DNA of 43,202 bases from an uncultured bacterium (GTDB lineage Bacteria > Cyanobacteriota > Vampirovibrionia > Gastranaerophilales > Gastranaerophilaceae). This document shows positions 1 to 43,202 of this stretch, piece after piece. The notes below the pieces were generated by a model. The model was not told the origin of the DNA. It saw only the letters and a program-made list of their open reading frames with translations, and ran no database searches. The stretch is from positions 1 to 43,202 of the forward strand of contig CADBFN010000015.1 of assembly GCA_902794035.1 (NCBI GenBank). The letters run 5' to 3'. Both the position numbers and the translations under genes were made by a program. Position 1 is the stretch's first letter. The number at the start of each line of letters is the position of its first letter.

Positions 1-1
1 A

Positions 2-1132
2 TATCAGTTTACGAAAAAGACAGACGGTTTTGATCCTGCAAACTTTTTAATATATTCAATGGCAGACGGTTCAATCGTTGGCTTTAATCCGAGTATGAAG
101 AATTGTTCATTGAGCGGAGAATTAACAAAATCAGTATTAACAGACTCAAACAAACTTGCAAACTGTATCGGATTTATAGATGTAAACGGTGTGAGCCTGC
201 CAAATAAAGAGGTAACATGTTCTGACGGAACAAGTGCATTAGAACCAAATAATCCATGTACATTGAAATCAAAGCCGTGGGGATTAGGGGATGTATTTCC
301 TGTAGTATTCCATAACGGCACGGTAGAACCCGCCACCAACGCCGCAAAAGCCTTTTTCTCCGGAGAAAGCTCAGGTGGGGAACAAATATCTAATAGTGGT
401 AGCTACAATCCTGCAACTATGATTTATAAACCGGATGTTTCCAGTTCCGGGGAGCCCATTTATAAAAATCAAAGTGGTGATTGGTTTTCAAGAGGAGACT
501 GGAATAAAAAAACAATTAATGGAGTAACTTATGTTAGACGTAATGGTTATTACTATCCAGTTGATGAATCTGGCAATGTTGATACATCAGTTGCTCTTTT
601 ATTGGCAGGAAATATGCAACATAATTATAAATACGATTCAAATATCGGTATGTATGTTGAAAAAGATGATAAAGGGGATATTTTGACATTTGGTGGTATG
701 GCTGGAAATAGATATATTTATGATTCTAATGATGGTATTTATAAATCTAGTTGGTGGAATGGTGTTGACACCTGGGATGAAAATGCATCTTCATTTATTG
801 ATTCTGATTTTAAAATGTATCATTCTGTTAATAATGGTGGAAATGGTATGGAACAGTATTTAAGATTATACACAAATTCTGGAACAGGGGGTGTTAATAC
901 TGATACCGAGAAAATGATATATGCAAAAATACCTGCAGGAGATGGTGCACCTGGTTATGTAAAATTGTATCAATCAGAAGCCAATAAGAATGTTTATGCT
1001 TCAAGTGATGGGGTTTATAGTTATAAAATATTGCCCAATAACGAATATGAAGTGTGTCGAGCTATAGGGTGTTATAATGTTAAATATAATGATAAAGATT
1101 ATTCCTTTGAGTGGAAGCAACTTGATCAATAA
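2..1132 (+). CDS. Prepilin-like protein, C-terminal part (5' end outside window)
   Basis: The reading frame is open from base 2, so the gene starts before the window; the ATG at 59 is internal. The first 125 or so visible residues resemble the globular part of the type IV prepilin-like (type II secretion pseudopilin) proteins seen elsewhere in this window: 'GFIDVNGVSLPN' matches the acidic D-x-N-G...P-N motif of the protein at 7690-8415. After 'NAAKAFF' comes a Ser/Gly linker and then about 230 residues rich in Tyr, Gly, Asp and Asn with no recognisable domain. The N-terminal methylation and cleavage site is not visible, so the pilin call rests on similarity to its neighbours and on the adjacent pilus assembly gene. 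The Tyr/Gly/Asn-rich C-terminal extension is unusual for a pseudopilin and could be an adhesive tip. Confidence 0.6.
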   Translation, partial: YQFTKKTDGFDPANFLIYSMADGSIVGFNPSMKNCSLSGELTKSVLTDSNKLANCIGFIDVNGVSLPNKEVTCSDGTSALEPNNPCTLKSKPWGLGDVFPVVFHNGTVEPATNAAKAFFSGESSGGEQISNSGSYNPATMIYKPDVSSSGEPIYKNQSGDWFSRGDWNKKTINGVTYVRRNGYYYPVDESGNVDTSVALLLAGNMQHNYKYDSNIGMYVEKDDKGDILTFGGMAGNRYIYDSNDGIYKSSWWNGVDTWDENASSFIDSDFKMYHSVNNGGNGMEQYLRLYTNSGTGGVNTDTEKMIYAKIPAGDGAPGYVKLYQSEANKNVYASSDGVYSYKILPNNEYEVCRAIGCYNVKYNDKDYSFEWKQLDQ

Positions 1133-1198
1133 AGCAAATAGGTTGAGTTTTAACCCGACAAAATTTTATAAAAAGACTTATTATTGACTTTTAACATG

Positions 1199-1241
1199 AA
1201 CCCGAGGGATCTTTATCCAACTAAATCCCCTCGGGCTTTTC
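1199..1241 (+). terminator. Intrinsic terminator after the prepilin-like gene
   Basis: CCCGAGGG (1201-1208) pairs with CCCTCGGG (1228-1235), followed by a T-rich run. It lies 66 bases after the stop codon. A second inverted repeat, CCATGCC (1251-1257) with GGCATGG (1272-1278), follows and may serve the convergent minus-strand gene. Confidence 0.75.
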
Positions 1242-1321
1242 TTTGAACAACCATGCCATTGCGCCCGTCAGGGCATGGCAATTCTATTTTTTCATTGTAA
1301 AAATCGTTATATTTTCGTTAT

Positions 1322-2365
1322 TTAAATATAATTAAACGGATTTGCAGGTCCCATAATTATATATCCGAAAATAAGTATAAATATAGCTGCTATTATAATT
1401 AAAACGGGTTCTAATGCCTGCAATGCAGAAGACAAAACAGTATCAAGGTGTTCATCCATGTCATTACTTATTTCTTTTAATATTTCATCTATATTTCCTG
1501 ACATTTCCCCAGCTTCGACATTAGATATTATTTGAGGTGTAAAAATACCAGAAGCCTCAAATGTTTTGGAAATCGATTGTTTTTCTAATATTGGTGAGCA
1601 TAACAGCAGTTCATTTTTTATATAATTGTTGCTGACTGATTTACTTGCCAGTAAATATGCACTTATTGCAGGTATGCCTGCACAATAAGCCATCGCAAAC
1701 AGTTTTAAAAATAGTGAAATATTGTAAGTTTTTACGACATTACCTATTACAGGTAATTTTATAATATATTCTTTTTGCCATACCGTTTTGAAAAATTTAA
1801 TAATTTGCGGCAGTAATATGAATAAAGCAATAATAATTATAAACCATCCGTGTGTTATACATTTATTTATAAACTTCAAAATTTTAAGTGCTAAAGGAAG
1901 GTTATCTGTCATTAATTCTGCCTGAGTAGTTACTTTAGGCACAATTAACAAAATAAGAATCATAGAAAATACAAACACTAAAAATAGCAATATTGCAGGA
2001 TAAATACCGGCTTTGATTATATTTCTTTTTGTTGTTCTTTGTTTTTTCAGGGTATTTAATATATCAAGCGTAATTTTAGGCAATTCTCCTGTTTCAGAGC
2101 CGGTTGCAAGCAAATTACAATATGCTCCGCCTATTGTGTTTTCAAATTTCAATATAGCAGTAGAAAAATTTTCCTTTCTGTCCAACAGTTGTAAAATAGA
2201 GGATGCAGTTTGTCTGACAGTGCGACTTTGCGAACTGTTTGCTATTTTTGTCAGGCAGGTAGTCATCGGAATAGATGATTTTATATATGAATAAAATTCC
2301 ATAAAGAAATTTATTTTTTCATCAAGTGACAGAGGTGGAATTTTTTTATAATTAAGTTGATTCAT
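1322..2365 (-). CDS. Type IV pilus / type II secretion inner-membrane platform protein (GspF/PilC family)
   Basis: This is a polytopic platform protein of the type IV pilus or type II secretion machine, where it couples the assembly ATPase to pilin insertion or extraction at the inner membrane. Two T2SSF domains are visible. The first holds 'LLATGSETGELPKI', the second 'NVEAGEMSGNIDEIL'. Each is followed by a hydrophobic stretch, and the last segment, starting 'ALEPVLIIIAAIFI', is the conserved C-terminal helix. I start at the ATG at 2365 ('MNQLNYKK', 347 residues). The frame stays open back to 2716, but that extension runs into the divergent gene and is not pilin-platform-like. At 347 residues it is shorter than typical PilC (about 400), mainly at the N-terminus. 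No strong Shine-Dalgarno is seen. No ATPase (GspE/PilB) gene lies beside it. Confidence 0.88.
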   Translation of the reverse strand: MNQLNYKKIPPLSLDEKINFFMEFYSYIKSSIPMTTCLTKIANSSQSRTVRQTASSILQLLDRKENFSTAILKFENTIGGAYCNLLATGSETGELPKITLDILNTLKKQRTTKRNIIKAGIYPAILLFLVFVFSMILILLIVPKVTTQAELMTDNLPLALKILKFINKCITHGWFIIIIALFILLPQIIKFFKTVWQKEYIIKLPVIGNVVKTYNISLFLKLFAMAYCAGIPAISAYLLASKSVSNNYIKNELLLCSPILEKQSISKTFEASGIFTPQIISNVEAGEMSGNIDEILKEISNDMDEHLDTVLSSALQALEPVLIIIAAIFILIFGYIIMGPANPFNYI

Positions 2366-2459
2366 GCGTGAATTATATATTATATTCTCCGAGTTTTCAA
2401 GTTTATTGCTCTTTGTGAACGAACAATTATAAATGATTATTTGTAAACAAATGTTAAAT

Positions 2460-2488
2460 TTGTATATACATTTTATCAATTTTATAAA
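2460..2488 (+). promoter_or_regulatory. Sigma-70-type promoter for the LysM repeat protein
   Basis: TTGTAT (2460-2465), a 17-base spacer, then TATAAA (2483-2488). It lies in the intergenic region shared with the divergent pilus gene. A Shine-Dalgarno-like AGGGG sits just before the ATG at 2542. Confidence 0.5.
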
Positions 2489-2541
2489 TAAAAAATACTT
2501 TATAAATACACAGGGGATAAAAGAGAAAAAGGGGAATAAAC

Positions 2542-4188
2542 ATGGTACACATTTCGCAGGCGTCTCAATCGTCTTCGGGTTGGCTTGGTGATGGCAAAAT
2601 TGTATATCGCGGAAAGCAAAAACCGAATACTCCATTTGCAGACAATCCGGCTTTGCAGAGGTTGCAGGCTTCGTACAAACAAGAACAAGCACAACGCAGA
2701 ACCGCACAAGCTGCAAAAACTGCCAAAACTGGACATGTTACAGTATATGATGCGTCTAAAAGGGCTTATGTTTCTGCGACTCCACAAGAAGCAAGTGTTA
2801 TCAGAGATGTAAACAAGGAAATACAGGCTCAACGCAGAGCTGCACAGACGGTAAAAACCACTGGCACAGGGCATGTTACAGTATATGATGCTTCTAAAAA
2901 GGCTTATGTATCTGCAACTCCACAAGAAGCAAGTGTTATCAGAGATGTAAATAAAGAAATACAGGCACAACGCAGAACCGCACAAGCTGCAAAAACTGCC
3001 AAAACTGGTAATGTTACAGTATATGATGCGTCTAAAAAAGCTTATGTTTCTGCGACTCCGCAAGAAGCAAAATTAATTAAGGCTTCAAATCATAAAATTA
3101 ATATAGGGCAACAACTTTCTCAAAGAACTCAACTTAGTCCATCTGTTCTTGATCATAATTTGGGATTCGACAGACCTGCAAAATCAGCTCAGGAATCTAT
3201 GGGTGTATTTATAAAACGTGATATTGAACAGGCATTATCTAAAAAGACACCTTTGTCACCAAGTGTTCTTGATCATAATTTGGGATTAGACCGATCTGCA
3301 AAATCAGCACAGGAATCTATGGGTGTATTTATAAAACGTGATATTGAACAAGCATTATCTAAAAAGACACCTTTATCACCATCTGTTCTTGATCGTAATC
3401 TTGGTTTGGATAAGGCTGCAAAATCTGCTAAAGAATCTGCTGCTGCATTTGTCGAACATGGTTTGACCGAAACAGAAAAAACAATTGGTGAAACAACCAA
3501 GAAAAAAGGCTTCTGGTCATCTCTAGGCAGCGGCATTAAAAATTTATTCACCAAAGCTAAGAACTTCTTTAAAACACCTAAAGGCAAATGGACATTAGTC
3601 GGGGCAGCTGTTATTGCTGCAGGTACAGCTCTGTGGGGATATGTATCAGACAGATTTTCAGACAAAAATAAACCGACACCTACAAACGGACCTTCAAAAG
3701 TATTTATGCCAAAATTGAATGAACCGGATGAAGATCAAAAGGCAGAAGAAACCGAAACAACTGATGAAACCGAAAGTAGAGAAGAAAAAACTGATACAGA
3801 AAAATCCGATAATGACACAACAGTTGTAGCTCCTGTACCGACTGAAGAATCAGATGAAGCAAAAGAAACTGAGCAAACAGATGAAAGCAAAAAATCTGAA
3901 GAAACTGACATCACTCCAAAAACTGAAACTTCTCCAAAACAAGAAACAACGGTAAATGACGGAATACATAAAGTTGTTAAGGGTGACAATCTTTGGAACA
4001 TTGCAAAACAGGATTTGATAAATAAAAATAAAGACAAATCTGATTATGTACCAACAAACAAAGAAATTTCCGACAGAACAGAGGAATTAATGAAATTAAA
4101 TAACAAAGAATATGAAAAACCTCTGCCTGAAGATAGCAGAAAAAGAGTGGTTATCATCGAACCTGATGAAGAAATTAAATTAAAATAA
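2542..4188 (+). CDS. Repeat protein with a membrane segment, acidic linker and C-terminal LysM-like domain
   Basis: I do not recognise this 548-residue protein as a whole. Residues 51-176 hold three tandem 46-residue repeats (each beginning 'QRRTAQ' or 'QRRAAQ' and containing 'VTVYDASK' and 'YVSATPQEA'). Residues from about 198 to 306 hold three 40-residue repeats (each beginning 'LSPSVLD'). One hydrophobic helix follows ('WTLVGAAVIAAGTALWGYV', about residues 351-369), then a long Glu/Thr/Asp-rich, probably disordered linker. The C-terminal 75 residues look like a LysM domain ('HKVVKGDNLWNIAKQDL'), which in known families binds peptidoglycan or chitin. There is no N-terminal signal peptide. 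The layout suggests a basic repeat region on one side of the membrane and a wall-binding domain on the other. Its own promoter and terminator make it monocistronic. Confidence 0.75.
   Translation: MVHISQASQSSSGWLGDGKIVYRGKQKPNTPFADNPALQRLQASYKQEQAQRRTAQAAKTAKTGHVTVYDASKRAYVSATPQEASVIRDVNKEIQAQRRAAQTVKTTGTGHVTVYDASKKAYVSATPQEASVIRDVNKEIQAQRRTAQAAKTAKTGNVTVYDASKKAYVSATPQEAKLIKASNHKINIGQQLSQRTQLSPSVLDHNLGFDRPAKSAQESMGVFIKRDIEQALSKKTPLSPSVLDHNLGLDRSAKSAQESMGVFIKRDIEQALSKKTPLSPSVLDRNLGLDKAAKSAKESAAAFVEHGLTETEKTIGETTKKKGFWSSLGSGIKNLFTKAKNFFKTPKGKWTLVGAAVIAAGTALWGYVSDRFSDKNKPTPTNGPSKVFMPKLNEPDEDQKAEETETTDETESREEKTDTEKSDNDTTVVAPVPTEESDEAKETEQTDESKKSEETDITPKTETSPKQETTVNDGIHKVVKGDNLWNIAKQDLINKNKDKSDYVPTNKEISDRTEELMKLNNKEYEKPLPEDSRKRVVIIEPDEEIKLK
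2692..3069 (+). repeat. Three tandem 138-bp coding repeats
   Basis: Copies begin at 2692, 2830 and 2968, each starting caacgcaga. Copies 1 and 3 are nearly identical over the first 45 bases, and copies 1 and 2 share a long 3' portion, which suggests exchange between copies. They encode the 46-residue repeats of the LysM protein. Confidence 0.9.
3133..3459 (+). repeat. Three tandem 120-bp coding repeats
   Basis: Units begin at 3133, 3253 and 3373 and encode 40-residue repeats containing 'LSPSVLDHNLG' and 'KSAQESMGVFIKRDIEQAL'. The first two units are almost identical and the third is diverged, which fits recent duplication of units 1 and 2. Confidence 0.9.
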
Positions 4189-4216
4189 TACAGAGTGAAG
4201 TTCGGATTATATATAA

Positions 4217-4250
4217 AAAACAGCCTTTCTTGAAAAAGAGAGGCTGTTTT
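4217..4250 (+). terminator. Intrinsic terminator after the LysM repeat protein
   Basis: aaaacagcctttct (4217-4230) pairs, with one mismatch or wobble, with agagaggctgtttt (4237-4250), closing a short loop and ending in a T run. It separates the LysM gene from the riboswitch-controlled operon. Confidence 0.8.
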
Positions 4251-4307
4251 ACCGTTTAGACCAATTAACGAATATTCTTAAAATTTGTAAAAAAACAAAA
4301 TAAATAC

Positions 4308-4334
4308 ATGACAAAAAATCTTAATTATTATACT
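4308..4334 (+). promoter_or_regulatory. Likely promoter of the riboswitch-controlled operon
   Basis: TATACT (4329-4334) is a good -10 box. ATGACA (4308-4313) is a -35 candidate at a short 15-base spacing. A start site near 4341 would put the riboswitch at the very 5' end of the transcript. Confidence 0.4.
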
Positions 4335-4343
4335 ATCAAGAAA

Positions 4344-4443
4344 CAAAGAGGAAATGAAGTGAATATCTTCAACTGCTGCCGCAGCCGTAATAGTCGGAAC
4401 ACTCAGGAATTTTAATTTTTCTACGTGCAGAATGGAAAAATTA
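4344..4443 (+). promoter_or_regulatory. Cobalamin riboswitch (short form, no P6 extension)
   Basis: The block matches the cobalamin aptamer core in order and spacing. GAG (4348-4350) and CUC (4402-4404) form P3. GAAG (4356-4359) and CUUC (4367-4370) form P4, with the 7-base loop UGAAUAU (family forms are UGCGAAU and UGAAAAU). P5 follows (CUG 4373-4375 with CAG 4382-4384) with loop CUGCCG. Next is CCGUAA and then AGUCGGAACACUC, the J6/3 consensus (compare AGUCGGAA-ACC in known members). The joining region is short, as in class II/env8-type aptamers. Downstream, taatttttc (4413-4421) and gaaaaatta (4435-4443) form a perfect 9-bp hairpin. Its loop contains GCAG, complementary to CUGC in the P5 loop: the expected L5-L13 kissing loop. 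Which cobalamin form it binds cannot be read from sequence. Confidence 0.8.
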
Positions 4444-4463
4444 TGTACAGTTCTTAGGATGTG

Positions 4464-4490
4464 TCCTCTTTGATTCAGAGAGGATTTTTT
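4464..4490 (+). promoter_or_regulatory. Riboswitch expression platform: hairpin overlapping the Shine-Dalgarno, followed by a T run
   Basis: tcctctttg (4464-4472) can pair with cagagagga (4476-4484), whose AGAGAGGA is the ribosome binding site of the gene at 4492. Six Ts follow directly, so the hairpin could act as a terminator, as an SD-hiding switch, or both. The same tcctctttg is perfectly complementary to caaagagga (4344-4352), the 5' strand that makes P3 of the aptamer. Without ligand that longer-range pairing could free the ribosome site; cobalamin binding would lock P3 and let the hairpin form. The predicted logic is OFF with cobalamin (inference). Confidence 0.65.
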
Positions 4491-4491
4491 A

Positions 4492-5178
4492 ATGCCAGTA
4501 GGAGCCGCACATATACATAACTCAAAAATAGGAACATGTCCGCATGGTATGCCTATGGGTGCTTGTCCTATATGCAGCGGAATGGCAGGCGGGAATTCTA
4601 CGACCAAAAGAGATACTCCAAGAAATGTTGGCGAAATGACTTACAATCAATGTGCAGCAATCGGAGCAATGTTAAAGGCACAAAAAGCTGCAAGACAAAG
4701 AGCCGAAGCAAATCAACAAAGTTTTATTCAGTCAATGGTACAATTTAACAAAAATCTTGAAAATGTTCATCAGAGAATTTTAGAATTTGCATCAAATATT
4801 TCGAGAACAATGCCTGCAATAATATCTGCACCTGCTAATTTTGTTCTTACTCAAATAGTTGCAAGAGTTATAAATATTATGGCAGGAATCCCGAATGTAA
4901 TGGCAAATTTTGCGCAAAAGTTTGTAGATATTGCAGACAAATTGGCGGCAGTTTACGGAGAACTGAAAGCATCAGTATCAAAATCATTATCAAATTTGAT
5001 GGGAAGTATAAAAAAGAAACTAAAATCAATTTTCTTTGTTTTTGGTACTGATGAAGCAGATGATGAAGAAAAGAAAATTGACGAAACACAAAAAGCATTT
5101 AATCTTAAAACATTTTTGCACAATCTTTCAAGAAAATTTAAACGTGACGAAGAAAGGATAGCAGAATATGAACATTAA
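4492..5178 (+). CDS. Unknown protein with N-terminal His/Cys motif, under a cobalamin riboswitch
   Basis: I cannot name the function of this 228-residue protein. The N-terminus carries H7, H9, C16, H18, C25 and C28 in 'CPHGMPMGACPIC', a compact potential metal-binding site (Zn, Fe, Co or similar), in a stretch rich in Gly, Met and Pro. Residues 50-110 are helical and Lys/Gln/Arg-rich. Residues about 110-170 form long amphipathic or weakly hydrophobic helices ('FVLTQIVARVINIMAGIPNVMANFA'-like, probably membrane-associated). The C-terminus is a charged helix. It overlaps the next gene by 11 bases, so the two are translationally coupled. The ribosome site AGAGAGGA is embedded in the riboswitch platform. 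By context it should be made when cobalamin is scarce, which hints at a role in corrinoid or metal acquisition, or in a process that replaces a B12-dependent one. This is inference only. Confidence 0.8.
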   Translation: MPVGAAHIHNSKIGTCPHGMPMGACPICSGMAGGNSTTKRDTPRNVGEMTYNQCAAIGAMLKAQKAARQRAEANQQSFIQSMVQFNKNLENVHQRILEFASNISRTMPAIISAPANFVLTQIVARVINIMAGIPNVMANFAQKFVDIADKLAAVYGELKASVSKSLSNLMGSIKKKLKSIFFVFGTDEADDEEKKIDETQKAFNLKTFLHNLSRKFKRDEERIAEYEH

Positions 5179-6685
5179 TCCTTTTGCAAATGAACAATTA
5201 ATTCAGCACAGAAATATGACTCAATCCCAAAAAAGAAATATAAATACGACAAAAGAAGGGGTTGTGGTAAATAGTTTTGTAAAAGATAATGAAGTATCAC
5301 TGTCAAATTTAAAAGATACGTTTGTGATTTCTGATGATATGCCAATGCCGTCAGAGTTATATAAAGATAATCAAATTATTGATAAAAAGTTATTACCTTT
5401 AAGCTCAATTGCTTTGGGTGTAATGGGCGCGATTGCAGGTTTAACAGGTTTTGTAAGATATAGCGCAAAAGCCTCAAAAAATCTTTCTAAAGAAAAATGG
5501 CTTCCTGCGGTTACAAGAAATGTTAATTTGAGTAAGGAAACTTCTCAGGTTATCTATCAGATGGTACAAAGTCCTAACAGTAAAACATTTATTGCCGGAG
5601 CCGGAGTTTTGACTCTCTCTGCAATGGCATTTATGGGTAAAACTTTTTTTGACGGCTTTAAAGATATTTGGGTAAAACGTAAAGAAGCAAATATTCAGAA
5701 AAATTTGCAGGAAAATTTGATTGCAGTAGAAACTCAATCCTTTTCTGGGAAAATGCAGATTATTCGTTCAATGCTTTCTAAATATACAAAAGAATTTGAA
5801 GGATTTTTAAATCCGCCGGAAGAAAAAACTGACACACCTTTTGGACGTAAGACTTTTGCTCAGTTCGCATTTAGTGCTAATGAGAATTTTGCCTCCTCAC
5901 AGGGGAAAATGCCGAAGGCAAAAGAAGAAAATAATTTTGGCAACATATTATTAGGGATTGGCACATTTGCAGGAATTGTCGGATTGGGATTTTTGTCGTT
6001 AAAGAACCTGACAAAAAGTAAAATGCACTTGCACGAAAGTCTTGAACAAACTAAAAAAGCCATAACAGAACTTGTAAAGACTTCAACAAAAGAAACAAAA
6101 AGCACAGATGAAGAAAATCTTGAACATATGTTTGTTGAAATTGAAAATTCCAAAGGGATAAAAGAATTTGTAAGAGAGCAAATCAGTAATTTGAGCTGGT
6201 CAAAAGAGGAAAAAGAAAATTTTGAGAAAAAAATAATTTCAAAAATTGAAACTTCGACCACAAAGGTTAATCCTAATATTGGTGGAGATGGAACCCCAAA
6301 ACCTGCATTTAATTCTTTTGTAGATGATTACAAAGCATTTTTCTATAATTGGCTGTTAGACACATCAAATCCGCAATTTGCTTTGTTGTTTGGCGGTATA
6401 ACAGGAATCACTGCAATCGGTTATGGCGGCAAGCTTGCGGGTGAAGCTCTTAAAGATGTACAGGTTAAAAAAATCAATGCACAAACCGAACTTGAATTGC
6501 AAAAACGCTTGGTATCAACAGAATTAAGAAACTTTAAAGCTAAAAAAGATTCAGCAATAACTCCGCTTGTAAAAGAATTTTACAAACAGGTCGATAGCGG
6601 AAAGCGTACAAAACAAGAATTAAAAACAATGGCAGAAAATATTTTGTTTGAAATCAAAAACGGCCCGCCATTTGTTTATTCATAA
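5168..6685 (+). CDS. Unknown multi-pass membrane protein, second gene of the cobalamin-regulated operon
   Basis: The protein has 505 residues and no family I recognise. Four hydrophobic segments stand out: around residues 76-95 ('SSIALGVMGAIAGLTGFV'), 138-155 ('AGAGVLTLSAMAFMG'), 260-280 ('GNILLGIGTFAGIVGLGFL') and 405-425 ('ALLFGGITGITAIGYGG'). Between and after them are long Lys/Glu-rich, probably coiled-coil stretches (290-350 and 430-490). The repeated plan of a small-residue-rich membrane segment followed by a charged helix suggests an internal duplication. The ATG at 5168 lies inside the end of the previous gene (ATGAACATTAA), so expression is coupled to the riboswitch-controlled first gene. 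Six bases separate its stop codon from the third gene. It is probably the membrane core of whatever complex this operon makes. Confidence 0.75.
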   Translation: MNINPFANEQLIQHRNMTQSQKRNINTTKEGVVVNSFVKDNEVSLSNLKDTFVISDDMPMPSELYKDNQIIDKKLLPLSSIALGVMGAIAGLTGFVRYSAKASKNLSKEKWLPAVTRNVNLSKETSQVIYQMVQSPNSKTFIAGAGVLTLSAMAFMGKTFFDGFKDIWVKRKEANIQKNLQENLIAVETQSFSGKMQIIRSMLSKYTKEFEGFLNPPEEKTDTPFGRKTFAQFAFSANENFASSQGKMPKAKEENNFGNILLGIGTFAGIVGLGFLSLKNLTKSKMHLHESLEQTKKAITELVKTSTKETKSTDEENLEHMFVEIENSKGIKEFVREQISNLSWSKEEKENFEKKIISKIETSTTKVNPNIGGDGTPKPAFNSFVDDYKAFFYNWLLDTSNPQFALLFGGITGITAIGYGGKLAGEALKDVQVKKINAQTELELQKRLVSTELRNFKAKKDSAITPLVKEFYKQVDSGKRTKQELKTMAENILFEIKNGPPFVYS

Positions 6686-6690
6686 AAATT

Positions 6691-7170
6691 ATGATTCAAT
6701 CTGTTACTCAATATAATATTAATCCATACCCGCGATATATTTGTGCTTCTGCTCAATTACCGACAAAAGACAGAAATTATTGTGTATTTGATAAAAACGA
6801 AGTAGATTATTTTGTAAAACAAAAAGAGAATGCCCTGCCGTATTTGACAGATATTTTGGAACATTCAAATAATGAAGCGCAGGTAACCGAAACTCTTTAT
6901 ATAATGGACAGAATGATTGATAACGGAACAAAGGGGATTGATAAACTTTATCCTGTTTTTTCAAGATTTAATGAAACTCAATCGCCAAATATTCAGACAT
7001 TTTTGGCAGGGATTTACCGTAAAATTCAGGTTCCGGATGCTTTCGGTCCGTTATGTAAAATGCTTATACAAAATTCAATGAAACCGTATAATCCCAATCA
7101 GACTTTTAATCCGAATGAAGAAATCGGCGGTGCTATTTTAAGTTACCTGTCCGACAGGTGGCGGGGGTAA
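6691..7170 (+). CDS. Unknown small protein, possibly helical-repeat, third gene of the operon
   Basis: The protein has 159 residues. It starts at the ATG 6 bases after the previous stop codon, so it belongs to the same transcript as the cobalamin-regulated genes. Residues about 35-150 look like pairs of short helices ('NALPYLTDILEHS', 'QVTETLYIMDRMIDNG', 'NIQTFLAGIYRKI', 'GGAILSYLSDRW') that recall HEAT-like repeats used as protein scaffolds. There is no signal peptide or membrane segment. It may be a cytosolic partner of the membrane protein at 5168-6685. The C-terminal half is Asn/Pro-rich. Confidence 0.7.
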   Translation: MIQSVTQYNINPYPRYICASAQLPTKDRNYCVFDKNEVDYFVKQKENALPYLTDILEHSNNEAQVTETLYIMDRMIDNGTKGIDKLYPVFSRFNETQSPNIQTFLAGIYRKIQVPDAFGPLCKMLIQNSMKPYNPNQTFNPNEEIGGAILSYLSDRWRG

Positions 7171-7215
7171 TGTATTTAAAAAAATGTAGTACTATATTCA
7201 AAGTATCTGATACTA

Positions 7216-7244
7216 TTGAATTAAATTTTTAAATATAGTAGAAT
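7216..7244 (+). promoter_or_regulatory. Promoter of atpC
   Basis: TTGAAT (7216-7221), 17-base spacer, TAGAAT (7239-7244), about 30 bases before the atpC start codon. It indicates that atpC is transcribed from its own promoter and not only from the upstream operon. Confidence 0.5.
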
Positions 7245-7274
7245 TATATTGCTATTGGTTTAACAGGAAGACAA

Positions 7275-7673
7275 ATGAATTTAAAAATAATTACTCAGGA
7301 AAAAATTGTATTTGACAGTGATGTAGATGAAATATATACCAAAGGTGTTGATGGGGAGTTTGGGATATTAAAAGGTCATGTCCCTATGATGTCTGCATTA
7401 GATATTGGTGTTACAAGAATTAAAAAAGGCAATGAAACAAAAGCTTTTACAACAATGGGCGGAGTATTACAGTTTAAAGACGAAGAATGTCTTATTCTCA
7501 CAACTCTTGCCGAACCGGGAGATGAAATTGATGAAATGCGTGCAAGAGAATCTCTTGAACGCGGGCGCAGACTTTTAAAAGAAGCTAATGCCAAAATGGA
7601 TGCAAAACGCATTGAAGCGTCCATTGCAAGAGCAAAGGCAAGATTAAAAGCAAAACTTAATGACATGGAATAA
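7275..7673 (+). CDS. atpC: ATP synthase F1 epsilon subunit
   Basis: The epsilon subunit is the rotor-stalk protein of F1Fo ATP synthase that links gamma to the c-ring and can inhibit ATP hydrolysis. At 132 residues it has normal family length. Residues 1-85 give the N-terminal beta-sandwich ('MNLKIITQEKIVF', 'GEFGILKGHVPMM', 'GGVLQFKDEECLIL'). Residues 88-132 give the C-terminal helical hairpin ('AEPGDEIDEMRARESLERG' onward, Ala/Lys/Arg-rich). A Shine-Dalgarno AGGAAG precedes the ATG. No atpD or other atp gene is adjacent: it stands alone with its own promoter and terminator, which is unusual because epsilon is normally co-transcribed with beta. Confidence 0.95.
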   Translation: MNLKIITQEKIVFDSDVDEIYTKGVDGEFGILKGHVPMMSALDIGVTRIKKGNETKAFTTMGGVLQFKDEECLILTTLAEPGDEIDEMRARESLERGRRLLKEANAKMDAKRIEASIARAKARLKAKLNDME

Positions 7674-7691
7674 AAACAAATATTGTTTTTT
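7673..7691 (+). terminator. Terminator of atpC
   Basis: AAAACAA (7673-7679) pairs with TTGTTTT (7683-7689) and runs into Ts. It overlaps the stop codon of the convergent prepilin-like gene, so it may act in both directions. The stem is weak (A-T rich). Confidence 0.45.
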
Positions 7692-8415
7692 AGTATTCCA
7701 TTTCCCAGGAATCTGCAACTAATTTTTCATAGCACCATGCTTCACGGACTTTTATAGAGTTATTGTTATCTGCTCCGGTGCAATGAGTTTTCAGGTATCC
7801 TGCATTACTTGCATGGCTTGGAGTTTCTACTCCTCCTCCAACAACTTTTCCTTTTTTGGTGACAAAAAATCCAAACAAATCACGCCCCAAAATATTTGGT
7901 TTTTTAGGGCCATTAATATCTATTACAAAATATCCGACTTCATTACTTGTAATACCGCTGGCACCTGTTGTAGAAGCTAACATATATTTGATAGTTGCAC
8001 CATTTTTTAAAATTGCGGATTTTCCGGCTCTGGCTGTACTTAATGATGGCAAGGAATTGTCATAAGTAGAACCTTTAATATTTTTGTATTTTACCTGATT
8101 TGATACTCCTGATTTTGTTTTCCAACAATTGGTTATGGCATCATTTGCACTAGAGCATAATTTCACTATTAAAAAATTTTTATCAGATACAAGTGTTTCA
8201 GGATCTCCAAAATCTGTATCGCTTAAATCTCTTGTATGGTGCATTATTAGCTGATCCTGCGCAAGTTGTTCGATAGTCGCTGACATATTTTTTATCTGAG
8301 AAACAAATGTTTTGTTATGCACATTATTAAGCAATACAGGAATGGTCAGTGTTGCAACAACGCCTATAATAACCAGTGATAACAATAATTCAGATAGTGT
8401 AAAACCCTTTCTCAT
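7690..8415 (-). CDS. Type IV prepilin-like protein (pseudopilin)
   Basis: A prepilin-like protein of 241 residues. The N-terminus 'MRKGFTLSELLLSLVIIGVV' is a textbook class III signal: cleavage after G4, methylated F+1, E+5, then a hydrophobic helix. The globular part carries 'FVIDINGPKKPNILGRDLFG', a Ca-loop-like acidic motif shared with other prepilin-like proteins of this window, and four late cysteines. I start at the ATG at 8415, preceded by a good GGAG ribosome site; the longer open frame to 8529 overlaps the upstream gene and destroys the prepilin signature. It follows another prepilin-like gene by 52 bases, so the two form a small operon. The product is probably a minor pilin or pseudopilin handled by a GspF/PilC-type platform such as that at 1322-2365. 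Confidence 0.88.
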   Translation of the reverse strand: MRKGFTLSELLLSLVIIGVVATLTIPVLLNNVHNKTFVSQIKNMSATIEQLAQDQLIMHHTRDLSDTDFGDPETLVSDKNFLIVKLCSSANDAITNCWKTKSGVSNQVKYKNIKGSTYDNSLPSLSTARAGKSAILKNGATIKYMLASTTGASGITSNEVGYFVIDINGPKKPNILGRDLFGFFVTKKGKVVGGGVETPSHASNAGYLKTHCTGADNNNSIKVREAWCYEKLVADSWEMEY

Positions 8416-8467
8416 AAAATATGCTCCTTTTTTAGTAATTATAACAAATTTTCTTATCTGTTGCAAT

Positions 8468-9136
8468 TTATTCCAAATATTTAGGATTAAAGCTTGATAG
8501 TTCAACCATTCGGTAGCATGCTGCTCCATTTCCGTTATTGCAGCTTTGTTTTAAGCCCGGGCCTGATTCTTGACCTTCATCACCACCGTTTGCAAAAGAA
8601 GACGTATCCCCTGCTTTGTGTCCGCTGCCGTTTTCTCTTTCAATTTTCAGTATAAAATAATCTGCTCCGACCATATTTGGCTCTTTTGCTCCGGTAACAT
8701 CTATAACAACAGTTGTTGTGTTGTTACCTGAATTGTTAATTATGCCAATACCTACTCCATTTTTCAAAAGTGTTGCTGCTTCTCCTTCTCTGTCATTTGA
8801 AGGAATAAGAACTCCGGTTGCTTTTTTTGCATCAGAATGTTTTTTATACGAATCTGCAAAAGGTTCGCCATTAGGTGCAGTATCAAACTTTTGTAAAAAA
8901 GCTTCGGGATCTTTATAGATATCAGTATCAATCAGAGAATTTGCTCTGGATTTAGTGAATTCTATTTCTGTAACATTGTTGATGTTCGCAACTGTGTTTT
9001 TTAATAGTGCCATTCGCGATTTTAAATGAACATCTTTGACAATACTTGGAATAGTAAGTACTGCAATAATACCTGTAATCATTACCGCCATCAATACTTC
9101 ACCCAGAGTAAATCCGTTTCTTTTTAAGCTAATCAT
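8468..9136 (-). CDS. Type IV prepilin-like protein (pseudopilin), first of a pair
   Basis: A 222-residue prepilin-like protein. 'MISLKRNGFTLGEVLMAVMI' gives a leader of eight residues ending in G, then F+1 and E+5 and a hydrophobic helix. The globular domain has 'VVIDVTGAKEPNMVGADYF', equivalent to the D-x-N-G-P motif of its downstream neighbour. The C-terminal part is rich in Gly/Ser/Asn with two cysteines near the end. I use the ATG at 9136 because a GAGG ribosome site precedes it and the leader then has a normal length; the frame is open to 9193. A -10 box (TATAAT on the minus strand, 9178-9173) gives a short leader and lies back to back with the promoter of the divergent gene at 9259. Confidence 0.87.
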   Translation of the reverse strand: MISLKRNGFTLGEVLMAVMITGIIAVLTIPSIVKDVHLKSRMALLKNTVANINNVTEIEFTKSRANSLIDTDIYKDPEAFLQKFDTAPNGEPFADSYKKHSDAKKATGVLIPSNDREGEAATLLKNGVGIGIINNSGNNTTTVVIDVTGAKEPNMVGADYFILKIERENGSGHKAGDTSSFANGGDEGQESGPGLKQSCNNGNGAACYRMVELSSFNPKYLE

Positions 9137-9198
9137 AATAACCTCATATTTTGTTTCATTTATAACTTTATCATTATAAGTGCAAAATTTCAATTATC

Positions 9199-9227
9199 TT
9201 GACGTGAAATTTTGAGCAAGTTAAAAT
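9199..9227 (+). promoter_or_regulatory. Promoter of the Fe-S scaffold / GGGtGRT operon
   Basis: TTGACG (9199-9204), 17-base spacer, TAAAAT (9222-9227). It overlaps the region expected to hold the -35 of the divergent prepilin promoter, so the two may compete. Confidence 0.5.
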
Positions 9228-9258
9228 TTTTGTGTATATAAGGTGAAGGGAGTAAAAA

Positions 9259-9960
9259 ATGACTAATATACAAGTTACTCAAGAAATTCAAGACAAATGC
9301 CCTGTAAGACGCGGGGTTAAAGGAAGTCCGGCTCCTATTCCTCAAGAAGGAGAATGGACAAAATGTAAAGAGATTAAAGACATTTCAGGTTTGACACATG
9401 GTTGCGGCTGCTGCGCACCTCAACAGGGAACCTGCAAATTAACTTTAAATGTTAAAAACGGTATTATTCAGGAAGCACTGGTTGAAACTATCGGATGTTC
9501 AGGTATGACACACTCTGCAGCTATGGCAGGTGAAATTCTTCCGGGTAAAACAATTCTTGAAGCATTAAATACAGACTTAGTTTGTGATGCTATCAATGTT
9601 GCAATGAGAGAATTATTCTTGCAAATTGTTTACGGCAGAACTCAATCAGCATTTTCAGAAAACGGTTTACCTGTAGGTGCCGGGCTTGAAGACTTAGGTA
9701 AAGGTCTTTGCTCTATGTGCGGTACAATTCACTCAACTGCTCAAAAAGGCGTAAGATATCTTCAATTAACAGAAGGTTATATTCTTAAACTTGGTTTAGA
9801 TAAAAATAATGAAGTTATCGGTTACCAATTCATTAACATGGGCAAATTTATGGATGCCATCAAAAAAGGTGTAAATCCACAGGAAGCTTATGATAAAAAT
9901 ATCGGTACTTACGGCAGATTTGCAGATGCTGTTAAATATATCGATCCAAGAGAAGAATAA
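9259..9960 (+). CDS. Iron-sulfur cluster assembly scaffold-like protein (NifU/IscU-related), partner of GGGtGRT
   Basis: A 233-residue protein of the family annotated as iron-sulfur cluster assembly scaffold that typically sits next to GGGtGRT genes in anaerobes. Visible cysteines are in 'LTHGCGCCAPQQGTCKL' (residues about 46-62), 'ETIGCSGMTHSAAMAG' (about 76-91) and 'LGKGLCSMCGTIH' (about 147-159), which fit an Fe-S or metal site. The 'GCSGMTHSAAMAG' stretch resembles the IscU/NifU-N scaffold loop 'GCG.a.ASaS'. A C-terminal segment of about 60 residues goes beyond the usual IscU length (about 130). It is followed after 142 bases by the GGGtGRT gene on the same strand. The precise client is unknown. 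Confidence 0.75.
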   Translation: MTNIQVTQEIQDKCPVRRGVKGSPAPIPQEGEWTKCKEIKDISGLTHGCGCCAPQQGTCKLTLNVKNGIIQEALVETIGCSGMTHSAAMAGEILPGKTILEALNTDLVCDAINVAMRELFLQIVYGRTQSAFSENGLPVGAGLEDLGKGLCSMCGTIHSTAQKGVRYLQLTEGYILKLGLDKNNEVIGYQFINMGKFMDAIKKGVNPQEAYDKNIGTYGRFADAVKYIDPREE

Positions 9961-9969
9961 TAAACCTGT

Positions 9970-10062
9970 TCCCCTCTACCTTTGGGAGAGGGTAGAATTT
10001 CTTAATGAACATAGTGAATTTAGAAATTCGGGTGAGGGTTAGATTCTGAAACAAGTTCAGAA
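9970..10062. repeat. Dispersed palindromic repeat element in the intergenic region
   Basis: The region is a string of inverted repeats: CCCTCT (9972-9977) with AGAGGG (9987-9992), a longer pair gaatttct/agaaattc, and TTCTGAA (10044-10050) with TTCAGAA (10056-10062). Read on the minus strand it begins taaccctcaccc and ends gagggg-aacag, matching both ends of the shorter element inside the helicase gene at 13156-13191. This is the style of mobile REP/MITE-like repeats spread through many bacterial genomes. It sits between two co-directional genes. Confidence 0.55.
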
Positions 10063-10102
10063 TGACAGTATAGGATAATTAATAAAATAAGGAAATAAAA
10101 AA

Positions 10103-11107
10103 ATGACAGTAAAATTTGAAGGACAAGATAGACGTGAAGCTACTTTGAAAAAAGTTTTACCTGAATATGGTTTCAAATCTTTGGAAGAAGCTCGCGATTT
10201 ATGTTTATCAAAAGGCATTGACGTAGATGCTATTGTTAAAGGAATTCAGCCTATTGCGTTTGATAACGCTTCCTGGGCTTATACATTAGGCGTTGCTATT
10301 GCAATAAAAAAAGGAATAACAAATGCTGCTGATGCAGCTGAAGCTATTGGTTTAGGCTTACAGGCATTTGCAGTTCCGGGTTCAGTTGGTGACAGAAGAC
10401 AAGTAGGTATCGGTCATGGTAATTTAGGTGCTATGCTTTTAAGAGAAGAAACAAAATGTTTCTGCTTCTTGGCAGGTCACGAATCATTTGCCGCTGCTGA
10501 AGGTGCAATTGGTATTGCAAGAAATGCTGACAAAGTAAGAAAAGAACCTTTGAGAGTTATCTTGAATGGTTTAGGTAAAGACGCAGCTTATGTAATTTCA
10601 AGAATTAATGGTTTTACTTATGTTGAAACTGAATACAATTACAAAACAGGGGAATTAAAAGTTGTTAAAGAAACTCCATTCTCCGACGGAGAAAGAGCAA
10701 AAGTTAAATGCTACGGTGCTGATGATGTATCAGAAGGTGTTGCAATTATGATTAAAGAAGGCGTTGATGTTTCTATCACAGGTAACTCAACTAACCCAAC
10801 CCGTTTCCAACACCCTGTTGCAGGTACTTACAAAAAATGGGCTATCGAAAACGGAAGAAAATACTTCTCAGTTGCTTCAGGCGGTGGTACAGGACGTACA
10901 TTACACCCTGATAACGTAGCTGCAGGTCCTGCTTCTTACGGTATGACAGATACTATGGGAAGAATGCACGGTGATGCTCAGTTTGCAGGTTCATCTTCAG
11001 TTCCTGCTCACGTTGAAATGATGGGCGTTATCGGTATGGGTAACAACCCAATGGTAGGTGCAACTGTTGCATGTGCTGTTGCTGTTGCTCAGGCAATGAA
11101 TAAGTAA
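10103..11107 (+). CDS. GGGtGRT protein
   Basis: A 334-residue member of the GGGtGRT family, named for the motif seen here as 'SVASGGGTGRTLHPDN' (residues about 251-266). The family is widespread in anaerobic bacteria, almost always beside an Fe-S scaffold-like gene as here, but its reaction is not established as far as I know. Other conserved-looking stretches are 'GIGHGNLGAMLLREETKCFCFLAGHE' (split Gly/His/Cys region near 110-135) and 'GMTDTMGRMHGDAQFAGSSS' (near 275-294). There is no signal peptide or membrane helix, so it is cytosolic. An AAGG ribosome site precedes the ATG, and a strong terminator follows. Codon use is clean and regular, suggesting good expression. Confidence 0.9.
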   Translation: MTVKFEGQDRREATLKKVLPEYGFKSLEEARDLCLSKGIDVDAIVKGIQPIAFDNASWAYTLGVAIAIKKGITNAADAAEAIGLGLQAFAVPGSVGDRRQVGIGHGNLGAMLLREETKCFCFLAGHESFAAAEGAIGIARNADKVRKEPLRVILNGLGKDAAYVISRINGFTYVETEYNYKTGELKVVKETPFSDGERAKVKCYGADDVSEGVAIMIKEGVDVSITGNSTNPTRFQHPVAGTYKKWAIENGRKYFSVASGGGTGRTLHPDNVAAGPASYGMTDTMGRMHGDAQFAGSSSVPAHVEMMGVIGMGNNPMVGATVACAVAVAQAMNK

Positions 11108-11129
11108 TTTATTTTTCAATTACACATAA

Positions 11130-11160
11130 AAAAGCACTTCTTTAAACAGAAGTGCTTTTT
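11130..11160 (+). terminator. Intrinsic terminator after the GGGtGRT gene
   Basis: aaaagcacttct (11130-11141) pairs perfectly with agaagtgctttt (11148-11159), with a 6-base loop and a T run. Confidence 0.9.
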
Positions 11161-11256
11161 GCATGTATTTTGATTTAATTTAATGCTTTTATTCTTGAAA
11201 TAAAATCATGTTTTTGGTAATCTGTTTCATATTTATATTGAAAGAAGGGATAGAAA

Positions 11257-12783
11257 ATGAATAAAAGAGTTTTACTTTGTATTATGGACGGATGGGGAAT
11301 TTCATCAGGCTCAGAAAAGTATGATGCAACAAAATTAGCTCATCCTGTAAATGTACCAAAACTGGAAAAAGAAGAAAAGTTTATACAAATACATGCAGAC
11401 GGTGAAAATGTCGGCTTGCCTGAAGGTCAAATGGGCAACAGTGAAGTCGGACACCTTAACCTTGGAGCAGGCAGAATTGTTTATCAGGATTTGTCTAAAA
11501 TTAATAACGCAATTAAAGACGGATCATTCTTTAAAAACGAAAGATTTTTAAATGCAATTAAGCATGTAAAAGAAAATAATTCAGCATTACATATATATGG
11601 ACTTGTTTCAACAGGCGGTGTTCATTCATCATTAAATCATGTTCTGGCATTGATTCAGCTTGCCGCACAAAACGGAATTGAAAAATTTTATGTTCACGCA
11701 TTTTTAGACGGTCGTGATACCCCTCCTGCAAGTGCATGTGAATATTTGCAAATTGTTGAGGATGAACTTAAAAAATACAATCTCCCTCCTGTTGCAACAG
11801 CAATCGGTCGTTATTATATAATGGACAGAGATAATCGCTGGGAAAGAGTTGAAAAAGGCTACAACGCATTGTTGTTTGGCGAAGGAAATCACGCATCAAG
11901 TGTAATAGAAGGAGTTAAAAAATCTTATGAAGAAGGAATTACAGACGAATTCGTTCTCCCTGTCATTGCAGGAGGCGATGAATCAAGAATACACGATAAC
12001 GATGCAATCATATTCTTTAACTTCCGTCCTGACAGAGCAAGAGAAATCACCAAGGCGATTAACTTTGCTGATTTTACCGGATTTGAAAGAAAGAAAGTCT
12101 TAAAAAATATTTTATATACGACCATGACAAGTTATGAAGCAACATTTGATTTTCCTGTTGCCTTTCCGAAAGAAAAACTTGTAAATATCTTAGGAGATGT
12201 TTTGGAAGCGAATGGAATAAATCAGTTCCGCACCGCAGAAACAGAAAAATATGCTCACGTTACATTTTTCTTTAACGGCGGTATTGATGAACCTCAACCA
12301 CATGAAACAAGAGTGCTTGTCCCATCACCAAAAGTTGCAACATATGATATGCAGCCTGAAATGAGCGCACCTGAGGTTTGTGAAAATGTATTGAAAGCCG
12401 TAAATGACCCAAAATATCAATTTATTCTGGTAAACTTCGCAAATCCTGATATGGTAGGACATACAGGGGTTGTTGAAGCTGCTGCAAAGGCTTGTCATGT
12501 TGTTGATGAATGTGTAGGAAAAATTGCAGATGCATGCAAACAAAACGGGGTTGTAATGCTTTTAACCGCCGATCATGGCAACTCTGAAACTATGGTAAAC
12601 GAACAAACAGGCAAACCTCATACGGCTCATACAACAAATCCTGTTCCGTTTGTTTTAATCAATGCACCAAAAGAACTTGAGTTAAAACAAACAGGCAAAC
12701 TTTGTGATATTGCTCCAACAGTTCTTCAACTTCTCGGAATAGAACAACCAAAAGAAATGACCGGAGAAACATTGATAAAATAA
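11257..12783 (+). CDS. gpmI: 2,3-bisphosphoglycerate-independent phosphoglycerate mutase
   Basis: This enzyme interconverts 3-phosphoglycerate and 2-phosphoglycerate in glycolysis and gluconeogenesis, using two Mn ions and a phosphoserine intermediate. At 508 residues it matches the family length. 'MDGWG' (10-14) holds the first metal-binding Asp; 'GNSEVGH' carries the catalytic Ser62; 'HAFLDGRDTPP', 'TAIGRYYIMDRDNRWER' and 'NFRPDRAREIT' are substrate-binding signatures; 'TADHGNSETM' near residue 435 and 'HTAHTTNPVPF' supply the remaining metal ligands. A GAAGGG-type ribosome site lies upstream. It is followed after 54 bases by the SNF2 helicase gene; co-transcription is possible but functionally unrelated. 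Confidence 0.97.
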   Translation: MNKRVLLCIMDGWGISSGSEKYDATKLAHPVNVPKLEKEEKFIQIHADGENVGLPEGQMGNSEVGHLNLGAGRIVYQDLSKINNAIKDGSFFKNERFLNAIKHVKENNSALHIYGLVSTGGVHSSLNHVLALIQLAAQNGIEKFYVHAFLDGRDTPPASACEYLQIVEDELKKYNLPPVATAIGRYYIMDRDNRWERVEKGYNALLFGEGNHASSVIEGVKKSYEEGITDEFVLPVIAGGDESRIHDNDAIIFFNFRPDRAREITKAINFADFTGFERKKVLKNILYTTMTSYEATFDFPVAFPKEKLVNILGDVLEANGINQFRTAETEKYAHVTFFFNGGIDEPQPHETRVLVPSPKVATYDMQPEMSAPEVCENVLKAVNDPKYQFILVNFANPDMVGHTGVVEAAAKACHVVDECVGKIADACKQNGVVMLLTADHGNSETMVNEQTGKPHTAHTTNPVPFVLINAPKELELKQTGKLCDIAPTVLQLLGIEQPKEMTGETLIK

Positions 12784-12837
12784 GGAAATAAGACTGCTCG
12801 GGCTTATAGCCTTATCGCCATATAAAAAAGGAGTGAC

Positions 12838-15800
12838 ATGCAAAATACTACCGACAACCTAAACATAGATTTTTCATTCAAAAAGAATGACGTTGATGAA
12901 TTATTTTTTAATCTCGGAGAAAGTCCTGACGGGTTCAAAAATAAAGATTTTCGTTATACTTTGAGCATGATTTATCAGATTGTTGAAGATGAATTTGCGG
13001 GGGTATTTTTAAGTCCAAATACACCGACAAGAAATACTAATTTTTACTTAATTAATAAAGACGGTAAGTTTTCATTTTTTGTCACACCGACAAATAATTT
13101 TGAATATTATCTCAAATCTAAAGGATCTCTGTTTAGATTCAGACCGGAAGAATTAACCCCTCACCCTAACCCAGGGGCGAGGGAACAGAATCCAATAAGA
13201 GGATATTTATTATCATGGGATATTGTAATGGATTATTTTGGAGGTTTTGGAAATATTGTTGATTTTGAAGCCTTAACGCCTACGTTTATTTATTTCAATA
13301 AACTTACATATTTTGTGATGAAGCTAATTGAAAAATTATACTTTATTCCTACCGTTAAGCGTAATGGTACTATGTTTCGTATAATTTATGAACCGATTAT
13401 AAACAGTACTCAAATGGCAAGAATTGTCAATCTGTTTGAAGAAAATATGCCAAAAGATTTGTTTATAATCGGTGAAAAGCCAAAAGATTTTATTTATGAA
13501 TTCATATACACTTATCTGAATTATCTTATCTATAAATTTTTGGGTATAAAAATGTTCCGCTTTAAAGATGTTCAGTCAGGGACATATTTACTTAAAGATT
13601 TAGAACGCAAATCAATGTTTAAAGGCAAGGATTTGGCAGAAAGTTTTACAAACTGGTTTGATGAGCTTTATTTGGGTAAATATGATGTTATACCTTTATT
13701 AAAAATTGAAAAACAAACTGATGAAATTTTCAGATTAAAAGTTTATATTAAAAACAGAAAAACTGATGAAGAAGTCTTGATTGACAAACTTTATACCGAT
13801 GAAGAAGTTTTTGGTGCGAAGGCAAGTGATATATCAAGAATTGTTGAAAAACAACTCAATTATGCACTTCGGTATATGCCGGAATTAGAAGATTTGTTTG
13901 AAGATGAAGACAAATTATATCTCGATTTCAATCTTAATGAAGTATATCAGATAATTACAAAAACTGCTTATTATCTTCAAAAAGCTCAGATTGAAGTTGT
14001 ATTGCCTGATGAACTTACAAATATTGTCATCCCGAGAGCTTCAATTAATGCAAAAGTAAAATCAGCAAGAGCGGGTGATTTAGCTGAAATTATGAACAGC
14101 AATTCATCAGGTAAATTATCTCTTGATGATATCTTAGAATTTTCTTATGAAATATCTATCGGAAATGATAAATTGTCACTTGAAGAATTCCAAAAACTCG
14201 TGGCAGAAAATAATGGTTTAATAAAATTCAAAAATAAATATGTCCTTATAGATCAGGATGAATCTAAAAAAATATTTGAACAAATCGCAAAGACTAATTT
14301 GAAATCAATGTCGAGAATGGAATTAATTCATGCATCTTTATCAAAACAATTCGATCAGTATGATTTTGATTATGATGCGGCATTTGCAAGAGTATTGGCA
14401 GATTTTACAAAACCTGTGGATATTACTTTACCGCAAAGTCTGAACGGAGAATTAAGACCATATCAACAGGTTGGCTTAAAATGGCTCTGGACAAATATTT
14501 CCAAAGGCTTTGGGGCTTGTATGGCAGATGATATGGGGTTAGGTAAAACAATTCAGGTAATTAGTCTTTTGTTAAAAATGAAAGAGGAAAAGAAACTTAA
14601 AAAACCTGTTCTTGTCATTTGCCCTACAACATTAATGGGTAACTGGATGAAGGAATTGCAGATGTTTGCACCTTCTCTTGATGCAGTAATTTATCATGGT
14701 ACAGACAGAGTTTTAGATGTAAATCATGATGTTATTCTGACAACTTATGCAATTATGCGTATTGATGTTGAAGAACTTAAAAAACAAGCGTGGAGTGTCA
14801 TTATTGTTGATGAAGCACAAAATATTAAAAACCCTGACACTGCTCAGACTCTTGCTATTAAAATGTTAAAATCTGATGTAAAAATAGCTATGACAGGTAC
14901 TCCGGTTGAAAACAGATTAACTGAATTGTGGAGTATATTTGATTTTATCAACAAAGGGTATTTGGGCTCATTGAGAGAATTCCAAAAAAGTTATGCAATA
15001 CCTATTGAACGATTTAAGGAACATTCAAGAGCAGGCAAATTAAAAATGTCTATTTCGCCTTTTGTATTAAGACGTTTGAAAACAGATAAAAACGTTATTA
15101 CTGATTTACCGGAAAAAATGGTTCTCAATGAATATTGTTATTTATCTAAACCTCAGGCAATATTGTATGAAAAAACTTTGAATGAAATGATGGAAAAAAT
15201 CAGCGGATTTACCGGTGTAAACAGACGCGGAAATATCTTCAAACTTATAACCGCATTAAAACAAATTTGTAATCACCCTTACCAATTCCTAAAATCAGGT
15301 GAAATGGGTGTTGAATTATCAGGTAAAATGGCAAAATGTCTGGATCTTGTTCAAAACATTCTTGAACATGGTGAAAAAACTCTTATTTTTACTCAATATA
15401 AAGAAATGGGAGATATTTTATGCAAGGTTATTGCGCAGGAATGTAATACCGAACCGTTGTTTTTCCATGGCAGTTTAACAGTTCCTCAAAGGGAAGAATT
15501 AATTGAACAATTCCAAAACAATCCTGATGCAAAAATAATGATTTTGTCGCTAAAAGCAGGCGGAACAGGTCTGAACCTTACAAGTGCAACAAATGTAATT
15601 CATTATGACTTGTGGTGGAACCCGGCAGTCGAAGATCAGGCGACAGACAGAACTTATCGTATCGGTCAGGATAAAAATGTAATGGTTCACAGAATGATTA
15701 CGCTTGGTACGTTTGAAGAAAAAATTGACGAAATGCTCAAATCCAAAAAAGAACTTGCTGATATGGCAGTTTACGAAGGCGAAAAAATTATTACAGAACT

Positions 15801-15843
15801 TACAGACGAAGAAATTTACGAAATATTTACTCTGTCTGCATAA
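12838..15843 (+). CDS. SNF2-family DEAD/DEAH-box helicase (bacterial HepA/RapA-like type)
   Basis: A 1001-residue SNF2 ATPase. Residues 1-530 form a bacterial-type N-terminal region without a recognisable catalytic motif. The motor follows: Q-motif region 'ELRPYQQVGLKWLW', Walker A 'DDMGLGKT' (564-571), Ia 'VICPTTLMGNW', II 'VDEAQNIKN' (DEAQ box at 658-661), III 'AMTGTPVENRL', then helicase-C with 'FFHGSLT', 'SLKAGGTGLNLTSA' and motif VI 'QATDRTYRIGQ' (ending near 945). Such proteins translocate on double-stranded DNA and remodel protein-DNA or RNA polymerase complexes. An AAGGAG ribosome site precedes the start. Odd feature: residues about 107-117 ('TPHPNPGAREQ') are encoded by a dispersed palindromic repeat inserted in frame. 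No restriction or DISARM-type partners lie nearby, so a defence role is not supported. Confidence 0.93.
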   Translation: MQNTTDNLNIDFSFKKNDVDELFFNLGESPDGFKNKDFRYTLSMIYQIVEDEFAGVFLSPNTPTRNTNFYLINKDGKFSFFVTPTNNFEYYLKSKGSLFRFRPEELTPHPNPGAREQNPIRGYLLSWDIVMDYFGGFGNIVDFEALTPTFIYFNKLTYFVMKLIEKLYFIPTVKRNGTMFRIIYEPIINSTQMARIVNLFEENMPKDLFIIGEKPKDFIYEFIYTYLNYLIYKFLGIKMFRFKDVQSGTYLLKDLERKSMFKGKDLAESFTNWFDELYLGKYDVIPLLKIEKQTDEIFRLKVYIKNRKTDEEVLIDKLYTDEEVFGAKASDISRIVEKQLNYALRYMPELEDLFEDEDKLYLDFNLNEVYQIITKTAYYLQKAQIEVVLPDELTNIVIPRASINAKVKSARAGDLAEIMNSNSSGKLSLDDILEFSYEISIGNDKLSLEEFQKLVAENNGLIKFKNKYVLIDQDESKKIFEQIAKTNLKSMSRMELIHASLSKQFDQYDFDYDAAFARVLADFTKPVDITLPQSLNGELRPYQQVGLKWLWTNISKGFGACMADDMGLGKTIQVISLLLKMKEEKKLKKPVLVICPTTLMGNWMKELQMFAPSLDAVIYHGTDRVLDVNHDVILTTYAIMRIDVEELKKQAWSVIIVDEAQNIKNPDTAQTLAIKMLKSDVKIAMTGTPVENRLTELWSIFDFINKGYLGSLREFQKSYAIPIERFKEHSRAGKLKMSISPFVLRRLKTDKNVITDLPEKMVLNEYCYLSKPQAILYEKTLNEMMEKISGFTGVNRRGNIFKLITALKQICNHPYQFLKSGEMGVELSGKMAKCLDLVQNILEHGEKTLIFTQYKEMGDILCKVIAQECNTEPLFFHGSLTVPQREELIEQFQNNPDAKIMILSLKAGGTGLNLTSATNVIHYDLWWNPAVEDQATDRTYRIGQDKNVMVHRMITLGTFEEKIDEMLKSKKELADMAVYEGEKIITELTDEEIYEIFTLSA
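13156..13191. repeat. Dispersed repeat inserted in frame in the SNF2 gene
   Basis: cccctcaccctaaccc followed by aggggcgaggg and aacaga. The ends match the intergenic element at 9970-10062 (read on the other strand). The insertion adds a Pro/His/Gly-rich loop and keeps the reading frame. Confidence 0.6.
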
Positions 15844-15952
15844 TTTTAATTTAATTATCTGTACCAAACATTAAAATTACTTATTTCATCAAACATTTTG
15901 TCAAAGTTTCCTCTAAAATTTAGACATCTGTCGTCTATAATAAGTTTGTAGT

Positions 15953-16002
15953 GTGCATTAAAATGCACGAGAATAATTAATTTTAAACGCAATTAATAAT
16001 TC
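15953..16002. terminator. Two adjacent hairpins between convergent genes
   Basis: GTGCATT (15953-15959) pairs perfectly with AATGCAC (15962-15968). GAATAATTAATT (about 15971-15982) pairs with AATTAATAATTC (15991-16002) with one mismatch. They lie directly after the hemW stop codon and 110 bases after the SNF2 stop, so they probably serve as a bidirectional transcription end. T runs are weak. Confidence 0.4.
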
Positions 16003-17106
16003 TTATTCCAAAAAGTCCGCAAGAATTGTATTGCTTACCAGCGCTCCGTTTGGTGTGAGCTTATATCCTTTTGAAGTTTTTTCAATAAGGTGTAGTTTTT
16101 CATATTTTTCTAATATTTTTGAATATTTTTTTTCAAAATTTATACCAAATTTTGAACTAATATTTGCGGTATCAATACCATCCATTTTGCGAAAACCTAA
16201 AAATATTTCTTCTTCCAGCTTGTCTTTATAGGTTTCTATTCGCTCTTGTGCTCTTTCTAAAGGATTTTTTATATAATCTTCTATCGAAATTTTGTTGCCG
16301 TACCTGACACCATTTATGTAACCGTGAGCCGCAACTCCAAAACCATAGTATTCTTTGTTATTCCAATAGTTTAAATTGTGTCCGGATTCATATCCTGCAA
16401 GTGAAAAATTACTGATTTCATAATGCCTGAAATTCATTGATTTTAAAAATTCTACGGCATTTAAGTACATATTTGCCTGAGTATCATCATCTGCGATATT
16501 TTCAGGTCTGTTATTATAAAAATAAGACCCGCTTTCAATCGATAACCCATATAACGAAATATGTTTAACCCCTAATTGAACAGCTTTTTTCAAATCCTGC
16601 AAAAACATCTGTTCACTTTGATTTGGCAAGCCGTATATAAAATCAAGGCTTATATTTTCAAACCCGGCATTTTGTGCATTTTTTACCGCGGATATAATTT
16701 GCTGCGAATTATGCCTGCGATTAATTTGTTTTAAAATTTTATCATCGAAGCTTTGAGCTCCGATACTGATTCTGTTTATTCCGAAATCATATAAAGAACG
16801 TAAATAATCAAAATTCAGCCCGTCAGAATTTATACCGTCAGGGTTTAATTCCGTTGTGATTTCAGTATTTGGAGATATATTAAAATGCTTTATTAAATTG
16901 TTAAATTCCTCAGGCTCCAGAAGAGATGGAGTTCCGCCTCCAAAATACAACGTGTTAAGTGGTTCATTATTATATATTGAATTTATTTCTTTTTCTAAAA
17001 TTTTCAGATAATCTTTTTTTAATTCCAATTTTGGGTAAGAAATAAATGAGCAATAATGACATTTTGACTTGCAAAATGGTATATGAATATAAACATTGTT
17101 TGGCAT
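16003..17106 (-). CDS. hemW: Radical SAM heme chaperone HemW (coproporphyrinogen III oxidase-like)
   Basis: A 367-residue HemW-family protein. 'FCKSKCHYC' places C12, C16 and C19 in the CxxxCxxC radical-SAM cluster motif. 'LYFGGGTPS' (SAM binding), 'ELNPDG', 'RISIGAQSFDDKIL', 'DFIYGLPNQS' and 'HNLNYWNNKEYYGFGVAAHGY' are hallmark stretches of HemW. True HemN oxygen-independent coproporphyrinogen oxidases are longer (about 450) and differ at the N-terminus, so the heme chaperone role is the better call. HemW binds heme and delivers it to respiratory enzymes. A minus-strand TATAAT (17118-17113) ends only 7 bases before the ATG and there is no Shine-Dalgarno, so the mRNA is probably leaderless. 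Confidence 0.92.
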   Translation of the reverse strand: MPNNVYIHIPFCKSKCHYCSFISYPKLELKKDYLKILEKEINSIYNNEPLNTLYFGGGTPSLLEPEEFNNLIKHFNISPNTEITTELNPDGINSDGLNFDYLRSLYDFGINRISIGAQSFDDKILKQINRRHNSQQIISAVKNAQNAGFENISLDFIYGLPNQSEQMFLQDLKKAVQLGVKHISLYGLSIESGSYFYNNRPENIADDDTQANMYLNAVEFLKSMNFRHYEISNFSLAGYESGHNLNYWNNKEYYGFGVAAHGYINGVRYGNKISIEDYIKNPLERAQERIETYKDKLEEEIFLGFRKMDGIDTANISSKFGINFEKKYSKILEKYEKLHLIEKTSKGYKLTPNGALVSNTILADFLE

Positions 17107-17112
17107 AGAATT

Positions 17113-17177
17113 ATTATAGCAAAAATTTTGAATTTAATTTATGCATTCTTACTTTTTGGAATAAGATATGTTATAAT
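17113..17177. promoter_or_regulatory. Divergent promoters between hemW and the methyltransferase gene
   Basis: Minus strand: TATAAT at 17118-17113, adjacent to the hemW ATG. Plus strand: TTACTT (17149-17154), 17 bases, TATAAT (17172-17177) preceded by TGT, an extended -10. Confidence 0.5.
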
Positions 17178-17201
17178 TTTTATGCTTAAGGGAGAGTATA
17201 T

Positions 17202-18293
17202 ATGGCAGAAGTTACTAACAAAGATATTTTAAAACATTATTTGTCGTCTGTTTTGGTTTATGGGGTTGTTCTTTTGATTTTATTTATAACTCCTTTGTTT
17301 AACCAGAACATAAGTAATCCATGGGTTAGTTATTTATCTTTTTTGATTTTATATTATATATGCTATGTAATTTTTGCTTATCCGATTTATATAAAAATAA
17401 GACCTCAATCTGTTTTATATTCAAGGAATGTAGTTATAACAGAATATTTTAAACGTATTTTTGTAAAATCAGATGATACAGAGCAAAAATTAAATAACCT
17501 GAATTTAAAAGAAGAAGAAAAACAGGCATTTACCATACTTTTTATAAAAACTTTCTTCGGGGTTTATTCATTAAGTTTGTTATTTAATAAATTTATACCT
17601 CAAATGGGATATAATATAGATTTTTTAAATGAAATGTTTTCTCAAAGTATGCAATATATTCAGGCAGAAGGCATATTAGGCGGAATAATACAATATATTG
17701 ATGATACTGCCGATATGTGGCTGAGTTTGATGTTTACCGTAACAACTTTTGTTTTTGCTTTCAGTTATTTAACAGAAGCCGATTTTCTTAAAAACAGGAT
17801 AAAATATGCCGATACAACCCCTTTGGGAATTTTGAGTTGTCTAATGTGTTTTTATCCTTTTATAATGATTACCGAAAAATTAATACCTGTTCAGATGCAG
17901 GAGCTTGTACCGATTGATAATTTGTACTTGCGAATAAGCATATATATACTTGTAATACTTGCGAATTTTATATCTATGATTGCAATTTTGAGGCTTGGAA
18001 CTAAATCTTCAAACCTCACTAACAGAGGAGTTGTAACAGGATTTCCATACAATATTGTAAGACATCCTGATTATGCAATGCAAATTTTGTATGTAATTCT
18101 GACTATGATTCCTTTATATGCCGCAGGAGATTTGAATTTTCTTGGGGATATTGTCCTGACAATCGGTATGATTTGCTGGATTTTTGTTTATGTAATAAGA
18201 GCAGTAACTGAGGAGCGTAATCTTATAAAAGATGATGATTACAAAGCATATTGCCAAAAAGTAAAATACAGATTTATCCCAAAATTATATTAA
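17202..18293 (+). CDS. Membrane-bound ICMT/phospholipid-methyltransferase-like protein
   Basis: A 363-residue polytopic membrane protein. The last 90 residues carry the signature of the isoprenylcysteine carboxyl methyltransferase / phospholipid N-methyltransferase (PEMT) / NnrU superfamily: 'GFPYNIVRHPDYAMQIL' (R287, H288, P289) followed about 45 residues later by 'TEERNLIKDDDYKAYCQKV' (E337, E338, R339) and 'RFIPKLY'. These residues bind S-adenosylmethionine in ICMT-type enzymes. About seven hydrophobic segments are visible, more than the minimal bacterial ICMT-like proteins, because an extra region of about 200 residues precedes the catalytic part. Substrate unknown; a small-molecule thiol, isoprenoid or lipid is possible. 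A GGGAGAG ribosome site and an extended -10 promoter lie upstream. Confidence 0.75.
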   Translation: MAEVTNKDILKHYLSSVLVYGVVLLILFITPLFNQNISNPWVSYLSFLILYYICYVIFAYPIYIKIRPQSVLYSRNVVITEYFKRIFVKSDDTEQKLNNLNLKEEEKQAFTILFIKTFFGVYSLSLLFNKFIPQMGYNIDFLNEMFSQSMQYIQAEGILGGIIQYIDDTADMWLSLMFTVTTFVFAFSYLTEADFLKNRIKYADTTPLGILSCLMCFYPFIMITEKLIPVQMQELVPIDNLYLRISIYILVILANFISMIAILRLGTKSSNLTNRGVVTGFPYNIVRHPDYAMQILYVILTMIPLYAAGDLNFLGDIVLTIGMICWIFVYVIRAVTEERNLIKDDDYKAYCQKVKYRFIPKLY

Positions 18294-18300
18294 TCGGTTA

Positions 18301-18360
18301 TTGAAAAATATAAAAAAAACTGATACACTTGATTTTGATGTCGGTACTGCTATGCCGACA
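18301..18360 (+). promoter_or_regulatory. aroC promoter and leader hairpin
   Basis: TTGAAA (18301-18306), 17-base spacer, TACACT (18324-18329), then a hairpin TGTCGG (18339-18344) with CCGACA (18355-18360) in the presumed leader. No T run follows, so it is not a terminator; its role is unknown. Confidence 0.4.
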
Positions 18361-18391
18361 GGCAATTGAACGTAATTGAAAAGGCAAAATA

Positions 18392-19441
18392 ATGGAAAAA
18401 TTCAGATTTTTAACTTCAGGTGAAAGCCATGGTAAATGTCTAACAGCCATAATAGAAGGCATCCCTGCAGGTTTGGATATTGATATTGATTTTATAAATA
18501 ACGAATTAAAGCGCCGCCAGCAGGGTTATGGACGCGGCGACAGAATGAAAATTGAAAGCGATACGGTTGAAATAGTTTCAGGGGTGCGTTTTGGTAAAAC
18601 TTTGGGTTCTCCGGTTACGCTTGTTATAAGGAATAGAGATTTTGAAAACTGGCAAAAAATTATGAGTGCCTCTCCTGATGATAAAACTGATGACAAATCA
18701 TTTTCAATATATCGCCCGGGGCACGCAGATTATGCCGGCTCAATAAAATATAATCAAAAGGATTTACGCAACATTCTTGAACGTTCAAGCGCCAGAAAAA
18801 CCGCCATTGAGGTGGCAGTTGGGGCGGTTGCAAAACTTTTGCTCAAAGTTTTGGGAATAACAGGGACAAGTGAGGTTACTCAAATCGGAACTGCCTGCTG
18901 TCCTGATAAATTTCATCAGGAAATTGATTTGGTAAAAGAAAAAGGAGATAGTGTCGGCGGGAAATTTGTGGTTGTGTATAAAAATATTCCTGTAGGTTTG
19001 GGCTCTTATGTTCATTGGGACAGGGGTATAGACGGAAGACTTGCACAAGCAGTAATGAGTATTCCTGCCGTAAAGACTGTTGAAATAGGGGATAATCCTT
19101 TAGGGCTTTGCGGAAGCCAATATCATGATGAATTTGAAATAAAAGACGGTGAAGTATGCAGAAAATCAAATCACGCAGGCGGGATTGAAGGCGGAATTAC
19201 AAACGGACAGGATTTGGTAATTTCAGCCGTTATGAAACCTATACCAACAATGATTTCACCGTTAAATTCGGTAGATTCTCAAACAGGTGAAAACGCTCAG
19301 GCTCATTATGAAAGATCAGATGTCTGTGCAGTTGAGTCCTGTGCAGTTGTTGCAGAAGCCAGAGTCGCGTGGATATTAGCAAACGAAATCCTTTTAAAAT
19401 ACGGAGCCGATTCTGTTGAAGAACTGAAAAACAGAATTTAA
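18392..19441 (+). CDS. aroC: Chorismate synthase
   Basis: Chorismate synthase converts 5-enolpyruvylshikimate-3-phosphate to chorismate, the last shikimate-pathway step, and needs reduced FMN. At 349 residues it has standard length. 'LTSGESHGK' (G10-H13 region), 'RRQQGYGRGDRMKIE', 'YRPGHADYAGSIKY' and 'ERSSARKTA' are signature stretches; near the end 'NGQDLVISAVMKPIPT' and 'ERSDVCAVESCAVVAEA' complete the active site. No other aro gene is adjacent. It marks the last clearly chromosomal gene before the prophage-derived segment; its stop codon is only about 20 bases from the first phage-derived sequence. Confidence 0.97.
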   Translation: MEKFRFLTSGESHGKCLTAIIEGIPAGLDIDIDFINNELKRRQQGYGRGDRMKIESDTVEIVSGVRFGKTLGSPVTLVIRNRDFENWQKIMSASPDDKTDDKSFSIYRPGHADYAGSIKYNQKDLRNILERSSARKTAIEVAVGAVAKLLLKVLGITGTSEVTQIGTACCPDKFHQEIDLVKEKGDSVGGKFVVVYKNIPVGLGSYVHWDRGIDGRLAQAVMSIPAVKTVEIGDNPLGLCGSQYHDEFEIKDGEVCRKSNHAGGIEGGITNGQDLVISAVMKPIPTMISPLNSVDSQTGENAQAHYERSDVCAVESCAVVAEARVAWILANEILLKYGADSVEELKNRI

Positions 19442-19446
19442 CTTTA

Positions 19447-19629
19447 TTAACAATGTTTTTTATTCGCATTAACAAGTTTCGCAACATTGTTATCAATATT
19501 AGTTTTCATATGTGCAACCTGAGTATCAAGCTGCTTTATCTTTGTATCAAATTGCGGTTTTAAATATTCTACTGCCTGTCCGTTGCCGCTATTTATCGCC
19601 TGATATATTTGTATTGCAATCGGTGCAAG
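19447..19629 (-). pseudogene. Fragment of the toxin core gene
   Basis: Bases 19463-19629 copy 22349-22515 with six mismatches in 167 and no indels. In the same frame it encodes residues equivalent to 109-164 of the 443-residue toxin-like protein ('LAPIAIQIYQAINSGNGQAV'), then runs to a stop at 19447-19449. It has no start codon or ribosome site. It is probably a relic of recombination that delivered the displaced toxin cassette. Confidence 0.8.
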
Positions 19630-19657
19630 CCTAATTACTTGTTAAGATTAAATATTA

Positions 19658-20377
19658 TTAATAGGAAGAATAATAATAAATAATTTCGTGCGTTTTTCTA
19701 TTTACAACTATCCCATAGCTATAACCTCTATGGACTTCCAATGAGTCTCCCAATATATAATAAATATCATCTTTATCTCGTCCCCTGCCACGCGGAGGAT
19801 GACCGGTGTATTTGTCACCAGTAATTATTGTAGTATATTGATAATTTTTTAATTCATTATTTATATACTCATCATCAATTTTAAATTTCAAATATTCTTC
19901 AACATCGCCATGAAACAAATAATTTCGATACAATTCAACATTAGTAGCATTTGGGGGAATTACATCAGGGAAATGAGATGTTTCTGAAGTTTTATTTTCT
20001 GCAAATTTATTGTATTCAGATATTGGTCTTATCGGATTGTATGGTTCTTTTTTGTCCATGTAATCTTCATAAATAACGTAACATCTTGATATTGCCAGAT
20101 GAAAAAATATTAAGGCACAAATTAAAAAATATGATAAAATTTTCAATAATTGTGAATTTTTACCGTTATATTTTTTTGCCACAAAAAATATAACAATAAT
20201 CAATATAGCCGGGGTAAAAAACAACACTATAAACAAATTTATAACTAAAATATTCAAAATAAATGATTGAGTTAATAATGCGGGGAACCATAGCAGAGTG
20301 ATTATTCCAAACAATGTTGAAATTAAAACCGCACCAATTAAGAAACAATAATCAAGTATTTTTAATATTAATTTCAT
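19658..20377 (-). CDS. Membrane protein, candidate immunity protein of the displaced toxin cassette
   Basis: A 239-residue protein with three hydrophobic segments in the first 110 residues ('CFLIGAVLISTLFGIITLLW', 'ILNILVINLFIVLFFTPAIL' and one near 85-105), then a soluble domain of about 130 residues ending 'KTHEIIYYYSSY'. I do not recognise a named family. It lies immediately downstream of the displaced toxin tip at 20438-20761, exactly as the 153-residue membrane protein lies downstream of the complete toxin; this toxin-then-small-membrane-protein order is typical of polymorphic toxin and immunity pairs. A TATAAT box (20390-20385) sits 7 bases before the ATG and no Shine-Dalgarno is visible, so it may be expressed from its own leaderless transcript, a sensible arrangement for an immunity gene. 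Function is inferred from context only. Confidence 0.6.
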   Translation of the reverse strand: MKLILKILDYCFLIGAVLISTLFGIITLLWFPALLTQSFILNILVINLFIVLFFTPAILIIVIFFVAKKYNGKNSQLLKILSYFLICALIFFHLAISRCYVIYEDYMDKKEPYNPIRPISEYNKFAENKTSETSHFPDVIPPNATNVELYRNYLFHGDVEEYLKFKIDDEYINNELKNYQYTTIITGDKYTGHPPRGRGRDKDDIYYILGDSLEVHRGYSYGIVVNRKTHEIIYYYSSY

Positions 20378-20396
20378 ATGTTAAATTATACACAAA

Positions 20397-20430
20397 ATTA
20401 TACCAATGGGTATTACCCCATTGGTATAAT
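20397..20430 (-). terminator. Perfect 14-bp inverted repeat between toxin tip and membrane protein genes
   Basis: attataccaatggg (20397-20410) pairs with cccattggtataat (20417-20430) around a 6-base loop. On the minus strand it follows the stop codon of the 107-residue gene and is followed by TTTTG, so it is a likely terminator; being symmetrical it could also be a protein binding site. Confidence 0.6.
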
Positions 20431-20437
20431 TCTTAAA

Positions 20438-20761
20438 TTATAATTTAAATTCAATTGGAATTAGAGAATAATATTTTTGCAAAATATGAATTTCTTGTAA
20501 AAAATAAGCGGGATTATTAATACCATATAATTCTAAATTTTTAAAGTTGTCTTCGAGTTTTTCCCAATCGAAATCATAAATATCAATCAATGTACCCTTA
20601 AAAACGCCGTTTTCTATGTGTGGGTTAATTATTGTATAATTACCAATTGAATATTGAAGATTTTTATCCGTATCAATTCCCAATCCGGTAATACATTTTG
20701 CATCAGGATTTTTGGTTAATTCTTTACGAATATCATTCTGCAACTGTTCCAAATTAGACAA
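20438..20761 (-). CDS. Displaced toxin tip (homologous to the C-terminus of the 443-residue toxin-like protein)
   Basis: A 107-residue open frame from a TTG codon. Its C-terminal 65 residues match the end of the 443-residue protein at 21508-22839: 'INPHIENGVFKGTLIDIYDFDW' here against 'YNPQITPDGYFKGIIVDYYDFEY' there, and both end in an 'I..IFEKL / IPIEFKL' strand. The same frame continues upstream past a single TAA (20767-20765) into sequence that matches the preceding part of the toxin. It therefore looks like an orphan toxin cassette with a nonsense codon and not a normal small gene. It could still be translated from the TTG, but no ribosome site is visible. Confidence 0.6.
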   Translation of the reverse strand: MSNLEQLQNDIRKELTKNPDAKCITGLGIDTDKNLQYSIGNYTIINPHIENGVFKGTLIDIYDFDWEKLEDNFKNLELYGINNPAYFLQEIHILQKYYSLIPIEFKL

Positions 20762-20764
20762 CTT

Positions 20765-21034
20765 TTAACTTAGTGGACTTGATTTATCAAATACTATTCC
20801 TTTCATCCCTTTTGGTATAAATGGTTTCATCCCATTTGATTGCAAATAATTATTCAATTGCTCATTAAATATCGGTGGTATCATTGAATATTGAGAGTTG
20901 CTATATGTACCATCAGGTAGATTCAGAGATAAATCCATCAATTGACGTGCTTCTTGATTATGATAATTAGCAATCTCATTTATTGCTTTGGCAAATTGTT
21001 TTGCCTGTATGCTACTAATATTTTTAAAAACTTT
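20765..21034 (-). pseudogene. Upstream half of the displaced toxin cassette, ended by one in-frame stop
   Basis: The frame is open for 89 codons and ends 'KGIVFDKSSPLS' then TAA, directly in frame with the 107-residue toxin tip. 'IPKGMKGIVFDKSSPLS' corresponds to 'IPKDSRGVIYDNNSKQS' in the complete toxin. It has no start codon near its beginning, which abuts the end of the 153-residue membrane protein gene. This is the usual look of a silent alternative tip waiting to be recombined onto a toxin core. Confidence 0.65.
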
Positions 21035-21036
21035 TA

Positions 21037-21498
21037 TTATTTATTTTTGTTTTTAATTTTTAGGTAAATATTATGTACTAATATTACCGAATATATTAGG
21101 CAATATGGAGGAATCACGGCATAATAAAACCATACCCAAAAACGACTGTAACTAAAATCCGTCATTATATGATATTTTTCATATATTATTATTATAAACA
21201 TAACAATACCTAATATAATTGTAGGTAATTTTAATTGATTAAAAAACTTGTCTAAATAACTGCTCCAGTGATTTTTTATTGCCAATATTGTTACAATAAT
21301 TGGTAATAAAAAATATATGATTGGTGTTATAAGCAACAAAATAACAGCAACAATCGCAATAAAATTGGGAATATCTAAACCATTTGCCCCGAGCCCTAAA
21401 CATATGATAAACATCGCAAACCACAATAGTGGCAGCATCATTTCTACCACTATTGCAAATAAATATTTAAAAAATCCTATGAAATCGTCATTTTGCAT
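21037..21498 (-). CDS. Membrane protein, candidate immunity protein of the complete toxin
   Basis: A 153-residue protein with four hydrophobic helices (around residues 10-35, 45-75, 88-108 and 118-145) and a short basic tail 'KIKNKNK'. No family recognised. It starts 9 bases after the toxin stop codon, so it is co-transcribed and probably translationally coupled. In polymorphic toxin loci and in colicins that act on the membrane or on the cell-wall lipid precursor, the immunity protein is a small multi-pass membrane protein, which fits here. The assignment is from position and topology only. Confidence 0.6.
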   Translation of the reverse strand: MQNDDFIGFFKYLFAIVVEMMLPLLWFAMFIICLGLGANGLDIPNFIAIVAVILLLITPIIYFLLPIIVTILAIKNHWSSYLDKFFNQLKLPTIILGIVMFIIIIYEKYHIMTDFSYSRFWVWFYYAVIPPYCLIYSVILVHNIYLKIKNKNK

Positions 21499-21507
21499 AT
21501 AAATATA

Positions 21508-22839
21508 TTACCACAATTTTTCAAAAATTATGTATATATTAAATTGATTTTCAAGTAAGCCTTTTTCTTGCATTTTATATCCCCAATTATTAGCATATAT
21601 AAATATATTCTTTTTAACATCATCTGTATAATCTCGATATTCAAAATCATAATAATCTACAATGATACCTTTAAAATACCCATCTGGAGTGATTTGTGGA
21701 TTATATAATTTGCAATGTTGTAAGCCAGCAAAATTATCTAAACCTTCAAAATTTTGTTTCACAACAAATTCAATATCGTATGCTTTTGGGGTTTTATCAA
21801 TAAGCAGATTTACAAAATTATTTCTTACAAAATTTTGAATTTCCGGAGATCGCCACAACAATTTTGATTGTTTCGAGTTGTTATCATAAATTACCCCTCT
21901 GGAATCTTTTGGAATTCTTACATTATCCATCAATTTTTTTAAACTTTGATTTGTAATTTCTTCTCTTGAATTTAAAATATGTGCGTGGGGATTATTGTTT
22001 GCATATTTAAAATTCTGCATTGCATTTTGTAAATTTGCACCGGCAACAGGCATCATTTTACTACCAACTTTTGTGAATTTATTAACAACTTGTTCTTCTA
22101 ATGTCATCCCGTCTGGATTGTAAAAATTTTTCTGCAAGTTTGTTATAACATTTTGCATTAGGGGATTAGTCATTATTGCTTTGCCTGCGGGGCTTTCACT
22201 TACAAAATTCCCCAACTCATTGGCAACGGATTGAAAATCACCATTATTTGCATGAACTTTAATCCGATTAACAATATTTTTTACCTGTTGATATTCTTGC
22301 CAATCTTTTTGTAGTGGTTCATAGATTTTTGAATACTCAGCTTGATTTTTCGCATTAACAAGTTTCGCAACATTGTTATCAATATTAGTTTTCATATGTG
22401 CGACCTTAGTATCAAGCTGCTTAATCTTTGTATCAAATTGCGGTTTTAAATATTCTACTGCCTGTCCATTACCGCTATTCATCGCCTGATATATTTGTAT
22501 TGCAATCGGTGCAAGTTCTATCCCAACTCCGATAATTGCGCCCAAAGCGCCGCCAATACTTCCGAGAACATCACCTATTCCTCCGGTTGGAAAGCCGACA
22601 TCAACAGACACCCCGCCTTGTAATACGGGTGCAGAATTCATATTCATTGTGGAATTAAAAATGTTGGGGAATAATTTCTCAAAAATATTATGATTTTGTT
22701 CATCAATTACCGGACCCCCCGGATTCTCAGGAACAATAGGCGGAGTTCTGTAATCATTGGTCTCAATGTTTCTGAAATGTTCTCTAACTTGCGTTCCATC
22801 TTGTTTTGTATAAGCATTTATATGTATTTGTTTTTGCAT
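21508..22839 (-). CDS. Polymorphic-toxin-like protein at the 3' end of the virion operon
   Basis: A 443-residue protein. The N-terminus 'HINAYTKQDGTQVREHFR' is a stretch common at the start of phage- and transfer-associated proteins. Residues about 80-120 are Gly-rich and hydrophobic ('GIGDVLGSIGGALGAIIGVG'), a possible membrane-insertion or packing segment. Residues 125-290 are helical and Gln/Asn-rich. From about residue 315 ('VRIPKDSRGVIYDNNSK') to the end is a compact alpha/beta tip with 'YNPQITPDGYFKGIIVDYYDFEY' and 'YANNWGYKMQEKGLL', also found as a displaced cassette at 20438-21034. A variable tip on a constant core, followed by a small membrane protein, indicates a toxin with an immunity partner. 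It starts behind an AGGAAA ribosome site 78 bases after the portal gene. Catalytic residues cannot be assigned; membrane or cell-wall targeting is a guess from the membrane immunity candidate. Confidence 0.65.
   Translation of the reverse strand: MQKQIHINAYTKQDGTQVREHFRNIETNDYRTPPIVPENPGGPVIDEQNHNIFEKLFPNIFNSTMNMNSAPVLQGGVSVDVGFPTGGIGDVLGSIGGALGAIIGVGIELAPIAIQIYQAMNSGNGQAVEYLKPQFDTKIKQLDTKVAHMKTNIDNNVAKLVNAKNQAEYSKIYEPLQKDWQEYQQVKNIVNRIKVHANNGDFQSVANELGNFVSESPAGKAIMTNPLMQNVITNLQKNFYNPDGMTLEEQVVNKFTKVGSKMMPVAGANLQNAMQNFKYANNNPHAHILNSREEITNQSLKKLMDNVRIPKDSRGVIYDNNSKQSKLLWRSPEIQNFVRNNFVNLLIDKTPKAYDIEFVVKQNFEGLDNFAGLQHCKLYNPQITPDGYFKGIIVDYYDFEYRDYTDDVKKNIFIYANNWGYKMQEKGLLENQFNIYIIFEKLW
22349..22515 (-). 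repeat. 167-bp direct repeat, intact copy inside the toxin gene
   Basis: Same orientation as 19463-19629 and 2886 bases away, with 161 of 167 positions identical. It codes residues 109-164 of the toxin core. Recombination between the copies would delete the two membrane genes and the displaced cassette. Confidence 0.9.
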
Positions 22840-22917
22840 TATATTTCCTTTCTGTATTAATCAAAAAAAAACACATCCCGCCAAACCCTCCCGTCACTAT
22901 GTGACACTAAAAAGAGG

Positions 22918-24606
22918 CTATGTAAAAGATTTTTTCAGGTCAGATATTATATTATTTTCTTCCGTATCTTTTAAAAAATTATTAGAATTTTCAACACCAT
23001 ACTGCTCCAGTGCGAATTTAAAGCATTCAAGCCAGTTTATACGGTTTGCAACTTCTTCCACCTGAACAAAATTGGTCATAATATCAAACATTTCTTTGAA
23101 TTTGGATTTTCTTTCAAATGTTGCTTTTCTGTCCCCGTATCGGTAGGTATAATTTGAATTTCTGATATCATCATCTATATCTACAAAATCTGTTCGCCCG
23201 TGGTCATTTACCTTTATACTTTCAGAACCGATTTTGAAAAACGAAATTAATTGCGCTGTTTTTTCAACCATTGGTACTATAACTTTGCGGTTTATTGATT
23301 CTAAAATCATATTTAATCTTGCTTCCTGTCCGTTTGCGGAATAATTTATTTCTGTTGCACTACGTTCTACGTTGGAAATATTGCCTGCCATGTTTTTAAA
23401 GATTCCTGTTGCGCTTTCTATTGTCGTTTTAAAATAATTCAAAAAATCCCATCCGGTCATTGCTTTGTCAAAAGAAAGAGGCACAGGGGTGGTGGTCATA
23501 AGTGTTGAATCATATTCAATGATTTTCCCGGGCTTAACTTCCTGTTTACCCATAAAACATCCTTTTGGTGCAAGATATGGCGGATTCATCATTAATGCAA
23601 GCGCATCAAGCTGTTTGTTTAATATTGTTGAGGAAATATTATTCAAAATCAGAGCAACTCTCAAAGGTGAAATTCCTCTGCCTGTTGCAGGATTTTCTAT
23701 AATATTTGCGTGAATAAACGGATTAATTACAAACGGATTATCTTCAAATCTGATTATTGCACTTCTGCCTGCCACTGATATAAGCTGATTTTTTAATATT
23801 TCTCCTGATGGTAATTCAATATCGCCCCAATATTCCAATACTTCAATTTTTGGTATTGAATATTTTGAATCTTTTTGTCCTTTTTTGTTTGCCACCACTC
23901 CTTTCAGTATTTCCAGTTTCTCTGCATTGAGTAAATTGTTTGCCCTGTTTGATTTGATGTCGTCTAAAGTCTGGTAAGTCCGGTAAATTTTCGGGCATGA
24001 ATCCCAGTTATTCACGTTAGTTCTGTCAAATACAAAGTCCTCGTAGTGTATGAATTTAACTTTAGCATTGTCATAAATAACTTTGTCCTCAACCACAAAG
24101 GATTTATTTGTGTTCATATCAGCCTGTTCTTTTAAGGACAATGCTCTGCGAACTTTTCTTGTTTTAGTTTCCCAGCCGACAAATAAAGTTACTTCTCCTG
24201 TTTCAACAACCGAATCCACAATTTTTTCCATTTCATCAGAAAGTTTCATTTCTTCAAAGGTATTGACAAGCATTGCTTTTTGTCTGTTTGCGTACTTTTG
24301 CGATTTAAAATCATTCCCAGAAACATCAAACATTCCATCTGGGTGCGAATATAAATTCTGAATAATATGCGATTTTAATGTTTGTGCAAGTTCATAGATT
24401 TCAGGAAGTTGGATAGAACAATTCCAGTCATTGATTTGCGGAATATCGGCATTATAAATTGCGTAAGAAATCAGTCTGTTATCAGAGCGTTGAGAATTCC
24501 TTGTGTCGTTGTAATAATCATATTTAGATATAATATTTTTTAAAATATTTTGTTCATTATAGTAATCTTGTGCGGTTAATAATGTAGTGTCGTTTGTATT
24601 AATCAT
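22918..24606 (-). CDS. Phage portal protein (podovirus type)
   Basis: A 562-residue portal: the dodecameric ring at the capsid vertex through which DNA is packaged and ejected and on which the tail assembles. Supporting stretches are 'FVINPFIHANIIENPATGRG' followed by 'SPLRVALILNNI', 'KQLDALALMMNPPYLAPKG', 'GTIIEYD'-like 'GKIIEYDSTL' and 'NVERSATEINYSANGQEARL', which match head-tail connector/portal proteins of podoviruses in order and spacing. The C-terminus is a long charged helix. It overlaps the GNAT gene by 8 bases and has a GAGGTG ribosome site. In most podoviruses the portal gene is near the start of the virion module after the terminases; here it is transcribed last, which suggests module rearrangement. 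Confidence 0.82.
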   Translation of the reverse strand: MINTNDTTLLTAQDYYNEQNILKNIISKYDYYNDTRNSQRSDNRLISYAIYNADIPQINDWNCSIQLPEIYELAQTLKSHIIQNLYSHPDGMFDVSGNDFKSQKYANRQKAMLVNTFEEMKLSDEMEKIVDSVVETGEVTLFVGWETKTRKVRRALSLKEQADMNTNKSFVVEDKVIYDNAKVKFIHYEDFVFDRTNVNNWDSCPKIYRTYQTLDDIKSNRANNLLNAEKLEILKGVVANKKGQKDSKYSIPKIEVLEYWGDIELPSGEILKNQLISVAGRSAIIRFEDNPFVINPFIHANIIENPATGRGISPLRVALILNNISSTILNKQLDALALMMNPPYLAPKGCFMGKQEVKPGKIIEYDSTLMTTTPVPLSFDKAMTGWDFLNYFKTTIESATGIFKNMAGNISNVERSATEINYSANGQEARLNMILESINRKVIVPMVEKTAQLISFFKIGSESIKVNDHGRTDFVDIDDDIRNSNYTYRYGDRKATFERKSKFKEMFDIMTNFVQVEEVANRINWLECFKFALEQYGVENSNNFLKDTEENNIISDLKKSFT

Positions 24607-25126
24607 AATTCACCTCGTCTTTGTAGTAGTAAGTACGTTTTATGGAGTAAACTTCAATATCCTGAGGTTTACCGTTTCGCAGTGTTTCGGCAGGTAATAT
24701 TGTTTCGTATTCAAAACCTGCCGATTTTAACAGAGTTTTAACTCTGTGGTTGTCAGGAAAAATTAATGCTTTAATTTTGTAAAATCCAAATGCGTCAAAA
24801 CAATTTTTCAAAAAAATTTTTGCACTATATCGGGTAAAACTGCCCCAAGCCTTTTTATCAATGCAAACTGTAATTTCTGCACTAAATTTTGCATTCTGAT
24901 TGCCGGTAAAATTGTCAAGGAAAACAAATCCTTTGAATTCGTCATCTATATCCGTAATTATCCAAAAATCAGGATTAGTTAAGAATATATTGATAATTCC
25001 AAGTTTTGAAGCATAATCATCCTGCAAAAATTTGGCATACTGTCTGTAACATTTAATAATTTGAGGTATATAGTGCAAATTTGAACAAGTGTGTGGGGAT
25101 AAGGTAAGTCTTTTAAATTTACACAT
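24599..25126 (-). CDS. GNAT-family acetyltransferase-like protein in the capsid operon
   Basis: About 175 residues with a GNAT-like fold. 'FKGFVFLDNFTGNQNAKFSA' then 'EITVCIDKKAWG' give strands beta 3-4 with the acetyl-CoA approach, and 'KIKALIFPDNHRVKTLLKSAGFEYE' is the typical beta 5, helix and 'xxNxxxxxLLxxxGF' end of GNATs. The classical Q/RxxGxG/A pyrophosphate loop is replaced by 'KKAWGSFTRYSAK', so binding may be altered. I use the ATG at 25126; an in-frame TTG at 25138 overlaps the upstream stop. GNAT-like proteins between terminase and portal recur in podoviral gene clusters; their role is not established, possibly modifying capsid or host proteins. Confidence 0.68.
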   Translation of the reverse strand: MCKFKRLTLSPHTCSNLHYIPQIIKCYRQYAKFLQDDYASKLGIINIFLTNPDFWIITDIDDEFKGFVFLDNFTGNQNAKFSAEITVCIDKKAWGSFTRYSAKIFLKNCFDAFGFYKIKALIFPDNHRVKTLLKSAGFEYETILPAETLRNGKPQDIEVYSIKRTYYYKDEVNYD

Positions 25127-25134
25127 TTGAATAA

Positions 25135-25482
25135 TCAACCTTTGTATTTATAAAACTTGATATAATTGTCCTGATAAACAAAAGCATCCGTTTTACCCGA
25201 TAGGAATTTTTCGCGTTCATAGGGAGAAATTAAAAAAGATTCTGCCTGTATTCCGTTGATGTATGAACTTGTTTTGCTGTTCTTATTTATAACAAAATAA
25301 GTTGATTTTTTTGAGAATAATTTATCTTTTGGCATTTGTTTAAAGTCTGTAATTACGGAATTATTTTTTTTGCCGGCTTCTTCTATGATTTTTTTAAAAT
25401 CATGTTCAGTTTTGTCTTTAATAAATTTTTCATATTTTTCGTCATTAAGCAGTATCTGCTCTATTTCTTTATCATTTTTCAT
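25135..25482 (-). CDS. Small phage protein of unknown function
   Basis: A 115-residue hydrophilic, Lys-rich protein without a recognised domain. Residues 1-45 are a charged helix; the rest is alpha/beta ('SKKSTYFVINKNSKTSSYI', 'TDAFVYQDNYIKFYKYKG'). An AAAGGA ribosome site precedes the ATG. Its stop is within the start region of the GNAT gene, so the two are coupled. Position between small terminase and GNAT is where a large terminase would be expected, but it is far too short and has no Walker motif. Confidence 0.6.
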   Translation of the reverse strand: MKNDKEIEQILLNDEKYEKFIKDKTEHDFKKIIEEAGKKNNSVITDFKQMPKDKLFSKKSTYFVINKNSKTSSYINGIQAESFLISPYEREKFLSGKTDAFVYQDNYIKFYKYKG

Positions 25483-25532
25483 AGGGTAGTCCTTTCTTAA
25501 TATAAAATTATTTAAGTTCTTAATATCAGTTT

Positions 25533-25970
25533 TTATATCTTTTCATCATCAAGATTAGATATAGTAATAATTTTGGCTTCTGTGTAATCGGTGTTTTCAT
25601 CTTTAGATACTGTGAATCCCAGATATTTGCAAAGACTTTCAAGTGCTTTCAGTCCTGCGGAAGCATCCCGCAGTTTCCTTTTGCCTGTGATATTTCCGTC
25701 TTTGTCTAATATGTCTTCCTCTTCAAGAGAAAATTCCGCAATCTGAAGCAGTTTTTGAATGACATAACCTTTAGACACATTTAATATATCTATCTGGTGT
25801 TTTAATTCATTTTTTATTGCGGTGATAATTTCCGGTTTGTATAGCAGTTTTGTCAGGTTTTTGTCCTGATTTTTCAGTTTATAACCTGCCTTTTTTAGTG
25901 CTTTTTCTGTATCTAATGACTTTATATACTCTGATACAAAGAGTTTTTGCTGTTTTGTTAATTGTTTCAT
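25533..25970 (-). CDS. Terminase small subunit
   Basis: A 145-residue TerS. 'LTKQQKLFVSEYIKSLDTEK' starting at residue 4, followed by 'ALKKAGYK', is the classical helix-turn-helix opening of the Terminase_2 family, which recognises the phage packaging site and recruits the large terminase. The middle ('KNELKHQIDILNVSKGYVIQ') and 'LRDASAGLKALESLCKYLGF' are the oligomerisation helices. The usual partner gene for the large subunit (Walker A ATPase plus nuclease) is absent from the window, so packaging would need a helper or is lost. A weak ribosome site precedes it; the gap upstream holds a plus-strand sRNA candidate. Confidence 0.85.
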   Translation of the reverse strand: MKQLTKQQKLFVSEYIKSLDTEKALKKAGYKLKNQDKNLTKLLYKPEIITAIKNELKHQIDILNVSKGYVIQKLLQIAEFSLEEEDILDKDGNITGKRKLRDASAGLKALESLCKYLGFTVSKDENTDYTEAKIITISNLDDEKI

Positions 25971-25993
25971 CTTGTTACATTTCTTATAAAAAT

Positions 25994-26022
25994 TTGTATT
26001 TTTCTGAAAAAACTTGTATAAT
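25994..26022 (+). promoter_or_regulatory. Plus-strand promoter inside the prophage operon
   Basis: TTGTAT (25994-25999), 17-base spacer, TATAAT (26017-26022), opposite in direction to all phage genes. Confidence 0.5.
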
Positions 26023-26028
26023 AAACAT

Positions 26029-26094
26029 GCTATTTATATTTCGGCTAGTGTAAATCTTAACAGGGGGGAATGAAAACGACTTCCTGTTTTTTTT
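26029..26094 (+). ncRNA. Candidate small RNA, antisense to the TerS leader
   Basis: From the promoter at 25994-26022 a transcript would start near 26029 and end at a hairpin, AACAGG (26059-26064) with CCTGTT (26083-26088), followed by eight Ts (26087-26094). That is about 65 bases with no open frame of note. It lies in the only sizeable gap of this part of the operon and is complementary to the leader between the adaptor and small terminase genes, so it could control terminase expression. Confidence 0.4.
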
Positions 26095-26098
26095 GTCT

Positions 26099-26737
26099 TT
26101 ACCGGCGAAATAAACGAACAATTGGCGCATCTTGCGCATTAATTGATGATGTCGATCTCAAATTTGCAAGAGCTTCTTTGTACATGTTCATCCAATAGCT
26201 GAATCTTATATATGATGGATTTGCCTTTAATCGCAGGCATGTTCCGTAAGTTAAAAGCTGTTGATCAAAAGGGATTGGGATTATTGAAGAATCGGTCGGT
26301 TCTGTCATTTCGGATTTCTCATTCCCTTGGGCATCTATAACGCAGTTGTTTGTGTAATATATGATTTGTGCGATTCTTTTATTTTTTGACTTTTTAAAAA
26401 GTAATTTATCGGCAAATTGCGTATATGAGTTATCATCAGCCTTATCTGTTAAAAATGATTCTGTATCATCTTTATATTGGTATTTTTTCCCTTGTACAAA
26501 AAGATATAAAATCCTGCCGTTTATTGTATTGTTGATTTCTGTTGTATTTGCAGGAATTTCAACCGTTGTTTTTCTCAATAAAAAATTCCAGTTATTAGAA
26601 CAGCATATTTCTTGATTTATGACATTTAAAATGGTCATTATTTTCTTGTGATCGTTTTTAACAAGTTCAGAAAAAGAGTTTACGGGTCTGTAGTTAAGCT
26701 CCAGTAAGCATTTATTTATAATTTCCAAAAAGTTCAT
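26099..26737 (-). CDS. Head-to-tail adaptor (podovirus gp4 / tail tubular A-like)
   Basis: A 212-residue protein resembling the adaptor ring that sits below the portal in short-tailed phages. 'IINKCLLELNYRPVNSFSEL' followed by a helix-rich region and 'NNWNFLLRKTTVEI' matches the usual start of tail tubular A/gp4-like adaptors ('...W.F.......l'), and 'FDQQLLTYGTCLRLKANPS' then 'MYKEALANLRSTSS' matches their C-terminal helix. A GGAG ribosome site precedes the ATG. It lies between the scaffold candidate and the small terminase. Assignment rests on pattern and context. Confidence 0.65.
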   Translation of the reverse strand: MNFLEIINKCLLELNYRPVNSFSELVKNDHKKIMTILNVINQEICCSNNWNFLLRKTTVEIPANTTEINNTINGRILYLFVQGKKYQYKDDTESFLTDKADDNSYTQFADKLLFKKSKNKRIAQIIYYTNNCVIDAQGNEKSEMTEPTDSSIIPIPFDQQLLTYGTCLRLKANPSYIRFSYWMNMYKEALANLRSTSSINAQDAPIVRLFRR

Positions 26738-26757
26738 TTTTGCTCCTTTATTTTCGC

Positions 26758-26798
26758 GAAAAGTTCAAGGCAAGGACAAACCTTGCCCTAAACTTTTC
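26758..26798 (-). terminator. Hairpin between scaffold and adaptor genes
   Basis: GAAAAGTT...GGCAAGG pairs with CCTTGCC...AACTTTTC around a 5-base loop and a symmetrical 3-base internal loop. It ends in Ts/As on both strands. It may reduce read-through and set the ratio of scaffold to downstream products. Confidence 0.6.
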
Positions 26799-26815
26799 TA
26801 ATGTATTGTCAAAAA

Positions 26816-27415
26816 TTATTTAATAAGACCTTGTCTTACCTGCTCCATAATAAGCTTTTCATTTTTGACAAATTCGTCACCACTCATTTTGCCGATTTCC
26901 TCACGAGTAAAGACCTTGTTATTATTGCTGTCAAATTTTGCATCTTGTGCGTATGATGTCAATTTGCTTTTTGCAGCCGAGTTTTCGTCATTTAATGTCT
27001 TATCGTGCGCGGATTTTTTTAAATAACTTTCAATGGCAGAATTTTCAAGAACTTCTACCAAATCAGCTATTTTGGTAATTTCATCTTTATCCATGTCAAA
27101 ATTCTTAATATAATTAAGGACTGCTTCTCTGCCACTTTGTTCAAAAAATCCCGGTTTATCTTTATTAAATAAATCAAGCGGATTTTCTGCCGGTTCCTTC
27201 ACCTGAGCAGCATCATTTGAGTTTACTTTGTTTGTTTCGTTACATGCACTTATAAGTTGCTGAATTTGCTTGTTGTTACTTAATTGTTGTACAAGCTGCT
27301 CTTTTTGTGCTTTTGCCGCAAGTGTCATTAAAAGCTGAGTAATTATATTTTGGTAATTTATCTCCGGAGTCACGGCAGGGGATGAAATTCCATTAAATAA
27401 TTGATTTTGCATCAT
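26816..27415 (-). CDS. Probable scaffold protein
   Basis: A 199-residue acidic, helical, Gln/Asn/Lys-rich protein without hydrophobic segments: 'QLLMTLAAKAQKEQLVQQLS', a disordered middle, then 'EEIGKMSGDEFVKNEKLI' and 'EQVRQGLIK' at the C-terminus. The C-terminal 'MSGDEFVKNEKLI' type ending is common in phage scaffolds and connector-binding proteins. It lies near the major capsid gene as scaffolds do. I start at the ATG at 27415: it forms an ATGA overlap with the previous stop codon and has a GGAG ribosome site; the in-frame ATG at 27451 is inside the upstream gene. Confidence 0.6.
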   Translation of the reverse strand: MMQNQLFNGISSPAVTPEINYQNIITQLLMTLAAKAQKEQLVQQLSNNKQIQQLISACNETNKVNSNDAAQVKEPAENPLDLFNKDKPGFFEQSGREAVLNYIKNFDMDKDEITKIADLVEVLENSAIESYLKKSAHDKTLNDENSAAKSKLTSYAQDAKFDSNNNKVFTREEIGKMSGDEFVKNEKLIMEQVRQGLIK

Positions 27416-27663
27416 TGTTCTCCTTGATTTTGTTGTTGTGTATGCAGCCATTCAACAGCAGTTTCAACCAAATCATCTATTATTTTTGAAAGTAAAAATG
27501 AGATAATGTGTTTGATTGGTTCAGAAAAAGGCAGATTTTTTATTATATAGTCAATCGCAATTTGTTTTTTTGCCTGACCGTTTCCTGCTCCAAGTTCTTC
27601 TTCTGCTATTAAAACTGCATTTTGGGCTAAATTTTTTATTATAGTTTTGATTGATCTGAACAT
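27412..27663 (-). CDS. Small helical phage protein, LLH-holin-like
   Basis: 83 residues. 'AVLIAEEELGAGNGQAKKQI' followed by 'AIDYIIKNLP' resembles the C-terminal signature of LL-H-type holins ('AE..lG.G.gk.Kk..a...l'), but the transmembrane N-terminus of such holins is missing. The middle helix 'PIKHIISFLLSKIIDDLVETA' is amphipathic to hydrophobic. It is probably a lysis or structural accessory protein; the call is tentative. It is translationally coupled to the scaffold candidate. Confidence 0.5.
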   Translation of the reverse strand: MFRSIKTIIKNLAQNAVLIAEEELGAGNGQAKKQIAIDYIIKNLPFSEPIKHIISFLLSKIIDDLVETAVEWLHTQQQNQGEQ

Positions 27664-27690
27664 AATTTCTCCTGTTTTTCGTTAGGGAAA

Positions 27691-27720
27691 ATGTACTCTT
27701 TTTTACAAAAAAGAGTACAT
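27691..27720 (-). terminator. 14-bp perfect hairpin after the major capsid gene
   Basis: atgtactctttttt (27691-27704) pairs with aaaaaagagtacat (27707-27720). It lies 19 bases after the capsid stop codon on the minus strand, a common site for partial terminators that keep capsid mRNA abundant. Confidence 0.65.
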
Positions 27721-27738
27721 ATTATGTAAAAATTTTTA

Positions 27739-28602
27739 CTATGGGGTTGTATCTGCACTAACAATCATTTTTGCCAAAGCTTTTGACTGAACTGTTTTTG
27801 CACCGTATAAGTATAAGCCTCGTACCAAATCTGAGAATGAATCTTTATCTCTCAGGCTTTCAATTTTTGCAAGTTGTGATGCAAATGTTATGGCATCATT
27901 TGTTCCTGCCAAAACATAGTATTTATCATCAACTTCTGATAAATTAGTACTTACTAATACGTCCATGCCTGCAATTCTGCCTATTGAACCTTCTCTTAAT
28001 GTTGTATCTGCAACGTTGTGTGCAGAAATAAATTCAGGACTTTGAAGTAAATATGCTTCAATATTCGGATTGATTACAACCCAAGGACGAATGCCTGCGT
28101 GTACTGCATCTGAGTTTTTTAAAGCTAAGGACAGTTGTACAAATTTTTCATAAATAGTATTTTTATTCAATGCAATCGGAGAGCTTGTTGTGCCAACTGT
28201 ATTTGCTGCAGGAACATCAGTATGCAGTGATAAAAGATATGAGTCCTGAACTTCTTCAATTGCTTTTCTTGCGTTATTCAGGTGTGCTTCCATAATATCT
28301 GTGTTTGATTGAGCTTTTGCTACGTCATCAATTTTGAAGGCAAAAAATTTCTTCTGATCAATTTCAAGTTCCATTGCGGTCGGAGTTAAAGAAGAATATG
28401 TGATATTATCTGTGGTCAAAGTTGATACAGATACATCTGCAGGTGTGATAATTTTTACTTTATCGCCCTGTTTTGTTATATCTCCTTCCCAATTTTTGTT
28501 CACGCATTGCATCATTACGCAGTTTTTTTCTAACAATGTGTTTAATTTTTGACTCCATACTTCCGGAATGAAAGCAGAATAAGTTGTTGAAAAATCTGTC
28601 AT
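27739..28602 (-). CDS. Major capsid protein
   Basis: A 287-residue HK97-fold-type coat protein. 'FIPEVWSQKLNTLLEKNCVM' followed by a 'GDKVKIITPADVSV' beta region, 'ELEIDQKKFFAFKIDDVAKAQS' (E-loop to spine helix transition) and 'ARKAIEEVQDSYLL' (spine helix) are typical of coat proteins of podoviruses and siphoviruses. 'PWVVINPNIEAYLLQSPEFI' and 'GSIGRIAGMDVLVSTNL' match the A-domain consensus ('...V..p.....L.......G.ig.i.G..v..s..'). An AGGAAA ribosome site precedes the start. Length fits a coat without N-terminal delta domain, consistent with a separate scaffold. Confidence 0.85.
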   Translation of the reverse strand: MTDFSTTYSAFIPEVWSQKLNTLLEKNCVMMQCVNKNWEGDITKQGDKVKIITPADVSVSTLTTDNITYSSLTPTAMELEIDQKKFFAFKIDDVAKAQSNTDIMEAHLNNARKAIEEVQDSYLLSLHTDVPAANTVGTTSSPIALNKNTIYEKFVQLSLALKNSDAVHAGIRPWVVINPNIEAYLLQSPEFISAHNVADTTLREGSIGRIAGMDVLVSTNLSEVDDKYYVLAGTNDAITFASQLAKIESLRDKDSFSDLVRGLYLYGAKTVQSKALAKMIVSADTTP

Positions 28603-28667
28603 TTTTCTTTTCCTTTCGTTGTTTAAATGGTGTGTAACTGTATATTTAAATGAGTGGTGGGGTGTTT

Positions 28668-30185
28668 TTAATCATCATTATAAATTTCTCTGAATTGCAG
28701 ACCTATAATTGCGCAATTGTCGTCAAATTCTGTTCCTTCTACACAAAGCTGAACACTAAAACAACTTCCGCAAATTTCTGCTTTTTCTAATATGTCTGCG
28801 TTTATTGTCCATACAGGAGTTTGGGCTTCGTCACTGCTCCATTTTGAAATATCAATGTCCTCATCGTCTTTTGCCCAAATCAATTGATTTAAATTTCTTG
28901 AATAAATTAATTCTCTGTCATCAGGACAATTCCCGTCATAATCCTTGTAAACATAAAAATTGAATTTGTTATCCTGTTCATCATCAAGGACAAAATAAAA
29001 TTCATCTATCATTTTTCTGTGATGAACATTACTCAAAGAAAGAAAAGGGGATTTCCACATAAAATCAATTGTTTCTCCGTCAAAGGTTGTTCCAAAGTCT
29101 TCTATATATACTTTTCCCAGGGAGTCTGAAGATAAAATAGTATTATGAAAAAAGGTGATGTAAGTGATATTCTGGGGTAAAACTCTTTTATACCAGATTT
29201 TATTAACATAATCATTAATCCAGATTGTTTTGTAGTATTCGAGATTTTTATATGGAAACAAATACCACATTTGATGCCTGTTTTGATAGTGAACGGCAAC
29301 AGTGTATTTTAGTCTTGAGTTATCAAATTTATCAAATTCCGGAGTTATATTGTCTGATATTGATGAACCAAGGCGGATTTGATTTAATTCTCCTACCTGT
29401 TCAAGTGCATATATGCCATTGCTTAAAAAATACTGTTTATTATCGACATTTATTATAGAATTTTGGCTTACGGTCCCTTTATCTGCAAATGGAATAATTT
29501 TAAAATCTTCAGGACTTGATCCTTGTAATAAATAAACTTTGTCTTTTTTGTATATCGCAAGACAATCCTTATAATTATGTATTCCTGTGATATTTGAAGT
29601 GTCTGTGTGAAAATCATTTATGTATCCGGCATCATCAGGTTCGGAAAAATTATCATATGTGCCTAATGCCGAGTAATAAATTGTTGAATTATCGGCAACC
29701 CAAACTCGCCCCTGATATACTGCTATACAATCGGGATATACAGCTTCACCATCAAGTCCTTCTAAATTACAATCTTCTATAGTATATTCTTCATCATCTT
29801 TTATATAAAACATTTCATCTGATTCTGTGGCAATTAATATCCCCTGTAAAAAACAGGCAAATTTTACATTTATACCTGTAAGATTTTTATTAATCAGTGT
29901 AAGTTGGGAATTTTTTTCTGAGTATATATAAATTTTTCCGCTTTCTGTTGTAATGACAAGTTTATATATATCATTGCTTTCCATTTCGTGCATTGCGGTA
30001 ATTTTTTCTTCATCAGGAAGTTCAAGTAGTAATGTATTCCCTTTTTGTTTGGTAATTCCTTTATTAGAAAATACTTCAACATTTTTTGAATCAGTCCATG
30101 GCAGCCTGTTTTTATGCGAACCAAGTTCTGTTTTTGTACAAAATAAATTTATACCTCCTGATAAATCAAAATAATTAATATCCAT
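28668..30185 (-). CDS. Tail nozzle / DNA stabilisation protein (P22 gp10-like beta-propeller)
   Basis: A 505-residue protein made of beta-propeller-like blades. Typical lines are 'IYKLVITTESGKIYIYSEKN', 'GRVWVADNSTIYYSALGTYD', 'TGIHNYKDCLAIYKKDKVYL' followed by 'LQGSSPEDFKI', and 'IINVDNKQYFLSNGIYALEQ'. This sequence style is that of the phage stabilisation / tail hub family of short-tailed phages (P22 gp10 group), which closes the tail channel after packaging. It is preceded by a strong GGAGG site and is the first virion gene after the amidase. The C-terminal 150 residues are beta-rich and could carry host-binding functions. Confidence 0.75.
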   Translation of the reverse strand: MDINYFDLSGGINLFCTKTELGSHKNRLPWTDSKNVEVFSNKGITKQKGNTLLLELPDEEKITAMHEMESNDIYKLVITTESGKIYIYSEKNSQLTLINKNLTGINVKFACFLQGILIATESDEMFYIKDDEEYTIEDCNLEGLDGEAVYPDCIAVYQGRVWVADNSTIYYSALGTYDNFSEPDDAGYINDFHTDTSNITGIHNYKDCLAIYKKDKVYLLQGSSPEDFKIIPFADKGTVSQNSIINVDNKQYFLSNGIYALEQVGELNQIRLGSSISDNITPEFDKFDNSRLKYTVAVHYQNRHQMWYLFPYKNLEYYKTIWINDYVNKIWYKRVLPQNITYITFFHNTILSSDSLGKVYIEDFGTTFDGETIDFMWKSPFLSLSNVHHRKMIDEFYFVLDDEQDNKFNFYVYKDYDGNCPDDRELIYSRNLNQLIWAKDDEDIDISKWSSDEAQTPVWTINADILEKAEICGSCFSVQLCVEGTEFDDNCAIIGLQFREIYNDD

Positions 30186-30187
30186 AT

Positions 30188-30691
30188 TTAACCTCCAAAA
30201 TATTTTTGTTTGTACCAGCGTATTTTTGAGCGAATAAAACTTCCAATGTCATTTTTAGGAACCCAAGGATAAGGTGGCAGATAAATTATGTCAATTTTCC
30301 CAAAACTTGATGTCTTTGGATTTTTTTGCCCGAATTCATAATGAGTCATTATATTGGTCGGATTAATTTCAATAGAATATTTGCGGCATAATTGGGCACA
30401 AAGTTTCATGCATGCTTCAAATTGAGTTAAAGTTATCGGGTAATTCCCGCAGTTATGCTCATTCTTAAAACCTGCCATTGCGCACATGGCAACACCAATT
30501 GAACCGGTATTGCCCCCTCCTGTATGTGCAGCATATATCCCGTCTTGACAATTTAAATTATCCTCCGGTTTGTAAATTCCTGAATAAATTTTCCCGTTTT
30601 TGTCTATAAGATAGTGATAACATTGTTTTTCATGTAAAGTAGGGTAATATGTTCCTGCACTCCAGTGGATTATTATTCTTTTCATGTTCAT
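30188..30691 (-). CDS. N-acetylmuramoyl-L-alanine amidase (Amidase_2/PGRP)
   Basis: A zinc amidase of 167 residues that cuts the bond between muramic acid and the stem peptide. 'RIIIHWSAG' gives the first zinc His (H9); 'HYLIDKNGKIYSG' and 'AAHTGGGNTGSIGVAMC' are core strands; 'NIMTHYEFGQKNPKTSSFGK' followed by 'IDIIYLPPYPW' gives the second His and the acidic ligand in the variant form ('KIDI.YLP') found in many phage amidases where the usual Cys/His ligand is absent. I start at the ATG at 30691, overlapping the regulator stop (TAATG) and therefore coupled. It serves as endolysin or virion-associated wall hydrolase. Confidence 0.85.
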   Translation of the reverse strand: MNMKRIIIHWSAGTYYPTLHEKQCYHYLIDKNGKIYSGIYKPEDNLNCQDGIYAAHTGGGNTGSIGVAMCAMAGFKNEHNCGNYPITLTQFEACMKLCAQLCRKYSIEINPTNIMTHYEFGQKNPKTSSFGKIDIIYLPPYPWVPKNDIGSFIRSKIRWYKQKYFGG

Positions 30692-30897
30692 TAAGCTTTT
30701 ATTTCCCATTTTGGATATTCTCTGTAATATATCGAGACAGCGTGAGCTCTTGTCAGTGCATTCATTTTGTTTTTCATCGAAGTTATGTATGAATGGACTG
30801 TACCTTGTCCTATGCCAAGTTTTAAGGCAATTTCTTTCTCTACTAAACCGTCAGCGATGTATAAAAGAACATCGTGTTCTCGTTTTGATAAACTCAT
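30691..30897 (-). CDS. LuxR/GerE-type helix-turn-helix protein, stand-alone domain
   Basis: A 68-residue protein made only of a LuxR C-terminal DNA-binding domain: 'LSKREHDVLLYIADGLVEKE' then 'IALKLGIGQGTVHSYITSM' and 'KNKMNALTRAHAVSI' match 'Lt.rE.eVL.l...G.s.keIA..L.is..TVk.h...i..KL...nR..av'. There is no receiver or ligand domain. As the first gene of the prophage operon it is a good candidate for the regulator of the virion genes. An AGGAAG ribosome site precedes the ATG. It overlaps the amidase start. Confidence 0.82.
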   Translation of the reverse strand: MSLSKREHDVLLYIADGLVEKEIALKLGIGQGTVHSYITSMKNKMNALTRAHAVSIYYREYPKWEIKA

Positions 30898-30970
30898 AAA
30901 CTTCCTTTTTGAACTACTCTTTTTAATATTACATTAAGCAATTTCGTATAAGCTTAATAATACTTCCATC

Positions 30971-31008
30971 TAAAAAAATTAAAGGGAGAATCAGGGTAGA
31001 GTTCTCCC
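30971..31008 (-). terminator. Terminator-like hairpin in the leader of the prophage operon
   Basis: On the minus strand GGGAGAA (31008-31002) pairs with TTCTCCC (30990-30984), followed by TTTAATTTTTTT (30983-30972). It lies 75-110 bases before the first prophage gene. If the operon promoter is to its right, this is an attenuator; if to its left, it insulates the operon. Confidence 0.55.
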
Positions 31009-31205
31009 CTCAAATTAATTAGAGTATTGGAATGTTAGGGTTAATATTAAAAATTTTGTAACTGAAGATTACATAGATTAGTATTAAATAATTTTTTAAA
31101 AATTAAAATTCCTCTTTTACGTCACTACTATTTAGCAGGATTGACAAGGAAATATGGCGTTATTTCTGAGGATTGCATTTTACCTGAAGCATTTGGATAT
31201 AACTC

Positions 31206-31234
31206 TTGTTACAATTTGTTACATCCCTTTTATA
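31206..31234 (+). promoter_or_regulatory. Promoter of the giant effector-like gene
   Basis: TTGTTA (31206-31211), 17-base spacer, TTTATA (31229-31234). A GGAAAGGA-type ribosome site lies before the ATG at 31297. Confidence 0.45.
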
Positions 31235-31296
31235 TATTTAAAGTTCTTGGGCAAAATAGCCGATAAACCATGTGTTAGCAACGGAAAGGATTACAT

Positions 31297-34200
31297 ATGT
31301 CAGTAAATGGTGTGGGCAAAAAAGTAAATATAAAACCATTACAGCAAGCTGACAGTAAGGACTTTAAAGGCGGTTTGCGTATTGACAAGTTTGGCGAAGG
31401 GGTAAGTGAAAAAGATAAAGCCATTTTTAAAGCAATGGATAAAAATAATGACGGCGTTGTTACTCAGGATGAATTAACCAAATTTTTTGCAGGGAATGAA
31501 AATAGTAAGGGTTTAGACAAAAATTCAAATGGCATTGTAACAAGACGTGAAGCTAAAAAATTTATAAAAAATAATCAGACATTAAGCGAATTACAAATTG
31601 ATAAAAAAGAACTTCTTGCTTTCCTGAGTAAAGCAGGACAAGCATCCGAAAATGTTAAAAGTTGTACTATTAATGATCAGGGACAAGTTGTAGTTACTTA
31701 TAATGACGGAAGTACTGATACAATTAGTCCGGATGCTTCAAGAATAAATGAATCAACAAATAGTGCAGGAGATAAAGTAACAACAACATTTGCACCAAAC
31801 GGTAAAAAATCATCTGAAGTTGTTGTCGGACCTTATGCTAATCAACTTGATGATTGTACAACTACTACATTATATGAGGCAGATGGAGAAACGGTTAAAA
31901 ATATTACCGTAACAGATTCTCAAAATCGAGTTATAAGCAAAACTGAAGGTAATACTGTTACTGATATCAGATATGGTGAACAAGGTACAGTATATGAAAG
32001 CGTATCTGTTGATGGAAAATTAACAAAAACAACAGTTAAAGATTCTGCTAATAATAAAACAACTGTAATTGAATATGATACAGCTGTTGGTGAAGATGGC
32101 GCACAATTACCAAAAACAAGAACTGAAACTACAGGTGATGAAGTAAAAACTTATACATTTGAAAATGGTGTAAAATCAACTTTAACAATAAAAAAAGGTA
32201 CAAAAACTGAAAATTATGAATACAATGAAGCAGGTACAGAAGCAAAACATGTATCAACAGATGTTGTTAAAGGCAATGGCATAATAGAACATCAGGCATT
32301 TAGCGAACAAAATGGCAAAAATGTTACAACAATAAGTATTGATGGTAAAAATCAATCTCAAAGCGTATTCGGTGCAAACGGAAAAGTTGCAAGAACAATT
32401 AAATACGCAGATGCTCCAAATGGCGAAAGAGCAACAGTTGTAGTCATTCAGGATCAGGAAAGCATTGCTGATATTTGTAATAAATTTGGCATGACCCAAG
32501 AAGAATTTGAAGCATTTAATAAAGGTAACAAAAATGGTTTAAATGGCAATGTTGGTGCAGAAGTTAATGTAAAAGGCGAACTGGAAGTTACCGATTCAAG
32601 ATTTGACGGCAGATTATCAAGTAAAGCTGCAGTAAAAGCTAAAAATAACAGAATATACAGAGAACAGCTGGCTGAGGCAAAATCAATCGCAAATCAAAGA
32701 CAAGAAACTGTAATGCTTATCAGTCGAGATAAAAATTATGGTGGCAGCTGGGAAAATGTTGCACGCGATTTGTATAAACAAGAAGGTAATACTCAATATT
32801 CAAAAATGGATTTAAAAGTTCGTGCTCAGCAATTGCAAAAATTAAATCCTGAAGTAAAGAAATTTGAATACGGAAGAACAGTTATCAGAGTCGCAATAGA
32901 TCCGGCATCTATGGAAAGCAACGATACAGTCAGAAAATTAAGTAATGGTTCTGATGCAACAATGGAATGGGTAATGGCTAAAGGCGGTGAAACACATGCC
33001 TGGAATATTGCTCTAAGAGCCTGCCAGCAGACAGAAAATGATGTTGCAAGACCTTTAACACCATTACAACAAGGTATCAGAGCTAAAAAGATTATAGAAT
33101 TAAATCCGGGTGTATTTGACAAAACCGGTAAAATGATTAATCCGCCTGCAAATGGGAAACTTAAAATTCCTGCAGGATATACGCAAGCATATAAGAAACG
33201 ACAGGCAGAACAAAAAGCAAAACTTGAAAACCAATATTATGTGGCTGCAGAACAAGTTTATAAATCAGCCGTTGATAAAACAGGTATGTCTGCAGTTTCT
33301 ACAATCAAAAAACAGCTCAATTCCGTAAATTCTGATCATATCGTTCAATTCTATGAATCCTATAATACTTATTTACAGGTAAGTAGAAGCAGTGAAGCCG
33401 GAGCCTGGGCTAAAGAACATGGTGTAGGCTATACTACAAAAGGTACTTTTGGTAATAAATGGATGAGATCTGATGATTCATCTATTTACGATACTATTTG
33501 TTCTGAAACAGGTATGGGTACTGTTGCAGGTAAACAACAAAGAAAAGATTTATGTAATGACATATTTGGCAGAATCGCTACCGCAGCTCAAAAAGCAGGT
33601 GTAAGTCAGGCTGATATCAACAATGCAAGAAATCGCTTTACATCTTCAATGAATGCAGAGTTTAATGGTAGTGGTACTGTTAATACAACTAAAATGGAAC
33701 AAGCTACAGACTGGTTAATCGGTAAGATTCACGAAGCTAAAACAGGTGCAGGTGCTATAGATACAAAAACTGCTCAGGATGCATTTAAATCACAATATGC
33801 ACAATCTGTCAATGGCGCTCAGGAATCATTTGATAAAAATATGGAAAATGTTACCTGGGTTGGTACATTTACTGCTTGGGCAGGCAATATCTTTGCAGAT
33901 AATACAACTGTCGGACAAATGGAAAACAAGTTAGGTCTTGCAAAAGGTTCTTTGGATAAATTAAACAAATGCAAGACTCAGGCAGAATTTAACACTACAT
34001 ATGAACAAATTTTTGGCGTTCCGTTCAATGCAAAAAATGTTGCAACCGTAATGAAATTGGAAGAAAATTTGCAAACTATTGCTCAGAATGAAGCTCAGGT
34101 TGAAGGCATAAATAAATCTTTCGCAACCATAAGCAGATCAAATTCACTTTCTGATTATGAAAATTGGGTTACTGCAGGTATAAAAAATCCTCAGGAAAAA

Positions 34201-37200
34201 GCTCAAACATTAGAAGCAATTTATTCTCAATTTGGCGGAGCAGATGATATCAGCAAATTATCCGAAGCTGCAAAGATGAATGCTATCAGAAAAGCTAAAG
34301 ATGCTGAAATCGCTGCAATACAAGCTGAAACTAAACAGTTAAAAGGCGGAAAAACCACAGAGCAGATCAGAGAAGATATTTCAACACTGGCAAGTGCTTC
34401 ATTTGGTCCTAATAACAATATAGCTAAAGAAGTTGAAAAATTTAACGGTAACATCAACAGAGCAGAAATGGTCGGAACGGTTGTAACAGAAATTGGTGTA
34501 ACTTTAATTCCTGTAGGCAGAGTTTTGAGTCTTGCAGGAAAAGGCGTAAGATTGGCTAATGGTGCATACAAAGCTTATAAAACAGGTAAAACCGTAAAAA
34601 CTGCTACAACAGCAGTTAAAGCTACAAAAGCTGCGACTACAACAGCAAAAACAACACAAGTAGCAGCAGATGTTTCTAATGCAACAGGCGGTATTACAAA
34701 CAGAGTTAAAAATGTTGTATCAGCAGCTTCAAAAGATCCTATTACCCGTCAATCAGCTCAGGCAGGTTTCAATTCGGGTGTTCTTGATTATTCAAAATAC
34801 GGAGATGCTGAACATGCAGTTGAACATGGTCTTGAAACTGCAGCTATGTTTGAAATCGGTGGAAGAGCAAGCAAATTCTCACAAAAATTATCAAGTGATT
34901 TAGAAATTTCATCTGCTGCGGGCAAATGGGCAGTAGAAGCAGGTGTAACAGGTACTGCTGATACAGCTGCAGCATTTGCTCAGACTACAATAATTAATGG
35001 TCAGGATTTATCAACCGAAGATGGTATGATGAACTTCGGTCTTGATGCCGCATTTGCAGCACTTGGTGCTCGTGGTACAAGAGTAAAACCTCAGGGTGCA
35101 AAATCTGACGGATTTAATTATGGAAATACATTCAAACATCAGGATAGCGCAGGTGCTGATCCAATAATTGCCCACAATAGTAATGTACATGTTAAAACTC
35201 AAAAAGGCATTGATAATATAAATGCTAAAACGGATGAATTAGTAAGAACTTCTACAGATGGGGCACAACTTGGCGGAGCTCATAATGAACTTGATGCACT
35301 TTCAAACAGAGCGGTAAGACGTTCTAATCAGGCAAAACTTGATAAAAAAGCAAGAACTTTATCGCCTGAAGAACAAGCAAAATATGATCAATCTGTAAAA
35401 CAACACCACAAAGAAGAAACAGAACATACTTTTGAACGTCATAATGAACTTTCAGAAGCTGATTTCCGTACAATCGGTAATTCCATAAAAGATGCAAAAA
35501 CTCCGAATGATTTAATTTCTTTGCGCAGAGATTTAAAACAAAAAGAATACTCTCATGGTGGTGTTACCGCTGAATATAAAGCACTTGAAGATCAGATAGA
35601 TAATAAACTGACTAATATGATAAGAAATGCCGGTGCTGATGATTTGGACAAAATAAGCAGACAACTTGCAGATATGAAATCACAGGTTCAAAATGATGCA
35701 AGATTGACAGGTTCACTTGAAAAACTAGGTAAAGAAATTGATACACGCAAGGCATTTTTAAAGGACCAAAAAGGTTCAGTTGAAGGAATTTTGAAAAATG
35801 AAAAAGGTTTTGCTGATGCAAACGAATTAGACAAAGTTGTAGATTATATCAAAACTCTTGATTCTGAAAAAGCATTACAGGACATAGATATTTTAAGACG
35901 TGGTAAAAAGATGACAGGTCAGCAGAAAAAAGTTTTGGATAATGCAATTGAAAGTAAAAAAGCTGAATTAGCACAAACCCAAAAAGAATCTCATACAAGA
36001 GAAGTAGCTGCTCCCGCACCAGCACAACCTGCAAAATTAACTAAACAAAATATTGAACAATTTGAAAAATTAGAATATCAGGAAGCATATAACCAACTTC
36101 GTGACAGAGGAATAAAGGTTAAAACTCAGAGACCTGACGGTACCAATGGAGGGACTTTAGTATTTGAAGATGGCGGACAACAATATACTTTAAGATTTGA
36201 TAAAGATGGTAAATCTGTTGGTAAAGCAGCCGGTATTGATGGTAAAACTGCAGATGTAGATGTATTCTATGCCGCTCAGAAAAAAACAGCAGCAGAGGTT
36301 CCTGCTCCAAAAGCAAAAACTGAACCATTAAAAACAGAAGTTCCGACACCTGTTAATTCTGCTGAACCAAATCCGGTAAAAAAATCTGCAAAGGAAACCT
36401 TAGAATCCGTTGAACCTGTGGCTGCAAAAGCTGAATCTAAAATTGAAACAGCAGTATATGATGCTTTAACTAATGAAACAGATATTTCAAAAACAATTAA
36501 AACATTATATCCGGACGTAACAGAAGCAGAGTTACAAGAGATTATTCGTTCTGTGGAAATTTTAAAAAATGAGAAAAATTTAAAATTAAAAGATATAGTT
36601 GCCGGTGATACAGATGTAAATTTAGATACTCAATTTTTTAATAAAATTCATGAAAAAACAAATAAATTAGAAATATCATATAATGATTATAAACAAAGAA
36701 TATCTAACGGTAAGCAAATTACAAATATGTCAGATTCAGAACTGACAGATTATTATAAAAAGCTTGTTCCATTTATCAATGATGATGAATTGGATTGCCT
36801 GATACAACAAGCTCACAGAATTCAGGAAGGCAAGCCGAGATATTTGGGAACTACACAAGAAAAAGATATTTTAGAATCTATTCATTGCAAGCAGTGGTTT
36901 GGCTTAAGATTAAAAGGCGTAAAACCAAATCGTGGTTTTAAAACATCTGCAGAATTCCCTAAAGCAGAAATAGAATTTAAAGATAGAACATTAACAACAT
37001 TTGAAGAGAATCAATTAAGACACTGGATTGATGATGGCAAAAACTGGGCTCTAGATGATGTCTATGATAATTTGAGTATTCCATTAAGCAATGATACATA
37101 TCTTTATAGAGGCGTAAGTACTCGTGGTGGAAGTTACAAAATGGAAACTGATTTTCTTAACACAATAAAAGAAGGTGCTATAATTGATAATTCAAATAAA

Positions 37201-37431
37201 TACATATCAACAGCTAAAGGTGTTGAATATGCGTCCAGTTACAGAAATGAAAGTTTTAAAGCCGGTCAGTCGTACTTGCTCAAAATAAAAGTACCGAAAG
37301 ATACACAGGTACTGGATATGCGTTTAAGTGATCCTAATTTCGATGAAATAGCTTTACAACCGCACAAATTAAAAGTAACCAAAATAGACTATAATAGTGG
37401 GGTTGTAGAATGTGAATATATGCCATTATAA
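31297..37431 (+). CDS. Giant multidomain protein: two EF-hands, LysM-like segments, C-terminal ADP-ribosyltransferase
   Basis: 2044 residues. Two canonical EF-hand loops: D48-x-N-x-D-G-x-V-T-x-x-E59 and D74-x-N-x-N-G-x-V-T-x-x-E85. Residues 115-375 are beta-rich repeats of a 'G..vt....dg' type. A LysM-like domain lies at about 380-425 ('VVVIQDQESIADICNKFGM'), with further LysM-like stretches around 485-540 and 555-630. Residues 650-1050 are helical. Residues 1060-1260 are Gly/Ala-rich and hydrophobic ('EIGVTLIPVGRVLSLAGKGV'), a possible translocation domain. Coiled-coil and Pro/Ala-rich linkers follow. The last 110 residues match the ADP-ribosyltransferase exoenzyme fold: 'YLYRGVS' (R1938), 'KYISTAKG' (S1971-T1972), 'SYLLKIKVPK' and 'NFDEIALQPHKLKV' (E2017). 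The canonical ExE pair reads F-D-E here, so target class is uncertain. There is no signal peptide. It is probably a secreted or surface effector against host or competitor cells; no immunity gene is recognisable next to it. Confidence 0.8.
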   Translation: MSVNGVGKKVNIKPLQQADSKDFKGGLRIDKFGEGVSEKDKAIFKAMDKNNDGVVTQDELTKFFAGNENSKGLDKNSNGIVTRREAKKFIKNNQTLSELQIDKKELLAFLSKAGQASENVKSCTINDQGQVVVTYNDGSTDTISPDASRINESTNSAGDKVTTTFAPNGKKSSEVVVGPYANQLDDCTTTTLYEADGETVKNITVTDSQNRVISKTEGNTVTDIRYGEQGTVYESVSVDGKLTKTTVKDSANNKTTVIEYDTAVGEDGAQLPKTRTETTGDEVKTYTFENGVKSTLTIKKGTKTENYEYNEAGTEAKHVSTDVVKGNGIIEHQAFSEQNGKNVTTISIDGKNQSQSVFGANGKVARTIKYADAPNGERATVVVIQDQESIADICNKFGMTQEEFEAFNKGNKNGLNGNVGAEVNVKGELEVTDSRFDGRLSSKAAVKAKNNRIYREQLAEAKSIANQRQETVMLISRDKNYGGSWENVARDLYKQEGNTQYSKMDLKVRAQQLQKLNPEVKKFEYGRTVIRVAIDPASMESNDTVRKLSNGSDATMEWVMAKGGETHAWNIALRACQQTENDVARPLTPLQQGIRAKKIIELNPGVFDKTGKMINPPANGKLKIPAGYTQAYKKRQAEQKAKLENQYYVAAEQVYKSAVDKTGMSAVSTIKKQLNSVNSDHIVQFYESYNTYLQVSRSSEAGAWAKEHGVGYTTKGTFGNKWMRSDDSSIYDTICSETGMGTVAGKQQRKDLCNDIFGRIATAAQKAGVSQADINNARNRFTSSMNAEFNGSGTVNTTKMEQATDWLIGKIHEAKTGAGAIDTKTAQDAFKSQYAQSVNGAQESFDKNMENVTWVGTFTAWAGNIFADNTTVGQMENKLGLAKGSLDKLNKCKTQAEFNTTYEQIFGVPFNAKNVATVMKLEENLQTIAQNEAQVEGINKSFATISRSNSLSDYENWVTAGIKNPQEKAQTLEAIYSQFGGADDISKLSEAAKMNAIRKAKDAEIAAIQAETKQLKGGKTTEQIREDISTLASASFGPNNNIAKEVEKFNGNINRAEMVGTVVTEIGVTLIPVGRVLSLAGKGVRLANGAYKAYKTGKTVKTATTAVKATKAATTTAKTTQVAADVSNATGGITNRVKNVVSAASKDPITRQSAQAGFNSGVLDYSKYGDAEHAVEHGLETAAMFEIGGRASKFSQKLSSDLEISSAAGKWAVEAGVTGTADTAAAFAQTTIINGQDLSTEDGMMNFGLDAAFAALGARGTRVKPQGAKSDGFNYGNTFKHQDSAGADPIIAHNSNVHVKTQKGIDNINAKTDELVRTSTDGAQLGGAHNELDALSNRAVRRSNQAKLDKKARTLSPEEQAKYDQSVKQHHKEETEHTFERHNELSEADFRTIGNSIKDAKTPNDLISLRRDLKQKEYSHGGVTAEYKALEDQIDNKLTNMIRNAGADDLDKISRQLADMKSQVQNDARLTGSLEKLGKEIDTRKAFLKDQKGSVEGILKNEKGFADANELDKVVDYIKTLDSEKALQDIDILRRGKKMTGQQKKVLDNAIESKKAELAQTQKESHTREVAAPAPAQPAKLTKQNIEQFEKLEYQEAYNQLRDRGIKVKTQRPDGTNGGTLVFEDGGQQYTLRFDKDGKSVGKAAGIDGKTADVDVFYAAQKKTAAEVPAPKAKTEPLKTEVPTPVNSAEPNPVKKSAKETLESVEPVAAKAESKIETAVYDALTNETDISKTIKTLYPDVTEAELQEIIRSVEILKNEKNLKLKDIVAGDTDVNLDTQFFNKIHEKTNKLEISYNDYKQRISNGKQITNMSDSELTDYYKKLVPFINDDELDCLIQQAHRIQEGKPRYLGTTQEKDILESIHCKQWFGLRLKGVKPNRGFKTSAEFPKAEIEFKDRTLTTFEENQLRHWIDDGKNWALDDVYDNLSIPLSNDTYLYRGVSTRGGSYKMETDFLNTIKEGAIIDNSNKYISTAKGVEYASSYRNESFKAGQSYLLKIKVPKDTQVLDMRLSDPNFDEIALQPHKLKVTKIDYNSGVVECEYMPL

Positions 37432-37453
37432 ACATTACTAATCATATACGAAG

Positions 37454-37487
37454 AAATCAGGTTGGGTTTTGTCTAACCTGATTTTTT
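37454..37487 (+). terminator. Terminator of the giant effector-like gene
   Basis: aaatcaggtt (37454-37463) pairs perfectly with aacctgattt (37475-37484), followed by a T run. Confidence 0.9.
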
Positions 37488-37493
37488 AATAAT

Positions 37494-37522
37494 TTGAAAT
37501 TTAGGCTAATAAATAATATAAT
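37494..37522 (+). promoter_or_regulatory. Promoter of the O-acetylation cluster
   Basis: TTGAAA (37494-37499), 17-base spacer, TATAAT (37517-37522): near-consensus. The leader is about 30 bases; no clear ribosome site precedes the ATG at 37559. Confidence 0.65.
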
Positions 37523-37558
37523 TGGTTTAAGTTATAGCATTTAGTGTAACAAAATTCT

Positions 37559-39034
37559 ATGAATAAAAAAAAATCGATTTATATAATATTATTTGCTCTT
37601 ATAATTACTTTACTTTGTAATGGCATATATTTATATACGAATTTTCCATATTTATTAACAAGATATAAAAACAATCATTTTGGGTATCCCATTACTGATT
37701 TTAATTTTTATAATTCTTATTTTGATAGTGTTTATAATGGAATTATTCTGTGGGATAAATTAGTTATTGTATTAATAATCAGTTTTTTTATTGTATATAT
37801 TTATTCAAAATATTTGGCAAAAAAAATTGATATTAAAAATTATAGTAATGCAAAATCTGAAGATAAAATTTTTATAATAATTTTTTTGATATTTTTATTA
37901 TTGCCAATGTCAAGATTTGATTATAGAAAATATGCCCTGTTTGAAAACAGAAAATTGGCAAAATTTCCGAAAATTGTTAAATATGCTGAGTTAAATAAAG
38001 ATTATTTCAAAGAGTTTAGTAAATATGTTGAGGACAGATTTTTTACAAGATCATTGTTAATTAGTATATATAAAGAAGTTATTTATAATTGTGCAGTAAG
38101 ATTTCCGCATGGTAACAGGAGGTTTGTTGATAAGAAAACCAAATGGCTTACACGTTATTATACTCCTCCTGTCTATAAAATAAAATTAAAAGATAATTAT
38201 TATAAATTTGTTGTTGATATAAAAAATAATCTCAGAGCTTTTAATGATTATTGTAATAAAAATAATATAAAATTTTATGTCCTTATTTTCCCTGAAAAAG
38301 CTTCAATTTATCATCCTTATTCAGTAAAAAATTATAATGATGATGGTATTAAAGAATTTATAAAAACAATAAATTCTAATAATGATCTTAATATAATTTT
38401 TCCCATAGATGAACTTCAGAAAGCATCTAAAGGTAAAGAATTATTGTTTTACAAAACTGATCATCATCTTACTAATGATGGAATTTATATTGGTTATAAA
38501 TCACTAATGTATGAGGTGCAAAAAGATTTTCCGGATGTAAAAATATTGAATAAAAATGATTTTGTAATCTTGCGAAATCGTTTAGTAAAAAATGGTTTAT
38601 ATGGTAATTATTTATTAGGAGAAGTTTGTAGCGGTGCGAATTTAACTAAAATGCAATGTCAAAAACATTTAGATAATGAATATGCTTATTATTTTCATAA
38701 AGATAATGTGCACTTAAAATCTAAAATATTACCGTTACAAAATAATATTGTCCGAGTTTATGAATACAATTCAGCTCCAAAATATAAAGCTTTATTTATG
38801 GGAAATTCCATTGTTGATGCAATGCCCGTGTTTACTGCATATACTTTTAGTGATGTTTATAATTTACGGCTGAATTCTGCATATGCGGGCAGAAGAATTG
38901 GAAAATATGAAGAACAATACAAAATTTTAAAAAATTATCAAAATTTTATTGAAAAATCCAAACCGGATATGATTATTTTTGTTATGGGTTATGACGTTGT
39001 CAAATATTTGGTTCATGTGATGGATTTGGAGTAA
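37559..39034 (+). CDS. AlgX/AlgJ-like (SGNH-type) polysaccharide O-acetylation protein, copy 1
   Basis: A 491-residue protein with an N-terminal membrane anchor (residues 7-29), two more hydrophobic segments (about 65-88 and 100-115) and a large extracytoplasmic domain. 'FYKTDHHLTNDG' supplies D301 and H303 (the DxH motif of the AlgX/AlgJ/DHHW family) and 'LFMGNSIVDAM' supplies the nucleophile S417. These three residues form the SGNH-type acetyl-transfer triad. 'FENRKLAKFPKI' is the conserved 'EnR.la..P' entry of the family. The partner is the AlgI-type acyltransferase downstream, which passes acetyl groups across the membrane; this protein would place them on a surface polysaccharide. It is a paralogue of the protein at 40554-42086. 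Confidence 0.8.
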   Translation: MNKKKSIYIILFALIITLLCNGIYLYTNFPYLLTRYKNNHFGYPITDFNFYNSYFDSVYNGIILWDKLVIVLIISFFIVYIYSKYLAKKIDIKNYSNAKSEDKIFIIIFLIFLLLPMSRFDYRKYALFENRKLAKFPKIVKYAELNKDYFKEFSKYVEDRFFTRSLLISIYKEVIYNCAVRFPHGNRRFVDKKTKWLTRYYTPPVYKIKLKDNYYKFVVDIKNNLRAFNDYCNKNNIKFYVLIFPEKASIYHPYSVKNYNDDGIKEFIKTINSNNDLNIIFPIDELQKASKGKELLFYKTDHHLTNDGIYIGYKSLMYEVQKDFPDVKILNKNDFVILRNRLVKNGLYGNYLLGEVCSGANLTKMQCQKHLDNEYAYYFHKDNVHLKSKILPLQNNIVRVYEYNSAPKYKALFMGNSIVDAMPVFTAYTFSDVYNLRLNSAYAGRRIGKYEEQYKILKNYQNFIEKSKPDMIIFVMGYDVVKYLVHVMDLE

Positions 39035-39074
39035 TTTATAAAATTTGTTTTAAATCTTATAGAAATATGAAAAA

Positions 39075-39103
39075 TTGGTATATTATTTTGAAACTGTTAT
39101 AAT
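39075..39103 (+). promoter_or_regulatory. Promoter of the AlgI-type gene
   Basis: TTGGTA (39075-39080), 17-base spacer, TATAAT (39098-39103). With the AAGGAGAG ribosome site before 39141, this suggests stronger or separate expression of the acyltransferase. Confidence 0.6.
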
Positions 39104-39140
39104 ATTAAATATTTATTGAATATTCTTTAAGGAGAGTGTA

Positions 39141-40550
39141 ATGCTTTTTTCATCCATAACATTTATATTTTTGTTTTTACCTGTACTATTATTTCTTTGT
39201 CTTATAACAAAACAAAAATACCACAATATAATACTTTTGCTTGCCAGTATATTATTTTATGCGTTCGGAGAACCAAAATATGTTCTGATTATGCTTTCTA
39301 TTATTTTAATAAGTTATATCGGAACCTTATTGATAGATAAATTCAGGAATTTTAAAAAACCGCTTTTATTTCTGACAATATTGTCGAATTTATCTTTTCT
39401 TATATATTTTAAATATTTTAATTTTATTATAGAAAATTTTAATTCTTTGAATATTTATCATATTGACATAGTAAAAATTGTAATGCCTATAGGAATATCT
39501 TTTTATACATTTCAGGCTTTAAGTTATGTGATTGATGTTTACAGAGAAGAAGTAAAAGTTCAGAAAAATTTGTATAAACTTGCATTGTATATTTGCCTGT
39601 TCCCGCAATTGGTTGCAGGTCCTATTATAAAATATCATGATATTTCTGATGCAATTGATTCAAGAGAAATAAATTTTGATTCCGTAAATATAGGTGTAAA
39701 AAGATTTATTATTGGTTTATCAAAGAAAATGTTAATAGCAAATACTCTTGGATTGATAGCTGATAAAATATTTGAACAGCCTGTAACTGCTTTGCCGCAT
39801 TTGGTAAGCTGGCTTGGGGCATTTGCATATACATTTCAATTATATTTTGATTTTTCAGGATATTCAGATATGGCAATCGGTTTAGGGCTAATATTTGGAT
39901 TCAGGTTTATGGAAAACTTCAATTATCCGTATATATCAAAATCTATAACCGAATTTTGGAGAAGATGGCATATATCATTATCAACTTGGTTTAAACAGTA
40001 TGTTTATATCCCTTTGGGGGGTAACAAAGGTACAAAATTGGCAACGGTAAGGAATTTGGGAATTGTTTTTTTACTGACAGGTATCTGGCATGGTGCAGCC
40101 TGGACTTTTATTGTCTGGGGTATTTGGCATGGAATGTTTATAATAATTGAAAAATTATTAAATATAAAAGAAATTGACGAAAAATGTACAAAAATTTGGC
40201 AGATTGTTTTGCGGCATATATATTGTATTTTAGTTTTTACTATCGGTTGGGTTATTTTCAGAAGTCCTGATTTGCATTATGCAATAAACTATATAGGTAA
40301 TATGCTTGGATTAGTTTCTATAAACGAAAAGAATATTGTTTATGATATGACATATTATATTGATGTTTATGAAGTTATCATGTTTGTTGCCGCAATATTG
40401 TGTTCTGTACCGATATTTAAGAATATACTTCAACCCAAAAGTACATTTAAGAATATTTGTTTAAATATCTGGTTATTGATGTTATTTATATTATCTGTGT
40501 CAGCAATAGCTATGAATACATATAATCCGTTTATTTATTTCAGGTTCTAA
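39141..40550 (+). CDS. MBOAT-family O-acyltransferase (AlgI type)
   Basis: A 469-residue multi-pass membrane protein of AlgI type. 'MLFSSITFIFLFLPVLLFLC' is the characteristic start ('mlF.s..FlflFlPv'). 'MPIGISFYTFQALSYVIDVY' followed by 'LYICLFPQLVAGPII' and 'YFDFSGYSDMAIGLGLIFGF' are signature lines. 'EFWRRWHISLSTWFKQYVYI' followed by 'PLGG' gives the first conserved His, and 'LTGIWHGAAWTFIVWGIWHG' contains the catalytic His of MBOAT enzymes. It moves acetyl groups from a cytoplasmic donor across the membrane for O-acetylation of an exported polysaccharide. It sits between the two AlgX/AlgJ-like paralogues, 3 bases before the second. Confidence 0.93.
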   Translation: MLFSSITFIFLFLPVLLFLCLITKQKYHNIILLLASILFYAFGEPKYVLIMLSIILISYIGTLLIDKFRNFKKPLLFLTILSNLSFLIYFKYFNFIIENFNSLNIYHIDIVKIVMPIGISFYTFQALSYVIDVYREEVKVQKNLYKLALYICLFPQLVAGPIIKYHDISDAIDSREINFDSVNIGVKRFIIGLSKKMLIANTLGLIADKIFEQPVTALPHLVSWLGAFAYTFQLYFDFSGYSDMAIGLGLIFGFRFMENFNYPYISKSITEFWRRWHISLSTWFKQYVYIPLGGNKGTKLATVRNLGIVFLLTGIWHGAAWTFIVWGIWHGMFIIIEKLLNIKEIDEKCTKIWQIVLRHIYCILVFTIGWVIFRSPDLHYAINYIGNMLGLVSINEKNIVYDMTYYIDVYEVIMFVAAILCSVPIFKNILQPKSTFKNICLNIWLLMLFILSVSAIAMNTYNPFIYFRF

Positions 40551-40553
40551 ATC

Positions 40554-42086
40554 ATGATAAAAAATAAAAAAATATTTATATCAGTTTTTATTGTATTATT
40601 GGTTACATTTTTTTGTAACTGTAAATACTTTTTTGCAGGAACAGAAAATCAATTATCTCAATACAGAAGAACTCATATAAGCCATTTATATTCAACGTTT
40701 AAATTTAACAGCAATTATTTTCAGAACGTATATTATGGGATAATTCTTTGGGATAAATTTTTATTAATACTTATACTAGCTTTAATAGTTGCAAAAGCAT
40801 TCAGCTGTGATATAAATAATAATTTTTCTTTAAAATTTTCACTAAGTGATAAAACAGAAGATAAGGTTTTTGTTTTTATATTTATGATGCTTTTGTTAAT
40901 TCCTGCAACAAGATTCAATAATAGGGTATCAGATCCTTACGAAAACAGGAATCTGACAACTTTTCCCCAGATAATATATCATGATAAGATCTCAGATAAT
41001 TCGGCAGATAAAGATAAAAAATTGAGAAATAAAGAATATAAAAATATCAGATTTAACCAATTTTATTTCAAAAAATTAAATGATTTTGTTAATGACAGAT
41101 TTTATACAAAAGAATTGCTGATTCATATAAATCGGGACTTTGTATATAATTTGTCACTAAGATATCCGCATAAAGGCAAAGAAGTAATTGATAAAAAAAA
41201 TAAATGGTTATGGGAGTATCAATCTTTTGTTTCTTATCAAAAGACCAGAGGGAAATCAAGTTATAAAAGATTGTTAGATGAAATTTATAATGGATTGTCA
41301 TTATTTAAAAAATATTGTTCAAATAATAATATAAAATTTTATGTTTTCGTTTTTCCCGACAAAGAATCAATATATCATCCTCCATTTTCACAAAAAAACT
41401 ATGATGATGATTTCATAAAATTTATTCAGGGGGTGGATAAAAATAATGAGCTTAATATTATTTTTCCGTTAAAAGAATTGCAGGCTGAAGCAACTAAGGG
41501 TGAGTTATTATATTATAAAACCGAACATCATTTAACTGATGATGGTATGTATTTTGCGTACAATTTGTTAATGCATAAAATAAAAGCTGATTATCCCGAT
41601 ATACATATAACAAATAAAAAAGAATATAATATCAGCCAAAATTATTATATAAGAAGTGATAACAGACGTTCATTTACTTATGGTTATACTTGCCACTTTT
41701 CAGGTTTAACACTTCAACAATGTGAACATTATCATGATTATCCTTATACATATTATGTGTATAAAAATGCTTCTGAATTAAAATCTGAGGCAATACGCGA
41801 ACCAAATTTGTTAATGGAAAAATTTCATTTTGATAAAGGGGCGGATTACAAAGTTCTATTAATGGGAAATTCAAATATTGAGGCTTTATCTAATTTTCTT
41901 CCGTATTCATTTAAGGATGTTTATAAGTTGAGACTCAATGGACCTGAAAAAATTTCTAAAAATGATCAATATAAAGTCCTCAAGAATTATAAAAAAATAA
42001 TAGAAGAATTTAAACCTGATATTATTATATTCTGTACCGGATATGATGTATTCAGAAATGCGAGTGATTTACCATTGTATCAATAA
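40554..42086 (+). CDS. AlgX/AlgJ-like (SGNH-type) polysaccharide O-acetylation protein, copy 2, with Asp-to-Glu change
   Basis: 510 residues, clearly paralogous to the protein at 37559-39034: shared 'GIILWDKF', 'YENRNLTTFPQI' versus 'FENRKLAKFPKI', 'FPDKESIYHP' versus 'FPEKASIYHP', 'ELNIIFPLKEL', 'EFKPDIIIFCTGYDV'. It has the same N-terminal anchor and two extra hydrophobic segments. The catalytic-site line reads 'YYKTEHHLTDDG', so the Asp of the DxH motif is Glu (E324, H326); the nucleophile is S440 in 'LLMGNSNIEAL'. The change may alter or remove activity or reflect another acceptor. It follows the AlgI-type gene by 3 bases, so it is co-transcribed. Confidence 0.8.
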   Translation: MIKNKKIFISVFIVLLVTFFCNCKYFFAGTENQLSQYRRTHISHLYSTFKFNSNYFQNVYYGIILWDKFLLILILALIVAKAFSCDINNNFSLKFSLSDKTEDKVFVFIFMMLLLIPATRFNNRVSDPYENRNLTTFPQIIYHDKISDNSADKDKKLRNKEYKNIRFNQFYFKKLNDFVNDRFYTKELLIHINRDFVYNLSLRYPHKGKEVIDKKNKWLWEYQSFVSYQKTRGKSSYKRLLDEIYNGLSLFKKYCSNNNIKFYVFVFPDKESIYHPPFSQKNYDDDFIKFIQGVDKNNELNIIFPLKELQAEATKGELLYYKTEHHLTDDGMYFAYNLLMHKIKADYPDIHITNKKEYNISQNYYIRSDNRRSFTYGYTCHFSGLTLQQCEHYHDYPYTYYVYKNASELKSEAIREPNLLMEKFHFDKGADYKVLLMGNSNIEALSNFLPYSFKDVYKLRLNGPEKISKNDQYKVLKNYKKIIEEFKPDIIIFCTGYDVFRNASDLPLYQ

Positions 42087-42093
42087 ATGTTAA

Positions 42094-43202
42094 TTACGCA
42101 TTAAAAGTTTTGAAAGATGATTCAACATTTTTGGAGATAACTTTTTTAACTGCATCCATTTCGGTTGAAATTGCATTTTCTTCGGTATCAAGTTGTTTAA
42201 GTTTTAATTCTAATTGTTTATCCTGTATTCATTGCATCATTGTATGCTTCTTCATCTGTCGTTGTTGTAGTTGTCAAAGAATATGTACGTTCAATTTTTT
42301 TGCCTGAACTATCTGTTCCAAGGTTGATAGTTATTGCGACATATCTTCCGGAAGAATCTTTTTCAACTGTTGCTTCTTTGTGTAATACTTCTCTTGTCTG
42401 AGTTGTAGAACCAAGTGAATAACAAGGAATACTTCCTAACTTTTTGTTGTTATATTTTTGTTTTTGTTTTAATTCACTTTCTGCGTATAAGTATGGTTCA
42501 TAATTACCTGTTGTAGTATTTTTGATGTATCTGATATAGAAATTGCCGTTATCTCCGGTTTTTTCCTGTACCATTTTTAATAAATATTTTTCATTTTCTA
42601 ACAATGCTCTTTTTTGTTCATCAGACAGAGTTTTTCCATATTCATCATTTTTTAATGCATTTATTGCTCTTTCCAACGCATTTGTATCTAATGTATTTTT
42701 TTCTTGAGCAGTTATTTTTGTATAAGTATCATATTTACCATCTGAATCGGCATTTACATTATATACCCACTGCGGATTAGTATCAGTACCTTTATTTACG
42801 AGATTTACTTTTTTACCGCCCAGTTCTTCAATAATTACACCATTTGCTATTTGATCAGCAGTCGGAGTATCGGCAAACTGAACATAATAATTTCCGTCAT
42901 TATCTTGAGTTGCTGTTTTACTACTATCTTTTTTATAATAATTTCCATCATCACCTGTAATATAACCAATATCGGTATCATTTATTGTTCTCAATTTTAC
43001 AGAACCTATAGAAAATTCTGTCGGATTATTAGTGTCATTCGCTTCAACCAGACTTGAAGCTGCAGGAACTATTGCATAATCATCCTGCCATTCTTCAACG
43101 TAATTTACAACATATCTGTTATTTGCTCTGCCTTCAGTGGTTGTATCAGGCAACAATGAAGTAAGGGTATTAGTCATTGCACCATCATTGAAGGTGTATG
43201 AT
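42094..43202 (-). pseudogene. Unknown long protein, partial at window end and apparently frame-shifted near its C-terminus
   Basis: The minus-strand frame is open from the right edge of the window (upstream of the ATG at 43177 it still reads 'YTFNDGA') to a stop at 42218, ending '..EEAYNDAMNTG'. A different frame directly downstream stays open to 42094 and encodes a good coiled-coil end, 'KQLELKLKQLDTEENAIS' then 'AVKKVISKNVESSFKTFNA', which is most easily explained as the original C-terminus. A small deletion or frameshift at about 42215-42222 therefore seems likely. The main part (about 320 visible residues) is acidic and beta-rich with repeated 'DGNYY' motifs, helical from about 170 to 215. 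I recognise no family; it may be a surface or secreted structural protein. A sequencing error could also explain the break. Confidence 0.55.

Follow-up and report, generated by a model that had tools for sequence, protein, structure and literature searches.

The window, that is, the whole stretch of 43,202 nucleotides analysed here (contig CADBFN010000015.1, assembly GCA_902794035.1), comes from an uncultured gut bacterium related to the cyanobacteria and placed by GTDB in the Gastranaerophilaceae. The initial annotation had described three coupled genes at 4492-7170, and three ORFs are indeed found there on the forward strand. P1 (4492-5178, 228 aa) contains amphipathic helices, and its residues 16-28 form a CPHGx3GxCPxC motif. 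P2 (5168-6685, 505 aa), the start of which overlaps the end of P1 by 11 bases according to the ORF coordinates, is a predicted inner-membrane protein whose transmembrane segments lead into long helices, and P3 (6691-7170, 159 aa) is a predicted armadillo/HEAT-like adaptor. The riboswitch, whose presence had been assumed, is located just outside these coordinates, at 4335-4409 on the same strand.

This element is a cobalamin aptamer of the AdoCbl-II family (RF01689), which clears the gathering score of the family (36.5 bits) with 39.0 bits (E 6.4e-06). It is one of two AdoCbl-II elements found in its own genome (a 1.79 Mb assembly), the second of which precedes nrdD. The L5 loop of the aptamer (GCCG, 4378-4381) is the kissing partner of L13, with which it covaries: GCCG pairs with an L13 CGNGC in 62 of 65 leaders (L13 was not found in three), and GGCG goes with CGCNC in 9/9. 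No contrary case was observed, 10 of 71 leaders matching both patterns and 7 of 81 being unclassified. L13 belongs to the P13 stem-loop (4413-4443), which has an 11-bp stem in the window and a CGTGC loop core at 4424-4428. The P13 stem is kept by compensatory change. Indeed, pairing in a fixed geometry reached 83%, against a mean of 65% with shuffled partners and a maximum of 70% in 1000 shuffles; this test covers 50 distinct sequences in that single geometry, excludes the 26 of 81 leaders devoid of the core by pattern, and uses a shuffle that does not preserve relatedness.

Downstream of P13, a TCCTCT...AGAGGA hairpin followed by a U tract (4464-4484) includes, within its 3′ arm, the Shine-Dalgarno of P1. 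A Shine-Dalgarno with an upstream anti-Shine-Dalgarno was recovered in 70 of the 81 leaders, the other 11 falling outside our search patterns. The proposed switch is the aptamer strand AAAGAGGA (4345-4352), an exact 8-base complement of the anti-Shine-Dalgarno strand at 4464-4471; pairing of this type extends over at least 6 bases in 66/71 leaders. In the absence of adenosylcobalamin (AdoCbl), AAAGAGGA would pair with TCCTCTTT and free the Shine-Dalgarno of P1, and upon AdoCbl binding the TCCTCT strand would hide it, leading to repression. The leader is thus predicted to form an expression platform able to hide the ribosome-binding site of P1. Since it combines P13, the L5-L13 kissing loop and the hairpin holding the Shine-Dalgarno, B12 probably switches the P1-P2-P3 operon off. 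With its above-threshold aptamer, L5-L13 contact, P13 and sequestered Shine-Dalgarno, the leader shares the features of the AdoCbl-II riboswitch, but here it controls three families without trusted relatives and not btu, cob or isozyme genes. The riboswitch itself belongs to a known family; the novelty is the protein machinery of P1-P3.

The association of the riboswitch with P1 is not due to chance, since it lies just upstream of the gene in 32 of the 34 P1-bearing genomes (our own included) among the 40 searched. No riboswitch was found in the other two (G029 and G032), both of which retain P1 and NrdJ. Furthermore, it precedes P1 in 80/80 further loci when searched with our own covariance model, to which some of the genomes concerned also contributed sequences, and it stands beside P2 in 63 of the 64 f1 genomes with coordinates (Rfam model). 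Nearly all the loci examined therefore have the operon behind a cobalamin riboswitch, and homologous operons devoid of it are rare rather than the majority.

Elsewhere in the order the same riboswitch precedes genes of two kinds. Genes for B12-independent isozymes, nrdDG and metE, are its commonest other targets. The second kind concerns the supply of B12 or cobalt and comprises cobT, a cbiM-like gene (G039), OprB porins and btuBCDF (G030, G035, G031 and G033, as well as G260 and G070, in which the permease and the ATPase were identified by eye). By inference the purpose of the BtuB-BtuCDF system would be similar to that of P1-P3, with the difference that its TonB receptor, FecCD permease, ABC ATPase and periplasmic binding protein are all missing among the latter. 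The two systems coexist in G030, G035, G260 and G070.

P1 is probably the core of the system, and its CxHx6CxxC cluster is invariant. C16-P-H18-G and C25-P-x-C28 are conserved in 19/19 aligned P1 sequences from five families, and C16, H18, C25 and C28 are also invariant in 68/68 sequences and present in G208 and G402; H7 and H9, which the initial annotation had included in the motif, are not conserved. Comparison of the 68 P1 members with Pfam gave scattered weak matches to 35 families at E ≤ 0.01. Among the matches listed, Baculo_PEP_C and SesA lead with 15/68 members each, and we do not believe them, nor the match of a single member of the 68 to Cob_adeno_trans (E 0.0038). Matches of P1 to EzrA, YtvI and a phage tape measure protein are likewise weak, all below the curated cut-offs.

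By hydropathy P1 and P3 look soluble, and P2 is the only clear membrane protein of the three. Of the four membrane helices expected in P2, three correspond to clear hydrophobic segments; the fourth, near 400-420, is a possible one seen by eye. The AlphaFold model of P2 displays long helices with low confidence (mean pLDDT 61.9, pTM 0.42), and we gave no weight to its Foldseek matches (best E 0.34), a wide assortment in which helical pore formers also figure. Structure prediction agrees with the description of P3 as a small helical-repeat protein, of armadillo/HEAT-like type, although the best Foldseek hit (E 0.26) may reflect no more than a common arrangement. Armadillo/HEAT repeat proteins are no sequence relatives of P3, and the weak matches of P3 alignment members to one Pfam family are not believed.

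Searches of Pfam, NCBIfam and PHROGs with the three proteins returned weak matches only, none of which reached a curated cut-off, and nothing under E 0.16 was obtained from PDB sequences. In Pfam and NCBIfam no transporter, ATPase or enzyme family reached its cut-off; no Btu homologue was listed, no ECF or BtuM match appeared at E ≤ 5, and no homology to the isozymes MetE or NrdD was found. This upholds the earlier view that the proteins resemble neither Btu, ECF, MetE and Nrd nor cob proteins. ECF-CbrT and BtuM are known B12 importers independent of TonB and BtuC, a property that P1-P3 would share if our reading is right, but the transporter-like matches of P2 are far below cut-off: PhnE, an ABC permease, gives 22.0 bits against 216.7 despite an E of 9.1e-05, and CorA 13.4 bits against 27. 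We do not trust the PhnE match. Judged on sequence, P1, P2 and P3 appear to have no credible known relative. A mobile or phage origin was rejected: no P1 relative was found in viral contigs (26 pattern matches, none confirmed) or in phages, and no P2 relative in plasmids. The known phage parts that would have refuted the initial annotation were not encountered in these searches. An order-wide N-terminal FxG motif was dropped, as it occurs in 21/1080 ORFs against 38/1080 in a mid-protein window.

How does the operon relate to the supply and use of B12? In the genus of the window, P1 is present in 25/25 genomes and the AdoCbl-dependent NrdJ in 21/25 (P1 without NrdJ occurs in G003, G006, G014 and G020), and FecCD, the TonB plug and CobS are each found in 0/25. 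A protein of about 850 aa with a weak PF02310 match is also observed in this genus, next to what we take to be ribonuclease E/G; we left it out of the proven B12 enzymes. Among 40 genomes of the order, NrdJ is found in 35, and 34 are without a FecCD match, 35 without a TonB plug and 37 without CobS; the three genomes with CobS are all without P1. P1 is present in 28 of the 29 NrdJ genomes devoid of both FecCD and CobS, against 2 of the 6 with either (Fisher p 0.0014, uncorrected for relatedness, the genomes being related and the counts not independent). These figures leave out a weak FecCD match in G036 (28.1 bits for a cut-off of 26.5), not counted as BtuC; counting it, they become 27/28 and 3/7. 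The operon thus tends to occur where btu and cob genes are missing, as judged from the FecCD, TonB plug and CobS profiles, in line with the correlation envisaged by the initial annotation.

A second sample, of 80 chosen f1 genomes, gives a similar picture. NrdJ is over cut-off in 53, and 52 of these have the system, namely 50 with P2 plus G208 and G402, which carry P1 and P3 with P2 missing. Scoring the system by P2, NrdJ is missing in 8 of the 11 P2-negative genomes against 19 of the 69 P2-positive ones, 50 of which have it (Fisher p 0.0056, uncorrected for relatedness); G048, G191, G199 and G237, with NrdJ matches below cut-off, are counted here as NrdJ-less. Of the eight f1 genomes without NrdJ and riboswitch, seven are also without P2 and G266 retains it; as the riboswitch belongs to the operon, its loss is not independent evidence. 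There are exceptions, as NrdJ is carried by G027, which is without P1, and by G219, without P2 and riboswitch.

We propose, with a probability of about 0.48, that P1-P2-P3 form a cobamide-acquisition system, for uptake or salvage of complete cobamides, translated when AdoCbl is scarce. The initial annotation had offered import or salvage of corrinoids or cobalt, or replacement of a B12-dependent task. The corrinoid part is the one favoured here, and acquisition is favoured over replacement because nearly all NrdJ genomes without FecCD and CobS have P1 and because P2-less genomes are mostly without NrdJ.

An improbable reading, if the best placed of the competing ones, is that P1-P3 act inside the cell, storing, protecting, adenosylating or handing over cobamides taken up by a different route that escaped detection. 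It would suit proteins that fall in no trusted transport family, two of which look soluble, with a P2 dispensable in G208 and G402 (which retain NrdJ) and a P1 cluster that could bind metal or corrinoid. However, repression by AdoCbl would suit an importer better than a chaperone required at high AdoCbl levels, and the anticorrelation with FecCD and CobS points to supply. Less probable still is that P1-P3 stand in, without B12, for a B12-dependent function, as the products of nrdD and metE do. In favour of this idea, such isozymes are the commonest other targets of the riboswitch, and the system is kept in 19 of the 27 f1 genomes without full NrdJ; yet a replacement should persist where B12 use is abandoned, and the frequent lack of NrdJ in P2-negative genomes weakens it, as does the joint loss of P2 in seven of eight genomes without NrdJ and riboswitch, albeit with the riboswitch being part of the operon. 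Moreover, P1-P3 reach no enzyme family cut-off. We give a lower chance again to an envelope or cell-surface structure, for adhesion, secretion or competition, switched on by B12 scarcity and not touching corrinoids: long helices, membrane segments and exclusively weak coiled-coil matches would agree with it, but none of P1, P2 and P3 has a hydrophobic N-terminal stretch, and the linkage to signs of B12 need extends across the order. Cobalt import for corrinoid synthesis, which the Cys/His cluster of P1 and the cbiM-like gene behind the same riboswitch might evoke, is very unlikely because corrinoid assembly appears to be missing, with CobS in no genome of the genus and, among the 40 genomes of the order, solely in three without P1.

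Among the open-licence papers listed for Gastranaerophilales with cobalamin, B12 or cobamide, no title or abstract opening mentions such a system, and no open-licence paper was found combining Gastranaerophilales with riboswitch. For these bacteria, Di Rienzi 2013 (PMC3787301) lists vitamins B2, B3, B7 and B9, adding B5 in the gut types and K in some; neither B12 nor cobalamin turned up in a term search of the paper. Related papers are Soo 2014 (PMC4040986) and one on Btu in Anabaena (PMC10878165).

More tentative than cobamide acquisition as such is the possibility that P1-P2-P3 represent a new B12 route in diderms, without TonB receptor, BtuCDF or any part common to known importers, in which a cobamide-handling complex built round the CxHx6CxxC protein supplies AdoCbl to NrdJ in the whole gut genus. 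B12 is shared and competed for in the gut. If P1-P3 obtain it, they would constitute a new class of vitamin acquisition, help to predict the competitors for B12 among gut bacteria and give a function to three unannotated protein families; thanks to the riboswitch and the pattern of presence, the acquisition claim can be tested directly. In cobamide acquisition P1 would be the working core, its cluster serving as a structural metal knuckle or a corrinoid-handling part, and would act on P2 at the membrane in genomes that have P2, with P3 as a putative peptide-groove adaptor. Passage through the outer membrane might be by porins, a guess prompted by two deep-branching relatives in which OprB porins follow the same riboswitch.

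Three open reading frames read in the same direction, P1 (4492-5178), P2 (5168-6685) and P3 (6691-7170), lie behind an AdoCbl-II riboswitch (4335-4409; 39.0 bits, E 6.4e-06) in the window, which is contig 15 in an assembly of 1.79 Mb, as the initial annotation had proposed. One other riboswitch of this class was found in the assembly (L003:1501-1575, contig 7); the ORF that it precedes, from 1608, looks like the anaerobic ribonucleotide reductase NrdD and is followed by an activase-like ORF. The genome has the B12-dependent reductase NrdJ as well as this nrdD.

The riboswitch accompanies the operon among its relatives. P1 is present in 34 of 40 genomes (own genome counted) and, by coordinates, the riboswitch is immediately upstream in 32 of these, none being found in G029 and G032. 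Rfam scans of loci gave it in 15/15 of one set and in 9 of the 10 P1 loci of another, two of the nine under the gathering score. R1, a covariance model built here, placed it upstream of P1 in 80/80 further loci, some from the same genomes whose sequences built the model. In the f1 family it adjoins P2, by the Rfam model, in 63 of the 64 genomes with coordinates (exception G266; five further P2-positive genomes, without coordinates, are left out). These counts support the proposed riboswitch control. Many of the best 80 of 228 P1 relatives kept from named genomes carry Candidatus Gastranaerophilales or Melainabacteria titles, or come from rumen or gut samples. In one assembly with 8% contamination (G002), riboswitch-P1 occurs twice, on contigs 27 and 54, perhaps from two strains.

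From the aptamer to the start, the leader comprises the P13 stem-loop, a hairpin (TCCTCT-loop-AGAGGA) containing the P1 Shine-Dalgarno, a U tract and the ATG. At one fixed geometry 83% of P13 positions pair, compared with 65% on average and 70% at most after shuffling (50 distinct sequences; 26 of the 81 leaders lack the core pattern and were excluded). L5 and L13 covary: GCCG is accompanied by CGNGC in 62 of 65 leaders, L13 not being found in the other three, and GGCG with CGCNC in 9/9, with 10 leaders matching both patterns and 7 of 81 unclassified. In 66 of 71 leaders the anti-Shine-Dalgarno strand can also pair with the aptamer 5′ strand over 6 or more bases (8 in the window, where the two alternative duplexes are nearly equal in energy, -13.5 and -13.1 kcal/mol), a match to which the aptamer consensus contributes. 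The leader sequences suggest a switch in which AdoCbl would hide the Shine-Dalgarno. In loci L031 and L033, from two other families, a terminator-like hairpin, seen by eye, replaces this hairpin.

What else lies behind AdoCbl-II riboswitches in the order? The names NrdD, NrdG, MetE, BtuD, BtuF and CbiM being judged by eye from sequence unless a family match is given, we found the isozyme genes nrdDG and metE, and the supply genes btuB-btuC-btuD-btuF, cobT (DBI_PRT, E 2.4e-137) and a cbiM-like gene; the known regulon is thus mostly B12 supply or B12-independent isozymes. OprB-family porins (E 5.9e-63 and 4.7e-38), at L068:2567-3985 in G027 and at L082:423-1724 in G039, the latter adjoining a cbiM-like gene, could be outer-membrane channels that admit B12 or cobalt. 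In G294 (L223:202-1578) the same riboswitch family precedes a B12-binding radical SAM protein. For a gene predicted to be AdoCbl-repressed, two explanations are suitable: B12 supply or a B12-independent substitute.

In the genus of the window, P1 is found in 25/25 genomes, while FecCD permease, TonB plug and CobS, markers of usual B12 uptake or synthesis, are each found in 0/25; NrdJ is present in 21 (all but G003, G006, G014 and G020). Over the 40 genomes, 35 have NrdJ. P1 is present in 28 of the 29 that lack FecCD and CobS (exception G027) versus 2 of the 6 with either (G030 and G035, not G025, G031, G033 and G039; a weak FecCD match in G036 is left out), with a Fisher p of 0.0014 that ignores kinship. 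The proposed check, for an association of the operon with missing btu and cob genes, thus has a positive outcome.

Matches to the P2 model occur in 162 of 386 genomes in the phylum, every one belonging to the same order. Among 80 f1 genomes chosen from this search, 53 have NrdJ above cut-off; it is missing from 8 of 11 P2-negatives and 19 of 69 P2-positives (Fisher p 0.0056, kinship ignored). No riboswitch was seen in 8 of the 11 (stricter filters) and in 1 of the 69 (G266); since the riboswitch belongs to the operon and would be lost along with it, only the NrdJ link counts as independent evidence. Two P2-negative genomes with NrdJ keep riboswitch-P1-P3 and carry a second P3-like gene after P3, in P2's place (G208, L214:5460-7381; G402, L215:1-1842). 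With both counted, the system (P1-P2-P3 or P1-P3) occurs in 52/53 NrdJ genomes (exception G219) versus 19/27 others, presence being judged by P2 and, for G208 and G402, by P1-P3. No P3-like ORF adjoins P1-P2 in f3 genomes (L088-L090) or G034 (L086); P1 is therefore the core.

We favour B12 acquisition, at a probability slightly below one half, because the system is nearly always present where NrdJ occurs without another supply among the routes searched (FecCD, TonB plug and CobS) and is absent chiefly from genomes that lack NrdJ. A B12-independent substitute would also suit AdoCbl repression, but it should persist where B12 is abandoned, the opposite of this last pattern, and is less favoured. 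G260 lacks NrdJ and has btuBCDF behind the riboswitch, so NrdJ absence does not equal absence of B12 use.

In P1, C16, P17, H18, G19, G23, C25, P26, C28 and G30 are invariant (19/19 and 68/68 sequences); the four Cys/His are also kept in G208 and G402, G23 being lost in one of them. The N-terminal motif noted initially therefore stands for C16/H18 and C25/C28, and fails for H7 and H9, which are not conserved. P2, strongly conserved in its C-terminal part (66 sequences), has hydrophobic segments at 78-96, 139-157 and 260-278; of the four membrane helices first described, the fourth is only perhaps present. P3, for which no trusted sequence relatives were found, looks armadillo-like in a confident structure model (pLDDT 88.6), in keeping with the helical repeats expected of it. 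Two other ORFs of the window (7690-8529 and 8468-9193) have prepilin-like N-termini, GFTLSELLLSLVIIG... and GFTLGEVLMAVMITG..., identified by eye.
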